The position numbers and the translations under genes were made by a program. DNA of 64,000 nt, taken from NCBI RefSeq assembly GCF_001425235.1, contig NZ_LMEA01000001.1, positions 186,001 through 250,000 of the forward strand, written 5' to 3'. The stretch's first letter is position 1. Each line of letters opens with the position of its first letter. Positions 1 through 64,000 of the stretch are shown here, piece after piece. Origin of the DNA: Devosia sp. Root413D1 (lineage in GTDB: Bacteria > Pseudomonadota > Alphaproteobacteria > Rhizobiales > Devosiaceae). The notes under the pieces were generated by a model. It did not search any database and was not told where the DNA came from. It saw nothing but the letters and a program-made list of their open reading frames with translations.

Positions 1-92
1 AGCGCCAGCGCCAGCAGCGGGCCCACGGTCTTCAGGTCGAGGCGAAAGCCGCTTGCCGGCTTTACCGTTGCGTCAGGCGCTGATGCGCTCAT
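1..92 (-). CDS. Sugar ABC transporter permease, N-terminus only
   Basis: Only the first 30 codons are inside the window. The start ATG (90-92) lies inside the end of the upstream ATPase gene, overlapping it by 20 bases, which implies translational coupling. The visible part begins MSASAPDATV, a polar cytoplasmic tail, and ends in a hydrophobic stretch (VGPLLALAL) that should open the first membrane helix. Its place directly after an RbsA/MglA-type ATPase makes it the membrane subunit of that monosaccharide importer (RbsC-like family). This is inferred from context because almost none of the protein is visible. Confidence 0.7.
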   Translation of the reverse strand, partial: MSASAPDATVKPASGFRLDLKTVGPLLALA

Positions 93-1614
93 CATTCCCA
101 CTCTGCTTGATGCCTGCGGCGTACCGCATGATTTCCGCCTCGGTGATCTCGGCGCCTTCCAGGAGGCCGGCCATGCGGCCCTCGCGCATCACCACCACGC
201 GGTGGCTGAGCCCGATCACTTCCTGCATTTCCGACGAGATCACGATGATCGATTTACCCTCGGCGGCCAGCGCCGCGATGATGTGATAGATCTGCTGCTT
301 GGTGCCCACATCGATGCCGCGCGTCGGCTCATCCATGATGATGATGTCGGGCTCCGACTCCATCGTCTTGCCCAGCATCAGCTTCTGCTGGTTGCCGCCC
401 GATAGCCGCCCCACCGCCACCGAGGGGTCGCGCGCCCGGATGTCGAAGCGGCGCACGGCGCGATCGAGCGCCTTCTGCTCGCTGGAAAAATCGAGAAAGC
501 CGGCCTTGAGGTGCTTGCCCAGCGTCAGCAGCGTCAGGTTGGGCCTGAGGCCCATATTGAGCAGCAGGCCTTTGCCCTTCCGATCCTTGGTCATGTAGGC
601 GAGGCCGGCGCTGACCGACTGCGCCACCCGGGTGAAATTGACCGGCTTGCCGTTGACCTGCACTTCGCCGGCGGTGCGGTGCACCAGCCCGACGATCGCC
701 TCGGCCACCGCGGTGCGGCCCGAGCCGATCAGCCCGGCAAAGCCGAGGATTTCGCCGCGCCGCATATCGAACGAGATGTTGCGCACCCCCGGCGCTTCGA
801 GCTTGCGCACCGACAGCACGATGGGCGCATCGACATCCGGCTCGTGCTTAGGCGGATAGAGGTTGGTGAGTTCCCGGCCGACCATCATCTGCGCTGCCGA
901 ATCCGGCGTCATCACTTCGGTGCCGACCGTGGCGATCAACTGCCCGTCGCGTAGCACGGTGACGCGCTTGGCCAGCGCCATCACCTCGTCGAGCTTGTGC
1001 GAGATGAAGATGATGGCGACGCCGCGTGCCGTGAGCCGGCGGATCTGCTCGAACAGCGTCTGCGTCTCGCCCACCGACAGCACCGCGGTCGGCTCGTCCA
1101 TGATCAGCACCCGGGCATCGCGGCTGATCGCCTTGGCGATCTCGACCATCTGCTTGTCGGCCACCGACAGCGTGCTGATGCGCGTATCGGGATCGACGTG
1201 GACATGCAGCGTTTCGAGGATCGAGCGGGCCTTCGCGCGCATCTGCTCCACATCGAGGAAGCCGAAGCGGCGGATCTCGCGGCCGAGAAAGATCGACTCG
1301 GCGACGGTCAGGTGCTCGGCGAGGTTGAGCTCCTGGTGGATCAGGACGATGCCCATCGCCTCGGCTTGGCCGTTGGGCGGCAGCACCATGGGTTTGCCGT
1401 CGAACATCACCGTGCCGGAGCTCGGCTGCTCGATGCCGGAAAGGATCTTGATGAGGGTCGATTTGCCCGCGCCATTCTCGCCGATCAGCGCATGCACTTC
1501 GCCGCGCCTGACCTCGAAATCGACGCTGAACAGCACCGGGACGTCGTTGAACGACTTCGAAATCCGGCTCGCCGCAAGGATTGGCGGCGCTGACGCGTCA
1601 GCGGCGTGCGACAT
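73..1614 (-). CDS. Sugar ABC transporter ATP-binding protein (RbsA/MglA type)
   Basis: A 513-residue duplicated ATPase that powers uptake of a monosaccharide or similar polyol. Domain 1 has Walker A GENGAGKS at about 45-52 and a degenerate signature LSVADKQ. Domain 2 has an atypical Walker A (GLIGSGRT) and a normal LSGGNQQ signature; this asymmetry is typical of the RbsA/MglA/XylG family. The frame is open to an ATG at 1689, but that codon lies inside an operator-like palindrome. The ATG at 1612-1614 follows a GGGGGAGAG ribosome site and is the better start. The gene is divergent from a LacI-type regulator, so it is probably repressed until its sugar is present. The binding protein is not in the window. 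Confidence 0.93.
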   Translation of the reverse strand: MSHAADASAPPILAASRISKSFNDVPVLFSVDFEVRRGEVHALIGENGAGKSTLIKILSGIEQPSSGTVMFDGKPMVLPPNGQAEAMGIVLIHQELNLAEHLTVAESIFLGREIRRFGFLDVEQMRAKARSILETLHVHVDPDTRISTLSVADKQMVEIAKAISRDARVLIMDEPTAVLSVGETQTLFEQIRRLTARGVAIIFISHKLDEVMALAKRVTVLRDGQLIATVGTEVMTPDSAAQMMVGRELTNLYPPKHEPDVDAPIVLSVRKLEAPGVRNISFDMRRGEILGFAGLIGSGRTAVAEAIVGLVHRTAGEVQVNGKPVNFTRVAQSVSAGLAYMTKDRKGKGLLLNMGLRPNLTLLTLGKHLKAGFLDFSSEQKALDRAVRRFDIRARDPSVAVGRLSGGNQQKLMLGKTMESEPDIIIMDEPTRGIDVGTKQQIYHIIAALAAEGKSIIVISSEMQEVIGLSHRVVVMREGRMAGLLEGAEITEAEIMRYAAGIKQSGNDERISA

Positions 1615-1673
1615 CGATGAGCTCTCCCCCGGGAAGCGGCCGGTTCCTCCTGGCTCTGCTTCCGTGATCGGTG

Positions 1674-1710
1674 ATGTAAAGGTTTTCATGACCTATGTAA
1701 AGGTTTACAT
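1674..1710. promoter_or_regulatory. Tandem operator-like palindromes between sugar ABC operon and lacI-type gene
   Basis: Two 16-bp sites: ATGTAAAGGTTTTCAT (1674-1689) and ATGTAAAGGTTTACAT (1695-1710). The second is a dyad with arms ATGTAAA/TTTACAT; the first differs by one base. Their starts are exactly 21 bp apart, two helical turns, so two repressor dimers would bind one face of the DNA. The position between divergent ABC and LacI genes makes them the likely binding sites of that regulator (inference). Confidence 0.65.
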
Positions 1711-1818
1711 GACGCATCATTGGTGTAGCCTCGCGACGTGACGACTGGCGGAAGCCGCGCCTTCTGATAAGGGATTCCTGGGGACCACCTCGCCGGATGG
1801 CGGTGGACGGAGCAGCGC

Positions 1819-2850
1819 GTGCAGCAACAGAAACTGGCTACGATTGAAGACGTTGCGGCCATTGCCGGCGTTTCCATCGCTACCGTCAGCCGCGCCATCA
1901 ACGAACCCACCAAGGTCGCCGACGAGACGCGCCGCCGCGTCAACGAAGCCATCGCCCGCACCGGCTACACCACCAACGCCATGGCCCGCTCGCTGCGCAT
2001 GCGGCGCTCCAACATGATCCTGATTCTGGCGCCCGATGTCGGCGACCCGAACTTCTCCAACATCCTTGTCGGGCTCGAGACCGAAGCCAGCAAGCGCGGC
2101 TATGGCGTGTTGATCGGCAATACCCAGAACGATGCCGAGCGCGAGGCCGACTATCTGCGCTTCATCAGTTCCAACCAGGCCGACGGGATGATCCTGCTCA
2201 CCGGCCACCTGCCCTACGGCCATGCCCAGCCTGGCCAGGAAACCCGGCTGCCGCCGATGGTCGCGGTCAACGAGCCGGTGCCCGACAGCGACATCCCGTT
2301 CGTCGGCGTCGACAATTTCGAGGGTTCGCGGCTCGCTGCCGAACACCTGATTTCGCAGGGCCACCGCCGCATCGCCTTCATCGGCCGCTCCAGCAGCCGG
2401 GCGGTGAACAAGCTGCGCGAGCGCGGCTATCGCGCGGCGCTCGAAGCCGCCGGCATCGCCATCGACCCGCTGCTGATCCTCGATGGCGACGGCACCACCG
2501 AGAGCGGCCGCCAGGCCACCGAGCACATGTTCGTCCGCGACGTGCTGCCGACGGCGTTTCTGTGCATCAACGACGCCACGGCGCTCGGGGTGATCATCGC
2601 CCTCAATGCCCGCCGCTACGACCTGCCGCGCCAGTTCTCGGTGATGGGCTTCGACGACATCTCGTTCGCCAGCTTCGTCACCCCCTCGCTCACCACCATG
2701 AAGCAGCCGCGTTTGCGGATCGGCGAGGCCGCCATGGACATGCTGCTCGGCCTGCTCGAAGGCAACCGCCCCGACCGCAACAGTGTGCTGCTGCGATCAG
2801 AGCTGATCGTTCGGAATTCGGTGGCGCCGCCACGGTCGTCGCTGCCTTAG
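1819..2850 (+). CDS. LacI-family transcriptional regulator
   Basis: 343 residues, the usual length for LacI/PurR-type repressors. The N-terminal helix-turn-helix is clear (TIEDVAAIAGVSIATVSRAI at about 8-27, then a hinge helix region near NAMARSLR). The remainder is a periplasmic-binding-protein-like effector domain with the family's typical FVGVDNFEGSRLAAEHLI and GFDDISFASF segments. It is divergent from the sugar ABC genes and separated by paired palindromes, so it most likely senses the sugar imported by that system. Which sugar cannot be told from this sequence. Confidence 0.93.
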   Translation: MQQQKLATIEDVAAIAGVSIATVSRAINEPTKVADETRRRVNEAIARTGYTTNAMARSLRMRRSNMILILAPDVGDPNFSNILVGLETEASKRGYGVLIGNTQNDAEREADYLRFISSNQADGMILLTGHLPYGHAQPGQETRLPPMVAVNEPVPDSDIPFVGVDNFEGSRLAAEHLISQGHRRIAFIGRSSSRAVNKLRERGYRAALEAAGIAIDPLLILDGDGTTESGRQATEHMFVRDVLPTAFLCINDATALGVIIALNARRYDLPRQFSVMGFDDISFASFVTPSLTTMKQPRLRIGEAAMDMLLGLLEGNRPDRNSVLLRSELIVRNSVAPPRSSLP

Positions 2851-2888
2851 GGCTCGAGTTAGGCCACCGCCTCGCCTCCCCCACCGGC

Positions 2889-2967
2889 TGTCATCCCAGC
2901 GAAGGCTGGGACCCAACGCGCCTCAGCACCAGCGGGTAGATGGGTCCCAGCTTTCGCTGGGATGACA
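2889..2967. repeat. Intergenic inverted repeat, family 1 copy 1
   Basis: A 79-bp element with ends TGTCATCCCAGCG and CGCTGGGATGACA. Outer arms of about 27 bp pair almost perfectly (GGGACCCA ... TGGGTCCC), with a short unpaired centre. Similar copies occur at 5373-5452 and 24106-24185. It sits between two convergent genes, where it could also form a terminator-like hairpin in RNA. It has no open frame of its own and fills the 2851-3011 gap. Confidence 0.85.
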
Positions 2968-3011
2968 CCGAGTTGTTGGGACGAACTGTGCTGTCCAATG
3001 GCGGAACGGCC

Positions 3012-3734
3012 TCAGCTCACCGAAACCTGCGGCTCCCAGCTCGTCAGCAACCCTTCCCACCCCGGGAACCATTCGAGCAGCAGAATCTGCACGTTGCGGT
3101 CCCAACCGAGCCAGATGGCGAGCGCCGTCAGCAACAGCACGATCCCGAAGATCCGCTGGATGGTGGCGGCATGGCTCTGGAACCAGCCGAGCCGGCGCAC
3201 CAGTTGCCGGCCGCCCAACAGCACCGCCGCCATCGGCAAGGCGGTGCCGAGCGAGAAGGCGAGCGTCACCGCAACCGCGCCAAAACCCACCGACTGGTTG
3301 AGCGCCAGCGTGATCACCGACGCCATGATCGGCCCGACACAGGGGCTCCAGGCGAGGCCGAGCCCCACGCCCACCACCACGCCACCGCCGAAGCCGGTGC
3401 TCTGGCTGGCGGGCGCCCGTCCGGCAAGCCCGCTCGCCAGCCGCTCGAACTGCAGCTGCAGCCCGGGGATGACCAGCACCAGGCCGAGAATGGCGAGGAC
3501 CACGGCACTCAGCGTGCGGTTTATGTCGGGCGGCACACCCAAGAGCCGCACCAGTGCGCTCAGCGCCAGCGTCGCCGCGGTAAAGGCGAGGACGAAGCCG
3601 ACGATCACCCCGATCGGACGCGCCTTGCCCTCCTGCGTCGCCGTCGCGAGGATCATCGGCAACAGCGGCAGCACGCAGGGGGAGAGGATGGTGATGACGC
3701 CCGCGACGAAGGCGAGCGCGATAGTTGCCAGCAT
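3012..3734 (-). CDS. ccdA: CcdA-family thiol-electron transporter
   Basis: 240 residues with about six membrane helices, the size of CcdA (the short relative of the DsbD membrane domain). Two proline-flanked cysteines occur at the expected helix positions: SPCVLP near residue 19 and WSPCVGP near 131. These two carry electrons from cytoplasmic thioredoxin across the membrane. The gene follows a secreted thioredoxin-like gene after a 6-base gap, so the two probably form one pathway: CcdA reduces the thioredoxin-like protein, which reduces periplasmic thiols. Unlike cytochrome c maturation operons, no ccm genes are nearby; the neighbours are sulfur-transfer genes. Confidence 0.9.
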   Translation of the reverse strand: MLATIALAFVAGVITILSPCVLPLLPMILATATQEGKARPIGVIVGFVLAFTAATLALSALVRLLGVPPDINRTLSAVVLAILGLVLVIPGLQLQFERLASGLAGRAPASQSTGFGGGVVVGVGLGLAWSPCVGPIMASVITLALNQSVGFGAVAVTLAFSLGTALPMAAVLLGGRQLVRRLGWFQSHAATIQRIFGIVLLLTALAIWLGWDRNVQILLLEWFPGWEGLLTSWEPQVSVS

Positions 3735-3740
3735 CAGCGG

Positions 3741-4157
3741 TCAGAGCGCGCTGGTATGGGCGTTGAGGCCGTTGACCCCACCGCTGTTCCACAGCTCCAC
3801 GCCCTTGCCGTCCTGGTCGAGCAGCACGAACGTATCCTGGTAGGTGACGCCGAAGCGGGCCTTCAGCGCCTGCTCTTTGTCATAGTCGGCAATCACCAGT
3901 GTCAGGCCCGGGTTGACCTCGTCCCAGCGGGCATTGAGTTCGGTCACCGTGGCCCGGCAGTTCGGGCACCAGGCGGCATAGAAGAACACCACCGTCGTGC
4001 CCTTGGCGGCGAGCTCGGCGAGCTGCGCATCCCCCTCGTAGGAGAGCACCTGGGATTGAGGCGCTGCGACAGCCGCATCCTCGGCAATGGCCGGAACGAT
4101 TGTGGCAGGCAGCAGCAGGAATAGGGAGGTGAGAAGCAGGCGGAGCAATGGGCGCAT
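3741..4157 (-). CDS. Secreted thioredoxin-like protein (TlpA/DsbE-like)
   Basis: 138 residues. A signal peptide or anchor (RPLLRLLLTSLFLLLP, cleavage possible near AIAED) precedes a thioredoxin fold with the redox motif WCPNC (Cys64, Cys67), placing it in the periplasm. The ATG at 4155-4157 is preferred over a GTG at 4175 because it starts the basic-plus-hydrophobic leader and has a purine-rich GGAAAA upstream. It lies directly upstream of ccdA on the same strand, which should supply its electrons. The C-terminus is short after the fold. Its target could be cytochrome apoproteins, the neighbouring rhodanese, or the Cys-repeat protein at 6827-7183 (inference). Confidence 0.88.
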   Translation of the reverse strand: MRPLLRLLLTSLFLLLPATIVPAIAEDAAVAAPQSQVLSYEGDAQLAELAAKGTTVVFFYAAWCPNCRATVTELNARWDEVNPGLTLVIADYDKEQALKARFGVTYQDTFVLLDQDGKGVELWNSGGVNGLNAHTSAL

Positions 4158-4379
4158 GAAATGGTTTTCCGGCACGACGAGCCGTCGATTTGATCGGCAT
4201 TATCGCCTGCACCTGCGCGTATGCCTATGGGTTCACAAGGAAATTGATTGCCGCGAGGCCATCGCATGGCGACGGAAATTCCTGCCTTGCCCTGCAATTT
4301 GGAAACCTGTCGGCAGCATCGCACGGGGCGATGCGATTATGATGCCAACAAGTTCATGCTCGAGAGTGAGAATACTTCA

Positions 4380-5303
4380 ATGCGTTTCAACGTCCTCGCT
4401 ACGGCGCTCGTCCTCGGCCTTGCTGCCGCCGGCAGCGCGCAGGCCGAACGGCTGACCGATCAACCGCTGGTCGATGCCGCCTGGCTCAACAGCCAGCTCG
4501 GCAAGCCCGACCTGGTGATCATCGACATCCGCGACACCCCCAAGGATGGCACTGCCCCCTATGCCGCCGGCCACGTGCCGGGCGCTGTGGAAGCGCAGTA
4601 CGCCGCCTATGGCTGGCGCGCCAAGATCGACGGCGCTCCGGGCCTGCTCCCCAAGCTCGAGGATATTTCGGCCAAGATCGCGGCGCTCGGCGTCAGCGAC
4701 GACACCCAGGTGGTGATCGTACCGGCCGGCAGCGATGTCGCCGAATTCGGCGGCGCCACCCGCGTCTACTGGACTTTCAAGGTACTCGGCCACGACAATG
4801 TCACCGTGCTCGACGGCGGCTACAAGGCCTGGGCCGATGCCGGCCAGGCGGTCTCGACCGACGTCGTCACCCCGGTGGCCGGCAGCTTCACCGCCAAGCC
4901 GCGGCCGGAGCTGCGCGCCGAAGTGGCTGAAGTGGAAGAGGCGATCGCCAGCGACACCAACCTGATCGATGCCCGCTCGGTGGCGCAGTTCATCGGCAAG
5001 GAAAAGACCAACACGGTGCAGTCGCTCGGCTCCATCCCGACCGCGGTGAACCTCAACTTCGACAAGTTCTGGGACAAGGACGCCGGCAAGTTCGCGTCCA
5101 AGGCCTCGATCGATGCGCTGGTGCAGCAGGCCGGCGTCACCGACACCGACGGGCTGATCACCTTCTGCAACACCGGGCACCTCGCCTCGATCGCCTGGTT
5201 CGGCCTCTCCGAGGTCGCCGGCCTCAAGGGCGTGCGCCTCTATGACGGCTCGATGTCGCAGTGGACCCTCGACCCGGCCCGCCCCGTGGTGGTGCAGAAC
5301 TAA
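4380..5303 (+). CDS. Secreted two-domain rhodanese (sulfurtransferase)
   Basis: 307 residues. The ATG at 4380 begins a clear signal peptide ending GSAQA-ER, so the enzyme is exported; an upstream in-frame start at 4248 would bury that signal and is rejected. Two rhodanese-like domains follow. The N-terminal one keeps the fold (IIDIRDTPKDG, AGHVPGAVEA, DDTQVVIV) without an active cysteine; the C-terminal one has the active-site loop FCNTGHLAS with Cys263. Such enzymes move sulfane sulfur from thiosulfate or 3-mercaptopyruvate to a thiol acceptor. It is divergent from the thioredoxin-like/ccdA pair and upstream of a thiosulfate-type permease, which supports a periplasmic sulfur-handling role. 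Confidence 0.9.
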   Translation: MRFNVLATALVLGLAAAGSAQAERLTDQPLVDAAWLNSQLGKPDLVIIDIRDTPKDGTAPYAAGHVPGAVEAQYAAYGWRAKIDGAPGLLPKLEDISAKIAALGVSDDTQVVIVPAGSDVAEFGGATRVYWTFKVLGHDNVTVLDGGYKAWADAGQAVSTDVVTPVAGSFTAKPRPELRAEVAEVEEAIASDTNLIDARSVAQFIGKEKTNTVQSLGSIPTAVNLNFDKFWDKDAGKFASKASIDALVQQAGVTDTDGLITFCNTGHLASIAWFGLSEVAGLKGVRLYDGSMSQWTLDPARPVVVQN

Positions 5304-5372
5304 GGCGTTCGAACCACCCACGGTGTCACCCGGCCTGCTGCATCTTGTGCGGAGTCGTGCCCACCCACCGGC

Positions 5373-5452
5373 TGTCATCCCAGCGGAAGCTGGGACCCAT
5401 CTATCAGCTGGTGCGGGCGGTGAGTTGGGTCCCAGCTTTCGCTGGGATGACA
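5373..5452. repeat. Intergenic inverted repeat, family 1 copy 2
   Basis: An 80-bp element with the same ends as the copy at 2889-2967 (TGTCATCCCAGCG ... CGCTGGGATGACA) and the same length within a base, but a different centre. It separates the rhodanese gene from the yeeE-type operon. The surrounding gap 5304-5618 otherwise holds only one strong hairpin (5543-5568). Confidence 0.85.
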
Positions 5453-5542
5453 CCGAGTCTGGGGTTCTGCCAGAGGCCAAGTTCACCGGTGGGTAGGTCG
5501 GAATTCACCAGACCTAACCGCCCCTTCGACCAATCACTTATG

Positions 5543-5568
5543 GCGCCCGAGATTGCGATCTCGGGCGC
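5543..5568. terminator. Perfect 11-bp stem, 4-base loop hairpin
   Basis: GCGCCCGAGAT-TGCG-ATCTCGGGCGC. It lies after the rhodanese gene and 50 bases before the yeeE-type start. No T-run follows on either strand, so it may be a factor-assisted terminator or a leader structure of the downstream operon. Confidence 0.5.
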
Positions 5569-5618
5569 TGCGCTTTACCAGAGGTCGTAGACTTTCGACC
5601 GTTCAGGATCAGACTTCC

Positions 5619-6830
5619 GTGACAGACATCAGCGCGTCTCCGGCCCCTTCCTTCAGCTGGCCCAAGCTCGACCGCGGCCCGGTGATCGTGGCCCTCGCCA
5701 TGTTCGTCATCGGCAGCGTGGTGATCGGCCAGGTGGTCGACCTGCGCCAGACCGTGCTGTTCCTGATCGGCGGCCTGCTCGGCGCGACGCTCTATCACGC
5801 CTCGTTCGGCTTCACCGGCGGCTGGCGGCGGCTGGTGGTCGAAAGGCGCGGCGCCGCCGTGCGCGCCCAGATGCTGATGGTCGCCATCGCCACCATCGTC
5901 TTCATTCCGCTGCTCGCCGGTGGTTCTGCCTTCGGCCGCCCGCTGGTCGGCGCTGTGGCTCCGGTCGGCGTCTCGGTCGTGATTGGTGCTGCCATTTTCG
6001 GGCTCGGCATGCAGTTGGGCGGCGGCTGCGGCTCGGGCACGCTGTTCACCGTCGGCGGCGGCAGCGCTCGCATGCTGGTGACGCTTGCCGCTTTCATCTT
6101 CGGCGCACTGCTCGGCACCGCCCACCTCCCGTGGTGGCTGGCGCAGCCATCGCTGCCCAGCATCAGTCTCGGCACCAGCCTTGGCGCGCCGCTGGCCATC
6201 ATCGTGACGCTTGCCGGCCTCGCTGCCGTCGCCGGCATCACCGTGCTGATCGAACGCCGCGCCCATGGCGGGCTCGAACAGGCATCGAAGCCGAAGACCC
6301 GCGGGCTGTCGCGCCTGCTGCAGGGGCCGTGGCCATTGGTCGGCGCCGCGGTGCTCCTGGCGCTGCTCAATATCGCCACGCTGCTGATCGCCGGGCATCC
6401 CTGGTCGATCACCTATGGCTTTGGCCTCTGGGGCGCCAAACTCGCCCAGTCGGTCGGCGTGCCGGTCGAAACCTGGGCGTTCTGGACCGCCCCGGCTCAG
6501 GCCCAGGCGCTCAGCCGCAGCGTGCTGTTCGACATCACCTCGGTGATGGATTTCGGCATCCTGCTCGGCGCGGCCCTCGGCGCTGGGCTCGCCGGCAAGT
6601 TCGCCCCCAAGGCCGACCTGCCGCTCAAATCGGCGCTCGCTGCGGTGATTGGCGGCCTGCTGATGGGCTATGGCGCCCGGCTGTCGTTCGGCTGCAATAT
6701 CGGCGCGCTGTTCAGCGGCATCGCCTCGGGGAGCCTGCATGGCTGGGTCTGGTTCGCCGCCGCCTTCGCCGGCAGCTTTGTCGGCATCGCGCTGCGTCCG
6801 GTGTTCGGTCTCGACGGGTTCAAGAAATGA
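5619..6830 (+). CDS. YeeE/YedE-family membrane protein (thiosulfate-uptake type)
   Basis: 403 residues with many hydrophobic helices arranged as two related halves. Each half has the family's glycine-cysteine signature: QLGGGCGSGTL with Cys137, and LSFGCNIGAL with Cys359. In the characterised relative TsuA (YeeE) such cysteines line the pore and pass thiosulfate through by transient hydrogen bonds. The GTG at 5619 is chosen because it begins a plausible polar N-terminus after AGGATC; an ATG-like start at 5553 lies inside a hairpin. The stop overlaps the next gene start (ATGA at 6827). The substrate is thiosulfate or another sulfur species by family; selenium compounds are not excluded. Confidence 0.88.
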   Translation: MTDISASPAPSFSWPKLDRGPVIVALAMFVIGSVVIGQVVDLRQTVLFLIGGLLGATLYHASFGFTGGWRRLVVERRGAAVRAQMLMVAIATIVFIPLLAGGSAFGRPLVGAVAPVGVSVVIGAAIFGLGMQLGGGCGSGTLFTVGGGSARMLVTLAAFIFGALLGTAHLPWWLAQPSLPSISLGTSLGAPLAIIVTLAGLAAVAGITVLIERRAHGGLEQASKPKTRGLSRLLQGPWPLVGAAVLLALLNIATLLIAGHPWSITYGFGLWGAKLAQSVGVPVETWAFWTAPAQAQALSRSVLFDITSVMDFGILLGAALGAGLAGKFAPKADLPLKSALAAVIGGLLMGYGARLSFGCNIGALFSGIASGSLHGWVWFAAAFAGSFVGIALRPVFGLDGFKK

Positions 6831-7183
6831 GCGGTTCGCGTAACACCCTGCTGTTCGGCGCCGCGCTGCTCGCCGCCACTGCGGCCGTCGCCGCCGACCA
6901 CATCAGCCGCGGCAGCGGCGCCGCGGCCCCCACGGCAGTCACCGCGGGCGCCGATGCGGCCCCCTGTGCCGCGGCCTCACCCTGCGCGGCTGAATCGCCC
7001 TGCGCCGCCTCGTCTCCTTGCGCCGCAGCTTCGCCTTGTGCGGCGGCCGCCCCCTGCGCTGCAGCCGCCCCATGTGCCGCAGCGGCTCCCTGCGCTGCAG
7101 CCGCTCCTTGTGCCGCAGCTGCTCCCTGCGCTGCGGCAGCTCCTTGCGCCGCGGCCGCGCCCTGTGCGGCAGGCAGCCTCTGA
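6827..7183 (+). CDS. Secreted Cys-repeat protein: 12 tandem PCAAxx hexapeptides
   Basis: 118 residues, start ATG overlapping the upstream stop as ATGA. A signal peptide (MSGSRNT, then hydrophobic LLFGAALLAATAAVAA, cleavage near AVAA-D) is followed by about 24 polar/Ala residues and then 12 uninterrupted hexapeptides with the pattern Pro-Cys-Ala-Ala-x-x. Repeats 1-4 carry Ser or Glu at the variable places, repeats 5-11 are PCAAAA, and repeat 12 ends the protein. Every cysteine is therefore six residues from the next. Codon choice varies between repeats (TGT/TGC, CCC/CCT/CCA), so the amino-acid pattern is what is kept. No lipobox or known metal motif is seen. I do not recognise the family. Its operon and neighbours suggest sulfane-sulfur, thiol-redox or soft-metal binding in the periplasm. 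Confidence 0.85.
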   Translation: MSGSRNTLLFGAALLAATAAVAADHISRGSGAAAPTAVTAGADAAPCAAASPCAAESPCAASSPCAAASPCAAAAPCAAAAPCAAAAPCAAAAPCAAAAPCAAAAPCAAAAPCAAGSL

Positions 7184-7791
7184 TGACCGACGCCGCGGAG
7201 CGGCTTCGCGCGGCGCAGGAAGCGCTGTTCTGCGAGGAGGTACTGCGCAAAGGCGGTGATAACGTGCTGCACGCCACCTTGCGTGATGCGCCGGTGATCG
7301 CCTGGAGCCACTACCCGCCCGGCGACGTCTACGACCCGGCCTCGGGCGGCCAGTGGTACTATCACTGCCACATCCCGGCAGCCGAAGCCGAGCACGGCCA
7401 CTTCCATTGCTTCGTCCGCCCCGACGGCAAGGATGGTCCGGTGCATCACCTGATTGCCGTCGGCGTCGATGCGCATGGCCGGCTGCAGCGGCTATTCACC
7501 GTCAACCAGTGGGTGGTCGGCGACAGCTGGCTCGATGCCGAACCGAGCATCGCCCTGCTCGATCGCTTCGACATTGAGATGCCGCAGCCCTCCTACCTCA
7601 CCAACCGCTGGCTGAGCGCCATCCTCCGGCTCTACGCCGACGAGATCGCCACGCTGATCCGGCAGCGCGACGCGACCCTCGCGGCGCGCCAGGCGCCGGG
7701 TGGCGCACCGATCCGCGACGATCGCACGCTGGAGGTCACCTCGGAACTGCGCGTCGACCTCGCGTCCACGGTTCGGGCCCTGAGCCAATGA
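7183..7791 (+). CDS. Uncharacterised His/Cys-rich protein
   Basis: 202 residues, cytoplasmic by absence of a signal. The ATG shares one base with the stop of the PCAA-repeat gene (TGATG), and its own stop overlaps the next start (ATGA). The centre is rich in possible metal ligands: HCH at 61-63, HGHFHC at 71-76 and HH at 88-89, set in a segment beginning GGQWYYHCHIP. The C-terminal third is helical and charged. From memory it may belong to a domain-of-unknown-function family (DUF6969), but I cannot verify this. The strict coupling to the Cys-repeat gene argues for a shared task. Function unknown. Confidence 0.85.
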   Translation: MTDAAERLRAAQEALFCEEVLRKGGDNVLHATLRDAPVIAWSHYPPGDVYDPASGGQWYYHCHIPAAEAEHGHFHCFVRPDGKDGPVHHLIAVGVDAHGRLQRLFTVNQWVVGDSWLDAEPSIALLDRFDIEMPQPSYLTNRWLSAILRLYADEIATLIRQRDATLAARQAPGGAPIRDDRTLEVTSELRVDLASTVRALSQ

Positions 7792-8210
7792 GCTACCTTG
7801 CGATCAGCGTCACCGAAACGCCGGCAGCCGAGGACCTCGCACTCATCAGCGGCCAGCTCACCGCCTTCAACGAAGCCGATGTCGGCCCGGCCGACCGCCG
7901 TCCGCTGGCCGTGGTCGTTCGCGATGACGCCGGCAGCATCGTCGCCGGCATTTCCGGCTACACCGCCTGGGGCTGGCTCTACGTGCAGTGGCTGTGGGTC
8001 GCCGAGGATCAGCGCGGCGCCGGCCTCGCCGGCCGCATGCTGGCGGCGGCGGAGGCCGACGCCAAAGCCCGCGGCTGCCACAGCGCCTATATCGACACCT
8101 TCAGCCCGGTGGCGCTGAAGACCTATCAACGGGCGGGGTATCTGCCGTTCGGCGCGCTCGAGGATTTTCCCGAGGGGCGGACACGGACGTTTCTGCAGAA
8201 GCGGCTCTAG
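7788..8210 (+). CDS. GNAT-family N-acetyltransferase
   Basis: 140 residues with a standard GNAT core: a beta-strand block ending WLYVQWLWVAEDQRGAGLAGRML at about 61-83, which holds the acetyl-CoA pyrophosphate loop (QRGAGLA), then a helix and the YQRAGYLPFG segment near the C-terminus. It is the last gene of the four-gene overlapping operon that starts with the YeeE-type permease. Substrate is not predictable; possibilities include a small sulfur metabolite or an amine on one of the operon's proteins. An inverted-repeat element follows. Confidence 0.88.
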   Translation: MSYLAISVTETPAAEDLALISGQLTAFNEADVGPADRRPLAVVVRDDAGSIVAGISGYTAWGWLYVQWLWVAEDQRGAGLAGRMLAAAEADAKARGCHSAYIDTFSPVALKTYQRAGYLPFGALEDFPEGRTRTFLQKRL

Positions 8211-8230
8211 ACTAGCGCCGGTGCGGGCTG

Positions 8231-8340
8231 ACCCCCACCCTTGATCCCTCCCCGCAAGGGGGAGGGAGACGATGGAGCTTCGATGTCAGTGTCTGGGTCT
8301 CCCTCCCCCTTGCTTGCGGGGAGGGGACAGGGGTGGGGGT
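8231..8340. repeat. Intergenic inverted repeat, family 2 copy A
   Basis: A 110-bp element whose ends ACCCCCACCC and GGGTGGGGGT pair, with inner arms CCTCCCCGCAAGGGGGAGGGAGAC and GTCTCCCTCCCCCTTGC. It lies between convergent gnat and anmK genes. Related copies are at 29121-29236, 36661-36772, 43874-43978 and 56449-56620; more diverged ones are at 38811-38968, 53916-54036 and near 63438. Confidence 0.8.
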
Positions 8341-8370
8341 CCACAGCCACCGGCGGCAGCGGCGAGCCGC

Positions 8371-9489
8371 TCAAGCCGCCAGCCGTCCCCCCAGCAGCGG
8401 ATGCGGCGCCCCCGTCGTCGTCGGAAAGCTGATCGGCAGGCCGCGCAGCACCCGCACGGCAAGAAACGCAAAGCACTCCGCTTCGATCGCATCGCCGCGC
8501 CAGCCGACGGTTTCCGCCGGGGCGGCCTCAACGCCGGCCCGCGCCTTCAGCATCTCCATCATCAGCGGGTTATGCCGCCCGCCACCCGAAACGATGAGCT
8601 TGCTCGGCCGGGTCGGCAGGAGGTCGAGCCCCTTGCCGACGGCGGCGGCCGTGAAGGCGGTGAGTGTCGCCGCGCCGGTGGCCGGGTCGAGCCCGTCAGC
8701 CATCGCCGAAGTGAAATCGAAGCGGTCGAGCGATTTGGGCGGCGGCGCGCTGAGATAGGGATGCTGCAAGAGCTTTGCGAGCCGCACCTCATCGACCGTA
8801 CCGCTCCGCGCCAGCGCCCCGTCGCGATCCATCTCGCCCAGCCCATGCGCCTTCATGAAATCGTTGAGCGGCGCGTTGGCCGGGCCGGTATCGAAGGCGA
8901 CCAGCCGGTCGGCGCCATCCCAATAGGTGACGTTGGCGACGCCGCCGAGGTTGAGCACGGCCGTCTCGCCATGCGTCCCGAGCCCGCGCAGTAGCGCCTG
9001 GTGGTAGATCGCAGCGAGCGGCGCGCCCTGCCCGCCGGCCCGCACGTCGGCCGAGCGGAAATCATAGGCGACCTTCACCCCGAGCAGCTGGTGCATCAGT
9101 TCGCCATCGCCGAGCTGCCGGGTGGCCCCGATCCGCCCCGGCTGCGGCGCCCGGTGCAGCACTGATTGGCCGTGAAAGCCGACGACGCCGATATCGGCCA
9201 TGCCGAGCCCGGCGCTCTCCACCAGGTTCTTGACCGCCGCCGACTGCGCCCGGGTCAGCATCTCTTCCGCCTTGGCGAAGATGGCGGGATCCGGACCGTC
9301 GAAATTCCATTTGCGCGCCTCGGCCAGCGTCGCTTCGAGCGTATCGCGGATAGCCTGCGGATAAGGTGCCAGGGTATAGGCGCCGAAGCGCTCGATGCTC
9401 TCGCCGTCAGTTTTGAGGAGCGCCACGTCGATATTGCCGTCGAGCACGGTGCCGGTCATCAGTCCCACGGCCCAGATCGGTGCTGGCAT
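8371..9489 (-). CDS. anmK: Anhydro-N-acetylmuramic acid kinase
   Basis: 372 residues, the family's usual length. The N-terminal phosphate loop [16 protein letters not shown] (about 9-24) matches the AnmK pattern GLMSGTSLDGID with small changes. Later blocks [25 protein letters not shown] and [13 protein letters not shown] are also characteristic. The enzyme opens 1,6-anhydro-MurNAc and phosphorylates it to MurNAc-6-phosphate, the substrate of MurQ, which is encoded nearby. The gene is the distal member of the minus-strand recycling operon, starting 11 bases beyond the serine hydrolase stop. Confidence 0.95.
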
Positions 9490-9500
9490 GGTTCTTCCCC

Positions 9501-10505
9501 TCAGTTCTCGTTGACCAGGTCGCCCACGGCGCGGCGCAGCGCGATGATGCCGCTGTCAAAATGTCGGGTCGGGTGCACGCGGTTGGTGAGCAGCGTCCAG
9601 GCCCGTCCCGTGGCGAAATCGATCCACAGGCCCGTGCCGGTGAAACCGGTATGGCCGATGGTCTCAGCCGAACAGTGATCGCCACCCGACCAGCCTTCAT
9701 AGGGCCGCTCCCAGCCATGGGTGCGGCGCGGCGACAGCGCAGTGCGCATCAGCGCAATGCTGCCGGGCGCGGCGCCGGTGCCGGAGAGGAGGCCCTGCGC
9801 GTAGTCGAGCACCGAGCTGGCCGTGCCGAACAGCCCGGCATGCCCGGAGCCCTGCAGCGCGTAGCAGTTCTCGTCATGTACTTCGCCGACGATGACCCGG
9901 CCGCGCCAGGCGTCCCGCTCGGTGGCGGCGCTCAGTTGCGGGTCGGCTGACCAGCCGAAGCCAGGACCCGGGTCCTGCTGCCGGATCAGCTTGCCGCTCA
10001 GCCGCTCGAGCGCAATGCCGAGGAGGATAAAGTTGATGTCGGAATAGACCGGCGGCCCCGCCTGCCATTCGTTCTGCAGCACCCAGGCGCGCAGCAGGTT
10101 CGGGTCGTTCCCATAGGTGTAGATCGGCACCACCCCGGGGAACGGCGTCTGGTGGCCGAGGCACTGCCGGAAGCTGAGCTTCCGCTCCCAGCTGTTGTCC
10201 GGGTTGTACTGCCGGAAGTCGGGGATCACCGAAGTCAGCGGCGCATCGAGATCGATCGTGCCCGCCTCGGCCAGCGCCAGGATGCGCGGCGTGGTGAAGA
10301 TCACCTTGGTGAGCGAGGCGAGATCGAACCAGGTGTTATCAGTCATCCCCCGCTCCGCCGGCACCAGCTGCGCCGAGCCGATCGAGCGGACGGCACGGTT
10401 GCCGTCGCGGTCGACGACACCCAGCACCCCGCCGGGGATCCGCTTCGCTGCTACCGCCGCCTGCAGCGGCGCGAAAGCGCGATCGAGAACAGCGGTAAGA
10501 CTCAT
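9501..10505 (-). CDS. Serine hydrolase of the beta-lactamase/PBP4-like family, possible muropeptide amidase
   Basis: 334 residues. Three active-site motifs of the class C-type serine hydrolases are present: SLTK (Ser64, Lys67), YSD (154-156) and HTG (285-287). No signal peptide is seen, so it acts in the cytoplasm, unlike a resistance beta-lactamase. The ATG at 10505 overlaps the ABC ATPase stop (ATGA) and has a GGAGG site. In Bacillus subtilis the MurNAc recycling cluster encodes AmiE, a MurNAc-L-alanine amidase of this same fold. Lying between an importer and anmK, this protein could strip peptides from imported muropeptides (inference). Alternatives are a D-aminopeptidase or esterase. Confidence 0.85.
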
Positions 10506-12229
10506 GCAGTTTCCTCCACGCGCACGCGATGATCGTCGCCCGCCTCGCGCCACTTTGCTGCCGGCGGTTCGAACCCTGCTGGACGCACCAGCGAGGGCAC
10601 CTGGGTCACGTCGACGGCAAAATGCTGGCGCCGCCGTTCGATCGCCGGCACTGCCGCGATCAATCGCTTGGTATAGCTGTGCTGCGGTGCGCCGAGCACT
10701 GCCGCCGCCTTGCCGATCTCGACGATCTGGCCGGCATACATCACCGCCACCCGGTGCGCGATGCGCTCCACCACCGCCATATCGTGCGAGATGAAGAGGT
10801 AAGCGAGGCCGAACTCGCGCTGCAGGTCGATCAGCAGTTCGAGCACCCGCGCCTGCACGCTGACATCGAGCGCCGACACCGCTTCGTCCAGCACCACCAC
10901 ATCGGGGTTGAGCATCAGCGCCCGGGCGATGCAGAGCCGCTGCCGCTGTCCGCCCGAGAACTGGTGCGGGTAGCGGCTGAGCGCGTCCTTGGTCAGCCCG
11001 ACCCGCTCGAGCAGGAACACCATGCGCTGGCGCAGCTTGGCGTCGACGCGCTGGCCCGCGGCGATCGCCGGTTCGGCCAGCAGGCCCTCGACATTGAGGC
11101 GCGGATTGAGCGAGGCGTAGGGGTCCTGGAACACCATCTGCACCGGCCGGCCGCTGCGGCCGGCCTTGGCTTCGATCCGGCCGCGCGTCGCTTTGACGAG
11201 GCCAAGAATGGCCCGCGCCGTGGTGGATTTGCCCGAGCCGCTTTCGCCGACAATGGCCAGCGTCTCACCCGGCCTGAGCTCGAAATCGACGCCGTCGACC
11301 GCATGCACCGCGCCGGTCTTGCGCCGGAACAGCCCCTTCAGCACCGGAAAGCGCACGGCGAGGTTATCGACCGTGACGATCGGCGCCGCGTGCGAGCCGC
11401 CATCGCTGCGCACCGCACTGCCGGAGGTGAAGTGCGGCACCGCTTTCAGCAAGTGCCGGGTGTAGTCGTGCTGCGGGTTATCGAGCACGCTGTCGAGCTT
11501 CCCCTGCTCCACCGCCACGCCGTGCTGCATCACCATGATGTCGTCAGCGATGCCGGCGACGAGCCCGATATCGTGGGTAATAAAGATCATCGCCATGCCA
11601 AGCTCTTCCCGGAGCTCGGCCAGCAGCGCCATGATCTGCGCCTGCACCGTCACGTCGAGCGCCGTGGTCGGCTCGTCGGCGATCAGCAGTCGCGGGTTGC
11701 TGGCCAGCACCATGGCGATCATCACCCGCTGCCGCATGCCGCCCGACAGCTGGTGCGGGTAGTATCTGAGCCGCTGCGCCGCATCAGGGATGCGCACCCG
11801 CTCCAGCGCCTCGCGGGCCGCCCGGGTTGCTGCGGCCCCGACCAGGCCACGATTGAGCCGGAAGGCTTCCTCGATCTGCGCCCCGACGGTGTGCACCGGG
11901 TTGAGCGAGGTCATCGGCTCCTGAAAGATCATGCCGATCTCGCGGCCGCGGATGCGCTGCAGCGCCGGCTCGTCCGCCGCGGTGATGTCGATCGCCGCGC
12001 CGTCGGCGCGCTGCAGCGTGATCTTGCCCTTGGTGATGCGCCCGCCGCCGAAATCGACCAGCCGGTTGACCGACAGCGCCGTCACCGATTTGCCCGAGCC
12101 GCTCTCGCCGACAATGGCGAGCGTCTTGCCGGCCTCGAGCCCGAAGCTCACGCCCTTCACCACCTCGTTGTCCCGGGGTTCACGGCCGAACCCGACATGC
12201 AGGTCCCGGACCTCGAGCAATGTGCTCAT
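10502..12229 (-). CDS. Oligopeptide-type ABC transporter, fused double ATPase (DppDF type)
   Basis: 575 residues containing two full nucleotide-binding domains in one chain. Domain 1 has GESGSGKS near 40, signature LSGGMRQR and Walker B LLIADEPT. Domain 2 has GESGSGKS near 330, FSGGQRQR and VVLDEAVS. The second Walker B reads DEA instead of DEP, a common variant. Each domain ends in the oligopeptide-family C-terminal extension. It powers the importer encoded by the next three genes upstream and overlaps both neighbours by 4 bases. Context suggests a muropeptide or peptide substrate. Confidence 0.93.
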
Positions 12230-13068
12230 GCGGCCCTCCCCTGCGTGCGCGGATCGAGGATGTCGCGCAGCGCATCACCGAGGAGGTTAAAGCCGAGGAT
12301 GGCGAGCATGATGGTGAGGCCGGGGAAAATCATCAGCCAGGGGGCACGCGTCATCATCGACTTGCTCTCGGCCAGCATCACCCCCAGCGATGGGGCCGGC
12401 GGCTGCGTGCCGAGGCCGAGGAAGCTGAGGCCGGATTCGGTCAGCAGCGCCCAGGCCAGCGCCAGGGTGATCTGCACCGTCAGCGGCGCGACGAGGTTGA
12501 GCAGCAGGTGCCGGGTCAGGATATAGCCCTGCGAACTGCCGAAGGTGCGCGCCGCTTCGACGAACTCGCGTGCCTTCAGCGCCAGCGCCGGCGCCCGCAC
12601 CACGCGGGCAAAGATCGGCGTATAGACGATACCGATGGCGACAATGCTGGTCACCATGCCCGCCCCCTCGATCGCCACGATCAGCAGCGCGAGGAGGATC
12701 GCCGGAAAGGCCAGCAGCACATCCATGGTCCGCATCAGCACCCCATCCCACAGGTGTCCCCACCAGGCGGCGAATAGCCCGATCACCGCCCCGGCACTCG
12801 CCGCGACGGCGACCGAGGCGAAGGCGACGATGAACGACTCGCTGATCCCCAGCATCAGCCGGCTGAAATTGTCGCGACCAAGCAGGTCCGTGCCGAACCA
12901 GTAGGTAGCGCTCGGCGGCTTCAGCCGATCGACGACGAACTGCTTCAGCGGATCGTGCGGCGTCAGGCCCACCACGCCGAGCCCGGCGAGCACGAGGAAG
13001 ATGAAAATGATCGCCGCACCGATGCGGCCGCTTGGGTGTCGCCACACCGCCTTGAGCAAGCCCATCAC
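12226..13068 (-). CDS. ABC transporter permease, DppC type
   Basis: 280 residues with an N-terminal helix after MMGLLKAVWRHPSGRIG, a periplasmic loop holding FGTDLLGRDNFSRLM, and the cytoplasmic EAA loop REFVEAARTFGSSQGYILTR, all standard for DppC/OppC. About six membrane segments. Start and stop overlap both neighbours by 4 bases. It pairs with the DppB-type subunit encoded just upstream. Confidence 0.93.
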   Translation of the reverse strand: MMGLLKAVWRHPSGRIGAAIIFIFLVLAGLGVVGLTPHDPLKQFVVDRLKPPSATYWFGTDLLGRDNFSRLMLGISESFIVAFASVAVAASAGAVIGLFAAWWGHLWDGVLMRTMDVLLAFPAILLALLIVAIEGAGMVTSIVAIGIVYTPIFARVVRAPALALKAREFVEAARTFGSSQGYILTRHLLLNLVAPLTVQITLALAWALLTESGLSFLGLGTQPPAPSLGVMLAESKSMMTRAPWLMIFPGLTIMLAILGFNLLGDALRDILDPRTQGRAA

Positions 13069-14024
13069 TTGCCCCCGAGCCGGATGCGCGGATCGAGCGC
13101 CGCATAGGCGAGATCGACCAGGAGGTTCACGACGAGGAAGTTGAGCGCGATGAACAGCACGGCGCCCTGCACCAGCGGATAGTCACGCTGGCTGATTGCG
13201 TCGAGCGTCAGCCGGCCGAGCCCCGGCAGGGCGAAGATCTGCTCGACGATCACTGCGCCACCGAGGAGGTAGCCGAACTCGACGCCCGACAGCGTCACCA
13301 CCGGGATCAGCGCATTGGGCAGCGCATGCTTCCAGACCACGTCACGCTGCGAGGCACCCTTGCTGCGCGCTGTGCGCACATAATCGTCGCTCAGCACATC
13401 GAGCATGGCCGAGCGCGAAATGCGGGTCACCGCGGCTGCGAAGCTGAGGCCCAGCGTGATCGACGGCAGGATCATCTGGCTGAGATTGCCGATCGGGTCG
13501 ACGAATAACGGGGTGAACGAGCCCATTGCCGGCAGCATGCGGAAGGTCACCGAGAGGAAGTAGATCAGCACCAGCCCGACGACGAAGCTCGGCGTCGATT
13601 GCCCGAGCATGGCGAAGAGCCGCACCACCAGGTCGGAGGGCCGATCGACGCGGGTCGCGGCGAACACCCCCGCCGGAATGCCGACAGCCAGCGAGATCAG
13701 CATGGAGAGAAGCGACAATTCGAGGGTGAGCGGGAAGCGGGCGAGGATCACCTCGAGCACCGGCTTGCCATAGGTCACCGAGATGCCGAGATTGCCTTCG
13801 AACAGCCCGGCGAGCCAGCGGCCATATTGCACGACGATCGGCTGATCGAGGCCGAAATAGGCCGCCAGCGAGGCGCGCTGCGCCTCGGTCAGCAACCCCG
13901 CTTCGGTCCCCAGCATGGCGATGATCGCGTCGCCGGGCACCAGCCGGATGGCAAAGAACACCAGCAGCGATACGCCCAGCAACACCAGCGGGAACGTCAG
14001 CAGCCGTTGCGTGAGATAGTTCAT
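13065..14024 (-). CDS. ABC transporter permease, DppB type
   Basis: 319 residues. The N-terminus (MNYLTQRLLTFPLVLLGVSLLVFFAIRLVPGD) is the DppB/OppB hallmark first helix and loop. The EAA loop DDYVRTARSKGASQRDVVWKHALPNALIPV is well conserved and the C-terminus ends in the family's LLVDLAYAALDPRIR. Six membrane segments are expected. A strong hairpin separates it from the binding-protein gene upstream. Confidence 0.93.
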   Translation of the reverse strand: MNYLTQRLLTFPLVLLGVSLLVFFAIRLVPGDAIIAMLGTEAGLLTEAQRASLAAYFGLDQPIVVQYGRWLAGLFEGNLGISVTYGKPVLEVILARFPLTLELSLLSMLISLAVGIPAGVFAATRVDRPSDLVVRLFAMLGQSTPSFVVGLVLIYFLSVTFRMLPAMGSFTPLFVDPIGNLSQMILPSITLGLSFAAAVTRISRSAMLDVLSDDYVRTARSKGASQRDVVWKHALPNALIPVVTLSGVEFGYLLGGAVIVEQIFALPGLGRLTLDAISQRDYPLVQGAVLFIALNFLVVNLLVDLAYAALDPRIRLGGK

Positions 14025-14047
14025 GTCGGCCGCACCCGCCTGTTGGT

Positions 14048-14071
14048 GAGGCGGGCCGTGGGGCCCGCCTC
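14048..14071 (-). terminator. Intercistronic hairpin between binding protein and permease genes
   Basis: GAGGCGGGCC-GTGG-GGCCCGCCTC: a perfect 10-bp stem with a 4-base loop, no T-run. It follows the binding-protein gene within the operon, a position where such stems protect upstream mRNA or reduce read-through, raising binding-protein level over the membrane subunits. Confidence 0.6.
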
Positions 14072-14137
14072 CTAGGAGCGCTTTCAGGAAAAGTTGCAGA
14101 GTTTTCCGGTTCGAAAGCGCGACAGAAATCTATGCGC

Positions 14138-15658
14138 TTACTGACCCACGGTCACCTTGCTCAGCGCGAACAGCAGGTTGCTCGGGTTGATCTCGTAGCC
14201 CTTCACGCTGTCGAGGTTGGCCGTGTAGGTCACCGTGCTGGAGATCCACACCCACGGGGCCTGCTCAGCCAACCGCGCCTCGAACTGCTGGAAGATCGGC
14301 TTGCGCTTCGCCACGTCGGTTTCGACCCGGCCTTCCTGCAGCAGCTTGTCGAGCTCGGGATCGGAGAAGTTCGACACCTTCACCAGGTTGCCGTCCTTGG
14401 TGAAGTAGCGGTTGTACATCGGGTACGGATCCGGACGGCCACCGTTCTGCGCCACCGCCATGTCGAAATCGCCCTTCAGCCAGGTGTCGACATAGACCTT
14501 GAGATCCATGGTCTTGATGTTGAGCTTGACGCCGATCGCGGCGAGCTGGCTCTGCAGCACCTGCGCCTCGTTGGCGGCATAGGGCGGCTCGCCGGTCGCG
14601 GCGATCACATCGACCGAGAAGCCGGCTTCCTGGCCCGCTTCCTTCATCAGCGCCTTGGCCTTGTCGACGTCCTGCGTATAGCAGAACAGCGTCGAGGGGT
14701 CGGAGGCGTAGGCTGCCATGGTCAGGGGACCGGTGACCTTGCCCTCGCCGATCAGCGCGGTATCGATGATCTCCTGCCGGTTGACGGCGCACGAGATCGC
14801 CTGCCGCACCTTGAGGTTGTCCATCGGCGGCCGCGACGGGTTCATCTGCAGCACGTTATAGGCGAGGCCCGGGATGCGGTTGAGGGTCATGCCCTGCTCG
14901 CCCGGAATGAGCGTCGCGATGGTCGGGTCGTTGAACAGCGCGAAATCGATCTGGTTGGCGCGCATCGAGTCGATGATGGCGCTCTCGCTCGGCAGCACCG
15001 AGATGGTGATGCCGTCGACGCCGACCTTGCCGCCGGCCCAGTTCGGGTTGGGGCTGAGCACTTCCTTGACGTTCGGATCCCACTGGTCGAGCTTGAACGG
15101 GCCCGAGCCGATGGCGGTGGTGCCGATGCTGCCATCGGTCACCGCGCTCGCCGGAACGATCGAGGCATTAGTGCCCGACATGGCGACGAGGATCGGCGCA
15201 TCGGGCTGGCTCAGGTGGAACACCACCGTCTGCGGGTCGGGCGTGTCGATCGAGGCGATCGAGGTGAAGTTGGCCCGCGCCGCGGCGGCGGTCGCTTCGT
15301 CGAGCAGGCGCTCGAACGAGGCCTTCACGTCGGCCGAGGTCACCGCGTCGCCGGTCGAGAATTTGGCGTTCGGGTCGAGCTTGAAGGTGAGGGTCAGTCC
15401 GTCGGGCGAGAATTCCCAGCTCGTGGCGATGGCGGGCGACACATTGTAGTTCGCGTCGAGCCGCACCAGCGGCTCGTAGATCAATTCGAGCAGGCGCAGC
15501 GACGAGAACGCCGTCTGCTTGTGCGGGTCGAGCCCGGTCGCATCCTGCGACCACGCCATGCGGAGGCTTGCGGCCTGAACCGGCAGGGCGAAGGCGGTGG
15601 TCAGCGTTGCCGCGACGGCAAGGCCGGCGAGCAATCGTTTGGTCGTGGTCAAATGCAT
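14138..15658 (-). CDS. Peptide-type ABC substrate-binding protein (family 5)
   Basis: 506 residues. A signal peptide (HLTTTKRLLAGLAVAATLTTAFALPVQA) precedes a DppA/OppA-type receptor with DPHKQTAFSSLRLLELIYEPLV and an ATSWEFSPDGLTLTFKL strand. It captures the substrate in the periplasm for the permease pair encoded downstream. The locus, with murQ on one side and a serine hydrolase and anmK on the other, suggests a muropeptide ligand; a plain oligopeptide is the alternative. It is first in its transport operon, 78 bases beyond the murQ stop. Confidence 0.92.
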   Translation of the reverse strand: MHLTTTKRLLAGLAVAATLTTAFALPVQAASLRMAWSQDATGLDPHKQTAFSSLRLLELIYEPLVRLDANYNVSPAIATSWEFSPDGLTLTFKLDPNAKFSTGDAVTSADVKASFERLLDEATAAAARANFTSIASIDTPDPQTVVFHLSQPDAPILVAMSGTNASIVPASAVTDGSIGTTAIGSGPFKLDQWDPNVKEVLSPNPNWAGGKVGVDGITISVLPSESAIIDSMRANQIDFALFNDPTIATLIPGEQGMTLNRIPGLAYNVLQMNPSRPPMDNLKVRQAISCAVNRQEIIDTALIGEGKVTGPLTMAAYASDPSTLFCYTQDVDKAKALMKEAGQEAGFSVDVIAATGEPPYAANEAQVLQSQLAAIGVKLNIKTMDLKVYVDTWLKGDFDMAVAQNGGRPDPYPMYNRYFTKDGNLVKVSNFSDPELDKLLQEGRVETDVAKRKPIFQQFEARLAEQAPWVWISSTVTYTANLDSVKGYEINPSNLLFALSKVTVGQ

Positions 15659-15736
15659 GGTGTTTCCCTCTCTGTTTTCAGTCTCGGCCGATAACGGCAG
15701 CGCCGCTTCGGCAGTCGCTAGATCGTCGTCTACTGC

Positions 15737-16672
15737 TCACGCACCAGCTTCGAGCGCGCGTCTCAGGAACCCGCCGGCGCCCGCCATGGCGGTGCGCGCC
15801 TCGGCCACATCGAGGCCGGTGAGGATGGTCAGGATCGCCAGCTTCACGTCGTTGCCGGTGCGCTCCAGCGCCGCTTCGGCGACCTGCTCGGGGCAGTCGG
15901 TCGCCTGCATGACGATGCGCACCGCGCGCGCCAAGAGCTTCTCGTTGCTGGTCCGCACGTCGACCATCAGGTTCTGGTAGGTCTTGCCGATGCGGATCAT
16001 GCTCGCGGTGGAGAGCATGTTGAGCACCAGCTTCTGCGCCGTGCCCGACTTGAGCCGGGTCGAGCCGGTGACCACCTCGGCGCCGACCAGCGGCGCGATC
16101 GAGATGTCGGCGAGGCCGGCAATGGCGGAGTCCGGGTTGCAGGTGAGCCCCACCGTTACCGCGCCGAGCGACTTGGCGTAGTTCAACGCGCCGATCACAT
16201 ACGGAGTGCGGCCGCTGACCGCGATCCCTACCACCACGTCGCGGTTGGTGAGGTCGATGGCCCTGAGGTCCGCAGCGCCGCCTGTGGCGCTGTCCTCTGC
16301 CCCTTCGACGGCGCTGACCAGCGCGCCGAGGCCGCCGGCGATCACCCCCACGACCATCGTCGGTGGCACGCCGAAGGTCGGTGGACATTCCGAAGCGTCG
16401 AGCACCCCCAGCCGTCCGCTGGTGCCGGCGCCGATATAGATCAGCCGCCCGCCCTTGCCGAACGCCTCGACGATCTTGTCGACCGCCTGCGCCACCTGCG
16501 GCAGGGTCTTGCCAACCGCCTCGGGCACCAGCCGGTCCTCGGCATTGATGGTCTTGACGATCTCCGGCGTTGCCATCAGGTCGATGCCCATGGTGCGCGG
16601 ATTGCGCTCCTCCGAGACGAGCTGTTCGAGCTCGCTCAGCAAGGCCCGGCGATCGCTGACGACGGCGGTCAT
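15737..16672 (-). CDS. murQ: N-acetylmuramic acid 6-phosphate etherase
   Basis: 311 residues, typical size. The SIS-fold sugar-phosphate site [24 protein letters not shown] at about 78-101 is the MurQ signature, with Glu in SEC and [10 protein letters not shown] near the N-terminus also conserved. The enzyme removes lactate from MurNAc-6-phosphate, giving GlcNAc-6-phosphate. AnmK, encoded at the far end of the same strand block, supplies the substrate. The gene is divergent from a MurR-like regulator, the arrangement seen for murQ/murR in E. coli. Confidence 0.96.
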
Positions 16673-16818
16673 GGGCGGCTATCCGGGCGAATATCGCTTG
16701 GGGATTCGGTGCGTGACATCGGGACTCCTGAACGTCGGTGGAAGGTAGAAACTCCGCGCTTTCGCTGTCAATTGTTTTCATTGCGGACGCACGGATTGCA
16801 CTTTTGTTTCGCGTGGGT

Positions 16819-17691
16819 ATGAATGGCGCGATGGGGATTCAGTCGAACATCGAGGCGTCCGCCGCGAGCTTCACGCCGACCATGCGGCGGCTCGCCAAGG
16901 CCATTCGCGACAACCCGGCGATCGTCCTCGAAAAGACCATCTCGCAGATCGCCGAGGCCTGCGGCACCTCGGTCGCCTCGGTGGTGCGCTTCTGCCGCGC
17001 CGTCGGGGTCAGCGGCTATGCCGAGCTGCGCATGTCGCTCGCCACCGAGCTCGGCAAGGAGGCGGCGCAGTTTGGCTCCGGCCTGACGCTGGGCGCCGAA
17101 ATTGCCCGCACCGATACGCTCGAGGAGATGGCCGCCAAGGTCGCCTCGCTCGAAATGCTGGCCATCGAGGAAACCGTATCGAGCCTCGATTTCAGGACGC
17201 TCGAGCGGGTGGTCACGGCGCTCGACCAGGCCGAGCGCATCCTGCTGTTCGGCATCGGCGCCAGCCACTTCGTCGCCCAGGACCTGCACCACAAGCTGTT
17301 CCGCGTCGGCCGCAACGTCTTCCTGATGGCCGATGCGCACGAGGCCTGGACCGCGGCGTTGCTGTCGCCGGCCCGCACCGTCGCCATCGGCTTTTCGCAT
17401 TCCGGCACCACTGCCGACACGGTGCAGTTCCTGAAGCTCGCCAAGGACAACGGCGCCCTCACCGTCGCCATCACCGGCTCGCCGGAATCGCCGCTGGCGC
17501 GCGCCGCCGAGGAACGCCTCTTCACCCACGCTCGTGAAAGCACGCTGCGCGCCGGCGCCATGGTCAGCCGCATCGCGCAACTGGCGCTGGTCGATTGCCT
17601 GTTCATGGGGGTGGCCCGGCTGCGCTACGAGCAGACCATCGACGCGCTGAAGCGCACCCGCGACATCACCCATCCCGAGCAGGCCGTATGA
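16819..17691 (+). CDS. RpiR-family regulator, probably MurR-like
   Basis: About 290 residues from the ATG at 16819 (a second ATG at 16831 is also possible; the frame extends upstream to 16738 without a good start). The N-terminal RpiR helix-turn-helix is clear (TISQIAEACGTSVASVVRFCRAVGVSGY), followed by a SIS domain (LLFGIGASHFVAQDLHHKLFRVG; IGFSHSGTTADTV). SIS regulators bind phosphosugars; next to murQ the expected ligand is MurNAc-6-phosphate. It is translationally coupled to the nagZ-type gene (ATGA overlap). The 16673-16818 gap must hold both divergent promoters, but I see no convincing operator dyad there. Confidence 0.9.
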   Translation: MNGAMGIQSNIEASAASFTPTMRRLAKAIRDNPAIVLEKTISQIAEACGTSVASVVRFCRAVGVSGYAELRMSLATELGKEAAQFGSGLTLGAEIARTDTLEEMAAKVASLEMLAIEETVSSLDFRTLERVVTALDQAERILLFGIGASHFVAQDLHHKLFRVGRNVFLMADAHEAWTAALLSPARTVAIGFSHSGTTADTVQFLKLAKDNGALTVAITGSPESPLARAAEERLFTHARESTLRAGAMVSRIAQLALVDCLFMGVARLRYEQTIDALKRTRDITHPEQAV

Positions 17692-18716
17692 CCACCAACT
17701 CCGAACCTTTGGCCCTGTTCGTCGGTGTCTCCGGCTACGAGCTCACCGCCGACGAGACCGCGTTTCTCCGAGAAGCGAACCCCTACGGGCTGTTCCTGTT
17801 CCGCCGCAACCTCGACCATCGGGAGCAGGCCAGGCGCGTGTGCGCTCAGTTCCGCGAGGTCGTCGGCCGCCCCGACGCGCCCATCTTCATCGACCAGGAA
17901 GGCGGCCGCGTGCAGCGGCTCGACAACGGCAACTGGCCGAGCTTCCGCGGCCTCGGCGCCTTCGGCGCGCTCGCCAGAAAAGATCTCGCGCTGGCCAAAC
18001 GCGCTTTGCGCCTCTCGACCCAGGCCATGGGCGCCATCATGACCGACCTCACCATCGACAGCGGCACCACGCCGGTGATCGATCTCGCCCGCCCCGGCAC
18101 CCACGACGTGATCGGCCAGCGCGCCCTCGGTGACGATCCGGAGCTGGTGGTGACCCTCGCCCGCGAAGTGATCGACGGCATGCTCGAGGTCGGCGCGCTG
18201 CCGATCATGAAGCACATTCCGGGCTATGGCCGGGTCACCGTCGACCCGCATTTCGATTGCCCGGTGGTCGACGCCGCGCTCGACGATCTGCGCGCCACCG
18301 ACTTCCAGCCCTTCATCAAGCTCCGCGACACCCCCTGGGCCATGGTCGCCCACCTGATCTTCACCCGGATCGACGCCGAACGGGCCGCCTCGGTTTCGCC
18401 CGAGGTCTACCGTCTGATCCGCAACGACATCGGCTATGACGGCGTGCTGATCACCGATTGCCTCAGCATGGAGGCGCTGAAGGGCACGCCGCGAGAGCGC
18501 GTCGCCGCCGCCCTCGCTGCCGGATGCGATATCGCGCTGCTGACCCAGGGGGGTCTCGAGGCCAGCATTTCGGCCGCCGAAGGCGCACGCCCGCTAGCTG
18601 GGCAAACGATCGAACGAATCACGCGCGCAACGCGCAAACGCGGTAACCTTCGCGTGGATGCCACAGCGCTTCACGCTGAAGTCGAAGGGATTTTTCGGGA
18701 GAACGGCCTCGCCTGA
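17688..18716 (+). CDS. nagZ: Beta-N-acetylglucosaminidase, GH3 family
   Basis: 342 residues, single GH3 domain, no signal peptide, so cytoplasmic as for NagZ. Motifs: IDQEGGRVQRL (68-78), KHIPGYGR (175-182), the catalytic Asp-His dyad VDPH (Asp186, His188) and nucleophile Asp257 in LITDCLSMEAL. The usual KHFPGHG is KHIPGYG here, a modest change outside the dyad. NagZ removes GlcNAc from GlcNAc-anhydroMurNAc (peptides), so it makes the substrate for AnmK. It overlaps the RpiR gene by 4 bases and is followed 30 bases later by an importer operon. Confidence 0.9.
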   Translation: MTTNSEPLALFVGVSGYELTADETAFLREANPYGLFLFRRNLDHREQARRVCAQFREVVGRPDAPIFIDQEGGRVQRLDNGNWPSFRGLGAFGALARKDLALAKRALRLSTQAMGAIMTDLTIDSGTTPVIDLARPGTHDVIGQRALGDDPELVVTLAREVIDGMLEVGALPIMKHIPGYGRVTVDPHFDCPVVDAALDDLRATDFQPFIKLRDTPWAMVAHLIFTRIDAERAASVSPEVYRLIRNDIGYDGVLITDCLSMEALKGTPRERVAAALAAGCDIALLTQGGLEASISAAEGARPLAGQTIERITRATRKRGNLRVDATALHAEVEGIFRENGLA

Positions 18717-18746
18717 GGCGGCGCCACGATAAAGAGGAGACTGGAA

Positions 18747-20402
18747 GTGTTAAAGAGCAAGCTGATTGCGGCCACCGCCCTGGCGCTCGCGATGACTGCA
18801 CCTGTGAGTGCGCAGGTCGTCCTGACCGTCAGCTCCGAGCAGACCACGACCTATGTGCGCAACTTCAACCCGTTCAACCAGACGTCGGCGCGCGCCACCA
18901 CCAAGGATTTCATCTACGAGCCGCTGGCGATCTTCAATCGCCTCGCCGGCGCTAAGTGGGAATACCGGCTGGCCGAGAGTTTCGAGCTGGCCGACGACCT
19001 CAAGTCGATCACCTTCGTGCTGCGCGACGGGCTGAAATGGTCGGATGGCCAGCCGCTCACCGCCGATGACGTGGTGTTTACCTACGCCAACCTGACGAAG
19101 TTCCCGGCGCTCGATTTCAACTCCGTCAGTAAGCTGATGGCGTCGGTCGAAAAGCTCGACGCGCGCACCGTGCGCTTCAACCTCGCCCAGCCCAACTCGC
19201 TGGTCGCCACCACCATCGTCGCCATGCCGATCGTCCCCCAGCACATCTGGAAGGACGTCGCCGATCCGGTGACCTTCACCAACGAGAACCCGGTCGGCTC
19301 CGGCCCGCTCACCGAGATCACCCGCTTCACCCCGCAGGTCTATGAGCAGTGCCGCAACCCCAATTACTGGGATGCCGCGAGCCTGCACGTCGATTGCATC
19401 CGTATGCCGCAGCTCGCCGACAACCCGCAGGTGCTGGCGGCTTTGGCCGATGGCACGCTCGACTGGGCGACGAGCTTCATCCCCGATATCGACAACACCT
19501 TCGTAGCCAAGGACCCCGAGCATAACCACTACTGGTTCCTGCCCTCGAGCCTCGTCGCCTTCACGCTGAACCTCGAAAGCCCCGACGCCAACAACAAGAA
19601 GGCGTTCAACGACGTCAACTTCCGCCGCGCCGTCAGCATGCTGATCGACCGCCGGTCGATCATCGATATCGCCGGCTACGGCTATCCGGTGATCAACGAA
19701 GATCCGGCCATGCTCGGCTCGTTCTACAAGGCCTTCGGCAACCCCGAGGTGGTCACCCAGTTCGGCCAGTACGGCAAGTTCGACCTCGAAGCCGGGAAGG
19801 CTTTGCTCGAGCAATCCGGTTATGTCGACAAGGACGGTGACGGCTTCCGCGACAACCCGGACGGCACGCCGATCGCCATCGACATCGAGATCCCCAACGG
19901 CTGGACCGACTGGATCGATGCCGTGCAGATCGCCATCGAGACGCTGAAGCAGGGCGGGCTCAACGTGAAGATGTCGACCCCCGAGGAATCGGTCTGGGCT
20001 TCGGATCTGATCGACGCCAAGTACTCGATGTCGCTCAACGCCATCGCTTCGGCGGCCAACCCCTACTTCCCCTATATCCGCTCGTTCAACCCGGCCGATT
20101 TCGGCAAGAGCCGTACCTCGGCACAGCGCTGGACCGACCCGGAAGTGGTCGAGATGCTGAACAAGTACACCCAGGTGAAGGACCCGGCCGAACAGAAGTC
20201 GATCATGGATGCCATCCAGCTCAAGGTGGCCGCAGCCATGCCGGTGATCCCGGTCTACAACAGCCCGTCCTTCTACCAGTACAGCACCAAGCGCTTTACC
20301 GGCTGGGCCAACGCGGAGAACCAGATCACTTCGCCGGTGGTCTCCAACGCCAACCCGGGCCGCCTGATCCAGCTCCTGGCGCTGCGTCCGGTCGCGCAAT
20401 AA
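18747..20402 (+). CDS. ABC substrate-binding protein resembling chitooligosaccharide-binding proteins
   Basis: 551 residues with signal peptide (LKSKLIAATALALAMTAPVSAQV), GTG start after AGAGGAG. It belongs to the family 5 peptide/nickel receptors, but several segments match what I remember of the Vibrio chitin-oligosaccharide-binding protein: VRNFNPF near the start, DFIYEPL, VTFTNENPVGSGP, YEQCRNPNYWDA and PNGWTDW. That subgroup binds beta-linked GlcNAc or other oligosaccharides through the peptide-receptor fold. Coupled to murR/nagZ-type genes, it likely delivers a GlcNAc-containing disaccharide such as GlcNAc-anhydroMurNAc (inference). Confidence 0.9.
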   Translation: MLKSKLIAATALALAMTAPVSAQVVLTVSSEQTTTYVRNFNPFNQTSARATTKDFIYEPLAIFNRLAGAKWEYRLAESFELADDLKSITFVLRDGLKWSDGQPLTADDVVFTYANLTKFPALDFNSVSKLMASVEKLDARTVRFNLAQPNSLVATTIVAMPIVPQHIWKDVADPVTFTNENPVGSGPLTEITRFTPQVYEQCRNPNYWDAASLHVDCIRMPQLADNPQVLAALADGTLDWATSFIPDIDNTFVAKDPEHNHYWFLPSSLVAFTLNLESPDANNKKAFNDVNFRRAVSMLIDRRSIIDIAGYGYPVINEDPAMLGSFYKAFGNPEVVTQFGQYGKFDLEAGKALLEQSGYVDKDGDGFRDNPDGTPIAIDIEIPNGWTDWIDAVQIAIETLKQGGLNVKMSTPEESVWASDLIDAKYSMSLNAIASAANPYFPYIRSFNPADFGKSRTSAQRWTDPEVVEMLNKYTQVKDPAEQKSIMDAIQLKVAAAMPVIPVYNSPSFYQYSTKRFTGWANAENQITSPVVSNANPGRLIQLLALRPVAQ

Positions 20403-20412
20403 TCCGCCACCA

Positions 20413-20437
20413 GCGAGGGCGCTTCAGGCGCCCTCGC
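20413..20437 (+). terminator. Intercistronic hairpin between binding protein and permease genes
   Basis: GCGAGGGCGC-TTCAG-GCGCCCTCGC, a perfect 10-bp stem without T-run, 10 bases after the binding-protein stop. It occupies the same operon position as the stem at 14048-14071 in the other importer, so it probably also sets the high receptor-to-permease ratio. Confidence 0.6.
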
Positions 20438-20461
20438 TCCCCCACCTAGCGAAGAGATCCA

Positions 20462-21439
20462 ATGGCCTTTCTGCTCCGCCGGCTGGTGTTCTACCTAGCG
20501 GCCTTCATCGCTGCGGCAACCATCAACTTCTTCCTGCCGCGCCTGATGCCGGGCGATCCGATCCAGAAGATGTTCGCCGGCGCCGGATCCGACCTGTCGC
20601 TGGAAAACCTCAACGCGCTGAAGCTCACCTTCGGCTTCATCGACGCGCCGATCGGCGAGCAGTATCTCGCTTATTTGAAGAGCGTTTTCACCGGCGATCT
20701 CGGCCGCTCCATCCGCTTCTTTCCGCTGCCGGTCACCGAGCTGCTCGGCCGCGCCCTGATCTGGACCGTCGGCCTTGTCGGCACCGCCACCATTATCGGC
20801 TTCACCATCGGCACGCTGCTCGGCGTCATGGCCGCCTGGCGCCGCGGCACCCGCTTCGACACCATCATCTCGCTGCTCTCGATCTTTTCGAGTTCGGTGC
20901 CGGCAGTGGTGGTCTCGCTGATCACCCTGTTCGCCTTCGGCTATACGCTCGGCTGGTTCCCCAACGGCTATGCCGCCGACCCGATGCTCGATCCATCCTG
21001 GGGGTGGGACTATGTCGGGAGCGTCCTCTACCACGGCACCCTGCCGATGCTGACCATGGTGATCGTGTTGACCGGCGGCTTCGCCGTGACCATGCGCAAC
21101 AACATGATCAACCTGCTCGGCGAGGATTACATCGTCATGGGCCGCGCTAAGGGACTGTCCGACCGCGGCGTCATGCTCTGGTACGCGGCGCGCAACGCGC
21201 TGCTCCCCACTGTCTCGGCCCTCGCCATCTCCTTGGGCGCCGTACTCGGCGGCTCGCTGGTGACCGAGGTGGTGTTCAACTATCCCGGCATGGGCAACAC
21301 GCTCTACCAGGCCATCCTCGCCCGCGATTACCCGGTGATCCAGGGCGCCCTGCTGATCATGACCGCGGCAATGCTGACCGCCAATTTTGTCGTCGATCTC
21401 AGCTACGTGCTGCTCGACCCACGCCTGAAGCGGGCCTGA
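20462..21439 (+). CDS. ABC transporter permease, DppB type (second importer)
   Basis: 325 residues beginning FLLRRLVFYLAAFIAAATINFFLPRLMPGDP, the DppB first helix and loop. The long periplasmic loop with PNGYAADPML and the EAA loop EDYIVMGRAKGLSDRGVMLWYAARNALLPT follow; it ends in VDLSYVLLDPRLK. The extended loop near GWFPNGYA is typical of the oligosaccharide-type members of this family. The next gene starts 3 bases after its stop. Confidence 0.93.
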   Translation: MAFLLRRLVFYLAAFIAAATINFFLPRLMPGDPIQKMFAGAGSDLSLENLNALKLTFGFIDAPIGEQYLAYLKSVFTGDLGRSIRFFPLPVTELLGRALIWTVGLVGTATIIGFTIGTLLGVMAAWRRGTRFDTIISLLSIFSSSVPAVVVSLITLFAFGYTLGWFPNGYAADPMLDPSWGWDYVGSVLYHGTLPMLTMVIVLTGGFAVTMRNNMINLLGEDYIVMGRAKGLSDRGVMLWYAARNALLPTVSALAISLGAVLGGSLVTEVVFNYPGMGNTLYQAILARDYPVIQGALLIMTAAMLTANFVVDLSYVLLDPRLKRA

Positions 21440-21442
21440 CCC

Positions 21443-22330
21443 ATGACCCTCCTCACCCAATTGCTGCGCAACAAGAAGGCCCTGGTTGGGGTGACCATCC
21501 TCGCGATCGTTATCCTCGTCGCCATCTTCGCGCCGCTGCTCACCGAATACAGCCCGACCCAGCGCGTCGGCCGGCCGCATCAGGCGCCGTCGGCCGAGCA
21601 TCTCCTCGGCACCACGCGGCTCGGCCATGACGTCTTCACCCGGCTGCTTTACGGCGCCCGCATCTCGCTCGCCGTCGGCTTCGGCGCCGGGCTGCTGATC
21701 ACGGTGATCGGCACCGTGCTCGGCATCATTGCCGGCTACAAGGGCGGCGTGGTCGATGAGGTCATCACCTTCCTGACCAATATGGTGCTGGTCATCCCCA
21801 ACCTGCCGCTGCTCTTGGTGCTCGCCGCCTTCATCGGCCAGGCGAGCCCGCTGGTCATCGCCGTCATCCTCGGCTTCACCTCCTGGGCCTGGGGCGTGCG
21901 GGTCACCCGCTCCGAGACCCTGTCGATCCGCCAGCGCGATTTCGTCAAATCCGCCGAGATGCTGGGCGAACCCAGCTGGCGCATCATGGCGTTCGAGATC
22001 TTCCCCAACCTGATCTCGATCGTCGGCATTAACTTCATCGGCAGTGTGCTGTTCGCCGTGATCACTGAGGCAACGCTCGAGTTCCTCGGGCTGGGCGACC
22101 CCAACACCGTCTCCTGGGGCATCATGCTCTACAACGCCCAGAACGCCTCGGCCCTCTCGGTCGGCGCCTGGTGGGACATTCTCACCCCCTGCTTCGCGCT
22201 GGCGGTACTCGGCCTTGGCCTCGCGCTGATCAACTTCGCCATCGACGAGATCGCCAACCCGCGGCTCAGGACCGGCGGCATGCTGGCGCGCTGGACCGGG
22301 CTGATCCGCCGTGGGGAGGGCACGCTGTGA
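21443..22330 (+). CDS. ABC transporter permease, DppC type (second importer)
   Basis: 295 residues. N-terminal helix (LVGVTILAIVILVAIFAPLL), LGTTRLGHDVFTRLLYGARISL, and EAA loop RDFVKSAEMLGEPSWRIMAFEIFPN identify it as a DppC-type subunit. It pairs with the DppB-type protein encoded immediately upstream and overlaps the first ATPase gene by 4 bases. Confidence 0.93.
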   Translation: MTLLTQLLRNKKALVGVTILAIVILVAIFAPLLTEYSPTQRVGRPHQAPSAEHLLGTTRLGHDVFTRLLYGARISLAVGFGAGLLITVIGTVLGIIAGYKGGVVDEVITFLTNMVLVIPNLPLLLVLAAFIGQASPLVIAVILGFTSWAWGVRVTRSETLSIRQRDFVKSAEMLGEPSWRIMAFEIFPNLISIVGINFIGSVLFAVITEATLEFLGLGDPNTVSWGIMLYNAQNASALSVGAWWDILTPCFALAVLGLGLALINFAIDEIANPRLRTGGMLARWTGLIRRGEGTL

Positions 22331-23142
22331 ACGACCCCGTCCTCTCGATCCGCAACCTCTCTATCGACTACATCGGCGCCACCACCGATTTCCATGCGGT
22401 GAAAAATGTCAGCTTCGACATCGGCAAGGGCGAGTTCTTCGGCCTTGCCGGCGAGTCCGGATGCGGCAAGAGCACCATCGCCTTCGCCATCAGCCGCCTG
22501 CATCGCCCACCGGCGCTGATCCGCACCGGCAGCCAGATCCTGCTCGATGGGCGCGACGTGCTCACCCTCGACGACCAGGCTTTGAAGCAGCTGCGCTGGC
22601 GCGAGGTCGCCATGGTGTTCCAGAGCGCCATGAACTCGCTGAACCCGGTGCTATCAATCGAGCGCCAGTTCTACGATGTGCTCAAAACCCATACCGGCAT
22701 GTCGCGGCTATCAGCCCGGGCCCGCGCCGCCGAACTCCTCAAGCTCGTCGATATCCCGGCCGACCGGCTCTCGGCCTATCCACACCAGCTCTCGGGCGGC
22801 ATGCGGCAGCGCGTCGTCATCGCCATCTGCCTCGCGCTCAACCCAAAACTCCTGATCATGGATGAGCCGACCACCGCGCTCGATGTGGTGGTGCAGCGCG
22901 AGATCCTCGAGCGCATCCACAAGCTGCGCCAGGAGCTCGGCTTCTCGGTGCTGTTCATCACCCACGACCTGGCGCTGATGGTGCAGGTCTCCGACCGCAT
23001 CGGCATCATGCTGGAAGGCGAGCTGGTCGAGGTCAACGACGCCCAGGCGATCTACCGCACGCCGCAGCACGGCTATACGCGAAAGCTCTGGGCCTCGATC
23101 CCGCGCCTCACCGGCAAGCCGATCGCCGAGGTCACGCCATGA
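22327..23142 (+). CDS. ABC transporter ATP-binding protein, DppD type
   Basis: 271 residues starting with GTG that overlaps the upstream stop (GTGA). Walker A GESGCGKS near 43, signature LSGGMRQR, Walker [13 protein letters not shown] and switch His in FITHDLALM are all intact. It is one half of the ATPase pair of this importer; the partner follows with another 4-base overlap. In the first importer the two halves are fused instead. Confidence 0.94.
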   Translation: MNDPVLSIRNLSIDYIGATTDFHAVKNVSFDIGKGEFFGLAGESGCGKSTIAFAISRLHRPPALIRTGSQILLDGRDVLTLDDQALKQLRWREVAMVFQSAMNSLNPVLSIERQFYDVLKTHTGMSRLSARARAAELLKLVDIPADRLSAYPHQLSGGMRQRVVIAICLALNPKLLIMDEPTTALDVVVQREILERIHKLRQELGFSVLFITHDLALMVQVSDRIGIMLEGELVEVNDAQAIYRTPQHGYTRKLWASIPRLTGKPIAEVTP

Positions 23143-24050
23143 CCGACACGGCCCCCATCCTCGCCCTCGACAATGTCTCGAAGGTCTTCAACCGCGGCGG
23201 CAGCACCGTGCATGCGGCGCGCGCCGTGTCGTTCGCGCTCCATCCCGGCCGCACCCTGGCGCTGGTCGGCGAATCCGGCTCGGGCAAGACCACCGCCGCC
23301 CGCCTGATCATGCGCGAATACCGCCCCGACCAGGGTCGCCTCCTGTTCCGTGGCGAGCCGATCGAGGGCAGTGCGGTGCGCGACATGAAGGCCTATCGCA
23401 GCGCCGTGCAGATGGTGTTCCAGGATCCATTCTCCTCGCTCAACCCGGTCCACACCATCCGCTACCACCTGGAGCGGCCGATGCGGCTGCACCAGCCGAG
23501 CCTGAAGGGTGCGGCGCGCGACGCCGCCATCGCCGAAGTGCTCACGCGGGTAAAGCTTGACCCGGCGCTGATCCTGCCGAAATACCCGCACGAACTGAGT
23601 GGTGGCCAGCGCCAGCGCATCAGCATCGCCCGGGCGCTGGCGGTGAACCCCGAGGTGATCATCGCCGACGAACCGACCTCGATGCTCGACGTCTCGGTGC
23701 GGCTCGGCATCCTGAACCTGCTCAACGACATGAAGCGGCAGCTCAAGCTCGCCGTGCTCTACATCACCCACGACATCGCCACCGCCCGCTATGTCGCCGA
23801 AGACATCATGGTGATGTATGCCGGCCAGATCGTCGAATGGGGCGAGACCGAAAGCGTGCTCGGCAACCCGCAGCACCCCTATACCCGCCTGCTCCTCTCT
23901 GCCGTCCCCGACCCCGACCGCCGCTTCGGCGACACCCGCTTCAGTGACGAGCTCGACCGCATCGACCTGATCCGCCGCCAATCGGCACTGGAGCAGCCGG
24001 AAGTGCGGGAGATCGGTCCCAACCACTTCATCCGGCCGATGCCGGTGTAG
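23139..24050 (+). CDS. ABC transporter ATP-binding protein, DppF type
   Basis: 303 residues. Walker A GESGSGKT near 45, Q-loop QMVFQDPFSSLNPVHT, signature LSGGQRQR, Walker B VIIADEPTSMLD and the oligopeptide-family C-terminal tail with GNPQHPYTRLLLSAVP. It completes the second importer and is the last gene of the plus-strand recycling operon that starts with the RpiR-type regulator. Confidence 0.94.
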   Translation: MTDTAPILALDNVSKVFNRGGSTVHAARAVSFALHPGRTLALVGESGSGKTTAARLIMREYRPDQGRLLFRGEPIEGSAVRDMKAYRSAVQMVFQDPFSSLNPVHTIRYHLERPMRLHQPSLKGAARDAAIAEVLTRVKLDPALILPKYPHELSGGQRQRISIARALAVNPEVIIADEPTSMLDVSVRLGILNLLNDMKRQLKLAVLYITHDIATARYVAEDIMVMYAGQIVEWGETESVLGNPQHPYTRLLLSAVPDPDRRFGDTRFSDELDRIDLIRRQSALEQPEVREIGPNHFIRPMPV

Positions 24051-24105
24051 CTGTCGTCATTTTGCCGGTCGCGGGTTTACCCCCTACCTCGCCCCGCCCA
24101 CCGGG

Positions 24106-24185
24106 TGTCATCCCAGCGAAAGCTGGGACCCATCTCACAGCCCGCGCTGGCGGATAGTTGGATCCCGGCTTTTGCGGGGATGACA
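24106..24185. repeat. Intergenic inverted repeat, family 1 copy 3
   Basis: An 80-bp element with ends TGTCATCCCAGCG and a slightly degenerate GCGGGGATGACA. Same length as the other two copies, with several substitutions in the right arm. It lies between the convergent ABC ATPase and NlpC/P60 genes and occupies most of that gap. Confidence 0.8.
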
Positions 24186-24223
24186 TCGAGTGGGTGGCTA
24201 CGACAAGGCGGGACGGAAGCCGC

Positions 24224-25066
24224 TCAGATCCGCCGATACCCCGTCGGCTCGCCGCCTCCCAGGCGGCTGGTCCGTTCCACCACCTCGGCCAGCGGCTCGA
24301 TCGCTACCGCCATGTGGAAGGAGTTGGCGTGGATGATCTCGCTCGGGCTGGTCAGCATCGCCACGTGCCCACGCCAGAACATCAGGTCGCCGCGCCGCAG
24401 TGCCGTGGTCGCGACCGGCTCGCCCATCGCGGCCTGCTGGTCGCTGTCGCGCGCACAGTCACGCCCGGCGGCATACAGCGCCTGCTGCACCAGCCCCGAG
24501 CAGTCGAGCCCCAGGCTTTCGCGCCCGCCCCACTGATAGGGCGTCCCGACAAACCGCTCGGCAACCGCCACATAGTCCGGCGCACGGTCGCCAACCGGCG
24601 CCAGATGCTCCGCGACGAACCAGCCGCCGGAGGTTTTCACAAACCGTCCCTCGCGTCCCTCCTCGGCCACCAGCGCGTTCAGCGAATAGAGTCCGACCGG
24701 CGGGGCCTTGATGCTGGGCGCACTGAACCCATAGGTCCGTAGTGCCCGTATTGTATGGGTCGGCGCGGCGCCGGGCGCCCCCAACGCCGCCGCTGCGACA
24801 TAGCCGACATAGCCGTCCCGCCGCGCCTGCCCGAAGGCCCAGCCATCGGTCTCGTCCAGCACCTCGAACAGCTCGCCGAACAGCAGCTGATCGAGCTGCT
24901 CGGCCTCTGCCGAGGGCGTACGGCGCAGCGCCGCCGAGGGAATTCGTGCCTGCCGTACGCTGGTCTCGACATAACGGCCTGCGGGGACGATCCCCTCGAG
25001 CGACCGCGCAGCAATTCCATCACGGGCGAGGGTCAGGCGTGGATCGAGCAAGGTGGGGTGTCCCAT
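24224..25066 (-). CDS. NlpC/P60 cysteine peptidase with SH3 domain
   Basis: 280 residues, no signal peptide. The N-terminal 150 residues hold an SH3-like region (RYVETSVRQARIPSAALR; LFGELFEVLDETDGWAFGQARRDGYVGYV). The catalytic domain has Cys189 in LGLDCSGLVQQAL, His234 in GHVAML and His246 in IIHANSF, the NlpC/P60 triad order. This architecture matches dipeptidyl-peptidase VI-type enzymes that cut gamma-D-Glu-diaminopimelate in L-Ala-D-Glu-mDAP peptides. Next to the muropeptide genes it would process the released peptide in the cytoplasm (inference). It is convergent to the importer operon. Confidence 0.9.
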   Translation of the reverse strand: MGHPTLLDPRLTLARDGIAARSLEGIVPAGRYVETSVRQARIPSAALRRTPSAEAEQLDQLLFGELFEVLDETDGWAFGQARRDGYVGYVAAAALGAPGAAPTHTIRALRTYGFSAPSIKAPPVGLYSLNALVAEEGREGRFVKTSGGWFVAEHLAPVGDRAPDYVAVAERFVGTPYQWGGRESLGLDCSGLVQQALYAAGRDCARDSDQQAAMGEPVATTALRRGDLMFWRGHVAMLTSPSEIIHANSFHMAVAIEPLAEVVERTSRLGGGEPTGYRRI

Positions 25067-25112
25067 GGAAAGTGGCGGCGCAGAGCCCGAAGCTAGCCCG
25101 CCATTTCACCCC

Positions 25113-26249
25113 TCACAACCCGAACCAGCGAGCCCGCCGCGATGCGCCGAAATGCTGCTTGTCGGTGCGGAGGCTCACCGAGGGCTCGTAGTAGTTGCCG
25201 GTGGGCTGCGGGCCGGAGAAGAAATCCACCTCGACCTTGCCGATACGGCCGCCGCCAAACTCGATGTAGCAGGTGCCGAACCCGTTGTACGGCACCGCCT
25301 CTCCGGTCTGCCTGAGCTTCGCCACCAGCGCGCTCGCTACGGCTTTCGCCGCGCCTTCAGCGAACACCCCAGCCTTCGGCGTGCCGGTCGCCGCCCCATC
25401 GCCCACGGCGTAGACATTGTCGTATTTCGTCTCCAGGGTCCGCGGATTGACCGGGATCCAGCCATTCTCGGACATGCCGCTCTCGAGCACCACCGGCGGC
25501 ACCCGGTGCTTGGGGACGCCGAGGAACAGCTCGAACGGCATTTCCCGCCCGTCGTCCAGCACGGCGACATTGCGCGCATTGTCGACCGAAGCGACGCGCC
25601 GGCTCGGGATGAACTCGATGTCGCGTTCGGCGAAGGCGGCGAGCAGCGCCCGCGACGTTTCTGGCGACGGCGGCACCGGGCTACCGAGCGGCAGCACCAG
25701 CGAGATCCTGCAGTTCTGCCGCACGCCGCGCTCGACCAGGTAGTCATGCAGCATCAGCGCGCATTCGCTCGGCGCCGGTGGGCATTTGTAGGGCGCGCCG
25801 CATACCCCGATGATGGCGTTGCCGCTGCTGAAGTTCGGCAGCAGCTCGCGCAGCCGCTCCGCCCCCGGGATCGAATAGAATTCCGTGGTCCCGGCGAGCC
25901 CCGGCGTCGCCTCGAAATCGTACTCCGCTCCCAGCGCCACCACGAGATGGTCCGCTTCGAACACGCCGTTATCGGTGCTGACCCGCCGCGCCACCGGGTC
26001 GATCGCCGTGATGGTGCGCTTGAGCAGCTTCACCCCCGGCTTGGCATAGGCGCTGTATGGCATCCGCACCGCCTCGGCTTCGGCATGGCCGAACATCACG
26101 TCGAGCTTGGAAAAGCCGAACATGAAGGAATCCGATTTGTCGATCAGCGTCACGTCGATGCTGTCGCCCAGTTGCTCGGACAATAATGTCGTCAGTTCGA
26201 GGCCGCCAAAGCCGGCGCCAAGCACCAGGATGCGGGGTTTGCTGCTCAT
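25113..26249 (-). CDS. FAD-dependent oxidoreductase related to sulfide:quinone reductase
   Basis: 378 residues from the ATG at 26249 (GGCGAGA site upstream). FAD-binding GAGFGG at 11-16 and a second FAD site AVGDGAATGTPKAG near 281-294 are typical of the SQR/NDH-2 family. Cysteines at 150, 156 and 163 (GVCGAPYKCPPAPSEC) and 327 (GFGTCYIEF) lie where sulfide-oxidising members hold redox cysteines, although spacing is not identical to canonical SQR. It likely oxidises sulfide or a related donor with quinone. It is downstream of a peroxiredoxin gene on the same strand, separated by a hairpin. Confidence 0.85.
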   Translation of the reverse strand: MSSKPRILVLGAGFGGLELTTLLSEQLGDSIDVTLIDKSDSFMFGFSKLDVMFGHAEAEAVRMPYSAYAKPGVKLLKRTITAIDPVARRVSTDNGVFEADHLVVALGAEYDFEATPGLAGTTEFYSIPGAERLRELLPNFSSGNAIIGVCGAPYKCPPAPSECALMLHDYLVERGVRQNCRISLVLPLGSPVPPSPETSRALLAAFAERDIEFIPSRRVASVDNARNVAVLDDGREMPFELFLGVPKHRVPPVVLESGMSENGWIPVNPRTLETKYDNVYAVGDGAATGTPKAGVFAEGAAKAVASALVAKLRQTGEAVPYNGFGTCYIEFGGGRIGKVEVDFFSGPQPTGNYYEPSVSLRTDKQHFGASRRARWFGL

Positions 26250-26283
26250 ATCAGTCTCGCCGGTTGGTATTGCTGGATGGTGA

Positions 26284-26306
26284 CGGAGGCGCCGGAAGCG
26301 CCTCCG
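26284..26306 (-). terminator. Hairpin between peroxiredoxin and SQR-like genes
   Basis: CGGAGGCGC-CGGAA-GCGCCTCCG, a perfect 9-bp stem with 5-base loop, directly after the peroxiredoxin stop. There is no strong T-run, so it may attenuate or stabilise and not fully terminate. Confidence 0.5.
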
Positions 26307-26316
26307 CATTGTTGGC

Positions 26317-26982
26317 TCAGGTGAGCACCGGCTGCGGCACGATCCGGATGTAAGGCTTAGGCTCCTTCCACCCCTGCGGATAGAGCGTCTTGGCCTCGTC
26401 GTTCGACACCGAGCCGGCGATGATCACGTCGTCGCCTGGCTTCCAGTTCACCGGCGTCGCCAGGCGATGCTTGGCGGTGAGCTGCAGCGAGTCGATCACC
26501 CGCAGCACCTCGTCGAAGTTCCGGCCAGTGGTCATCGGATAGGAGATCACCAGTTTGATCTTCTTGTCCGGCCCGATGATGTAGACGTTGCGCACCGTCT
26601 GGTTATCCGCCGCGGTACGCCCATCCGAACTCGAGCCCGCCGAAGCCGGCAGCATGTCGTAGAGCTGGCTGATGGCCAGCGTCGGGTCGCCGATCATCGG
26701 GAAGTTCGGTGCCGTGCCCTGCGTCTCCTGGATGTCCATGGCCCAGCCGGCGTGCTTGTCCACCGGGTCGACCGACAGCCCGATCACCTTGACGCCGCGC
26801 TTGTCGAATTCCGGCTTCAGCCGCGCCATGTAGCCGAGCTCGGTGGTGCAGACCGGCGTGAAATCCTTGGGGTGAGAGAACATGATCCCCCAGTCATTGC
26901 CCAGCCACTGGTGGAACGAGATCCGCCCCATCGTCGTATCGGCGCTGAAGTCGGGAGCCATCACATTGATATTGAGAGTCAT
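26317..26982 (-). CDS. 1-Cys peroxiredoxin (Prx6 type)
   Basis: 221 residues. The peroxidatic site FTPVCTTE holds Cys45, after HPKDFTPVC typical of Prx6-type enzymes; no resolving cysteine is present. The long C-terminal domain (VNWKPGDDVIIAG, YPQGWKEPKPYIR) also fits this group. It reduces peroxides in the cytoplasm. The frame stays open far upstream (to 28428) but that is antisense to the regulator gene; the ATG at 26982 begins the conserved fold. It is divergent from a SARP-type regulator with a strong palindrome between them. Confidence 0.95.
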   Translation of the reverse strand: MTLNINVMAPDFSADTTMGRISFHQWLGNDWGIMFSHPKDFTPVCTTELGYMARLKPEFDKRGVKVIGLSVDPVDKHAGWAMDIQETQGTAPNFPMIGDPTLAISQLYDMLPASAGSSSDGRTAADNQTVRNVYIIGPDKKIKLVISYPMTTGRNFDEVLRVIDSLQLTAKHRLATPVNWKPGDDVIIAGSVSNDEAKTLYPQGWKEPKPYIRIVPQPVLT

Positions 26983-27044
26983 TTCGGTGTCCTTTGTCTC
27001 TGGAATTCGATTGCCGGGACACCTTAGGAAATCTATGTTCCGCC

Positions 27045-27067
27045 AGCGTTCCCCGACGGGGAACGCT
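27045..27067. promoter_or_regulatory. Perfect palindrome between peroxiredoxin and SARP-type genes
   Basis: AGCGTTCCCC-GAC-GGGGAACGCT: 10-bp perfect arms with a 3-bp centre. It lies 63 bases from the peroxiredoxin ATG and at the left edge of the regulator frame, a good place for an operator controlling one or both genes. A start of the regulator downstream of it (27118) would leave the site non-coding. Confidence 0.55.
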
Positions 27068-28821
27068 TGGTGACGGCCCGTCAACTGGGCGCGGCAACAG
27101 CTCGGGGCGGTGCTGTCTTGCGTGTTTCGATCACTTTGCTCGGCCGCTTCGGCGTCAGCGTCGATGGCCGTCCGATCCCGACCGCTGACTGGCGGCGCGA
27201 CCGGGCCGCCGCACTGGTGAAGTTTCTCGCCATCACCCCGGCGCATCGCCTGCATCGCGAACAGCTGATGGAAGCGTTCTGGCCCGAGCTCGATACCGAG
27301 GCCGCCGGCGCCAACCTGCGCAAGGCCATCCACTTCGCCCGCCGCACCCTTGGCGCGCACGAACTCATCACCCTTGGCAACGACGTCGTTGCGCTGGCGC
27401 CGGAAGCCGAGCTCAGCGTCGACACCGAACAGTTCGAGGCGGCGACCAGGGAGGCGCTGAGATCCCGCGATGCCGCCGAGTTCGAGCGGGCCGCCGACCT
27501 CTATCCTGGCCAGCTGCTGCCCGACGACATCTATGTCGATTGGCTCGACGCCCCGCGCACCCAGCTGCAGCAGCGCTACACCGAGCTGCTGCGCGCCGGC
27601 GCGCTGTGGCAACGACTTATTGCCCACGACCCCACCGACGAACAGGCGCAATGCGCCCTGATGCAGCGGGCCCTCGATGCCGGTAACCGGGTCGAGGCGA
27701 TCCGCCAGTTCAACCAGCTGCGCGACAACCTCCACGCCGAGCTCGGCGTCGGCCCCAGCGCCGCGGCGATCGCGCTCTACGAGCAGGCCCTGGCGCTGTC
27801 CAGCGCCGAGCAGCCCGACCCATCCGACCGCATCCGCGCCTCGCTCGCCTGGGGCCTGGTGCACCTGCAGAGCGGCGAATTCGACCGGGCCAGCGAGATC
27901 GCCCGCGACACCCGCAACCAGGCGCTCGCCGCCAACCTCGCCCGCGAGGTCGGCCAGGCCAGTGCATTGCTCGGCCTCTCGGCCAATATGCAGCAGCGCT
28001 GGCCCGAGCTGTTCCGCTCCGAGTTCATCGAATGGGTGCGGGCCCGCCCCACCTTTGTCCGGCACGTCTTCGACGGCCACCTTTGCCTCTCGGAATTCTG
28101 CCTCTGCAGCGCGCACGGCCATGCCGGGATCGCCGCGCAGTCGCGCGAGCTGCTGGCTGTCGCCACCGAAGCCGAGTCCGTCGCCGGTCGCGGCCTCGCC
28201 AACCTGCTGCTGGGCGAAGTGGCGCTGTTCTCGGGTGAACTCGATGCGGCCGAAGCGCTGCTCGAGGATGCCGAAGACCAGTTGCTGGAAGCCGGCGCCG
28301 TCGCCGGCCGCGTCCTGGCGCTGGAACGGTTGGCCGAGATCGCCCTTGAACGCGGCCAGAAATGGCGCGCCAATCGGCTGATCCAGCGCGGGCTCGGCGA
28401 GGCCGAAGCCACCTGGCTGTCGCCGCACCTCAACATGCGCATGCAGGCGCTGGCGGTGCGCGCCGCGCCGACCCGCGAGAAGGCTGCGGAAGCCATCCTT
28501 GCCGGCGACCGGCTGCTGACCAATGGCGCCTGCCAGCCCTGCTCGATGGCGCTCCGCACTGCCTCAGTCATCGCACTGGTCGAGGCCGGACAGCTGCACG
28601 AGGTCGATCGCCGCCTCGCCGATGCCGAACGCATCGCCGGTATGTGGCATGGCGGCCCGTGGGCCGCGGCTTTATGGGAAGCCCGGGGCGTGCAGCGCCG
28701 CGCCCAGGGGCACGAGGTCCGGGCGCTCGCTGCCTTCGACGAAGCCGCCTCGCGCTACGCCGAACTCGGCCGCCCCCGCGACGCGGCGCGCTGCCTCGCC
28801 CGCATGAAAGACGCCGCCTAA
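27067..28821 (+). CDS. SARP/BTAD-type transcriptional regulator
   Basis: Up to 584 residues. The N-terminus is a winged-helix OmpR-like DNA-binding domain (ITLLGRFGVSVDGRPIP ... LKFLAI... QLMEAFWPELDTEAAGANLRKAIHFARR) followed by a bacterial transcriptional activation domain of helical repeats (YPGQLLPDDIYVDWLDAPRTQLQQR; ALDAGNRVEAIRQFNQLRDNLHAELGV). The last 300 residues are TPR-like. TTG at 27067 opens the frame, but a TTG at 27118 just before the conserved strand RVSITLLGRFGV is equally possible. It may regulate the divergent peroxiredoxin and SQR-like genes. Such activators are classic in actinobacteria and less usual here. Confidence 0.85.
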   Translation: MVTARQLGAATARGGAVLRVSITLLGRFGVSVDGRPIPTADWRRDRAAALVKFLAITPAHRLHREQLMEAFWPELDTEAAGANLRKAIHFARRTLGAHELITLGNDVVALAPEAELSVDTEQFEAATREALRSRDAAEFERAADLYPGQLLPDDIYVDWLDAPRTQLQQRYTELLRAGALWQRLIAHDPTDEQAQCALMQRALDAGNRVEAIRQFNQLRDNLHAELGVGPSAAAIALYEQALALSSAEQPDPSDRIRASLAWGLVHLQSGEFDRASEIARDTRNQALAANLAREVGQASALLGLSANMQQRWPELFRSEFIEWVRARPTFVRHVFDGHLCLSEFCLCSAHGHAGIAAQSRELLAVATEAESVAGRGLANLLLGEVALFSGELDAAEALLEDAEDQLLEAGAVAGRVLALERLAEIALERGQKWRANRLIQRGLGEAEATWLSPHLNMRMQALAVRAAPTREKAAEAILAGDRLLTNGACQPCSMALRTASVIALVEAGQLHEVDRRLADAERIAGMWHGGPWAAALWEARGVQRRAQGHEVRALAAFDEAASRYAELGRPRDAARCLARMKDAA

Positions 28822-28845
28822 ATCACTTCAGCAACGAGCGACCCA

Positions 28846-28867
28846 CATTCCCGCTTTCGCGGGAATG
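28846..28867 (+). terminator. Hairpin after SARP-type gene
   Basis: CATTCCCGC-TTTC-GCGGGAATG, perfect 9-bp stem, 24 bases after the stop. The core (TCCCGCTTTCGCGGGAATGAC) resembles the right arm of the family 1 repeats, so it may be a solo remnant that doubles as a terminator. No T-run follows. Confidence 0.45.
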
Positions 28868-28898
28868 ACCCGGTGGCGGCCGCTCGATCGCGAACGTC

Positions 28899-29072
28899 CT
28901 AGTCGTAGGTATCCTCGTCCGCCCTGGCGCTGATGAACCCCGCGGCGCCTGGCATGTCGGGTGCTTCGTCCTTGGCCGCCGGCTTCACCGGCTTGTCCTT
29001 GGCCTTCTGCGCCTCTTCATGCCTGCCGTGTCCGGCCGCGTCTTTCTTGTGAGCCTTGTGCTTGTCGCTCAT
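28899..29072 (-). CDS. Small charged protein, 57 residues
   Basis: A short gene with an excellent ribosome site (AGGAGGATGCC before ATG at 29072). The product begins MSDKHKAHKKDAAGHGRHEE and ends ISARADEDTYD. It is rich in Lys, Ala, Asp, Glu and His, with no cysteines or membrane segment, and is probably disordered. It is convergent with the SARP-type gene. No family is recognised; the strong ribosome site and clean coding frame support it as real. Confidence 0.7.
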   Translation of the reverse strand: MSDKHKAHKKDAAGHGRHEEAQKAKDKPVKPAAKDEAPDMPGAAGFISARADEDTYD

Positions 29073-29120
29073 GGCATCCTCCTGTTGCTGTGAAGGAGAA
29101 CGCGCCAGCCCAGTTTTAGT

Positions 29121-29236
29121 GCCCCCCCTGCTCCCTCCCCCTTGAGGGTGGGTGGGGGTCCATCGGCGATCACCGCACCACCCCCTCCCTCAATCCCTCC
29201 CCTCCTAGCGGACGCGGCAGCGCCGCGGGGAGAGGG
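29121..29236. repeat. Intergenic inverted repeat, family 2 diverged copy
   Basis: CCCCCCCTGCTCCCTCCCCCTTGAGGG... through CCCTCCCTCAATCCCTCCCC... GGGGAGAGGG. It keeps the CCCTCCCC/GGGGAGGG cores of family 2 with an altered centre that includes a TAGCGGACGCGG segment also seen in the copy at 38811. It fills the gap between the 57-aa gene and the epimerase stop. Confidence 0.65.
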
Positions 29237-29266
29237 AAGCGAGGACTGGAGGATCGCTGCAGCCGC

Positions 29267-30253
29267 TCACCGCCCTAGCGCTGCCTGCTCCGAGGTGATC
29301 CTGTCCATCAGCGGGTCGAGTTCCGTGTTGACCGGCGCGTTCGCTGCCAGCCGCTGCTTCAGGAAGCCGATCGACTCCTCCAGCACTTCGTCGAGGTTCT
29401 CCGAGCAGTTAAAGTCGCCCGCGACCCGCTTCACCTTGGAATTGTCGAACAGCGCCGACCAGGTCTTGTCGCCGATCAGCGGCCCTTCCCAGGCCTTGTT
29501 GTAGGCGACCAGCGTGTCGGACGGCACATGCACGATATCAGGCGTCAGCCCGACGCCGCGGCCGATGGCATGATAGATGTCGTCCCAGCTATAGCCGCGG
29601 TCCGAGGTGATGTGGAAAATCTCGCTCAGCGCCCCGTCCTTGCCGAACAGGTTGACGAACGGCACGGCGAAATCCTTCGAGCGCGTCAGTGTCCAGGGCG
29701 AAGTGCCGTCGCCGGCAACGATCACGGGTTTGCCCTGCTGCATGCGGCGGATGACGATATCGCCCTCGCCCATCATTGTCGGCAGCCCGGTGCGCACCGT
29801 GTGGCTCGGCCGGACGATGGTCCATGGCAGGTTCTTCGCCTCGGCCAGCAGCTTTTCGCAGGCGATCTTGGCCTGGCTGTAGCCCCAGTAGGGGTTCACC
29901 GCCGGGGTCTGTTCGGTGATGATGTAGTGCCGCGCCGGCTTCTCGTAGACCGAAGCCGACGAGATGAAGATGTACTGCTTGGTGTTGCCGGCAAAGGTGG
30001 CGATATCCTCGGCCATCTGCTCGGGGGTGAACACCATGAACTGCGCCACCACGTCGAACTTGTGCCCGCCCAGCGCACGGTAGGCCGCCTGGTCCTTCAT
30101 GTCGCCGACGATCGAGGTCACCCCCTTCGGCAGCGCCGCATCGCGCTGCCCGCGGTTGAACACACTGACCTTGTGCCCTTGGCTGACCGCATATTCGACG
30201 CATGGCAGCGAAATCTGCCCGGTACCACCGATGAAAAGTACGCTGAGACTCAT
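29267..30253 (-). CDS. NAD-dependent epimerase/dehydratase-like protein (extended SDR)
   Basis: 328 residues. Dinucleotide-binding start VLFIGGTGQISLPC (glycines slightly atypical for GxxGxxG), SSASVYEKP strand and the YSQAK active-site segment with Tyr and Lys spaced as Tyr-x-x-x-Lys. This gives a Rossmann-fold sugar-nucleotide or quinone-type reductase. RBS GAGGAGG precedes the ATG at 30253. A perfect palindrome lies 16 bases upstream of the start, so it is probably a repressed gene. The substrate is unknown; neighbours on the other strand encode nucleotidyl transfer but are divergent. Confidence 0.85.
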   Translation of the reverse strand: MSLSVLFIGGTGQISLPCVEYAVSQGHKVSVFNRGQRDAALPKGVTSIVGDMKDQAAYRALGGHKFDVVAQFMVFTPEQMAEDIATFAGNTKQYIFISSASVYEKPARHYIITEQTPAVNPYWGYSQAKIACEKLLAEAKNLPWTIVRPSHTVRTGLPTMMGEGDIVIRRMQQGKPVIVAGDGTSPWTLTRSKDFAVPFVNLFGKDGALSEIFHITSDRGYSWDDIYHAIGRGVGLTPDIVHVPSDTLVAYNKAWEGPLIGDKTWSALFDNSKVKRVAGDFNCSENLDEVLEESIGFLKQRLAANAPVNTELDPLMDRITSEQAALGR

Positions 30254-30268
30254 GAAATCCTCCTCGAG

Positions 30269-30288
30269 TATGAGGAGCGTACCTCATA
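30269..30288. promoter_or_regulatory. Operator-like palindrome upstream of SDR gene
   Basis: TATGAGG-AGCGTA-CCTCATA, perfect 7-bp arms with a 6-bp centre, just upstream of the ribosome site of the SDR gene. The size and shape suit a winged-helix dimer (HxlR or MarR type). No such regulator is encoded next to it in this window. Confidence 0.55.
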
Positions 30289-30435
30289 ACCGGTCCGCCG
30301 CGACTGCAACCTTCGACGCAGCCCGGGGCGCCAAGCCATTCAGCGATTGTGCGCACGCGAACAACCGCCTACCACTTCTTGTCGACGCGCCGGATCTGGG
30401 CACGGCAAGTCACCTGATCACCTCGGGACCGTAGC

Positions 30436-31197
30436 TTGATCAACATCGTCATCCCGATGGCCGGCCGCGGCTCGCGTTTCGAGGGCACCGCCGAACGCGT
30501 GCCCAAGCCGCTGATCGAGGTGCAGCCCGGCCGCCGGATGATCGAGTACGTGGTCGATTACCTGCGCCTCGCCGAACCGCACCGCTTTATCTTCGTCTGC
30601 CAGGCCGAGCACGCCCGCCGGCACCGGCTGGCCGAACTGTTCGCCACCCTGGCCCCCAGCCATGAACTGGTGCTCACCGACGCGGTGACCCGCGGCCCCG
30701 CAGCGACAGCGCTTCTTGCGGCGCCCCTGCTCGGGCCGGATGATGAGTTGCTCGTCGCCTATTGCGATTGCTTTTTCACCATCGATGTCTCGGCCTTTCT
30801 CGGCCGCCTGCGCGGTGCATCGGCCGATGGCGGCGTGCTGATCTTCCCCTCGACCCAGCCGAGCGATGCCTATGCCCTTGTCGATCCGCAGGGACGCATC
30901 TCGCAGATCGTCGAGAAAGAGGTGATCAGCGGCGACGCCGTGGCCGGGCTGTTCTATTTTCGCCGTGGCGAGGCGTTCGTCGGCGCGGCCGAGGCCGCCA
31001 TCGCCGCCACCCCGGCTGACCGGGAGGCGTTCGTTTCAAACGTCTGCGACCGCCTGATCGCCGATGGCGGCACCGTTCTCGGCCAACGCATCGATCGCCG
31101 CCAGTGGATCGAAATGGGCACCCCGGCTGACCTCGCGCTCTCCCGCCAGTGGCTCGCGACGCATCGGCCGACGGCAATGCCAGGCCGCCGAGGGTGA
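30436..31197 (+). CDS. Sugar- or choline-phosphate nucleotidyltransferase
   Basis: 253 residues, TTG start. The N-terminal NTP site IVIPMAGRGSRF (4-15) and PKPLIEV (24-30) are the nucleotidyltransferase (GT-A) signature, with LVAYCDCFF giving the metal-binding Asp. It transfers an NMP to a phosphorylated sugar or alcohol. A LicD-family gene follows 5 bases later, so the pair resembles a LicC-LicD unit in which LicC makes CDP-choline for surface decoration. A hexose-1-phosphate enzyme is the main alternative. Confidence 0.88.
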   Translation: MINIVIPMAGRGSRFEGTAERVPKPLIEVQPGRRMIEYVVDYLRLAEPHRFIFVCQAEHARRHRLAELFATLAPSHELVLTDAVTRGPAATALLAAPLLGPDDELLVAYCDCFFTIDVSAFLGRLRGASADGGVLIFPSTQPSDAYALVDPQGRISQIVEKEVISGDAVAGLFYFRRGEAFVGAAEAAIAATPADREAFVSNVCDRLIADGGTVLGQRIDRRQWIEMGTPADLALSRQWLATHRPTAMPGRRG

Positions 31198-31202
31198 GGG
31201 CG

Positions 31203-31940
31203 ATGAAGCCGCTCAAGCCGCGCTATCGGCGCACCTGGTCGCGCCCCATCGCGACGCTGACCCGGGGGTTCGCCCGCAATCCCAAGCTGGCCTGGCAGCT
31301 GGTGCGCAGCGGCATGAACCTTCGCAACACCCAGAACCTGCGCCGCTTCAGCCTCGCCATCCATGGCCGCGACTTCCTGGCCGACATCTACGCGGTGGCG
31401 CGCGAGGTCGGCATTCGGCCCTATCTGATGTGGGGCACCCTGCTGGGGGCGGTGCGCGATGGCCGTCCGATCCCGCACGATACCGATATCGACCTCGGCC
31501 TCAGCGCCGCCGACTATGCCCATAAGGTCGCCTTCGTTTCCGGCATGGTCGAGCGCGGCTACTTCTTCGTCCTCGACGAGCGCTACAAGTTCCGCCTGCT
31601 GCGCCGCGATTACGTGCTGCACGCCGATTTCGACGTCTTCTATCCGGCCGGCGGCGAGATGATCTGCCTGAACCCCCTCGATGGCGTTTACCAGGGCGCC
31701 CGTTTTCCACTCCAGAGCTTCGATCGCCTGCGCGAAATCGAAATCCTCGACGGCCTCAAGGTGCTGATCCCGGATCCGCCGGAGCGCCTGCTCGAAATCA
31801 TCTACGGAGCGGACTGGCGAACCCCCAACCCCGGCTATGTCGGCACCACCGACCTCGCCAACCCACTCCGCATCGCCAAGGGCGAGCCCATTCCGCCGCT
31901 GCCGGAGGGGCCCCCAGGTCAGCCGCCGCCCTTCTCATAG
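31203..31940 (+). CDS. LicD-family phosphotransferase
   Basis: 245 residues, cytoplasmic. It contains the LicD/nucleotidyltransferase-fold motif YLMWGTLLGAVRDGRPIPHDTDIDLGL, with GTLLGAVR at 78-85 and metal ligands HDTDID at 92-97. LicD proteins move phosphocholine or a similar phosphodiester group onto glycans or teichoic acids. The first ~50 residues are basic. The gene is coupled to the nucleotidyltransferase upstream, and its end overlaps the convergent permease gene by 22 bases. No choline kinase or choline transporter is next to it. Confidence 0.88.
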   Translation: MKPLKPRYRRTWSRPIATLTRGFARNPKLAWQLVRSGMNLRNTQNLRRFSLAIHGRDFLADIYAVAREVGIRPYLMWGTLLGAVRDGRPIPHDTDIDLGLSAADYAHKVAFVSGMVERGYFFVLDERYKFRLLRRDYVLHADFDVFYPAGGEMICLNPLDGVYQGARFPLQSFDRLREIEILDGLKVLIPDPPERLLEIIYGADWRTPNPGYVGTTDLANPLRIAKGEPIPPLPEGPPGQPPPFS

Positions 31941-32857
31941 GGCTGACCCAAAGCCGCCGGAGCGCCGCTGCGGGTCGCCGACACCGCCAGCACTACGATG
32001 GTCAGCACATAGGGCAGCATGATCAGGAACTGCAGCGGCACGCCGCTTGGCAGCAATTGCGCCCTGAGCTGCAGCGCTTCCGCCGCCCCGAACAGCAGCG
32101 CCGCGACCAGCACCCCGAACGGGTGCCGGCGTCCGAGGATCAGGATGGCGAGGGCGATATAGCCCCGCCCCGCCGTCATATTGTCGAGGAACACGCCCGT
32201 CGCACTGATCGACAGGAACGCGCCGCCGAGCCCGGCCAGCGCCCCGCTCACCGCCACCGCCGCATAGCGGATGGCGATCGGATCGAGCCCCAGCGTCTCC
32301 GCCGCCTCCGGATGCTCGCCTACCGCCTTGATCGACAGCCCGATGGTCGAGCGCTGCATCACCAGCCAGCCACCGAGCACCAGCGCCAGTGACAGATAGG
32401 TCAGCGGGTCATGCTGGAACAGCAGCGGCCCGAGGATCGGGATCTGCCCCAGCGGCCCGAAATCGATCGGCGCAAACGGCGTGATCCGCGGCGAGGCGGT
32501 GCCCGAGCCGAAGGCCAGGCGGAAGAAATACGCCGAAACCCCGAGCATCAGCAGGTTGAAGGCGATCCCCACCACCACCTGGTTGGATCGAAGCGTCACT
32601 GCATAGAACGCCAGCCCCAACCCCGCGATGGCGCCGATCAGCACCGCGACGCCCGCGCCGAGCCATAGGTTGCCGCTGAAGTGCACGGTGATGAAGCCGG
32701 TAAAGCAGCCGATCAGCATCATGCCCTCGAGCCCGATATTCAGCACTCCGGACTTTTCCGCGAACATCCCGCCCAAAGCCGCGAGGAGGATCGGGATCGA
32801 CAGCCGGACGCTCGCGGCGATGAACCCGGCGAGGACCGGATCAGCAAGCCACTCCAT
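31919..32857 (-). CDS. ABC transporter permease (nucleoside/BMP type, second subunit)
   Basis: 312 residues with about eight to ten membrane helices, opening LAGFIAASVRLSIPILLAALGGMFAEKSGVLNIGLEGMMLIGC, a hallmark of the YufQ/NupQ-type permeases that work with BMP binding proteins. It is the last gene of a four-gene importer (binding protein, ATPase, permease, permease). A 3-base gap separates it from the upstream permease. The C-terminus overlaps the convergent LicD gene. Confidence 0.92.
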   Translation of the reverse strand: MEWLADPVLAGFIAASVRLSIPILLAALGGMFAEKSGVLNIGLEGMMLIGCFTGFITVHFSGNLWLGAGVAVLIGAIAGLGLAFYAVTLRSNQVVVGIAFNLLMLGVSAYFFRLAFGSGTASPRITPFAPIDFGPLGQIPILGPLLFQHDPLTYLSLALVLGGWLVMQRSTIGLSIKAVGEHPEAAETLGLDPIAIRYAAVAVSGALAGLGGAFLSISATGVFLDNMTAGRGYIALAILILGRRHPFGVLVAALLFGAAEALQLRAQLLPSGVPLQFLIMLPYVLTIVVLAVSATRSGAPAALGQPYEKGGG

Positions 32858-32860
32858 GGT

Positions 32861-33940
32861 TCAGCTCCCTGTCACGGCGCGGCGGCGGAACAGCCGCGGC
32901 AGGGCGTTCTGGCCGATCAGCAGCAGCACCACCAGGGCCTGGATCACCGTGGTCAGCGCGCTCGGCACTCCGGCCGCCGATTCCATGGTGGTCGAGCCGA
33001 TCTGCAGCGCCGCGAACAGCACTGCTGCCGCCAGCACCCCGAGCGGATTGGTCTGGCCGAGCAGCGCCACGATGATTGCCGTATAGCCAAAGCCCGGCGA
33101 CAGGTTCTCGATCATCCGCCGCTGCACCCCGGCGACCTCGGAGAAGCCGGCGAGCCCCGACAGCGCCCCGCAGATCAGGAAGCCGGTCCACAGCGCCGCC
33201 TTGACGTTCATTCCGGTATTCTCGGCTGCGCGTGCATTGTGCCCGACGGCCCGCAGGCGAAACCCCGCCACCGAACGCCACAGGAACACCTGCGCGACGA
33301 TCGCCACGACGACGACGAGCAGCAATCCGGCATGGAGCCGCGTGCCCTCGAGCAGCATCGGCAGCCGCGCCTCGGCCGCGAGCCGCGCCGTGCGCGCCAA
33401 GGGCGAGCCCGGATCCTGCAGCGGCCCATGCAGCAGGTAGCCGACGAAGTAGATGGCGATGTAGTTGAGCATGATGGTGGTGATCAGCTCGTCCGCCCGG
33501 AACTTCAGCTTCAGTACCCCGGCGATCGCCGACCAGCCCGCCCCGGCGACCGCCGCCGCGAGAGCCATGGCCGGCAGCACCAGCCATTGCGGCTGACCGC
33601 CGAGCTGCAGCCCCATCCAGGCCGCCGCGACACCGCCGATGAACAGCTGCCCCTCGGCCCCGACATTGAACACCCCGGCGCGGAAGGCCAGTGCGATGCC
33701 GATGCCGCAGAACGCCAGCGGCACCGTGCGGATCGCTGTCTCGGCGAGCCCATTGGTGCTGCCCAGCGAGGCCTCGAACAGGCTGAGATAGGCGAGCACC
33801 GGGTCGCGCCCGATCGCCGCGATCAGCAGCGCCCCGATGGCGAAGGCGGCAAGCACGCAGAGCATGCCCGACAGCACCGAGCGTGGCAGCAGCCAGCGTC
33901 GGGCGAAACCGATAGCGGCCGCCGATGCACTCTCGCTCAT
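32861..33940 (-). CDS. ABC transporter permease (nucleoside/BMP type, first subunit)
   Basis: 359 residues with an N-terminal cytoplasmic tail and about nine helices. The segment AFRAGVFNVGAEGQLFIGG is the conserved cytoplasmic loop of the YufP/NupP branch, and GFGYTAIIVALLGQTNPLG is the second conserved loop. It overlaps the ATPase stop by 4 bases. Together with the following permease it forms the channel for purine nucleosides or a similar compound. Confidence 0.92.
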   Translation of the reverse strand: MSESASAAAIGFARRWLLPRSVLSGMLCVLAAFAIGALLIAAIGRDPVLAYLSLFEASLGSTNGLAETAIRTVPLAFCGIGIALAFRAGVFNVGAEGQLFIGGVAAAWMGLQLGGQPQWLVLPAMALAAAVAGAGWSAIAGVLKLKFRADELITTIMLNYIAIYFVGYLLHGPLQDPGSPLARTARLAAEARLPMLLEGTRLHAGLLLVVVVAIVAQVFLWRSVAGFRLRAVGHNARAAENTGMNVKAALWTGFLICGALSGLAGFSEVAGVQRRMIENLSPGFGYTAIIVALLGQTNPLGVLAAAVLFAALQIGSTTMESAAGVPSALTTVIQALVVLLLIGQNALPRLFRRRAVTGS

Positions 33941-35460
33941 GCCGTTCTCCCGGCCATCAGCAGCCCCAGTTTCTCGACGCTGAAATCGGCTCGCGCCACC
34001 ACGCCCGTCACCTGTCCCTTGAACAGCACGACGATCCGGTCGGCCAGCGCCAGCACCTCGTCGAGCTCGGTCGAAATCAGCAGCACCGCCGCCCCGGCGG
34101 CGCGCCGCTTGAGCAACTGGCTCTGCAGGAACGCCGTCGCCCCGATATCCAGTCCGCGCGTCGGCTGCACCGCAACCACCAGCCGCGGGTCACGGCTCAG
34201 CGCCCGCCCCAGCACCACCTTCTGCTGGTTGCCGCCCGAGAGCGAACCGATGGCCTGTTCAACGCTGCCCAGCCGCACATCGTAATCGGCCACCAGTTGC
34301 GCCGCAAAAGCCCGCGTCTCGCCCTGCCGCCGCAGGCCCCAGCGGGCAAAGCGCGGCCGCCCGGCTTCTTCAGCCACGGCATTGTCGGTGACTGACAGCT
34401 TTTCGAAGATCGCCGTGCGGTGCCGATCTTCCGGGATATGCGCCAGCCCCGCCGCGATCCGCTCGGCTACCGGCCGGTGCGTCATCTCGACCCCGTCGAT
34501 CAGCACCCGCCCGGTATCGGGCCGCTGCAGTCCGACGATCGCCTCGGCCAGCTCCTGCTGGCCATTGCCGTCGACCCCCGCCACCGCGACGATCTCGCCG
34601 GCGCCGACCGAGAGGCTCACCCCCTCGAGCCGCCGCACCCCGCGCGCGTCGGTCAGCCCCAGCCGATCGACCTCCAGCAGCGGCCGTCCGGCAACGGGCA
34701 TGCCCTCGAGCTGCGGCAGCGTCACCTCGCCGCCCACCATCATGCGGGCAATCTCGCGCGGTTCGGTTTCGGCCGTCCGCAGCGATCCCGCCACCTTGCC
34801 GCGCCTGAGCACGGTGATCCGGTCGGTGACCGCCATCACTTCATTGAGCTTGTGCGAGATGAAAACGATCGCCGTCCCGGCGGCTGCCAGCGCGCGCAGC
34901 ACGGGAAACAACGCCGCCGCCTCCTGCGGCGTCAGCACCGCGGTCGGCTCGTCCAGCACCAGGATTTTTGCGCCGCGATAGAGCGCCTTGACGATCTCCA
35001 CCCGCTGCTGGCTCGCCACCGACAGCTCGCCGGCCAACGCCCGCGCATCGACCGCTAGGCCGTAGCGAGCGCCCAGCGCGTCGATCTCGTCGGCCAGTTG
35101 GTCGAGGCGCGGAAACCAGGTCCGCACCTCCTTGAGCCCCAAGGCGATGTTCTCGGCGACCGTCAGCGTCGGCACCAGCATGAAGTGCTGGTGCACCATG
35201 CCGATACCGAGCCGCCGCGCCTCCAGAGGGCCGTCGATCGTGACCGGCTGCCCGCCGATCTCGATCGACCCGGCCTGCGGCTGGATCAGCCCGGCCAGCG
35301 CCCGCATCAGCGTGGTCTTGCCGGCGCCGTTCTCGCCGAGCAGCGCGTGAATCTCTCCCGGCTCTACGGCGAAGCTCACATCGTCATTGGCCACCACCGG
35401 GCCGAAGGCGACGCGGATGTTCCGCATCGCCACCGCCGCGGCTGCGATCAGTTGTGACAC
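33937..35460 (-). CDS. ABC transporter ATP-binding protein (nucleoside/BMP type)
   Basis: 507 residues, duplicated ATPase. Domain 1 Walker A GENGAGKT near 38-45 with VASQQRVEIVKALYRGAKILVLDEPT. Domain 2 has a degenerate Walker A (GVDGNGQQ) but a normal LSGGNQQKVVLGRAL signature. This asymmetry is normal for the RbsA-like group used by BMP importers. It sits between the binding-protein gene and the two permease genes. Confidence 0.94.
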   Translation of the reverse strand: MSQLIAAAAVAMRNIRVAFGPVVANDDVSFAVEPGEIHALLGENGAGKTTLMRALAGLIQPQAGSIEIGGQPVTIDGPLEARRLGIGMVHQHFMLVPTLTVAENIALGLKEVRTWFPRLDQLADEIDALGARYGLAVDARALAGELSVASQQRVEIVKALYRGAKILVLDEPTAVLTPQEAAALFPVLRALAAAGTAIVFISHKLNEVMAVTDRITVLRRGKVAGSLRTAETEPREIARMMVGGEVTLPQLEGMPVAGRPLLEVDRLGLTDARGVRRLEGVSLSVGAGEIVAVAGVDGNGQQELAEAIVGLQRPDTGRVLIDGVEMTHRPVAERIAAGLAHIPEDRHRTAIFEKLSVTDNAVAEEAGRPRFARWGLRRQGETRAFAAQLVADYDVRLGSVEQAIGSLSGGNQQKVVLGRALSRDPRLVVAVQPTRGLDIGATAFLQSQLLKRRAAGAAVLLISTELDEVLALADRIVVLFKGQVTGVVARADFSVEKLGLLMAGRTA

Positions 35461-35467
35461 TGCCCGC

Positions 35468-36457
35468 TTACTGCACTTCGCTGGTATCGAGCGGCACCTC
35501 GAACGTGCCGGCCTTGATCGCCGCGATCTTGTCTTCGACCGCCTTCAGCACCGCCGGATCGACATTCTTGTCGAGCCCGTGGAAATCGGCGAGCCCGACC
35601 GAGTTGGCGGCAACGCCATACGACCAGTTCTCGCTCTTCCAGGTACCGTCGATCACTGCCTGGCCGACTGCCGTCACCAGCGGCCCGAGGTCCCAGGTGA
35701 CGCTGGTCAGCACCGCCTCGGGGCCGAGATGGTTCTGGTCGGTCATGGCGCCGAGCGCGAACACCTTCTTGGTGATCGCCGCATCGATCACCCCGACGCC
35801 TTGTGCGGAAAGCACGTCGGCGCCCTGCTCGACCTGGGCAATGGCGGCTTCCTTGGCCTTGGGCGGATCGAACCACGAGCCGATGAAGGTATGGAGTACC
35901 TTGATCTCGGGTTTCACCTCCTTGGCGCCCGCCTCATAGGCGTGCAGGTTCGCCAGCATATTGGGCGCCGGCATGCCGCCGACCCAGCCGACCGAGCCGG
36001 TCTTCGAAGTCCCGGCCGCCAGCATCCCGGCGAGGTAGGCGCCCTGGTAGTCGGGGTTGGAATAGGTGCCGAGGTTCGGCGCCAGTTCCGCTGCCGTGCC
36101 GGCCATGAAGGTGGTGTCGGGGAAATCCTCGGCGGCATTGAGCGCCGCATCGCCGAACGAGAAGCTGTGCGCGAAGATCAGCTTGTAGCCGCGCTCGGCG
36201 AAATCACGCAGCAGCCGTTCGGCATCGGCGTCGGTGACGTTCTCGACATAGGCGACTTCCGCCCCCAGCGCCTTGCCGGCGGCTTCGAGGCCGTTATAGC
36301 CCACCGAGTTCCAGTCATTGTCGGTGATCGGACCGGGCAGGATCATCGCGATCTTGAGATCGGCGGCCAGCACCGGGGTGCTCAGCGCGGTGGTCGCGAC
36401 GAGCAGCAGCGCCGCCTGCGCAAAGCGCCGGCGTGAGAGTGTCATGAAGGATGTCAT
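35468..36457 (-). CDS. BMP-family ABC substrate-binding protein
   Basis: 329 residues from the ATG at 36457 (AGGAGAAG site). The leader LSRRRFAQAALLLVATTALSTPVLA contains three arginines before the hydrophobic core and may use Tat or Sec. The mature part is a BMP/PnrA-like receptor: KIAMILPGPITDNDWNSVGYNGLEA, LIFAHSFSFGDAAL, GAYLAGMLAAGTSKTGSVGWVGG. Such proteins bind nucleosides or related bases. First gene of the importer, so its promoter lies in the 36458-36660 gap. Confidence 0.92.
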   Translation of the reverse strand: MTSFMTLSRRRFAQAALLLVATTALSTPVLAADLKIAMILPGPITDNDWNSVGYNGLEAAGKALGAEVAYVENVTDADAERLLRDFAERGYKLIFAHSFSFGDAALNAAEDFPDTTFMAGTAAELAPNLGTYSNPDYQGAYLAGMLAAGTSKTGSVGWVGGMPAPNMLANLHAYEAGAKEVKPEIKVLHTFIGSWFDPPKAKEAAIAQVEQGADVLSAQGVGVIDAAITKKVFALGAMTDQNHLGPEAVLTSVTWDLGPLVTAVGQAVIDGTWKSENWSYGVAANSVGLADFHGLDKNVDPAVLKAVEDKIAAIKAGTFEVPLDTSEVQ

Positions 36458-36660
36458 CTGTTCTTCTCCTGTATCGCGCACTGCGCGGGAACGATGGGCC
36501 CCGCCAGCCCTTCGTCCCGCATTCGGGGTCGCAGTGCGAGACCCGGATGGTAATGCTGCTAACGTTGTCGTCAATTGTCACAAAGACGTGTGGATGACAG
36601 GCAGCCCCTGCGTTGGGCGCATGGCGCCTTCGTCCCGCGATCGCTAGTTCGGTGCCGAAA

Positions 36661-36772
36661 GAGCACCCCCCACCCTGTCCCTCCCCCGCAAGGGGGGAGG
36701 AGACCAAAACACTGACGCTGGTGGGAGCGTCTCCCTCCCCCTTGCGGGGAGGGGACAGGGGAGGGGGTGCTC
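36661..36772. repeat. Intergenic inverted repeat, family 2 copy B
   Basis: 112 bp with terminal pairing GAGCACCCCC ... GGGGGTGCTC and inner arms CCCTCCCCCGCAAGGGGGGAGGAGAC and GTCTCCCTCCCCCTTGCGGGGAGGGGAC. One of the best-preserved copies. It lies between the BMP importer and the ABC-2 permease; 36458-36660 otherwise shows no gene. Confidence 0.8.
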
Positions 36773-36815
36773 TGTGCGCACCGGCCTGTCCGCCGCGTGT
36801 CGCAAGCAGCTAGCC

Positions 36816-37628
36816 TCAGTCCCGCTTCACCTTGCGGATCGCCCCGGCCTGCGGATCGTAGCCGCGGGCCGCGAGCAAAAACGCCACCGCCGCACACCCC
36901 GCCACCACGCCGAACGAGGTGAGATTGAGCTGGCCGTACATGGCGAAGCGGATCAGCTCCACCGCATGGGTGAACGGGTTCACCACGCTCAGCCAGTAAA
37001 CGATCTCAGCGCCGGACTCCCTGAGTTTCCACAGCGGGTAGAGCGCCGAGCTCAGGAAAAACATCGGGAACACCACGAAGTTCATCATCCCGGCAAAGTT
37101 CTCGATCTGCGGCGTGTAGACCGACACCAGCAACCCGATCGAGCCCAGCATCAGCCCGGCAAGGATGATCGCCGGAATGGCGGTCAGGTAGCCCAAATCC
37201 GGCACCCCATAGCCGACCAGTTTCGCAACGATGAGGAACGCATAGGCCTGCAGCAGCGCCAGGATCGTGGCGCCGGTGATCTTGGCGAAGAGGAGGAAGC
37301 CGCGCGGCAGCGGCGTCACCAGCATCACCCGCATCACCCCGGCCTCGCGGTCATAGACCATCGACAGCGCCGACTGCATGCACTGGAACAGGATGACGAT
37401 GCCCACCAGCCCCGGCAGGATATATTCCTGGTAGGGCGTATAGGTCTGGTACGGCGGCACGATCGAGACGCCGAGCAGGTCGTGCAGGCCGGTGGCGAAG
37501 ACGATGAGCCACAAGGCCGGGCGCACCAGCGCCGAGAGCAGCCGCTCGGTCTGGCGCAGGAATTTGGCGATCTCCCGCCAGGTGATGGCGTAGACCCCAA
37601 GCCACAGGTGCTGCACGCTTACTGACAC
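36816..37628 (-). CDS. ABC-2 type exporter permease of the quinoprotein cluster
   Basis: 270 residues with about six helices. The opening WREIAKFLRQTERLLSALVRPALWLIVFATGL and the block YILPGLVGIVILFQCMQSALSMVYDREAGVMRVMLVTPLPR are those of ABC-2 permeases, here of the subgroup linked to PQQ-dependent alcohol dehydrogenase systems. The matching ATPase is probably the one at 43103-43852 on the other strand. It overlaps the binding-protein-like gene upstream by about 10 bases. Cargo unknown. Confidence 0.88.
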   Translation of the reverse strand: MSVSVQHLWLGVYAITWREIAKFLRQTERLLSALVRPALWLIVFATGLHDLLGVSIVPPYQTYTPYQEYILPGLVGIVILFQCMQSALSMVYDREAGVMRVMLVTPLPRGFLLFAKITGATILALLQAYAFLIVAKLVGYGVPDLGYLTAIPAIILAGLMLGSIGLLVSVYTPQIENFAGMMNFVVFPMFFLSSALYPLWKLRESGAEIVYWLSVVNPFTHAVELIRFAMYGQLNLTSFGVVAGCAAVAFLLAARGYDPQAGAIRKVKRD

Positions 37629-38794
37629 TTGTGCTCCGGCTCATCGGTGCCCAGCGTATCGAGCACGTTGGTCTGGTGCAGAAAACCTTCGAGCGGCGCT
37701 TCGGCGATGACGGCGTTATGCGTTGCGAGCACGATCGGGAACCGCATCTGCCCGTCCCACGGCCGGAAGTTGAGCTGCACCCCCTTGGCCCCATCGATCT
37801 TCAGCCGGTTGCCGCGGATATAGTCGGCGATCTTCTGGTATTCGCCGGTCCGCGCCTTGGCGTAGGCCGTGACGATGGCCTTGGCGGCGATCCAGCTCGA
37901 CCAGTCCTGCCCGGTCATCCGCCGCCCCTTGGTCAGCGTCTCGAAGCGCGAGGTCACCTGGGTCGAGCCATCGCGGTCCCAGCTCCACTGCCACTCGGCG
38001 GCGACCAGCCCGGTCGAGCCCACCACCAGCCGTGGCAGCTGTGTGTCGTAGGGCAGGTAGCGCGAGAACTCGCCCTGGTGGTCGGCGACGAACACCACGT
38101 CGTAGTCGGCATTGCCGGTGATCAGCAGCGAGTTGTTCCGCTCGCGATTGGCCGGGTCGGTGGCGAGGGTGAACTCGCGCTCGTCGACGATATTGAAGCG
38201 CTGCCGCTCGGCCGAAGCGCGGAACGCCGCCGCCATCGCCTTGTCGCGCGGCTCGGCCCCCACCAGCATCAGCACCTTGGTCCAGTTGCGGGTACGGAGC
38301 AGTTGCACCATGGCGTCGGACAGCATGCGGTCCGAGGCGGCAGTGTGGAGGAGGTTCGGATAGCAGCGCTGGCGCAGGTAATCCTCCGGCGCCGTGGCAT
38401 TGAGCAGCGTCACCGGCCACTCGCGGGTTTGCCCGGCCACCTGGTCCACCAGCTCGGCCGGCAGGTCGAGAATGACGAACTGCTCCCCCGCCTTCACCAT
38501 CTCGTCGAGCTTGGCCACCAGCGAGGCCGCATCGGTCGCTTCCTGGTGATCCAGCACCACCTGCTGGTCCACCGCGTCCGACACCACCTTCATCTCCTCG
38601 ACCCCCATCGTCGCCCCGTCGATCGGGTTGCCGCCGGGCGCGATTTCGATGCGCGTATAGACGAGGTCTGGGTGATAGCGCGGATCGTCCTGCAGCCCCA
38701 GATAGCCGATCTTCACCTCTGCAGAAAATGCGGCGCCGCTGAAAAGCAGCGACGCCGCCAGGGGGAGGAGGCGGAGAAGCAGTCTTGATTTCAC
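37619..38794 (-). CDS. ABC substrate-binding-like protein of the PQQ alcohol-oxidation cluster
   Basis: 391 residues from a GTG at 38794 that begins a signal peptide (KSRLLLRLLPLAASLLFSGAAFSA). The frame continues upstream to 39001, but that extension is an intergenic repeat translated by chance. The mature domain is a branched-chain-amino-acid-receptor-like fold (VKIGYLGLQDDPRYHPDLVYTR ... VLMLVGAEPRDKAMAAAFRASAERQRF). Members of this type are consistently found beside PQQ-dependent alcohol dehydrogenases. The start is not certain because no strong ribosome site is visible. Confidence 0.85.
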   Translation of the reverse strand: MKSRLLLRLLPLAASLLFSGAAFSAEVKIGYLGLQDDPRYHPDLVYTRIEIAPGGNPIDGATMGVEEMKVVSDAVDQQVVLDHQEATDAASLVAKLDEMVKAGEQFVILDLPAELVDQVAGQTREWPVTLLNATAPEDYLRQRCYPNLLHTAASDRMLSDAMVQLLRTRNWTKVLMLVGAEPRDKAMAAAFRASAERQRFNIVDEREFTLATDPANRERNNSLLITGNADYDVVFVADHQGEFSRYLPYDTQLPRLVVGSTGLVAAEWQWSWDRDGSTQVTSRFETLTKGRRMTGQDWSSWIAAKAIVTAYAKARTGEYQKIADYIRGNRLKIDGAKGVQLNFRPWDGQMRFPIVLATHNAVIAEAPLEGFLHQTNVLDTLGTDEPEHKCQ

Positions 38795-38810
38795 CCGGCT
38801 GCGCCCCAGC

Positions 38811-38968
38811 GTCCCCTCTCCCCGCGGCGCTACCGCGTCCGCTAGGGGGGAGAGGGTCAGGGTGAGGGGGCCTTGCCCCAAGCGCGGTGCGAAGGAAGGC
38901 CCCCTCACCCGGCGCTTCGCGCCGACCTCTCCCCCTCGGGGCGCTACCGCGTCCCCAAAGGGAGAGGT
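38811..38968. repeat. Mosaic intergenic repeat with two similar GC-rich blocks
   Basis: Two blocks, CCCCTCTCCCCGCGGCGCTACCGCGTCC and ACCTCTCCCCCTCGGGGCGCTACCGCGTCC, bracket a palindromic centre (GAGGGGGCCTTGCCCC ... GGCCCCCTCACC). The phrase GCTACCGCGTCC occurs twice. It lies upstream of the binding-protein-like gene and may include its promoter region. Confidence 0.6.
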
Positions 38969-38993
38969 GATCCGCGACACCATCCGCGAGACA

Positions 38994-39983
38994 TCAATCA
39001 TCGATCACCACCGAATGCGGGACGCGTCCCACCGGCACCGACTTGATCGGCTTCATCGAAGCCATGTCGATCACTGTGATGTCGTCCGACAGCCCGTTCG
39101 CCACATAGGCCCGGGACTCGTCGCTACTGAGATCCACCGACCAGGCGCGCTTGCCCACCAGCACATATTGCAGCACGTCGTGCGTCTTGCCGTCGATGAT
39201 GACGATATGGTTGGCGCGCCCCAGGCTGAGCAGGATCTTGCTGCCATCCTTGGTCACCGCCATCCCCACCGGGGTCACGTCTTCCTCGCGGAAGCCGGGC
39301 GGCACGAAGATCAGGCTGTCGCCCTTGATCTCGTTGCTGGCCGTATCGATGATGTAGATCTCCGATGACAGCTCGCAGCTGACCCACAGTTCCGTTCCAT
39401 CCGGTGTCAGGATGAAGCGGCGCGGCCGGGTGCCGACGAGGATGTTCTTGGTCACCGCACCGGTGGTAGTGTCGACCACATGCACCATGTCGGCAACTTC
39501 CGAGGTCACGTAGGCGGTCTTGCCATCCGGCATCACCAGCACGCCCTCCGGCTCGGCCCCGGTCGGGATGTCCTGGATGGAGACCCGTGTCTCCATGTCG
39601 ATCGCCTCGAGCCGCGAGTCCTCTTCATTCGAGACGTAGATCACCTTCTCGTCCGGCGAGAAGGCGAACACTTCCGGCGACGGCCCGGTGGGGATCGAGT
39701 CCACCACCTCGAGGCTCGCCACGTCGATCACGTCGATTGCGTCATCGTCACCACAGGCGACGTAGAGCAGCTCCTTGGCCGCATTGAAGTGCATGTCGCG
39801 CGGCCGCCGCGAGGTGGCGATGCGTTTCACCACCGCCAGCGACTGGTCGAGCACCACCACTTCGTTGCCCTTCTCGGTGGAGACGAAAATCATCCCCGTA
39901 CCCTTGGCGACGGCACGCCGCACCGCGCTTGCAGCAAGCAGTGCCGTCGCCGTCGCGACGAATGTGCGTCGGGTGAACCTCAT
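38994..39983 (-). CDS. Periplasmic YVTN beta-propeller protein of the PQQ cluster
   Basis: 329 residues. A twin-arginine-like leader (MRFTRRTFVATATALLAASAVRRAVA) precedes about seven propeller blades with the recurring pattern FVSTEKGNEVVVLD, YVACGDDDAIDVID, YVSNEEDSRLEAID, YVTSEVADMVHVVD. This family recurs next to PQQ-dependent alcohol dehydrogenases and is thought to help the quinoprotein or its electron path; the exact task is unsettled. It overlaps the small upstream gene by 4 bases. Confidence 0.9.
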   Translation of the reverse strand: MRFTRRTFVATATALLAASAVRRAVAKGTGMIFVSTEKGNEVVVLDQSLAVVKRIATSRRPRDMHFNAAKELLYVACGDDDAIDVIDVASLEVVDSIPTGPSPEVFAFSPDEKVIYVSNEEDSRLEAIDMETRVSIQDIPTGAEPEGVLVMPDGKTAYVTSEVADMVHVVDTTTGAVTKNILVGTRPRRFILTPDGTELWVSCELSSEIYIIDTASNEIKGDSLIFVPPGFREEDVTPVGMAVTKDGSKILLSLGRANHIVIIDGKTHDVLQYVLVGKRAWSVDLSSDESRAYVANGLSDDITVIDMASMKPIKSVPVGRVPHSVVIDD

Positions 39984-40393
39984 TTGACGATGAACTTCCC
40001 CTTGAGGCCGCGGTTCTCGTAGCCCGGCACGTAGATTTCATACTCGCCCGGCCGGATCGGCACGAACGAGATGTTGAAGGTACCGGCATCGTCGAACTCG
40101 ATAGAGTAGAGGCCCCACACCTTGGTCTCGAGGTCGTTGACGACGATCTGGTTGATCCACGAGTTGCGGAACAGCTCGGGCGCCACTACGGCGATCTCCT
40201 CATTGCCATCCGAGGTGATATCGAGCTGGTAGTATTTGCCGGTCTCGAGCTCCCACACCTCCTGCGAAAACTTCAGATCCACCGTGTTGATTTCGAGCGT
40301 CAGGTCGGTGCCATTGGCGGCCAGATTACCCTCCGCCTGCGCCCCACCGGTGAACAGCAGAGCAGCAGTCGCGGCGACGAGAAGTTTGTGCAT
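39980..40393 (-). CDS. Secreted small beta-rich protein, cupredoxin-like
   Basis: 137 residues from the ATG at 40393 (GGGGGG upstream); a further ATG at 40408 is possible. Signal peptide HKLLVAATAALLFTGGAQA. The mature part is short and beta-rich, with FSQEVWELETGKYYQLDITSDGNEEIAVVAPELF and FVPIRPGEYEIYVPGY. The fold recalls a cupredoxin, but no Cys/Met copper ligands are seen, so metal binding is doubtful. It is co-transcribed with the beta-propeller gene and probably is an accessory protein of the quinoprotein system. Confidence 0.8.
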   Translation of the reverse strand: MHKLLVAATAALLFTGGAQAEGNLAANGTDLTLEINTVDLKFSQEVWELETGKYYQLDITSDGNEEIAVVAPELFRNSWINQIVVNDLETKVWGLYSIEFDDAGTFNISFVPIRPGEYEIYVPGYENRGLKGKFIVK

Positions 40394-40564
40394 TTGGTGG
40401 CCCCCCATAGGCAGTTTCGATCAGCGTTATCGCAATTTACAATCTGCTGTCCCGACACGCACCAGCAACCCGCCAGCCGCAATACATGATATAGCCAAGC
40501 CCAATGATCCCGGGTGCTAGCGCTGCACCCACCACTGCTATTCTCGCGTTACCAGGGAGGAACC

Positions 40565-41560
40565 ATGCGCAAAATTCTACAGGCCGCTCTGCTGGGGATG
40601 ACCCTCGCGATCGGCTTCACCTCCGGTGCCTTCGCCCAGCATGGCGAGCCGGAAAAACTGTCGCTCGGCGTGCAGGCCACCGGCACGGTGAAATGGGAGC
40701 TGGCCGCCATGCAGGCGCTCGAGCTCGACAAGAAGCATCACCTGAAACTCGACATCCGCGACGTCGCTGACAGCAAGGCCGGCCAGATCGCCCTGCAGGC
40801 CAAAGAGGTCGACGTTATCCTGTCCGATTTCGTCTGGGTCTCGATCCAGCGCCACCAGGGTAACATGGTCACCATGGTGCCGCACTCGCTGACCGTCGGC
40901 GGGCTGATGGTCGATCCCGCCGCCGGCATCGCCAGCGTCGCCGATCTCAAGGGCAAGACCCTCGCCGTCTCCGGCAGCCCGGTCGACAAGAGCTATGTCA
41001 TCCTCGCCGCCTATTACAACAAGCTGACCGGCGGCAACCTCACCGAGGATGCCGATGCCAAGTTCGGCGCTCCGCCGCTGGTCAACGAGCTGATCACCGG
41101 CGGCCAGGCCCAGGCGGCGCTCAACCTCTGGAACTGGAACTCGCGCGCCAAGCTGGCGGGGAAGACCGAGCTGATCTCGGTCGCCACGATGCTCGCCGAT
41201 CTCGGCGTCTCCGAAACCCCGCCGCTGCTCGGCTGGGCCTTCTTCGACGAGACCGGTCGCGACAAGAAGGCCGCCATCAAGGGCTTCCTCGATGCCAGCT
41301 TCGAGACCAAGAACGCGCTGCTCACCGACGATGCACTGTGGGACAAGATCCGCGACGTGATGAATGTCGGCGATGACGACAAGCTGTTCGCCCAGCTGCG
41401 CGATGACTACCGCGCCGGCATCGTCACCAAATACGCCGCCTCCAGCATGCAGCCGGCCGAAGAATCCTTCGCCGTCATGGCCAAGTTCGGCGGCCCCGAC
41501 GTCGTCGGTGACTCGACCGAACTGGCCGACGGCACCTTCTGGAAAGGCTATCGCAAATAG
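40565..41560 (+). CDS. NitT/Tau-type ABC substrate-binding protein
   Basis: 331 residues with signal peptide (RKILQAALLGMTLAIGFTSGAFAQ) and ribosome site AGGGAGGAACC before the ATG at 40565. It is an SsuA/ThiY/NMT1-like receptor: LSLGVQATGTVKWELAAMQAL, VDVILSDFVWVSIQRHQG, GKTLAVSGSPVDKSYV. It heads an importer of three genes on the plus strand inside the quinoprotein cluster. The ligand could be a cofactor, a thiol or a small alcohol-related compound; the sequence does not say. Divergent from the cupredoxin-like gene. Confidence 0.9.
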   Translation: MRKILQAALLGMTLAIGFTSGAFAQHGEPEKLSLGVQATGTVKWELAAMQALELDKKHHLKLDIRDVADSKAGQIALQAKEVDVILSDFVWVSIQRHQGNMVTMVPHSLTVGGLMVDPAAGIASVADLKGKTLAVSGSPVDKSYVILAAYYNKLTGGNLTEDADAKFGAPPLVNELITGGQAQAALNLWNWNSRAKLAGKTELISVATMLADLGVSETPPLLGWAFFDETGRDKKAAIKGFLDASFETKNALLTDDALWDKIRDVMNVGDDDKLFAQLRDDYRAGIVTKYAASSMQPAEESFAVMAKFGGPDVVGDSTELADGTFWKGYRK

Positions 41561-41664
41561 CCGTTGAACTGCGCGACGGCAGGACCGCAGCCGTAATCCC
41601 TGACAAGCAGCAGCAGCGCGCGGCGAGACGAGGCATCCCCCTCGAGCTCGTCAGCCTGCTACTG

Positions 41665-42372
41665 TTGCTGGCTGCCTGGCAGATCCTCGCCATGCTGTTC
41701 CCGTCGCGCCTGTTCCCCACCCCGATCGACGTCGGCGCCCATGTCTGGACGCTGGCAACGACGGGAAAGCTCCTGCCCGATCTCGGCAAGACCCTGACCC
41801 GCGCCGTCATCGCCTTCGTCATCGCGATGGCGCTCGGCACCGCCATCGGCATCGGGCTCGGCCGCTCGCGCGTCGCCGACCGGCTGTTCTCCGCCTGGGT
41901 GGTGGTCGGCCTCAACGTCCCGGCGATCGTCATCGCCATCGTGCTCTATATCTGGCTCGGCCTCACCGAGTTCGCGCTGATCCTTGCCGTGGTGCTCAAC
42001 AAGCTGCCGCTGGTCATTGCCACCATCCGCGAGGGGGTGCGCAGCTTCGATCCCGCCTATGACGATCTCGGCCGCGCCTTCCGCATGCCGTTCCTGCGCC
42101 AGTTGCGGTTGATCGCCGTGCCGCAGCTGATGCCGTTCGTCCTCGCCGCGGCGCGCACCGGGCTCAGCCTGATCTGGAAGATCGTCCTCGTCTTCGAGGT
42201 GCTGGGCTCCGATGGCGGCGTCGGCTTCCGCATCTCGGTGTTCTTCCAGTTCTTCGACATCAAGGGGATCTTTGCCTACACCACCGCCTTCATCCTGGTG
42301 GTCTTCGTCTTCGAGTACCTGATCCTCCGGCCGCTCGAGCGCCGGGTGCTGAAATGGCGGCAGCCGCGATGA
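41665..42372 (+). CDS. NitT/Tau-type ABC transporter permease
   Basis: 235 residues from a TTG at 41665, but that start cuts into the first helix. The frame is open back to 41512, and the upstream part reads IPLELVSLLLLLAAW, the missing first helix preceded by a basic tail. No ATG, GTG or TTG lies in it. An ATA at 41557 overlaps the upstream TAG stop and has GGAAAGG nine bases before it, so a non-standard start is possible. Helices 2-6 and the loop DDLGRAFRMPFLRQLRLIAVPQLMPFVLAA are standard SsuC/TauC type. Confidence 0.88.
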   Translation: MLAAWQILAMLFPSRLFPTPIDVGAHVWTLATTGKLLPDLGKTLTRAVIAFVIAMALGTAIGIGLGRSRVADRLFSAWVVVGLNVPAIVIAIVLYIWLGLTEFALILAVVLNKLPLVIATIREGVRSFDPAYDDLGRAFRMPFLRQLRLIAVPQLMPFVLAAARTGLSLIWKIVLVFEVLGSDGGVGFRISVFFQFFDIKGIFAYTTAFILVVFVFEYLILRPLERRVLKWRQPR

Positions 42373-43102
42373 GTGGTCCCCGTCTCGATATCGCCATCGC
42401 CGGCAAGCGCTTCGATTTCCTGCCCGAGCCGCTGCTCGAGCGCTTCGAGCTCATGGTCGAGCCCTCCTCGGTGGTGGCGCTGGTCGGCCCCTCGGGCGTC
42501 GGCAAATCCACCCTGTTGCGCATGGTCGGCGGCATCGACAGGCTGTTCTCGGGCAACATCAGTGTCGACGGGACGCCAGCTGCCGCTGCCCCTCCCGCAG
42601 GGTTCGTATTCCAGGATGCCCGTCTCCTCCCCTGGCTCACGGCCAACGACAACATCCGCGCCGTCCGCCCCCAAACCACCGAGGCCGAGGCCATCGAGAT
42701 GCTCGGCCGGGTCGGCCTCAGCGGTTTCGAGCACTACTTCCCGCACGAGCTGTCGGGCGGCATGCAGCGGCGTGTCGCGCTGGCTCGCGCCTTCTCGGTC
42801 AATCCGCGTCTCCTGCTGCTCGACGAGCCCTTCGTCTCGCTCGACCGCACGCTGGTGCGCGAGATGGAGGAGGTGCTGTTCGGGCTGATCGCGGCGAGCC
42901 GCCCCACCGTGCTGCTGGTCACCCACCTGCCCGAGGACGCGGCGATGCTCGCCGACCGCGCCATTGTGCTGAGCGGCCGCCCCGCCCGCATCGCCGCCGA
43001 TTACCGCTTCGATATCCCGCGTGGCCAACGCAGCCGCGAGCAGCGCGAGGCCATCGCCAACCAGATCGCCGCCTCGGTCGGCACCGGGGAGCATCAGCTG
43101 CC

Positions 43103-43106
<4 letters not shown>
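42369..43106 (+). CDS. NitT/Tau-type ABC transporter ATP-binding protein
   Basis: 245 residues from the ATG at 42369, which overlaps the permease stop (ATGA); an earlier ATG at 42354 is less likely. Walker A GPSGVGKS near 37-44, signature LSGGMQRR, Walker B LLLLDEPF, switch His in VTHLPEDA. It is a short single-domain ATPase of the taurine/nitrate type and serves the two genes upstream. It also overlaps the next ATPase gene by 4 bases. Confidence 0.93.
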
Positions 43107-43852
<746 letters not shown>

Positions 43853-43873
43853 CTGCTACCGCTGGTGGCTGTG

Positions 43874-43978
43874 GACCCCCACCCTTAATCCCTCCCCGCA
43901 AGGGGGAGGGAGACGCGTGCTGCAATGTCGGTGTGAGGGTCTCCCTCCCCTTGCGGGGAGGGGACAGGGGTGGGGGTC
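43874..43978. repeat. Intergenic inverted repeat, family 2 copy C
   Basis: 105 bp with outer arms GACCCCCACCCTT and GGGTGGGGGTC and inner arms CCTCCCCGCAAGGGGGAGGGAGAC and GGTCTCCCTCCCCTTGCGGGGAGG. Very close to copy A at 8231-8340 apart from the centre. It lies between convergent genes. Confidence 0.8.
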
Positions 43979-44007
43979 AGCGCGCGCCGGCCCATCATGC
44001 GGCAGCC

Positions 44008-44511
44008 CTACCTATAATTCCGCGGATCGGTCTTCCTGAACTCCCACGGCGCATCGATCTTCGCCCCCGGCTGGAACACCCCAATCGCCGCCGCCTTGGC
44101 TTCCGCCTCCTCAGCCAAGTAATCGTCGCCCTGCTCGACGAAGGCTCGCGCCATACCGAGCCGTACCAGCTCGGCGCCGATATCCTTGCCCGCCGATATG
44201 CACACTCCGTAACGCCGGTTGAACTTGTCCGGCTCGCCTGGCGTCAGCGTGCAGCTGGCTTCGCCCGAGGCAATCAGCTCGCCCAGCGCCTGCCGCGCCG
44301 CGCCATAGCAATCCCACAGGAGGTCTCCGACAAAGCATTTCTGCGGCCGCTCCGGGGCGTCCACCGCCCAGAGGATCACCCGCTGCTTTTCCACCATGAC
44401 GATATCGGCATCGACCACCTTGGCCGCCCCGCTCACCACTTCCTGCGCCGTAGCACCCGACACCGCCGAGATCAGCGCCAACGCGGCAAGGCTCAGTTTC
44501 CCATGCATCAT
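44008..44511 (-). CDS. Secreted thermonuclease-fold (SNase-like) protein
   Basis: 167 residues, signal peptide HGKLSLAALALISAVSGATAQ. The SNase fold is visible: KVVDADIVMVEKQRVILWAVDAPE, with candidate Asp, Arg and Glu of the staphylococcal nuclease site, and NRRYGVC carrying a second Arg. The threonine usually next to the catalytic Asp is Ala here, so activity is uncertain. It holds four or more cysteines, unusual for SNases. The gene overlaps the pentapeptide-repeat gene upstream by 4 bases and belongs to the quinoprotein accessory operon. Confidence 0.82.
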   Translation of the reverse strand: MMHGKLSLAALALISAVSGATAQEVVSGAAKVVDADIVMVEKQRVILWAVDAPERPQKCFVGDLLWDCYGAARQALGELIASGEASCTLTPGEPDKFNRRYGVCISAGKDIGAELVRLGMARAFVEQGDDYLAEEAEAKAAAIGVFQPGAKIDAPWEFRKTDPRNYR

Positions 44512-45263
44512 TCCGCCCCCTGCACCCGCCCGTCCGGCAGGATATTGCGTGTGTACGTCGCGTCGGCAAACTGCTCGAGCTTCAGCCTGGCCCGAGTGAA
44601 GCGGTTGTCGCTCAGCACCGCGCCGGCAAAATCGGCATTATCGAGCGCCGCGCCGTAAAAGTCGGTCTGCGACACCTTGGCGTCCGCGAAACTGGCTCCC
44701 GCCGCCGTCGCCTGCAGGAACCCGGCGCTGGTAATGGTGGCGCCGTCGAATTTCGTCCGGCCGAGACTCGCTTTCTCGAAATTAGTGCGCTCCAGCGAGG
44801 CGCCGGTGAGGTCGGCATTGTTGAGCCGCACCTCCTTCATCACCGCCCAGTCGAGATCGGCGCCGCGGAGGTCAGCGCCGGTCAGCCGCGCATGCTGCAT
44901 GCGCGTGGCGGTGAGGTCGGCCCTCCCAAGCTTGGCGCCGGACAGTTGCGCCTCGTAGAACATCGCGTCCTTGAAATGCCCGCCGCTCAAGTCGGCGCGG
45001 CTCAGATCGGCGAGGTTGAAGTTGGCCCCCTCCGCCATTGCCCCGCTGAGCTTGGCGCCCTTGAGGGTGGCGCGGTGAAAGCTGGCATTGCTGAGGTTGG
45101 CCCCGCTTAGATCAACGCCGCTGAGGTCGAGCTTCTTGAAGCTTTCATTGCTCAGATCGCACCCGCGACACTCGGTGCGGGCGCCGCTCCGCAGCTCGTC
45201 CGCCGGGCTGGCCAAGGCTGCACCCGGCACCAGCACCAGCAACGCCAACAGCCCCATGCGCAT
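44508..45263 (-). CDS. Secreted pentapeptide-repeat protein
   Basis: 251 residues from the ATG at 45263 (AGGAGA site); an ATG at 45278 is possible. Signal peptide MGLLALLVLVPGAALA. The mature protein is almost entirely A(D/N)LxG pentapeptides (LDLSGVDLSGANLSNASF and on), about 35 of them, forming a right-handed square helix of about nine coils. Two cysteines near the start (ECRGC) could form a CxxC-like redox or metal site. It overlaps both neighbours. Role unknown; the location points to support of the quinoprotein in the periplasm. Confidence 0.88.
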   Translation of the reverse strand: MRMGLLALLVLVPGAALASPADELRSGARTECRGCDLSNESFKKLDLSGVDLSGANLSNASFHRATLKGAKLSGAMAEGANFNLADLSRADLSGGHFKDAMFYEAQLSGAKLGRADLTATRMQHARLTGADLRGADLDWAVMKEVRLNNADLTGASLERTNFEKASLGRTKFDGATITSAGFLQATAAGASFADAKVSQTDFYGAALDNADFAGAVLSDNRFTRARLKLEQFADATYTRNILPDGRVQGAE

Positions 45264-45274
45264 CGGGTCTCTCC

Positions 45275-46027
45275 TCATCGTACTGGCCTCGTATCCGGCT
45301 CGTACGGCTTCTGCACCACCTCGAGCCGCGTTGCTGACTGGAAGTAGTTCTTGTTGACCTGCTGGGTCTCGAGGTTGATCGAGGTCTGCCCCTTCTTGCG
45401 GAAATAGGTGGCCTCGAGCCGCATCCGTGCGTCTCCCTCCGGGCTGTCCGCCGTGCAGATCTCATGCACGAAGATCTTGCCCACCGGCAGTTGCCCGTCG
45501 GCCGGGGGCAGGTCCTCGCAGCTCTGCGCCCAGCGCCCATAACGCGACTTGAGGTTGCGCGACAGCGTCATCGCCACCCGCCGCTCGCGGTCCGCCGCCC
45601 GCTCGTCGGTGACGACGCGGATGCCGCGCGCTATCCCCTCGGCGTCGATCAGCACCGAGAACACCACCGGATGGGCATAGATCGAGTTGCCGCCCTGCAT
45701 GACGCGATACTCGGTCTCCAGCGCCTTGGCGATGTAGTCGGCCTCGTCGTCATTGGTGAAATACACCTCGTGCAGCCCGCTCTGTTCCGCCGGGCACTTC
45801 TCGAACTCGGAGAAATCCTTGAGCGGCGTCGAGGGCGGCCCGCCATTGGTGCCGCAGGCGATCTCGGCGATTTCAGCCGGCGGGATCTGGCTGACGGGCA
45901 ACCCGAACTTGATGTCCCAGATGGTGTATTTCGGCACGAGGTTGGCGTCGAACTGCGCCAGCGCCGGCGGGGTCACCGCCAGCGCGCCGAGCACACCAAG
46001 GCAAAGTCGCAGCAGGCCGAGCCGCAT
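45275..46027 (-). CDS. Secreted protein of unknown function in the quinoprotein operon
   Basis: 250 residues with a signal peptide (RLGLLRLCLGVLGALAVTPPALAQ). The mature part has four cysteines (EIACGTNG, FEKCPAEQ, AQSCEDLP, HEICTADS), mixed alpha/beta predicted content and no motif I recognise. It starts 3 bases after the cytochrome c stop upstream and overlaps the pentapeptide gene, so it is one of four secreted proteins made in a row. Perhaps a chaperone or assembly factor for the cytochrome or dehydrogenase (inference). Confidence 0.82.
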   Translation of the reverse strand: MRLGLLRLCLGVLGALAVTPPALAQFDANLVPKYTIWDIKFGLPVSQIPPAEIAEIACGTNGGPPSTPLKDFSEFEKCPAEQSGLHEVYFTNDDEADYIAKALETEYRVMQGGNSIYAHPVVFSVLIDAEGIARGIRVVTDERAADRERRVAMTLSRNLKSRYGRWAQSCEDLPPADGQLPVGKIFVHEICTADSPEGDARMRLEATYFRKKGQTSINLETQQVNKNYFQSATRLEVVQKPYEPDTRPVR

Positions 46028-46030
46028 CGC

Positions 46031-46639
46031 TTACTTCTTCAAAAAGGCGCAGGCCTTCTCGGCCGAGGCGCCGAAATAGAAGGCGCAATCCTCGTAGGTC
46101 GCCTTGGGCTTTCCCTGGATGTGGGTCTGGATGTAGGCGACGAGGCTGATGATATCTTCCTTCTTCAGCGACTTGCCCTTGTGAGGCATCTGGCCTTCCT
46201 CGAAGTCGGCCTTGGTCATGCCGTAGCAGCGGTCGTCCTTATAGGCCGAGGCATCGTGATAGGGCATCGGCGTGCCCGGTATGCCGCAGCTGATGATCTC
46301 GATGAAACCCTGCGCATCGAGGCCAGAGTCGCGCAGCAGCGCCGCGGCGCCTTCCGAGCGCGGGTTCTTGCCCAGGCCATTACCGTCCCAGCCATGGCAG
46401 GAGACGCAGTTGCCGCCCTTGCTGCCATAAACTACGACGCCGCGGTTGATGTCGGCGCCGGCCAGCAGCGGATCGAGTTCGACCGCCGCGGCATCGGCCG
46501 CCGGCGCCTCGGCGGGAGCGGCAGTCTCTGCTGCCGGGGCGTTGGCCGGCGGCTGCGCGGCATGGAGCGCCAACGGGGTGACCGCGATGAGGCCGGCCGC
46601 GACGAGCAGCGCCAGGGATTTGCGGTTGAGGAGCGACAT
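46031..46639 (-). CDS. c-type cytochrome with extra cysteines, methanol-metabolism related
   Basis: 202 residues: signal peptide, an Ala/Pro/Glu-rich linker (about 28-55), then a single haem site CVSCH (Cys78, Cys81, His82) with a likely Met ligand in TPMPYHD (Met125). Four further cysteines (118, 138 and two near the C-terminus in YEDCAFYFGASAEKAC) match a known subfamily of cytochromes linked to methanol and alcohol oxidation. It is the probable electron acceptor of the dehydrogenase encoded just upstream, after a strong hairpin. Confidence 0.9.
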   Translation of the reverse strand: MSLLNRKSLALLVAAGLIAVTPLALHAAQPPANAPAAETAAPAEAPAADAAAVELDPLLAGADINRGVVVYGSKGGNCVSCHGWDGNGLGKNPRSEGAAALLRDSGLDAQGFIEIISCGIPGTPMPYHDASAYKDDRCYGMTKADFEEGQMPHKGKSLKKEDIISLVAYIQTHIQGKPKATYEDCAFYFGASAEKACAFLKK

Positions 46640-46670
46640 CTGAGGAACTCTTCTTTCTTCAATGAGCTGT

Positions 46671-46695
46671 GCCGGGCGGTAGGAAACCGCCCGGC
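46671..46695 (-). terminator. Hairpin between PQQ dehydrogenase and cytochrome genes
   Basis: GCCGGGCGGT-AGGAA-ACCGCCCGGC, perfect 10-bp stem, 33 bases past the dehydrogenase stop. No T-run, so read-through to the cytochrome operon at lower level is likely. Confidence 0.6.
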
Positions 46696-46727
46696 ATCGT
46701 TAGCTTGGGGATGGTCGCGGGCCGCTG

Positions 46728-48476
46728 TCAGAGCGCGAACACGTAGAGCACGTTGGCCGCGGGACGGTTGGCGAGCTCGGGGTAACCGAAGGTGGTCACG
46801 GCGCTGCCGCCGGCCGCGATCGCGATATACTCCTTGTCGCCGACCTTGAAGGCGATCGGCGGAGCGCTGAACGTGCCGCCCATGTTGATCGACCACTTCT
46901 GCTCGAGCGTCTTGGCGTCATAGGCGCCGAAGGTGCCATCCATCTCGCCGGTCCACACCAGGCCCGGCGTGGTCATCACGCCGGCATAGTTCGGATACGG
47001 ACGCTCGATCCTGGCGACCTGCTTGCCGGTGGTGACGTCGAAGGCGAAGATCGAACCGGTCTGGGCGCCGGAAGCCGCCGCCGCGCCACCCGCGAAAGTC
47101 GTCGCGCCGGGCACCACGTCTTCGGGAGCGCGCACTTCGATGGTCAGGTCGGAACAGCCTTCAATGCCGGCGCCGTAGGCGATGTTGGAGGTCGAGTCGA
47201 CCGCCGGGGGCCAGAAGTTCATGCCGCCCTGGATGTTCGGGCAGGTATTCACCGTCTCGCCGCCACGACGCATCGTGCCATTGGCATAGACCTGGAGCGG
47301 CTTAGACGCATCATACTCAACCGGCTTGCCAGTCTTGGGGTCGATGCCCTTGGTCCAGTTCAGCTTCGACACATAGGGGTTGGCCGCGATGAACGATCCA
47401 TTGGTGCGATCCAGCGTGTAGAAGATGCCGTTACGGCCGAAATGCGCCAGGACCTTGCGGTCTTCGCCGTCGACTTTGGCGTCGACGAGCAGCTGGGCGC
47501 CGACTTCGTCATAGTCCATGTAGTCGCCGGGGGTATACTGGAAGTGCCACTTCAGCTCGCCGGTATCGGCGTCGAGCGCCACGGTCGAGTTGGAATAGAG
47601 GTTGTCGCCCGGACGATATTCCGGATCGTACATCGGCACCGGGTTGCCCGTGCCCCAATAGGTCACGTTGCTGGCTTCATCATACGAACCCGTCACCCAG
47701 GCCGCCGCGCCGCCGGTCTTCCAGCAGTCCGGGTTGCCCGACTGGTCGCACAACCAGGTTTCGGAGCCGGGCTGGCCGGGCTCGGGAACCGTGTAGAAGC
47801 GCCAGACTTCTTCGCCGGTCTTGGCGTCGAGCGCCGCCACCCAGCCGCGGGTCGCCCAGTCGCCATAGGACTGGCCGACGAGGATCTTGTCCTTCACCAC
47901 CAGCGGCGCATTGGTGAAACCTTCGCCCGGCTCCTTGCCGACCTGCTGGTCCCACACCACGTCGCCGGTCTCGTCGTCGAACGCCATGACGCGACCGTCA
48001 TTGAGCGCGGTGATCACCAGGTTGTCGACCAGCGCCAGGCCGCGCGAGGCGAGCAGGATGCCGCGGCTCGGGTCCTTGTCGACGCCGGTATCGCCGACCC
48101 ACACGGTCTTGCCCTGCTTGCCGTCCGAAGCGTCGATCTTGTAGGGCGTGCCCCAGGGGTCGGAGATGTAGAGGAAGCCGTCCTTGGCGAGCGGCGTTGC
48201 TTCCATCGAGCCGGCGCCGAACCCGGCCGGCTCCGAGCCGCCGAGCGGCACCGCGAAGGCGAGCTTCAGGCCCGAGACGTTCTCGGGAGTGATTTCGCTG
48301 AGCGGTGAATAGCGGTGCGCGTCATAGGTGCGATGCACCATCAGCCAGTTGCCGGCTTCCGCTTCGCTGCCCGCGGCGGAAAGCCGCGCGGCGGTCACAT
48401 CCGCAGCGAGGGCCAGCCCCGGCAGGACCAGCATACTGCCAGCCAACATGGCGGACATCAGGTGTTTCAGGTGCAT
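46728..48476 (-). CDS. PQQ-dependent alcohol dehydrogenase with atypical active site
   Basis: 582 residues, signal peptide ending LALAAD, eight-bladed quinoprotein propeller (repeats such as DGRVMAFDDETGDVVW, WVAALDAKTGEEVW, VALDADTGELKW). PQQ-site Trp in AAAW (260), metal-ligand Asn278 in WGTGNP. The catalytic Asp321 is followed by Tyr and Asp323 (DYD), the pattern of lanthanide-type enzymes. Two oddities: the vicinal Cys-Cys under PQQ is absent (the aligned segment reads RGILLASRGLAL), and the usual metal-ligand Glu aligns with Asp206 (SYGDWATRGW). Two cysteines, 243 and 251, bracket a short insertion near the active site. It oxidises an alcohol in the periplasm and passes electrons to the nearby cytochromes. 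Confidence 0.92.
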   Translation of the reverse strand: MHLKHLMSAMLAGSMLVLPGLALAADVTAARLSAAGSEAEAGNWLMVHRTYDAHRYSPLSEITPENVSGLKLAFAVPLGGSEPAGFGAGSMEATPLAKDGFLYISDPWGTPYKIDASDGKQGKTVWVGDTGVDKDPSRGILLASRGLALVDNLVITALNDGRVMAFDDETGDVVWDQQVGKEPGEGFTNAPLVVKDKILVGQSYGDWATRGWVAALDAKTGEEVWRFYTVPEPGQPGSETWLCDQSGNPDCWKTGGAAAWVTGSYDEASNVTYWGTGNPVPMYDPEYRPGDNLYSNSTVALDADTGELKWHFQYTPGDYMDYDEVGAQLLVDAKVDGEDRKVLAHFGRNGIFYTLDRTNGSFIAANPYVSKLNWTKGIDPKTGKPVEYDASKPLQVYANGTMRRGGETVNTCPNIQGGMNFWPPAVDSTSNIAYGAGIEGCSDLTIEVRAPEDVVPGATTFAGGAAAASGAQTGSIFAFDVTTGKQVARIERPYPNYAGVMTTPGLVWTGEMDGTFGAYDAKTLEQKWSINMGGTFSAPPIAFKVGDKEYIAIAAGGSAVTTFGYPELANRPAANVLYVFAL

Positions 48477-48558
48477 TGGTCTCCCCCTTCAGGATCGTTC
48501 TTGTTTGGCACACTGGCGCCACATAAGACCGATGCGCGGGGGAGTTTGCCTATGTCAT

Positions 48559-49608
48559 CTATTGGAAATTCTGCTGCACCCCGGCGGTTACCCGCCCGCC
48601 CACCAGTTCCTTTTCCAGCCGAGCCCGCTCCGGCGTCGGCAGCTCCAATACGCTGTCCGCAGGGACGTTCTGGGCGTACTCGTGCCGGCAGAAGTCGGTC
48701 AGCCGCTTGAAGATATTGGCATAGCCCGGCAGCGTCATCAGGTGCTTGGGCATGGCGAGGACGATCGAGCGGTCCATGCCGCTGAGCGTATAGACCCTGA
48801 GCCGCGCCCGCACCGAGTTGGGGAGGCTCGGCAACAGCGACAGCGGCACATGCGTCGTCGCGAGGCCCTCCGCCACGATATCGGTCGCCGCCACATAGGT
48901 CATCGCCGAGAAGGCCGGCGTCGCATAGGGCAGGTTCGAGCGATACCAGGCGTCCGACACCGGACGCATCGGCACATTGGCGCTGATCTCGACATAGCGG
49001 GTGAGCGAGGCATCGAGCTGCGACGCCTTCACCCCCTTGGTCAGCGCCTTTTCCAGCATGCCGCCCGGCAGGTCCGCCGGCACCAGCAGCACCATCGGAT
49101 CGCGGAACAGCAAGGCCGTGGCAAAGCTCGAGCGGTCCTCGGCCAGCGCTTCGTCGTTGACGATCACGCAGTTGAGCTGGTGCAGCCGCAACTGCTCCAC
49201 CAGCTCGCTGCTGGTGGTGGCATAGCTCACCTCGAACTTGGCAAAGCCCTGCTCGTCGCTGGCGATGCGCGCCGCCGCCGACAGGAACCGCCCGCGCAGC
49301 GTGGGCGACAGCCCGATCCTGAGGAACACCCGGTTATCGACATAGCGCTTCTCGTGTTCGTCGATCGCCTGGTCGAACTTCCTGAGCACCTCGTCGGAGA
49401 ACTTGAACCAATACTCGCCCGACGGCGTCAGGCTGACCGTTCCGGTGCGGTTGCGATTGATCAGCTGCGTGCCCAGCCGCTCCTCGAGCTTGGCCAGCTG
49501 CTGGCTGATCGAAGGCTGGCTCAGCCCGACGCGCCGCGACGCTTTGGTGATCGATCCTGCGATCACCACGGCGCGGAAGATCTGCATCTGCTTGAGGGTG
49601 ATATCCAT
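48559..49608 (-). CDS. LysR-family transcriptional regulator
   Basis: 349 residues. Standard N-terminal helix-turn-helix (LKQMQIFRAVVIAGSITKASRRVGLSQPSISQQLAKLEERLG) and a periplasmic-binding-fold effector domain. The C-terminus is longer than usual by some 30 residues. Directly upstream of the PQQ dehydrogenase on the same strand (82-base gap), it likely controls that gene and perhaps the cytochrome gene behind it. The motif TATGTCATC appears both just downstream of its stop and just upstream of its start, which could be a shared control element. Confidence 0.92.
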   Translation of the reverse strand: MDITLKQMQIFRAVVIAGSITKASRRVGLSQPSISQQLAKLEERLGTQLINRNRTGTVSLTPSGEYWFKFSDEVLRKFDQAIDEHEKRYVDNRVFLRIGLSPTLRGRFLSAAARIASDEQGFAKFEVSYATTSSELVEQLRLHQLNCVIVNDEALAEDRSSFATALLFRDPMVLLVPADLPGGMLEKALTKGVKASQLDASLTRYVEISANVPMRPVSDAWYRSNLPYATPAFSAMTYVAATDIVAEGLATTHVPLSLLPSLPNSVRARLRVYTLSGMDRSIVLAMPKHLMTLPGYANIFKRLTDFCRHEYAQNVPADSVLELPTPERARLEKELVGGRVTAGVQQNFQ

Positions 49609-49706
49609 TGTGGCCCTGAATGGTGGGCGCTTATGTCATCACAATACGACACATTCGATAAGGCAATATAAGGTCGCATACCCCCCATTTGCGGGGTGCG
49701 CAGAAA

Positions 49707-49732
49707 CGCCCTCCCCGTTTCCGGAGAGGGCG
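49707..49732 (-). terminator. Intrinsic terminator of cytochrome c gene
   Basis: Read on the minus strand: CGCCCTCTCCG-GAAA-CGGGGAGGGCG followed by TTTCT. The 11-bp stem has one mismatch and lies 23 bases past the cytochrome stop. Confidence 0.65.
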
Positions 49733-49755
49733 TTGATAACGCTGTCAGATTCGAC

Positions 49756-50187
49756 TTACTGCGCCGCGGGAGCAGCCGGCTCGGCGGGCGCCGCAGCATC
49801 GGCCGGAGCGGTCGAGAAGGTCTGCAGGTAGGCCACGATATTATCGAGGTCGGCCTGCTCCTTGAGCCCAGGGAAGCTCATCTTGGTGCCCTTCACGAAG
49901 TCCTTGGGCTTGGTGAGGAACTGGTGCAGCGTCTCGGACGACCACACCAAACCACCGGCGCCCGCATCGGTCATCGCCTGGGAATACTTGAAATCAGGGG
50001 CGGTGCCGGCGACGCGGCCGAACAGCTCGTTGAGCTCCGGCCCCACCTTGTTCTTGGCGCCTTCGCCCACCGCGTGGCAGGACGCGCACTTCTTGAACAC
50101 ATTGGCGCCGGCCGCCGCATCGCCTTGGGCAAAGGCCGAACCTGTCAGCAGGGCCGATACCACCAAACCAAGAGCCAGGACTTTCAT
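49756..50187 (-). CDS. Cytochrome c, c2/c550-like
   Basis: 143 residues from the ATG at 50187 (GGAGGAACGTT). Signal peptide KVLALGLVVSALLTGSAFAQ, then class I haem site CASCH (Cys34, Cys37, His38) and Met ligand in GTKMSFPG. KVGPELNELFGR is the class I block. The C-terminus adds an Ala/Pro tail. It is the small soluble carrier that should take electrons from the dehydrogenase or the larger cytochrome to the oxidase. Separate transcription unit from the LysR gene. Confidence 0.93.
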   Translation of the reverse strand: MKVLALGLVVSALLTGSAFAQGDAAAGANVFKKCASCHAVGEGAKNKVGPELNELFGRVAGTAPDFKYSQAMTDAGAGGLVWSSETLHQFLTKPKDFVKGTKMSFPGLKEQADLDNIVAYLQTFSTAPADAAAPAEPAAPAAQ

Positions 50188-50397
50188 AACGTTCCTCCAA
50201 ACAGCCGCCGTACGACACGCGGGCTTAGTCACATGGGCAATCTCTGGCGGCCCGTAAGGTTGCAAGTCAAGCGACCGCACGTCGCAGGGGCGGAGTGTAC
50301 CAGCCGCCGCGACCTCGGTCAGTCCCAGTGGCATGCTGCTTGCTTACCGTGAGGGACCGCAACCATCCCCGCCCACCGGTGGTTTGCCAACCTGGCC

Positions 50398-51660
50398 TCA
50401 CGAATGCCGGCTCCGCAACCTCCGGATGCCCAGAAACACCAGCAGCACCACCACCGGCGCCGACACCGCCAGCATCTCGCCCTTGGTGAATGGCAGCACC
50501 TCGTGCAGCCCCTCGAAGATATAGCCCAGGATCCCCAGCGCGTAATACGAGATGGCGATGATCGACAGCCCTTCGACCGTCAGCTGCAGCCGGTACTGGC
50601 TGCGGCCGGTCTGGCTGATTGCATCGAGCACCGAGCGGTTCTGCGTCTGGATCGACAAGGTGATCCGCGCGTCGAGCAGCGAGATCGAGCGCCGCACCTT
50701 CTCGGTCAGGCCGCTCAGCCGCTTCTCCATCGCCTTGCAGGTGGCGAGCGCCGGCTGCACCCGGTTGTTGAGGAACCGCTCGATGGTAGTGAACTCGCCG
50801 ATGGCGTGTTCACGCAGCCGCGTCAGCCGCTCCGCCAGCACCTCGCCATAGGCCTGCGTCGCGGCGAAGCGAAAGCTCGTCTCCTCGACCGTGCGGCTGA
50901 TATCGACGCTGAGCTTATGCAGCGCCTCGAGCGACAGCTGGTGGTCCTCGGCGGTATCCCCGCCCTGCCCGACCTGCTGCATGATCGCCGCCAGCTGGTT
51001 CTCGTAAGTCGCAACCCGACCGCCCATTTCGCGCGCCAGCGGCAACCCGATCAGCGCCATCGTCCGATAGGTTTCGATCTCCAAAAGCCGCCTGACGATC
51101 ACCCCGATCCGCAACTCGCCGCTGCGCCCCGCCGCCACCTCGAAGCGGGTGAAGCCGTCCGCGTCGAGATGGAAGTCGGTCGCCGCCTGCGCCCCATCAT
51201 CGAAGATCGACGAGTAGCAGAGGCTGAGCGGATTGAACCCGGCGAGCGCTGCCGCTTCGATCGTGTCGGTCGGCATCACGTCGATGCGGGTGGCGAACAC
51301 CAGCAGCAGCTTCTCGTGCAGCTCCAGCCCGATTCCCGTCGGCTTGGCGTCCCAGTCGTCCGCCGCGCCGCTCCAGGTCATGGTGGCGAACTCGTTGTGC
51401 AGTTCCCACGTCACCTGCCGCCCATCGCGGCTGAAGGCCAGCTGCCGCGCCCAGGCCGGCCCTTCCGGCGCCACCCCGGCTACCACCGCCATCTGGCCGT
51501 GCAGCGCCCTCAGGTCGCTGCCGCCATCGGCGCTCATAAACGCCAGCCGCCGGATGCGGATCGGCGGGGTCATCCCCAGCACCGGCCGCGCATGCGTCTC
51601 CGCATCGATCAGCCGCCGATAGCTATGCTCACGCCACTCCGTCACTGCCCGCCACCTCAT
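50398..51660 (-). CDS. DUF3422-family inner-membrane protein
   Basis: About 420 residues; GTG at 51645 with GAGGTGG upstream is an alternative start. A large soluble N-terminal domain opens REHSYRRLIDAETHARP, the DUF3422 mark, and two C-terminal helices (GLSIIAISYYALGILGYIF and MLAVSAPVVVLLVFLGI) anchor it. Central part is helical, with a coiled-coil-like stretch around LERLTRLREHAIGEF. Function of the family is unknown. It is divergent from a TolQ-like cassette. Confidence 0.88.
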   Translation of the reverse strand: MRWRAVTEWREHSYRRLIDAETHARPVLGMTPPIRIRRLAFMSADGGSDLRALHGQMAVVAGVAPEGPAWARQLAFSRDGRQVTWELHNEFATMTWSGAADDWDAKPTGIGLELHEKLLLVFATRIDVMPTDTIEAAALAGFNPLSLCYSSIFDDGAQAATDFHLDADGFTRFEVAAGRSGELRIGVIVRRLLEIETYRTMALIGLPLAREMGGRVATYENQLAAIMQQVGQGGDTAEDHQLSLEALHKLSVDISRTVEETSFRFAATQAYGEVLAERLTRLREHAIGEFTTIERFLNNRVQPALATCKAMEKRLSGLTEKVRRSISLLDARITLSIQTQNRSVLDAISQTGRSQYRLQLTVEGLSIIAISYYALGILGYIFEGLHEVLPFTKGEMLAVSAPVVVLLVFLGIRRLRSRHS

Positions 51661-51856
51661 AGCTTTCGGCCACAGCCTGAACGCAGCCGCGTCGCGCAGC
51701 AATCGTCACTTTGTCGCGGCTTCAGCGTCGTTGGCATTTCCAATGCGATGCATAGGCAGAGGCGATTGGCCGGCCATGCTAGCGGTGGCAGCAACCTGAA
51801 GCATCGCGCTCCCCGTCCCGAACGAGGCGAGCCGACCGGGTGTGGAGGAACGGGTC

Positions 51857-52642
51857 TTGGACGACGTAAAGGCGGCGGTCATCGGACCGCCCATCGAGAG
51901 GCGTGACTACAACCCGGTGCTGCGCTGGCTGATTGTCAACGTGCTGGTGGCGATTGGCCTCGTGACGCTGTGGCAGCTCGGCTTCCTCGGCTCGGTGCTC
52001 GCCTCCGACCACACCCGCATTTCGCTGCTGATCTTCGCCATCTTCCTCATCACCAGCCTCCATTGCCTGGTGCAGGCGATCGACATCAGCCGCGAGCTGA
52101 TCGCCGCCCGCCGGGCCCGCGCCGTGATCGAAGCCGAGGGCGCCTCGGGCTTCCGCCTCGCCGGCAACAACGTCCTGACCGGCGCCGGCACCCTGCTCGA
52201 GCCGGGCGTCCTCACCACCCATGTCGGCAACCTGGTGAAAAAGGCCGAGATCCGCGGCAAGGGCCAGCTCGACCAGACGCTGCTGCTGCGCTCGGTCGCC
52301 GATAAACTGCGGGCCCGGGAAAAGCTCGGGCTGTTCGTCTCCGAAGGGTTGCTGCGCCTGGCGCTGCTCGGCACCGCCATCGGCTTCATCCTGATGCTGA
52401 TCCCGATCGCCGGCCTCACCTCGTTCGAGGCCGACACGCTGCGCGGCGCACTCAGTGGGATGACCGGCGGCATGGCCGTGGCGCTCAACGTCACCGTCGC
52501 CGGTATCGCCACCGCGCTGATCCTGAAGTTCCAGTATTTCCAGCTCGATGCCGCCATCGGCGAGCTGTTCTCCGGGATCGCCGAAGTCTCCGAGATCTAT
52601 GTCGTCCCGGCGATCGAGCGGAGCCACGATGGACGGGCCTAG
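51857..52642 (+). CDS. MotA/TolQ/ExbB-like proton channel subunit
   Basis: 261 residues. The TTG at 51857 follows GGAGGAACGGG and is preferred to a GTG at 51842 that would place this ribosome site inside the gene. Two N-terminal helices (LRWLIVNVLVAIGLVTLWQL; ISLLIFAIFLITSLHCLV), a cytoplasmic loop, then the conserved pair of helices (LRLALLGTAIGFILMLIPI; GMTGGMAVALNVTVAGIATALIL) typical of the MotA/TolQ/ExbB superfamily. It begins a three-gene cassette and overlaps the next gene by 14 bases. Confidence 0.85.
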   Translation: MDDVKAAVIGPPIERRDYNPVLRWLIVNVLVAIGLVTLWQLGFLGSVLASDHTRISLLIFAIFLITSLHCLVQAIDISRELIAARRARAVIEAEGASGFRLAGNNVLTGAGTLLEPGVLTTHVGNLVKKAEIRGKGQLDQTLLLRSVADKLRAREKLGLFVSEGLLRLALLGTAIGFILMLIPIAGLTSFEADTLRGALSGMTGGMAVALNVTVAGIATALILKFQYFQLDAAIGELFSGIAEVSEIYVVPAIERSHDGRA

Positions 52643-53252
52643 CCTCTTCACCGGCGCCGAGGGCGACGACGGCACCTTCGTCCCGTTCACCGACATCCTG
52701 TTCAACGTGCTGCTCGGCTTCACCATGATGGTGTTCGTCGCCTTCGCGCTGATCCGGCCGGATGCCAAATCGGGCATCATCGACACCAATGCCGAGTTCA
52801 TCATCACCACCACCTGGCCCGATGATAACGACGACGACATCGACACCTATGTCGAGGACCCGACCGGCAACGTCGTCTGGTACCACTCGATGCAGAAGGG
52901 TTTCGTCACTCTCGATCGCGACGATCGCGGCAATTATCTCGACGAAGTCACCGTCAATGGCGTCACCCACCACATCGCGCTGAACCAGGAGACGGTGACC
53001 ATCCGCGGCATCCTGCCGGGCGATTACACCATCAACGTCTACCACTTCACCAACCCCAGCGCTGCCGCGGTGCCGGTGACGGTGAAGGTCGAAAAGATCA
53101 ATCCCAAGCTGTCGGTGGTCTACTACGACACGCTGGTCCTCGATCACAAAGGCGACGAGAAGACCGTGGTGCGCTTCAGCCTCGACAAGGACGGCACCGT
53201 CAGCGGCATCAACACCGTGCCGGTCTCACTGATCCAGGCGGTCCGCAAATGA
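52629..53252 (+). CDS. ExbD/TolR-like protein with enlarged periplasmic domain
   Basis: 207 residues with a single N-terminal helix (FTDILFNVLLGFTMMVFVAFALI, residues 20-42). The Asp before that helix (PFTDILFN) is in the place of the proton-carrying Asp of ExbD/TolR/MotB. The periplasmic part is rich in Asp and beta structure (DDNDDDIDTYVEDP, ILPGDYTINVYHF) and does not look like the usual TolR or OmpA-type domains. It forms a stator-like unit with the upstream channel subunit. Confidence 0.82.
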   Translation: MDGPSLFTGAEGDDGTFVPFTDILFNVLLGFTMMVFVAFALIRPDAKSGIIDTNAEFIITTTWPDDNDDDIDTYVEDPTGNVVWYHSMQKGFVTLDRDDRGNYLDEVTVNGVTHHIALNQETVTIRGILPGDYTINVYHFTNPSAAAVPVTVKVEKINPKLSVVYYDTLVLDHKGDEKTVVRFSLDKDGTVSGINTVPVSLIQAVRK

Positions 53253-53869
53253 GCCCGCTGGTCATTGCCGGTGCAGTCGCGCTGTTCCTCGTCCTGGCAC
53301 TGCTGCTCCTGAGCCTCAACCTCACCTCGCTGTGGAAATGGTGGATCAAGGCCGGCGCCATCGTCGTGACGCTCGCGGGGGTGATCGTGCTCTACTTCAC
53401 CATGACCGGGCTCGTCGGCTGGGCCAGCTCGGACGACCTGCCCAAGCGCTTCGGCCTCCTCGCCACCCGCATCGTCGAGCCCGACAAGCTCGGCAACCTG
53501 CCCGGCGCCATCTACCTCTGGGTCGAGGAAGTCGACGACCGCCAGATCGTCATCGGCCCGCCCCGCGCTTTTGAGGTGCCCTACAAGGTGGAAATCGCCA
53601 CCGAGGTCGCCTCCGCGCAGCAGCAGATCGAAGGCGGTGGCAAGGTGCTCGGCCAGTTCGCCGCCACGGGTAATGCCGAGGCCAATGCGGCCCAGACCGC
53701 CCAGCAGCAGGGCCAGGGCGCCATCAACACCGACGGCAACGCCAACCGCCAGGCCAGCGGCGGCGGCGAAGGCGCCGAAACCATCGGCGACCCCGGCGCC
53801 CTCAGCTTCTCCGAAATGCCCCCGGTCGACCTCCCAGACAAGGCCGCTGTAATTCAGATGGGGCAATGA
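53249..53869 (+). CDS. Membrane protein of the TolQ/TolR-like cassette
   Basis: 206 residues. Two N-terminal helices (LVIAGAVALFLVLALLLL; AGAIVVTLAGVIVLYF) and a periplasmic or cytoplasmic tail ending in a low-complexity stretch rich in Gln, Ala, Gly and Asn (about 125-180). The central strand block AIYLWVEEVDDRQIVIGPPRAF has no recognised family. Overlaps the TolR-like gene by 4 bases, so it is the third partner. Function unknown. Confidence 0.8.
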   Translation: MSPLVIAGAVALFLVLALLLLSLNLTSLWKWWIKAGAIVVTLAGVIVLYFTMTGLVGWASSDDLPKRFGLLATRIVEPDKLGNLPGAIYLWVEEVDDRQIVIGPPRAFEVPYKVEIATEVASAQQQIEGGGKVLGQFAATGNAEANAAQTAQQQGQGAINTDGNANRQASGGGEGAETIGDPGALSFSEMPPVDLPDKAAVIQMGQ

Positions 53870-53915
53870 GACTGCTCCCCCACCCGCGTGGCGGGAGGCG
53901 ACTGACCGCCGGCAG

Positions 53916-54036
53916 ACGGCCCCCTCCCATCCTCCCCCATGAAGGGGGAGGTGCCCCGCCGGTGTGTTTTGCATGATCGAAGACAGAGCCTCGACTCTTC
54001 ACCTCCCCCTTCATGGGGGAGGCCGGGAGGGGCCGT
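53916..54036. repeat. Intergenic inverted repeat related to family 2
   Basis: Ends ACGGCCCCCTCCC and GGGAGGGGCCGT pair, as do inner arms CCTCCCCCATGAAGGGGGAGGTG and CACCTCCCCCTTCATGGGGGAGG. About 120 bp. It fills the gap between the third cassette gene and the small minus-strand gene. Confidence 0.75.
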
Positions 54037-54101
54037 CTCTATCAGTCGGGCCTAAGCGCCGACCCGGAGTTGCTGGCTGGGCAGTGGAGCCGCAGCGTGG
54101 C

Positions 54102-54428
54102 CTACTTGCTCAGCGCATCCGCCGCATAGCTCAGCGCGTGCTCGACCGCCCGGATTTCCACCACCAGCGGCGCCACTTTGGGGTCCGACTCCCACGCTGA
54201 AAACCCGCGCTGCTTGGCGAGTTCGGTGAGATCGGTGGCCCGCTGCCCGACGATCCCCGCCGCCGTTCGCGCTTCGCCCAGCGCGTCGGCCCGCACCGAG
54301 TCCGGCGTCTGCGGGTTGTTGGCGAGGCTCTGCAGCCGCTTGGCGTTGATTTTCCACTGCCGCGCGAACTCTTCCGCCCGCTTGAGGCGGAACGAGATCA
54401 CCGTATCGCTGAGTGCTGCCTCTCCCAT
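54102..54428 (-). CDS. Small helical protein of unknown function
   Basis: 108 residues from the ATG at 54428 (GGTGGGG upstream); a longer frame to 54503 overlaps the neighbouring gene. Entirely helical and soluble: FRLKRAEEFARQWKINAKRL, SVRADALGEARTAAGIV, VEIRAVEHALSYAADAL. No signal peptide, cysteines or motif. Possibly a regulator or scaffold; nothing in the context assigns it. Confidence 0.65.
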   Translation of the reverse strand: MGEAALSDTVISFRLKRAEEFARQWKINAKRLQSLANNPQTPDSVRADALGEARTAAGIVGQRATDLTELAKQRGFSAWESDPKVAPLVVEIRAVEHALSYAADALSK

Positions 54429-54502
54429 GCCCCCACCATTGATTCGGGTCGTTGAAGAGTCAATTTGGCGCGCCGATTTTGATCGCCAGATGGCAGCCGT
54501 CA

Positions 54503-55867
54503 CTAAAGCAGTGGCTTGAGGTCCGCCAGCAGCGTCGGCACCAGCTCGCTCACCGTCGGATGGACGTGCATAGTGCGGATGATGGTGTCGACATCGACGC
54601 CGGCCGCCATCGCCTCGAGCAGCGACTGCATTACCTCGTCGCCCTCGATCCCGAGCAGCGCCACGCCGAGGATCTGCCGCGTCTCGGCATCGGCGAACAC
54701 CTTCATGAACCCCAGGTTCTCCGCCCGTTCATTGGCCCGGCTCACCCGGGTCATCGGCCGCACCGCCACCAGCGCCTTCTTGCCCGAGGCCCGGACCTCG
54801 GCCTCGCTCATCCCGGCCCGTCCGAGCGGCGGATCGATATAGAGTGCGTAAGCCGGCACCCGCTCGCTCACCTTGCGGTCGGCGCCATCGAGCAGGTTCT
54901 GCGAGACGATCTCGAAGTCGTTGTACGAGGTATGGGTGAAGGCGCCGCGCCCGTTCACATCGCCCAGCGCATAAATATGCGGCTGGTTGGTGCGGAGCTT
55001 GTCGTCGACCGCGATATAGCCGTCATCGTCAAGCGCCACACCCGCCTTTTCCAGTTGGAGATCCTCGACATTGGGTACTCGGCCCAGCGCCAGCAGCAGG
55101 TGGCTGCCTTCCACCGCCTCGCTGCCGCGGCGGTAGCTGACCGCCACCCCGTCGCCGCGCCGCTCCGCCGCCATGCAGCTGGCACCGGTGATCACCCGGA
55201 TCCCCTCGGCTTCGAGAATATCGCGGATGGTCGCCGAGACGTCCTCGTCCTCTTTGGCGGTGAGCCGCGAACTGCGGGCCAGCACCGTCACCTCGGCCCC
55301 GAACCGCCGATACATCTGGGCGAACTCCAGCGCGATATAGGAGCCGCCGGCAACCAGCAGGTGCTTTGGCAGCGTGTCGAGCTCGAGGATCGAGCTGTTG
55401 GTGAGATAGGGCACATCAGCCGCCCAATCAGGCACGACCGGCCGCGCCCCGGTATTGAGGAAGAACTGCTTGCCCGTGAGCACTTCGCCGTTCACCTCGA
55501 CCGCGTCAGGCGAAACGAACGCCGCAGAACCGCGAAACACTTCCAGCCCCTCGGTCGCGCCCATCCAGTCGTCGAGCCCCTGGCGCGAGGCGAGCACCAC
55601 CTTGTCCTTGCGCGCTTTCACCGCCGCCATATCGACGCTCACCGGCCCGGTCACCACGCCGAAATCCCTCGCCCGCCGGGCCAGCCACGCCACCCGCGCG
55701 CTCGCCACCAGCGTCTTGGTCGGCTGGCAGCCGTCATTGACGCAGGTGCCGCCCATATGCCGCCGCTCGATCAGCGCCACCTGCTGCCCGGCGCCGGCCA
55801 GTCGCGCCGCAAGGAACGGCCCCGCCTGCCCACCCCCAATGACGATGGCGTCGAACGATCGGCTCAT
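54503..55867 (-). CDS. Pyridine nucleotide-disulfide oxidoreductase (mercuric reductase-like)
   Basis: 454 residues. FAD site IVIGGGQAGPFLAARLAG, redox disulfide GTCVNDGCQPTK, NAD(P) site LLVAGGSYIALEFAQ and the C-terminal His/Glu pair in MHVHPTVSEL. All core residues of the dihydrolipoamide/glutathione/mercuric reductase family are intact. It lacks an N-terminal metal-binding domain and a C-terminal vicinal Cys pair, so true mercury reduction is unlikely. An FAD-containing oxidoreductase of general or unknown substrate is the safest call. Confidence 0.9.
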   Translation of the reverse strand: MSRSFDAIVIGGGQAGPFLAARLAGAGQQVALIERRHMGGTCVNDGCQPTKTLVASARVAWLARRARDFGVVTGPVSVDMAAVKARKDKVVLASRQGLDDWMGATEGLEVFRGSAAFVSPDAVEVNGEVLTGKQFFLNTGARPVVPDWAADVPYLTNSSILELDTLPKHLLVAGGSYIALEFAQMYRRFGAEVTVLARSSRLTAKEDEDVSATIRDILEAEGIRVITGASCMAAERRGDGVAVSYRRGSEAVEGSHLLLALGRVPNVEDLQLEKAGVALDDDGYIAVDDKLRTNQPHIYALGDVNGRGAFTHTSYNDFEIVSQNLLDGADRKVSERVPAYALYIDPPLGRAGMSEAEVRASGKKALVAVRPMTRVSRANERAENLGFMKVFADAETRQILGVALLGIEGDEVMQSLLEAMAAGVDVDTIIRTMHVHPTVSELVPTLLADLKPLL

Positions 55868-56080
55868 GGCTGAACTCCGCAAATTTCAGGCCGGACCTTA
55901 GCCGCCCGCTCGCGATCTCGGAAGCGGCCCAGCTGGGCCACGTATTGGCAAGTGCGGCGCCAATGTCGTTCATAGCTCACTTGCATCGAGGCCCCTTCGC
56001 CTCGTCATGTGTCGCTGCTAGGCTCATCTGGTCTGCATTAGGGTTGGCGCGCCATCCCGGTCGCGCCCCTGGCTCGGGGA

Positions 56081-56440
56081 ATGACAATGCCCGCCAAATC
56101 GAAACCAGCCGACTCCGCCGCGATGGTCAGCGAAGACGCCGTCCGCCAGCGCGCCTATTACCTGTGGGAAGCCGACGGGCGCCCCGACGGCAAGCACGAC
56201 CACTACTGGACGCTGGCCCACCAGGAGGCCACCAAGGCCTTCGCCGAAGCGACCGCCAACGGTGTCGCCAAGGCCGGCAAGGGCAAAAGCCCCGGCGCCA
56301 TCCCGGCCGCGGTGAAATCGAAACCGCCGAAAGAGGCCAAGCCGGTGAAGGTGAAAGCGGCGAAAGCCGCCGAGGCCAAACCCGCCAAGAAGGCTGCCAC
56401 CAAGCCGCGCGCCGCGGTGCCTGCCAAGAAGGCGAAGTAG
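56081..56440 (+). CDS. DUF2934 protein with histone H1-like tail
   Basis: 119 residues (start may be the ATG at 56087). Residues about 15-55 form the DUF2934 unit, with VRQRAYYLWEADGRPDGKHDHYW followed by a helix. The C-terminal 60 residues are Lys/Ala/Pro-rich (KPVKVKAAKAAEAKPAKKAA), as in histone H1-like bacterial proteins, so it may bind DNA or RNA. No membrane segment. Its gap on the left (55868-56080) has no gene but holds its promoter. Confidence 0.85.
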   Translation: MTMPAKSKPADSAAMVSEDAVRQRAYYLWEADGRPDGKHDHYWTLAHQEATKAFAEATANGVAKAGKGKSPGAIPAAVKSKPPKEAKPVKVKAAKAAEAKPAKKAATKPRAAVPAKKAK

Positions 56441-56448
56441 TTTCAGTC

Positions 56449-56620
56449 GTCTCCCTCCCCCTTGTGGGGAGGGATCAAGGGTGGGGGTGGCCGCACGCTC
56501 CGCGCGTGGAATTCCCCCACCAGCTACGCAACGGACTTGGCCGCGCCAAGTCCTGCTTCGCTACCCCGCGGCGAGGGCGGCCCGCCCTCGTCCGGCTCCC
56601 CACAAGGGGGAGGGACAAGG
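56449..56620. repeat. Mosaic intergenic repeat, family 2 copy D
   Basis: Starts GTCTCCCTCCCCCTTGTGGGGAGGG and ends CTCCCCACAAGGGGGAGGGA, the two arms pairing. An unrelated 80-bp GC-rich centre (GCGCCAAGTCCTGCTTC ... GGCGAGGGCGG) is inserted between. It separates the DUF2934 gene from the RidA gene. Confidence 0.75.
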
Positions 56621-56629
56621 CCGCAGCAC

Positions 56630-56980
56630 TCAGTCCTTCGCCGCCACGGCGATGATCTCGACCTTCAGCGACGGGTGCGCCAGGCGCGCTTCGATGGCGG
56701 CGCGGGCCGGCGGGTTGGCCGGGTCGATCCAGGCGTCATAGACGGTGTTCATCGCGGCGAAGTCGCCGATATTGTTGAGGATCACCTGGCAGAACAGCAC
56801 CTTGGACTTGCTGCTGCCGGCTTCGGCCAGGAGCTTATCGATCGCCGCCAGCACTTCGCCGGTCTGCTTCTCGATCGAACCGTTATAGTCGGTCGCCACC
56901 TGCCCGGCGAGATAGACGGTGTTGCCGTGGACCACGGCCTGGCTCATGCGCTTGCCGGGCTGGTAACGGGTGATGCTCAT
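56630..56980 (-). CDS. RidA-family (YjgF/UK114) protein
   Basis: 116 residues, ATG at 56980 with GAGGAGC upstream. Motifs: YLAGQVATDYNGSIEKQTGEVLAAIDKLL and VLFCQVILNNIGDFAAMNTVYDAWIDPANPPARAAIEARLAHPSLKVEIIAVA. RidA proteins hydrolyse reactive enamine/imine intermediates. The usual catalytic Arg lies in the PARAAIEARL segment. It stands alone, with the alpha/beta-hydrolase gene upstream on the same strand. Confidence 0.92.
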   Translation of the reverse strand: MSITRYQPGKRMSQAVVHGNTVYLAGQVATDYNGSIEKQTGEVLAAIDKLLAEAGSSKSKVLFCQVILNNIGDFAAMNTVYDAWIDPANPPARAAIEARLAHPSLKVEIIAVAAKD

Positions 56981-57066
56981 CGGATGCTCCTCAAATGAAA
57001 TACGGAGCCTCTGTAGCGGCTCCGCCATCAGGGAGAAAGCAGAACTTCCGCCCTATTGCGCCCGCC

Positions 57067-57885
57067 TCAACCGGCGCAGTCGCGAACGAATGCCGCCAAC
57101 AGATCGTTGAACGCGCCGGGGTGGCTGGCCTGCGGCATGTGTCCTGCGCCGGCGATGCGGAACGCCCGGCCGCGCCACAGCCGGCGATAGGGCGCCGCCT
57201 CGACGAACTCCAGGTTGACGGCGCTGTCATCGCCGCCGTTCACCACCGCAATCGGCACGGCAGCGCTCCGCACCAGCTCGCGCTGATCGGCCGCCTGCTC
57301 CCCCAGCAGCGCCCCCACCACGGTGGTGCGGCTGCGCCCATCGGCGCGCCGGATCGCCCCGCGCAACCCTTCGGCGAGTTCGGGGCTGTCGATCGCATGG
57401 GCCGCAATGAACCTCTCGACGTCAGCCTCACCAAACTCCGCCTTGCCCGACAGTTCGATGGCGGGGCCGGGTAGCCACGCCCCGGTCAGGCTTGCCGTGT
57501 CCTTGGCAAAGGGTGGAGCGCCAACCAGCATCAGGCCGCGAGCATCAGGGAGTTGCGCCGCCAGCTCCAGCGCAATGTGACCACCCAGCGAGGTGCCGAC
57601 CACCACGACCGGTCCGATCCCCATGGCCGCCACCAGTTCGGCCAGGTACTGGGCATGCCCGCCAAGCGTGTAGTCGCGTCCCGGCTCGCTGGCGTCTTCC
57701 GATCCACCGTGTCCGATCAGATCCGGCACCACTACGCGATAGTGTGGTGACAGCGCCTCGACCTGTCGCGAGAACACCTCCTTGTGCCCCGAATTTCCGT
57801 GCAGCAACAGCACCGCGGGCGCACCCGAACCCGCATCGATAGTCTCCACGACGCCGGCCCGTGTCTTGACCCGTGCAACATTCAT
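57067..57885 (-). CDS. Alpha/beta hydrolase
   Basis: 272 residues. Oxyanion-hole HG in LLLHGNSGHKEVF, nucleophile elbow GTSLGGH, likely acid in GGDDSAVNL and His in GAGHMPQASHP, all in the correct order. Cytoplasmic. Substrate unknown; the cap domain is helical and short. Divergent from the LuxR-type regulator gene, with 70 bases between, so the regulator may control it. Confidence 0.92.
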   Translation of the reverse strand: MNVARVKTRAGVVETIDAGSGAPAVLLLHGNSGHKEVFSRQVEALSPHYRVVVPDLIGHGGSEDASEPGRDYTLGGHAQYLAELVAAMGIGPVVVVGTSLGGHIALELAAQLPDARGLMLVGAPPFAKDTASLTGAWLPGPAIELSGKAEFGEADVERFIAAHAIDSPELAEGLRGAIRRADGRSRTTVVGALLGEQAADQRELVRSAAVPIAVVNGGDDSAVNLEFVEAAPYRRLWRGRAFRIAGAGHMPQASHPGAFNDLLAAFVRDCAG

Positions 57886-57955
57886 GCATCAACTCCGCAG
57901 AATCTGTTCGCTCGCAGCAGCTGGATTTGAATACTGCACTTGACCGCCAAATCAA

Positions 57956-59143
57956 ATGGTCGATTGTCAGCAAAGACAGTCACCAGAGGGACAGGATATC
58001 CCGTTGCTCGACATTGCCGAAGAAAGTTATGGCGTTCTGGTTCGCCGTGTCTATTCCGCCGGCCTCGATCGCGCCAGATGGTCGGAGTTTCTCGCCGATC
58101 TTTCGACCCTGATCGGTCGATCATGGATCGCCTTGCATGGGCACGACACGGCCCGCAACGTCAATCTTGGCTTCCTGACCCACAATTACAGCCCCGATCA
58201 TCACTCGTCGTATCTGCAGCATTTCGCCGCTCGCAACCCATGGAACGCACAGGCGGCACGCGTCCCGGTCGGGGCGGTGATCCATTCGCAGATCCTCCTG
58301 GAGCCGGGCGTGCTGAAGCGCACCGAGTTCTACAATGACTGGATCCGGCCGCAGGACGACATCGGCACCGGCGCCGGCGTTACGCTGTTCCGCGATCGCG
58401 AACGCTTCCTGCGCCTCTCATGCAATGTCCGCTTCCGCGATCTCGAGAGCCTGGAGGCCCGGTTGCTCGGCCTGCTCGAAGCCATCGGCCCGCACGTCCA
58501 GGCCTCATTCCAGCTGTCGCGCCGCCTCGCCGGCGCCCGCGTCGGCCAGCATTATCAGGATGCCCTGCAACTGGTGCCGGAGGCGGCCCTGCTCCTCGAT
58601 CCCACCGGTCGCATCACCTTTGCCAACGCCGCGGCAGAGCGGCTGCTGGAGGGCACCAGGGCCATCGCAACCGCCGATGGTCGCATCACCCTGCCCGACC
58701 AGTCGGCGCAACAAGCACTCGAGGCCGCGCTGGCCGCCATCACCCACGGAACAACCAGCCCCGGCGCGCCGATCACCATCCGAACCGATACCGCGCCGCT
58801 CGTCGCCGAACTCTTCCCGTTCGTTTCCGGCGAGGCGCCGGTCAAGCCGCCTTTGCTTGTTCTGCTCGAAGGCCTGCCGACGGCGATCCTGATGCTGCGC
58901 CGCTCCACCTCGCCGCTGGGGGACGCACTGGAAAGCGCCGCGGAGCGCTATGGCTGGTCTCCAGCGGAGACGGCGCTCTGCCGGCACCTGCTCGAGGGCG
59001 GCTCGGTGCGCAGCTTCTCCGAGCGGCGCGGTGTCAGCTTTCACACTGCCCGCAACCAGATGCGCGGCGTGCTCGAGAAGGCCGGCGTACAGCGGCAATC
59101 GGCGCTGGTCGCCTTAGTGGCAAGCCTCGCCCCGCGCCACTGA
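57956..59143 (+). CDS. LuxR-type helix-turn-helix regulator
   Basis: 395 residues. The N-terminal 200 residues are an uncharacterised sensor (ARWSEFLADLSTLIGRSWIALHGHDTA ... FYNDWIRPQDD), then a PAS-like region (LVPEAALLLDPTGRITFANAAAERLL). The C-terminal HTH reads WSPAETALCRHLLEGGSVRSFSERRGVSFHTARNQMRGVLEKAGVQRQSALVAL, a slightly diverged LuxR helix set. It is divergent from the alpha/beta hydrolase. Ligand unknown. Confidence 0.88.
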   Translation: MVDCQQRQSPEGQDIPLLDIAEESYGVLVRRVYSAGLDRARWSEFLADLSTLIGRSWIALHGHDTARNVNLGFLTHNYSPDHHSSYLQHFAARNPWNAQAARVPVGAVIHSQILLEPGVLKRTEFYNDWIRPQDDIGTGAGVTLFRDRERFLRLSCNVRFRDLESLEARLLGLLEAIGPHVQASFQLSRRLAGARVGQHYQDALQLVPEAALLLDPTGRITFANAAAERLLEGTRAIATADGRITLPDQSAQQALEAALAAITHGTTSPGAPITIRTDTAPLVAELFPFVSGEAPVKPPLLVLLEGLPTAILMLRRSTSPLGDALESAAERYGWSPAETALCRHLLEGGSVRSFSERRGVSFHTARNQMRGVLEKAGVQRQSALVALVASLAPRH

Positions 59144-59219
59144 AGTAGCGCATCTGCGTCATGCGGACCGCCGCCCCTTCTGCTGCTATGGCGCGGTCCA
59201 CTTCGGGCACGACGAAACC

Positions 59220-59792
59220 ATGCAACCCCTGCCGGCCCTCGTTCTCTCCCTTCTTACGGCGCTGTCGATCCCCATGGGAGCCGCGCTCCCCGCGCAACTC
59301 TCGATCATCGATGTCGACAGGCCCGAGGGCCGGCAGTCCTACCTGGAGCTCTCCGGCGACATCGCGGTCGGCGACTGGTGGAAGTTCGTCAAACTGCTCA
59401 AGCAGCACCCGTCGACGACGGGCGTGTGGCTGCGCTCCGCCGGCGGCTCGGCCGACGATGGCCTCGCCATCGCCAAGCACGTCTATGAGCACCGCCTCGA
59501 CACCATGATCACCGACGCCTGCCACTCGGTCTGCGCCATCATTTTCCTCGCCGGCAGCGAGCGCTACCTCACCGTCGATGCGCGTCTCACCGTGCACAGC
59601 GCCGATAAGCAGCTCGCCGACTGGGTCGTCGAGGATCACCTCGCCAACGGTACCGTCGCCTGGTTCATCGGCCACATGGGCTATCCACTGCCGATCGCCA
59701 AACTCTGGGTCTCGACCGCCAGCGACGAGATGGCCCCGATCACCCTCGAAATGAACGACAAGCTGAAGCTCGGCTTCACCGTCATCAAGTAG
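59220..59792 (+). CDS. Secreted ClpP/crotonase-fold protein
   Basis: 190 residues with a signal peptide (PLPALVLSLLTALSIPMGAALPA). The fold is ClpP-like: ELSGDIAVGDWWKFVKLL, GGSADDGLAIAKHVY (oxyanion region) and HSVCAIIFLAGSERYL. Ser103 in the CHSVC loop and His126 in TVHSAD sit 23 apart, close to the ClpP Ser-His distance. A third acidic residue is not obvious. It may be a periplasmic peptidase or a binding fold. It stands alone between LuxR and DHA2 genes. Confidence 0.78.
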   Translation: MQPLPALVLSLLTALSIPMGAALPAQLSIIDVDRPEGRQSYLELSGDIAVGDWWKFVKLLKQHPSTTGVWLRSAGGSADDGLAIAKHVYEHRLDTMITDACHSVCAIIFLAGSERYLTVDARLTVHSADKQLADWVVEDHLANGTVAWFIGHMGYPLPIAKLWVSTASDEMAPITLEMNDKLKLGFTVIK

Positions 59793-59810
59793 CGCCGGGG
59801 CCTCGCCGCC

Positions 59811-61265
59811 TTATTCCGCCGGCGCCAGCACGGCAGTCGCCTGCTGCCGCTGCGCCCCGGGGATCAGCAGCGACACCACCATGGCGAGCGCCGCGACGCC
59901 GGCGAACAGCAGGAAGCCGGTAACGAACCCGGCCTCCTCCGGCACGCCATCGGCCGTATGGTGCGCCGTCACCACGGCCGTCATCACCGCCGTGCCGATC
60001 GCCCCGCCAATAGTGCGGATATTGGCGTTCATGCCGATCGCCGTACCGGTCTGGCTGGCCGGCACGTTCTGCACGATCACGCTGGTCAGCGCCGCATAGG
60101 CGAGCCCCAGCCCGATGCCGTAGACGCCACTGATCACCGCCACCTCCCAGATGCTGGCATGCAGCATTGCCAGCGCCACGCAGGAGAGCGCGATCACCGC
60201 CGAGGCGCCGGCGAGCTGCAGCTTGAACGGCACCACCCGGGCCAGCCGGCCGCTGAACACGCCGGCGACCGCCATCGAAACCAGCATCGGCAGCATCACC
60301 CAGCCGGCCTCGCTCACCGTCGCACCAAAGCCGTAGCCGGCCGAACTCGGCACCTGGATCAGCTGCGGCAGGAACACCCATACCGCGAACATCGCCGCGC
60401 CGAATAAGAGCGCCACGAGGTTGCTGGTCCACACTGCCGGCAGCCGCATCATCTTCATGTCGATCACCGGGTTGGACGAGCGTACCTCGACCGTCACCCA
60501 GGCCGCCGCCAGCACCACTGCCAGTGCGAACAACCCGATCACCGCCGGCGAACCCCATCCCCAGCGTGTCCCAAGGCTCAAAGGCAGCAGCAGTGCGATC
60601 AGCCAGGCGGCGAGCAGCGCGGCCGCCAACCAGTTGATCGTGCCGCCGGCCTTGACCGGCGATTCGGGCACGAAGAACTGCGCCAGCGTCGCCGTTATCG
60701 CCACCACGGCAAGCGGCACCCAGAACAGCCCGTGCCAGCCGAACAGGTCGACGATCGGCCCGGCGAGAATGGTGCCCACGCCGCTCCCCACCGCGATCAC
60801 CGCCGAGAGGATCCCCACTGCCGAAGGCACCCGCGCCGGTGGAAACTCGTCGCGGATAATGCCGAACGACAGCGGCACGATGGCGCCACCCAGCCCCTGC
60901 ACGATGCGTCCGGCGATCACCAACTCGATGCTGGGCGCCAGCGCCGCGATCAGGCTGCCGAGCCCGATGGCGGCCAGCGCCAGCACCAGCGTCTTTGCCT
61001 TGCCGATCATGTCGCCGACCTTGCCGAGGATCGGCGTCGCCACCGCCGCCGACAGCAGCCAGGCGATCAGCACCCAGGAAACGGCGCTCTGGCTGGTATT
61101 GAGTTCGCTCTGCAGCGTCGGCAGCACCGGCGCCAGCAGCGATTGCAGCATTGCGAACGATGCGGCGCCGACCGCCAGCACCAGGAAGGTGAGGCTCGGC
61201 GACGCGGATTTGGGTGACGCAGATCTGCTTGTGGCAGATCTGCTTGTGGATTGGACGTTGGACAT
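59811..61265 (-). CDS. DHA2-family drug:H+ antiporter (14 TM MFS)
   Basis: 484 residues from the ATG at 61265. About 14 helices; motif in KVGDMIGKAKTLVL (motif A) and GSGVGTILAGPIVDLFGWHGLFWV (motif C) mark the DHA2 group. The first ~25 residues are Ser-rich (SRSATSRSASPKS) and contain a 15-bp perfect duplication at 61219-61248. It is divergent from a TetR gene whose operator pair sits between them, so it is a typical repressed efflux pump. Confidence 0.93.
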   Translation of the reverse strand: MSNVQSTSRSATSRSASPKSASPSLTFLVLAVGAASFAMLQSLLAPVLPTLQSELNTSQSAVSWVLIAWLLSAAVATPILGKVGDMIGKAKTLVLALAAIGLGSLIAALAPSIELVIAGRIVQGLGGAIVPLSFGIIRDEFPPARVPSAVGILSAVIAVGSGVGTILAGPIVDLFGWHGLFWVPLAVVAITATLAQFFVPESPVKAGGTINWLAAALLAAWLIALLLPLSLGTRWGWGSPAVIGLFALAVVLAAAWVTVEVRSSNPVIDMKMMRLPAVWTSNLVALLFGAAMFAVWVFLPQLIQVPSSAGYGFGATVSEAGWVMLPMLVSMAVAGVFSGRLARVVPFKLQLAGASAVIALSCVALAMLHASIWEVAVISGVYGIGLGLAYAALTSVIVQNVPASQTGTAIGMNANIRTIGGAIGTAVMTAVVTAHHTADGVPEEAGFVTGFLLFAGVAALAMVVSLLIPGAQRQQATAVLAPAE

Positions 61266-61329
61266 AATGATCCTGTCTCGCAAAACGGCAGTTCCGGCTT
61301 GGATTGTCCGTTGCGATTGGCTATGTACT

Positions 61330-61363
61330 GGAGGAAGCCTCCATATAAGTGGAGGGTTCCTCC
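61330..61363. promoter_or_regulatory. Paired operator palindromes between DHA2 and TetR genes
   Basis: GGAGG-AAG-CCTCC (61330-61342) and GGAGG-GTT-CCTCC (61351-61363). Each is a perfect 5-bp dyad and the two centres are 21 bp apart; together they also form a larger inverted repeat with one mismatch. This is the layout of two TetR-dimer sites on one DNA face. Confidence 0.7.
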
Positions 61364-61413
61364 GTTTAGCGGAATCAGTTTGTGCTGGCAATAGCCCGCC
61401 GAAAGAAAGTGCT

Positions 61414-61980
61414 ATGACGACAACCCTCGCGGAACTGGTGCAGCGGCGTCCGAGCCGCGCCGATGCCCGGCGCAACTATGACAGCCTGATCGCCGCGGCG
61501 CGTCAGAGCTTTGCCGAAATGGGCACCGAGGCGCCGCTCGAGGAGATCGCGCGTCGCGCCGATGTCGGCATCGCCACGCTCTACCGCAACTTCCCCACCC
61601 GCGAGGCGCTGGTCGAAAGCGTCTACCTCGAGGAAGTACAGGCGGTGTGCAATGCCGCCGGCGAAGTCGATCACCTCGAGCCCTGGGAGGCGCTGCTCGC
61701 CTGGCTCCGCCGCTTCGTCACCTATGTCGGCACCAAGCGCGTGCTGGTCGAGGGGCTCAACCGCGACAGCAACACTTTTAAGGCCTGCCGCCTCGGGCTC
61801 TACGAGGCCGGCGCGCCGCTGCTCAGCCGCGCCCAGGCCGCCGGGCTGGTTCGCCCCGATGTCGCCATCGACGATGTCGTCCGGCTGGTTGCCGGCATTG
61901 CCGGCATCGGCTCCACCACCGAAGAGCAGCGCGACCGCATCCTCGGCATCGCCCTCGATGGCCTGAAGCGGGCTGCCTAA
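61414..61980 (+). CDS. TetR-family repressor
   Basis: 188 residues. N-terminal HTH: DSLIAAARQSFAEMGTEAPLEEIARRADVGIATLYRNFPTREALVESVY. The C-terminal helical domain contains FVTYVGTKRVLVEGLN. Divergent from the DHA2 pump, with dyad operators between, so it presumably represses both. Its stop overlaps the convergent sigma factor gene by 4 bases. Confidence 0.95.
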   Translation: MTTTLAELVQRRPSRADARRNYDSLIAAARQSFAEMGTEAPLEEIARRADVGIATLYRNFPTREALVESVYLEEVQAVCNAAGEVDHLEPWEALLAWLRRFVTYVGTKRVLVEGLNRDSNTFKACRLGLYEAGAPLLSRAQAAGLVRPDVAIDDVVRLVAGIAGIGSTTEEQRDRILGIALDGLKRAA

Positions 61981-62840
61981 GCCGGCACGACCGCGAGCCC
62001 GGCCAGCCGGTCGGTATCGGCCAGCACCTCGATCTCGGTCACCCGCTCGCCGCTGACGGTGAAGCGCAGCACGCGGAACGGCGCGCCATCGCGCAGCACC
62101 ACCACGGCCATCGCGCCATTGACCAGCGCCAGCTGCGCCTCCGGCATGAAGCCGGTGAGCGCGCGGCGCGCCACCACCTCGGCGCCCCGCGCCACCAGCG
62201 CCACCCCTGCCGGTACCGCACTGGCATCGGCGCGCAGCACCACCTCGGGGTCGAGCACCGCCAGCAGGGCCGCGAGATCGCCGCTCCGCGAGGCCCTCAG
62301 ATACGCCTCCACTACCGTGCGATGCCGCTCCCGGCTCGGCTCGATAGTGTCGCTGCCGCCCTTCACCCGTCGCCGCGCCCGGCTGGCCAGCTGCCGCGCC
62401 GCATCGGTGGAGCGCCCGACGATCGGCGCAATCTCCTCGAACGGCAGGTCGAACATGTCATGCAGCACGAACGCCACCCGCTCCGGCGGCGGCAGCGTCT
62501 CCAGCACCACCAGCAGCGCCACCCCCAGCGAGTCGGCCATCTCAAGCGTACGCTCCGGGTCGTCCGCATCGGCCAGCGCCTCAGCCGCCGGCTGCTCCAG
62601 CGGCTCCTCGCGCCGCGCTTTGCGCGCCCGCAGCATGTCGAGGCACACCCGCGCCACCACCGTGGTCAACCAGCCCGAGAGATTGCCGACTGTGCCGGTA
62701 TCCGACCGGCTGAGCCGCAGCCAGGCTTCCTGCACCGCATCCTCGGCTTCCGTCATCGAGCCGAGCATCCGGTAGGCCACTCGCTTCAGGTGCCTGCGAT
62801 CCGTCTCGAATCGGCTGGCCAGAATTTTCTCGTCGTCCAT
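61977..62840 (-). CDS. ECF sigma factor with SnoaL-like C-terminal domain
   Basis: 287 residues from the ATG at 62840. Region 2 (FETDRRHLKRVAYRMLGSMTEAEDAVQEAWLRL) and region 4 (LPPPERVAFVLHDMFDLPFEEIAPIVGRSTDAARQLASRARRRV) are clear. The last 110 residues form an NTF2/SnoaL-like domain (VVEAYLRASRSGDLAALLAVLDPEVVLRAD), as in the SigJ/ECF41 groups, where it controls activity instead of an anti-sigma factor. The DGGGK motif of ECF41 is not seen. It is divergent from carboxymuconolactone-decarboxylase-like genes, the partners that recur with these sigma factors. Confidence 0.9.
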   Translation of the reverse strand: MDDEKILASRFETDRRHLKRVAYRMLGSMTEAEDAVQEAWLRLSRSDTGTVGNLSGWLTTVVARVCLDMLRARKARREEPLEQPAAEALADADDPERTLEMADSLGVALLVVLETLPPPERVAFVLHDMFDLPFEEIAPIVGRSTDAARQLASRARRRVKGGSDTIEPSRERHRTVVEAYLRASRSGDLAALLAVLDPEVVLRADASAVPAGVALVARGAEVVARRALTGFMPEAQLALVNGAMAVVVLRDGAPFRVLRFTVSGERVTEIEVLADTDRLAGLAVVPA

Positions 62841-62950
62841 CGTCACATTCCCTGATCGCGCTCCGTCATAGCACTGACGAACGACGTCGGCCCGGTGTGA
62901 CAGCCCGGGCCGGAAATCCTCCGTCAGCACGAAAACCGGAGCACAACAAA

Positions 62951-63418
62951 ATGCAATCGCGTATGACCAACCCCGCCTTCGCCGTCCCCGGCGCCATGTC
63001 GGCGCTGCAGGCCATCAGCCAGGCCGCCCAGGCCAACCCTGCCGTCTCGCACCAGTTGCACGCCCTCGTTTACCTGCGCGCCAGCCAGATCAACGGCTGC
63101 AGCGTCTGCGTCGATATGCACGCGGCCGACCTGAAAAAGCTCGGCGATACCGACCGCCGCATCATCGCCGTCTCGGCCTGGCGTGAAACCTCGTGGTTCA
63201 CCGCCCCTGAGCGCGCCGCACTGGCCCTGACCGAAGCCGTCACCCGGCTCAGCGACCGCGCCGATCCGGTGCCCGACGCCATCTGGGACGAAGCCCGCGC
63301 CCATTTCGACGACGCGGCTTTGGCCTCGCTCGTCCTCTCGATCGGCATGATCAACATCTGGAACCGCCTCAACGCCGCCACCCGCCAGATCGCCGGCGCC
63401 TGGAAAGCCGCTGCCTAG
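62951..63418 (+). CDS. Carboxymuconolactone decarboxylase/AhpD-like protein with CxxC
   Basis: 155 residues (an ATG at 62963 is an alternative). One AhpD-like domain with redox motif INGCSVCVDMHA: Cys50, Cys53 and His57, the CxxCxxxH arrangement of alkylhydroperoxidase D. LYLRASQ and AVTRLSDRADPVPD are typical. It probably acts as a thiol-dependent peroxidase or disulfide reductase under the divergent ECF sigma factor. A paralogue without the cysteines follows after a repeat. Confidence 0.92.
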   Translation: MQSRMTNPAFAVPGAMSALQAISQAAQANPAVSHQLHALVYLRASQINGCSVCVDMHAADLKKLGDTDRRIIAVSAWRETSWFTAPERAALALTEAVTRLSDRADPVPDAIWDEARAHFDDAALASLVLSIGMINIWNRLNAATRQIAGAWKAAA

Positions 63419-63437
63419 CCAGGCAGCCCTCTTTCTT

Positions 63438-63555
63438 CACCTCCCCCATTGTGGGGGACTTCGAGCCGTCCCGTAGGGCAAATCGCTCCGGTGGAGCGAT
63501 TTGAGGTGAGAAGGCCATGAGAGCTACGCTCGAATGGCGAGGGAGGGGCCGTCCG
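63438..63555. repeat. Intergenic repeat region with embedded perfect palindrome
   Basis: Family 2-like arms CACCTCCCCCATT and GAGGGAGGGGCCGT. Inside is CAAATCGCTCC-GGT-GGAGCGATTTG (63479-63503), a perfect 11-bp dyad with 3-base loop. It separates the two carboxymuconolactone-decarboxylase-like genes, so it may terminate or process their transcript. Confidence 0.65.
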
Positions 63556-63585
63556 CTTCAGTCATCACCCAAGGAAACCCGAAAT

Positions 63586-64000
63586 GCCCCGCATCGCCCA
63601 CCCCGCCTTCGCCGTTCCCGGCGCCATGGACAGCCTCGTCGCCCTCAGCAAGGCCAGCAAAGCCGTCCCCGGCCTGCCGCTGGCCCTGCTCGAGCTGATG
63701 CATCTGCGCGCCAGCCAGATCAACGGCGACGGCAACAACGTCAACCTCCACCCGCGCCTCGCCCGTGCCGCCGGCGAGACCTCGGAGGATCGCATCATCT
63801 CGGTTGCCTCATGGCGCAACACGCCGTGGTTCAGCGAACCCGAGCGGGCCGCCCTGGCGCTGACCGAGGCCGTCACCCGCCTCGACGACCGCGCCGATCC
63901 GGTGCCCGACGAGGTCTGGAACGAAGCCCGCCGCCACTATGACGAGCCGGTGCTGGCCGCCATGGTGCTGTCACTCGGCCTCGTCAACCTCTGGAACCGG
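63586..64000 (+). CDS. AhpD-like paralogue lacking the CxxC, cut by window end
   Basis: 138 residues visible, no stop before the window ends. It follows the previous protein closely (PAFAVPGAM, LRASQING, ERAALALTEAVTRL, RADPVPDEVW) but the redox segment reads INGDGNNVNLHP: both cysteines are replaced (by Asp and Asn), while the following His (56) remains. It cannot work as a thiol peroxidase. It may have become a binding or regulatory partner of the first protein. Start ATG at 63586 follows AAGGAAA. Confidence 0.88.

Follow-up and report, generated by a model that had tools for sequence, protein, structure and literature searches.

The window, that is, the whole 64-kb stretch of DNA analysed here, contains on its forward strand a row of genes for a rhodanese-type sulfurtransferase (4380-5303, +; Pfam E 1.6e-26), a YeeE/YedE-type importer with an inferred GTG start (5619-6830, +; Sulf_transp, PF04143; Pfam E 4e-72, 243.8 bits against a cut-off of 27), a 118-residue protein with a repeated Pro-Cys motif (6827-7183, +), a 202-residue DUF6969 protein (7183-7791, +; PF22308; Pfam E 1.6e-70, 237.2 bits against a cut-off of 27) and a GNAT acetyltransferase (7788-8210, +; Pfam E 1.7e-11). 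The third gene, which we call the PC gene, is packed tightly between its neighbours. Its ATG overlaps with the YeeE stop codon (6827-6830), and at its other end, at 7183, its stop codon shares sequence with the DUF6969 start codon, an ATG. The acetyltransferase gene in turn overlaps the DUF6969 stop; it is probably incidental to the operon, and an acetyltransferase of this type was found near DUF6969 in 4 of the 108 loci described below. A thioredoxin-like protein (3741-4175, -; Pfam thioredoxin E 3.9e-9) and a CcdA/DsbD-type membrane protein (3012-3734, -; Pfam DsbD_TM E 3e-12) are encoded divergently. Known RNA elements were absent across the window at the gathering score, and an anti-phage system was rejected, since four operon proteins gave no PADLOC match (E 0.001). 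Elsewhere in the window, an apparent cell-wall recycling cluster occupies the reverse strand (8371-16672, -). Its anhydro-MurNAc kinase and MurNAc-6-P etherase score above cut-off, and a peptide-type ABC transporter and a weak PBP4B-like serine hydrolase lie between those two.

The PC-array protein gave no match to Pfam or NCBIfam models at E 0.01, and none to PADLOC. Its translated sequence contains an array of 12 PCAAxx units (6962-7177, +) with 12 PC dipeptides, and all 11 Cys-Cys spacings are exactly 6, just as the original prediction had described. No second PC array was found in the window by a fixed rule. When the organism's own genome was searched with the protein, a single match was obtained at E<=1e-5, and the next best had E 0.18. 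AlphaFold predicts one N-terminal helix of residues 3-27 (RNTLLFG...ADH; 6833-6907, +), with a mean pLDDT of 88 for residues 1-10 and 94 for residues 11-20, and it predicts residues 32-118, including the array, to be disordered. Two known meanings of such a motif were rejected. A prenylation CaaX box was ruled out because the motif is internal, and prenylation of this sort is not known from bacteria; a lipobox was ruled out because the Cys follows Pro.

In order to clarify how the array has been maintained, we compared its codons. Among the first 11 units, 220 of 330 comparisons differ at third codon positions, and 38 and 10 differences were found at first and second positions, respectively. 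Between the array and the copy of Devosia insulae (locus L085; loci of our survey carry the prefix L), there are 27 synonymous and 0 nonsynonymous differences (pS 0.431, pN 0), while the first 45 codons gave pS 0.126 and pN 0.031. The complete lack of nonsynonymous change in the face of 27 synonymous ones indicates that purifying selection acts on the peptide pattern. The prediction that the pattern is under selection while synonymous codons vary was therefore correct.

The neighbouring sulfur-related proteins were characterized as follows. The window YeeE falls below the cut-offs of the NCBIfam TsuA models (61.6 of 400 and 43.7 of 645 bits), and it matches the TsuA structure 6leo with E 7.6e-10. 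Its Cys residues C135 and C357 (numbering of the 5625-6827 fragment) are kept in 60/60 aligned rows. The rhodanese has a single Cys, C263, which is kept in 59/59 rows, and its N-terminus looks like a signal peptide by eye. The own genome has one TusA match, which lies on another contig, outside this operon.

Downstream of the PC gene, DUF6969 is predicted with confidence (mean pLDDT 94.2) to fold into a structure for which no close counterpart was found. That is, Foldseek against the PDB gave no match at E<=0.001 (best 0.53), viral models gave no significant match (best 0.29), and comparison with solved sequences gave no convincing relative (best E 0.79). Among 109 sequences, the window's included, the residues His61, His63, His73, His75, His89, Pro45, Gly72 and Arg162 are invariant, and none of the three Cys is. 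Thus, DUF6969 is not an obvious sulfur acceptor of the YeeD or TusA kind. Judged from these conserved residues, the role of a metal-binding enzyme or binding protein fits DUF6969 better than that of a thiol carrier. No signal peptide was seen by eye at its N-terminus, so the protein is probably cytosolic. DUF6969 was absent from the open-licence literature that we searched.

We then asked how widely the PC protein and DUF6969 occur together. In the taxonomic family of the window, DUF6969 was found in 79 of 136 genomes and the PC protein (E<=1e-5) in 59; the conservation in related genomes on which the original prediction depended is thus plain, as relatives abound. Of the 67 PC matches, 64 (in 56 of 59 genomes) were immediately followed by DUF6969 in the same orientation, and 0 of the 136 genomes had a PC match but lacked a DUF6969 match. 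An alignment search with DUF6969 gave at least 578 confirmed stretches, of which 80 were kept; among the matches listed, Devosia is closest, and Aminobacter, Pelagibacterium, Mesorhizobium, Thauera, Thalassospira, Azospirillum and Marinobacter also appear. These 80 were combined with 40 fetched regions, namely 20 picked in the window's family and 20 of the 21 places found by a phylum search (the window's own being left out). The resulting 120 loci were reduced to 108 distinct ones by removing duplicates.

In these loci, 3 or more PC motifs in a stretch of 60 residues, whatever the reading frame, were counted as an array. By this rule, an array lies no further than 2.5 kb from DUF6969 in 67 of the 108 loci (77/120 before removing duplicates). 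There are 72 arrays in the 577,720 bp near DUF6969 and 0 in the 605,755 bp further out. Fifty of the 72 lie within 300 bp upstream of DUF6969 on the same strand; on the opposite strand, 9 lie upstream and 1 downstream. As for the 41 loci without an array of at least 3 units, 17 contain a PC protein of this kind or the end of one (14 recognized by the N-terminal pattern described below, and L154, L157 and L168, the last Cys of the L157 protein following Ile), 4 contain another Cys-rich protein (L117-L120), one (L112) ends at a contig edge, and 19 have no such protein nearby. An array elsewhere in the genome was found in 5 of 17 genomes searched.

We also surveyed an even draw of 398 genomes of the phylum. 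An NPC-type match was present in 15 of 20 genomes with DUF6969 and in 53 of 378 without it (Fisher p 6e-9), the latter number being an upper bound because some matches at E<=0.001 are spurious (e.g. L222). Three of the five DUF6969 genomes without an NPC-type match have another Cys-rich protein adjoining (L117, L118, L120). Overall, DUF6969 adjoins exported-looking Cys-rich proteins of the PCAA, NPCAAK, GCCAAE, CAACAAGC and GCGAAKCGAK types. Several individual loci may be described here. On pSymB of Sinorhizobium meliloti ml28 (CP140934.1; L249: 8502-9546), a sulfurtransferase, YeeE and a PC protein precede DUF6969; the gene table, whose listing is incomplete, omits the PC protein and annotates DUF6969 as a hypothetical protein. 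One genome of the window's family (G010) has both forms, that is, DUF6969 with NPCAAK-cytochrome arrays and DUF6969 with a YeeE-linked PC protein (L100 and L101). Six loci (L107, L108, L110, L177, L188, L202), of which the last three are from Thalassospira, combine DUF6969 with an FGE-sulfatase-type protein, a cytochrome c and TRAP transporter genes, and they carry an NPCAA array on the opposite strand.

For the PC proteins themselves, we gathered a family of 75 distinct members, the window's included, with [RK]NTxLFG...DH as their common N-terminus. The regular expression used to collect them demanded residue classes at some N-terminal positions and one Cys after residue 20, and it was applied to sources chosen via DUF6969, PC-array-protein or NPC-array matches; one false member was removed (76 to 75), and the expression misses relatives such as those of L157 and L168. 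The members contain 601 Cys, and Pro precedes 598 of them. The number of Cys per member ranges from 1 to 28 with a median of 6, some members holding one or two only (L155 has a single Cys), and copy number shifts fast among close relatives. A spacing of six accounts for 317 of 526 Cys-Cys spacings, and only 9 of the 75 members show mostly hexad spacing (more than 85% of spacings six, with at least 5 Cys), among them a distant member of Oceanibacterium hippocampi with 18 units (L237). Thus, the exact hexad pattern of the original prediction holds in the window and not across the family, whose constant element is Pro-Cys-(Ala/Ser/Gly) in 1-28 copies. In 47 of the 75 members, a PC lies within the last ten residues.

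At seven N-terminal positions of the PC proteins, the commonest residue reaches a frequency of 0.92-1.00. The regular expression itself accounts for part of this conservation, but it places no demand on the Pro before Cys or on the neighbouring YeeE. As a control, the signal peptides of 56 rhodaneses of the same loci, with start codons picked by a script, gave commonest-residue frequencies of 0.19 to 0.84, mostly below 0.5. We therefore read the conserved N-terminal segment as an anchor or recognition element and not as an ordinary signal peptide, and the PC-array protein is probably membrane-anchored. The protein had been described beforehand as a signal peptide followed by little more than repeats. 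The array agrees with this description, but the conserved single helix does not look like an ordinary signal peptide, and the array does not follow it directly, as about 20 residues separate the two.

A consistent link of such proteins to yeeE had been named in advance as a check, and it was obtained: the PC gene lies directly downstream of YeeE in 74 of the 75 members, with a gap of -1 to 19 nt (the exception is L167/L211). Five of these members (L213, L215, L228, L236, L237) come from genomes with DUF6969 in another locus, which indicates that the YeeE link does not require an adjoining DUF6969. We also took 63 loci with a YeeE C-terminus and picked the downstream product without demanding Cys. 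A PC protein was picked in 61, and the picks in the remaining two (L173, L175) had wrong starts, both loci holding PC proteins; no Cys-free product was thus found behind YeeE. Around DUF6969, YeeE is near 64 of the 108 loci, and rhodanese lies within 5.5 kb in 60. Of the sulfur and redox neighbours named in the original prediction, the rhodanese thus recurs often, and CcdA-like and thioredoxin-like proteins are near only 19 and 20 of the 108 loci, respectively.

Outside the Devosia-type group, many arrays consist of NPCAAK-like units behind an ordinary-looking signal peptide. In L100, L109, L111 and L113, NPC arrays are fused to a SoxA/TsdA cytochrome domain (PF21342) above the Pfam cut-off, a domain which the window PC protein lacks by Pfam. 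Among 14 aligned fusion rows (13 distinct, as L203 equals L111), CxxCH and C195 are invariant, and the profile of these 14 proteins matched SoxA 1h31 in the PDB with E 4e-10, the invariant Cys aligning with one SoxA Cys. On the other hand, the NCBIfam SoxA model (TIGR04484) stays below its cut-off in the same four proteins (27.2-31.4 bits of 110), CCP_MauG passes its cut-off in all four and beats SoxA in L113, and L111, when compared with the PDB by itself, matched MauG and di-haem peroxidases instead of SoxA. The SoxA link of the cytochrome-fused arrays is therefore weak. In L106, the array is fused to a sub-threshold match to cytochrome P460. One family of the phylum (f39) has many array matches, and no DUF6969 was found in it; in its loci L214, L216, L218, L224, L229, L233 and L234, a monohaem SoxA/TsdA-like domain is joined to NPC repeats. 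In each of L121-L123, the PC protein and DUF6969 are accompanied by rhodanese, a short YeeE-like gene and a regulator of the ArsR type. L121 has two half-length Sulf_transp (YeeE) genes above the Pfam cut-off with a TsdA-like cytochrome and HiPIP nearby, and its regulator matches BigR best, below cut-off (109.9 of 155 bits).

Taken together, we favour a sulfur function for the PC-array cysteines. Our leading explanation, which we hold tentatively and would put somewhat short of an even chance, is that the PC protein provides membrane-tethered, flexible thiol arms in the periplasm that carry sulfur, sulfane or thiosulfate-derived, for YeeE. The periplasmic rhodanese would load sulfur onto the Cys of the Pro-Cys-Ala-Ala motifs, the N-terminal helix would keep the protein beside YeeE, and the disordered tail would hand the sulfur to the two conserved YeeE Cys for passage into the cytoplasm. 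DUF6969, a soluble protein rich in His that probably binds metal, would be a dedicated, probably cytosolic partner for maturation or handling. In other bacteria, sulfur may be loaded by the SoxA/TsdA-like haem domain to which the array is fused. In this scheme, we infer the localisation, the cargo, the direction of transfer and the activity of DUF6969. The explanation is supported by the YeeE link of 74/75 members, including the five with DUF6969 elsewhere, by the frequency of YeeE and rhodanese near DUF6969 (64/108 and 60/108), by the YeeE-TsuA match and the invariant Cys (one in rhodanese, two in YeeE), by the cytochrome fusions and the gene combination of L121, and by the unchanged array relative to D. 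insulae and the predicted disordered tail. A sulfur-carrier array serviced by DUF6969 would explain both the YeeE link and the link of DUF6969 to varied Cys-rich proteins. Several observations speak against it, namely the lack of an invariant Cys in DUF6969, the members with one or two Cys, the weak SoxA link, and five loci (L117, L118, L120, L193, L197) in which the DUF6969 partner is Cys-rich and no YeeE or rhodanese was detected nearby. A search of the own genome for SoxA/TsdA and SoxY gave 0 matches, but it also detected 0 of 14 controls. The original interpretation is thus supported in part; it had overlooked the DUF6969 partner and the SoxA/TsdA-like fusions.

The strongest rival, which we consider rather unlikely, is by analogy a RiPP-like modification. 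In the way that MNIO enzymes act on bufferins, a metal-dependent DUF6969 would modify PC-motif Cys prior to export, the N-terminus being a recognition leader and the modified array binding copper, another soft ion or reactive sulfur. The several sequence types of exported-looking Cys-rich proteins beside DUF6969, its five invariant His with no significant PDB match by Foldseek, and the PC N-terminus, more conserved (partly by selection of the members) than rhodanese signal peptides of the same loci, would all suit it. In L119 (1-11001, G501), moreover, DUF6969 lies in a bufferin-like cluster that also encodes DUF2063, DoxX and a BufB-type MNIO scoring above cut-off; this locus further has an ECF-type sigma factor, labelled by eye from similarity to other loci, and, immediately before DUF6969, a Cys protein of the GCGAAKCGAK type. 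MNIO precursors likewise can have 1-18 Cys and directly precede the enzyme gene, according to PMC12452194. Against such a modification, NPC arrays are also present where the genome has no DUF6969 match, the PC N-terminus follows YeeE no less closely than it follows DUF6969, and no MNIO enzyme (PF05114) was found in the own genome by a search that detected 2 of 14 controls. Modification and sulfur carriage can both be true at the same time. A specific combination of this kind, in which DUF6969 would represent a new class of Cys-modifying metalloenzymes unrelated to MNIO that matures a broad and so far undescribed class of exported Pro-Cys arrays, the matured, membrane-tethered array of the YeeE branch being an obligate sulfur antenna of the importer, seems to us unlikely.

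The cysteines might instead serve, unmodified, as a periplasmic metallothionein-like buffer for soft metals or metalloids (Cu, Cd, Hg, As or Se species). The number of Cys, up to 28 and nearly all in PC, would suit such a buffer. In L109 (5855-7762, -), an SBF-family transporter, an LMWPc protein and an ArsR-type regulator adjoin the NPC-cytochrome array, a trio which we take to resemble an arsenic resistance operon, and L100 also has an LMWPc gene (6031-6516, +) beside its NPC-cytochrome array. At L109, therefore, metal or metalloid chemistry is favoured, and these genes slightly lowered our estimate of the sulfur carrier and slightly raised that of the buffer. We nevertheless judge the buffer improbable, since the recurrent neighbours are YeeE and rhodanese, metal binding does not require regular spacing, and, besides the L109 trio, no metal-resistance family was among the 25 commonest of 121 Pfam families in a tally of 99 of 163 listed neighbour ORFs from 16 loci. 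A redox buffer or a disulfide-linked mesh in the periplasm, with CcdA and the thioredoxin-like protein keeping it reduced, would account for the two genes diverging from the window operon, but we think it very improbable in view of the rarity of both genes near other DUF6969 loci and of the member with a single Cys. Finally, a neutral or recent low-complexity repeat without function, or an artefact, would agree with the fast change of copy number among close relatives. Its likelihood is negligible given the pN of 0 against a pS of 0.431 in the array, the constancy of Pro before Cys (598/601) and the clustering of all 72 arrays near DUF6969 with 0 further out.

Comparing the PC protein of the preferred sulfur-carrier explanation with known proteins, SoxY bears a flexible Cys-bearing arm, one per protein. 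In contrast, PC proteins have 1-28 Cys arms and a DUF6969 partner, and the window PC protein is predicted as a helix with a disordered tail and lacks the SoxY domain PF13501 (Pfam, E 0.01). There is also a likeness: the SoxYZ sulfur carrier has been proposed to feed the YeeE-like importer SoxT (PMC11582611), so that in both proposals a periplasmic Cys carrier would pass sulfur to an importer of the YeeE family. In thiosulfate uptake by YeeE-YeeD (TsuA-TsuB), the importer belongs to the same family and has three Cys as described in PMC11073785, of which the window YeeE (5625-6827 fragment) keeps two. The window YeeE scores below the NCBIfam TsuA cut-offs, and has no TusA in its operon. The bufferins and oxazolins, which are MNIO-modified RiPPs, are similarly exported, Cys-rich, variable in repeats and encoded directly upstream of a dedicated protein (PMC12452194). 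The window PC arrays differ from them by the Pro-Cys motif and by the coupling to YeeE and rhodanese; a tblastn search with a single MNIO query placed an MNIO near 1 of the 108 DUF6969 loci, and the PC protein had no bufferin or MNIO precursor signature in the public Pfam and NCBIfam models (E 0.01), which are distinct from the profiles of PMC12452194. The yeeE-yedE-pdo2 operon of Acinetobacter, which is under BigR, likewise combines YeeE-type genes with a BigR regulator, and the regulator of L121-L123 is BigR-like; no PC protein or DUF6969 is described for that operon in the available text of PMC7315123.

No description of the module of YeeE, PC array and DUF6969 was found in the open-licence literature, and one may exist elsewhere; the accessible portions of PMC12452194, PMC11582611, PMC13047784, PMC11073785 and PMC7315123 do not mention it. 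The module spans Devosia to Thauera, with other forms in Thalassospira and Marinobacter among the matches listed, and the related locus on pSymB of S. meliloti makes it directly testable. To our knowledge, the delivery of zero-valent sulfur to YeeE-type importers outside Sox bacteria is poorly known. The PC protein may represent a type of protein, sulfur-carrying or cysteine-modified, that has so far gone undescribed. If the sulfur-carrier explanation is true, these bacteria would have a sulfur carrier with many arms where SoxY, as generally understood, has one, and if the modification is true, DUF6969 would represent a new class of RiPP-like enzymes.
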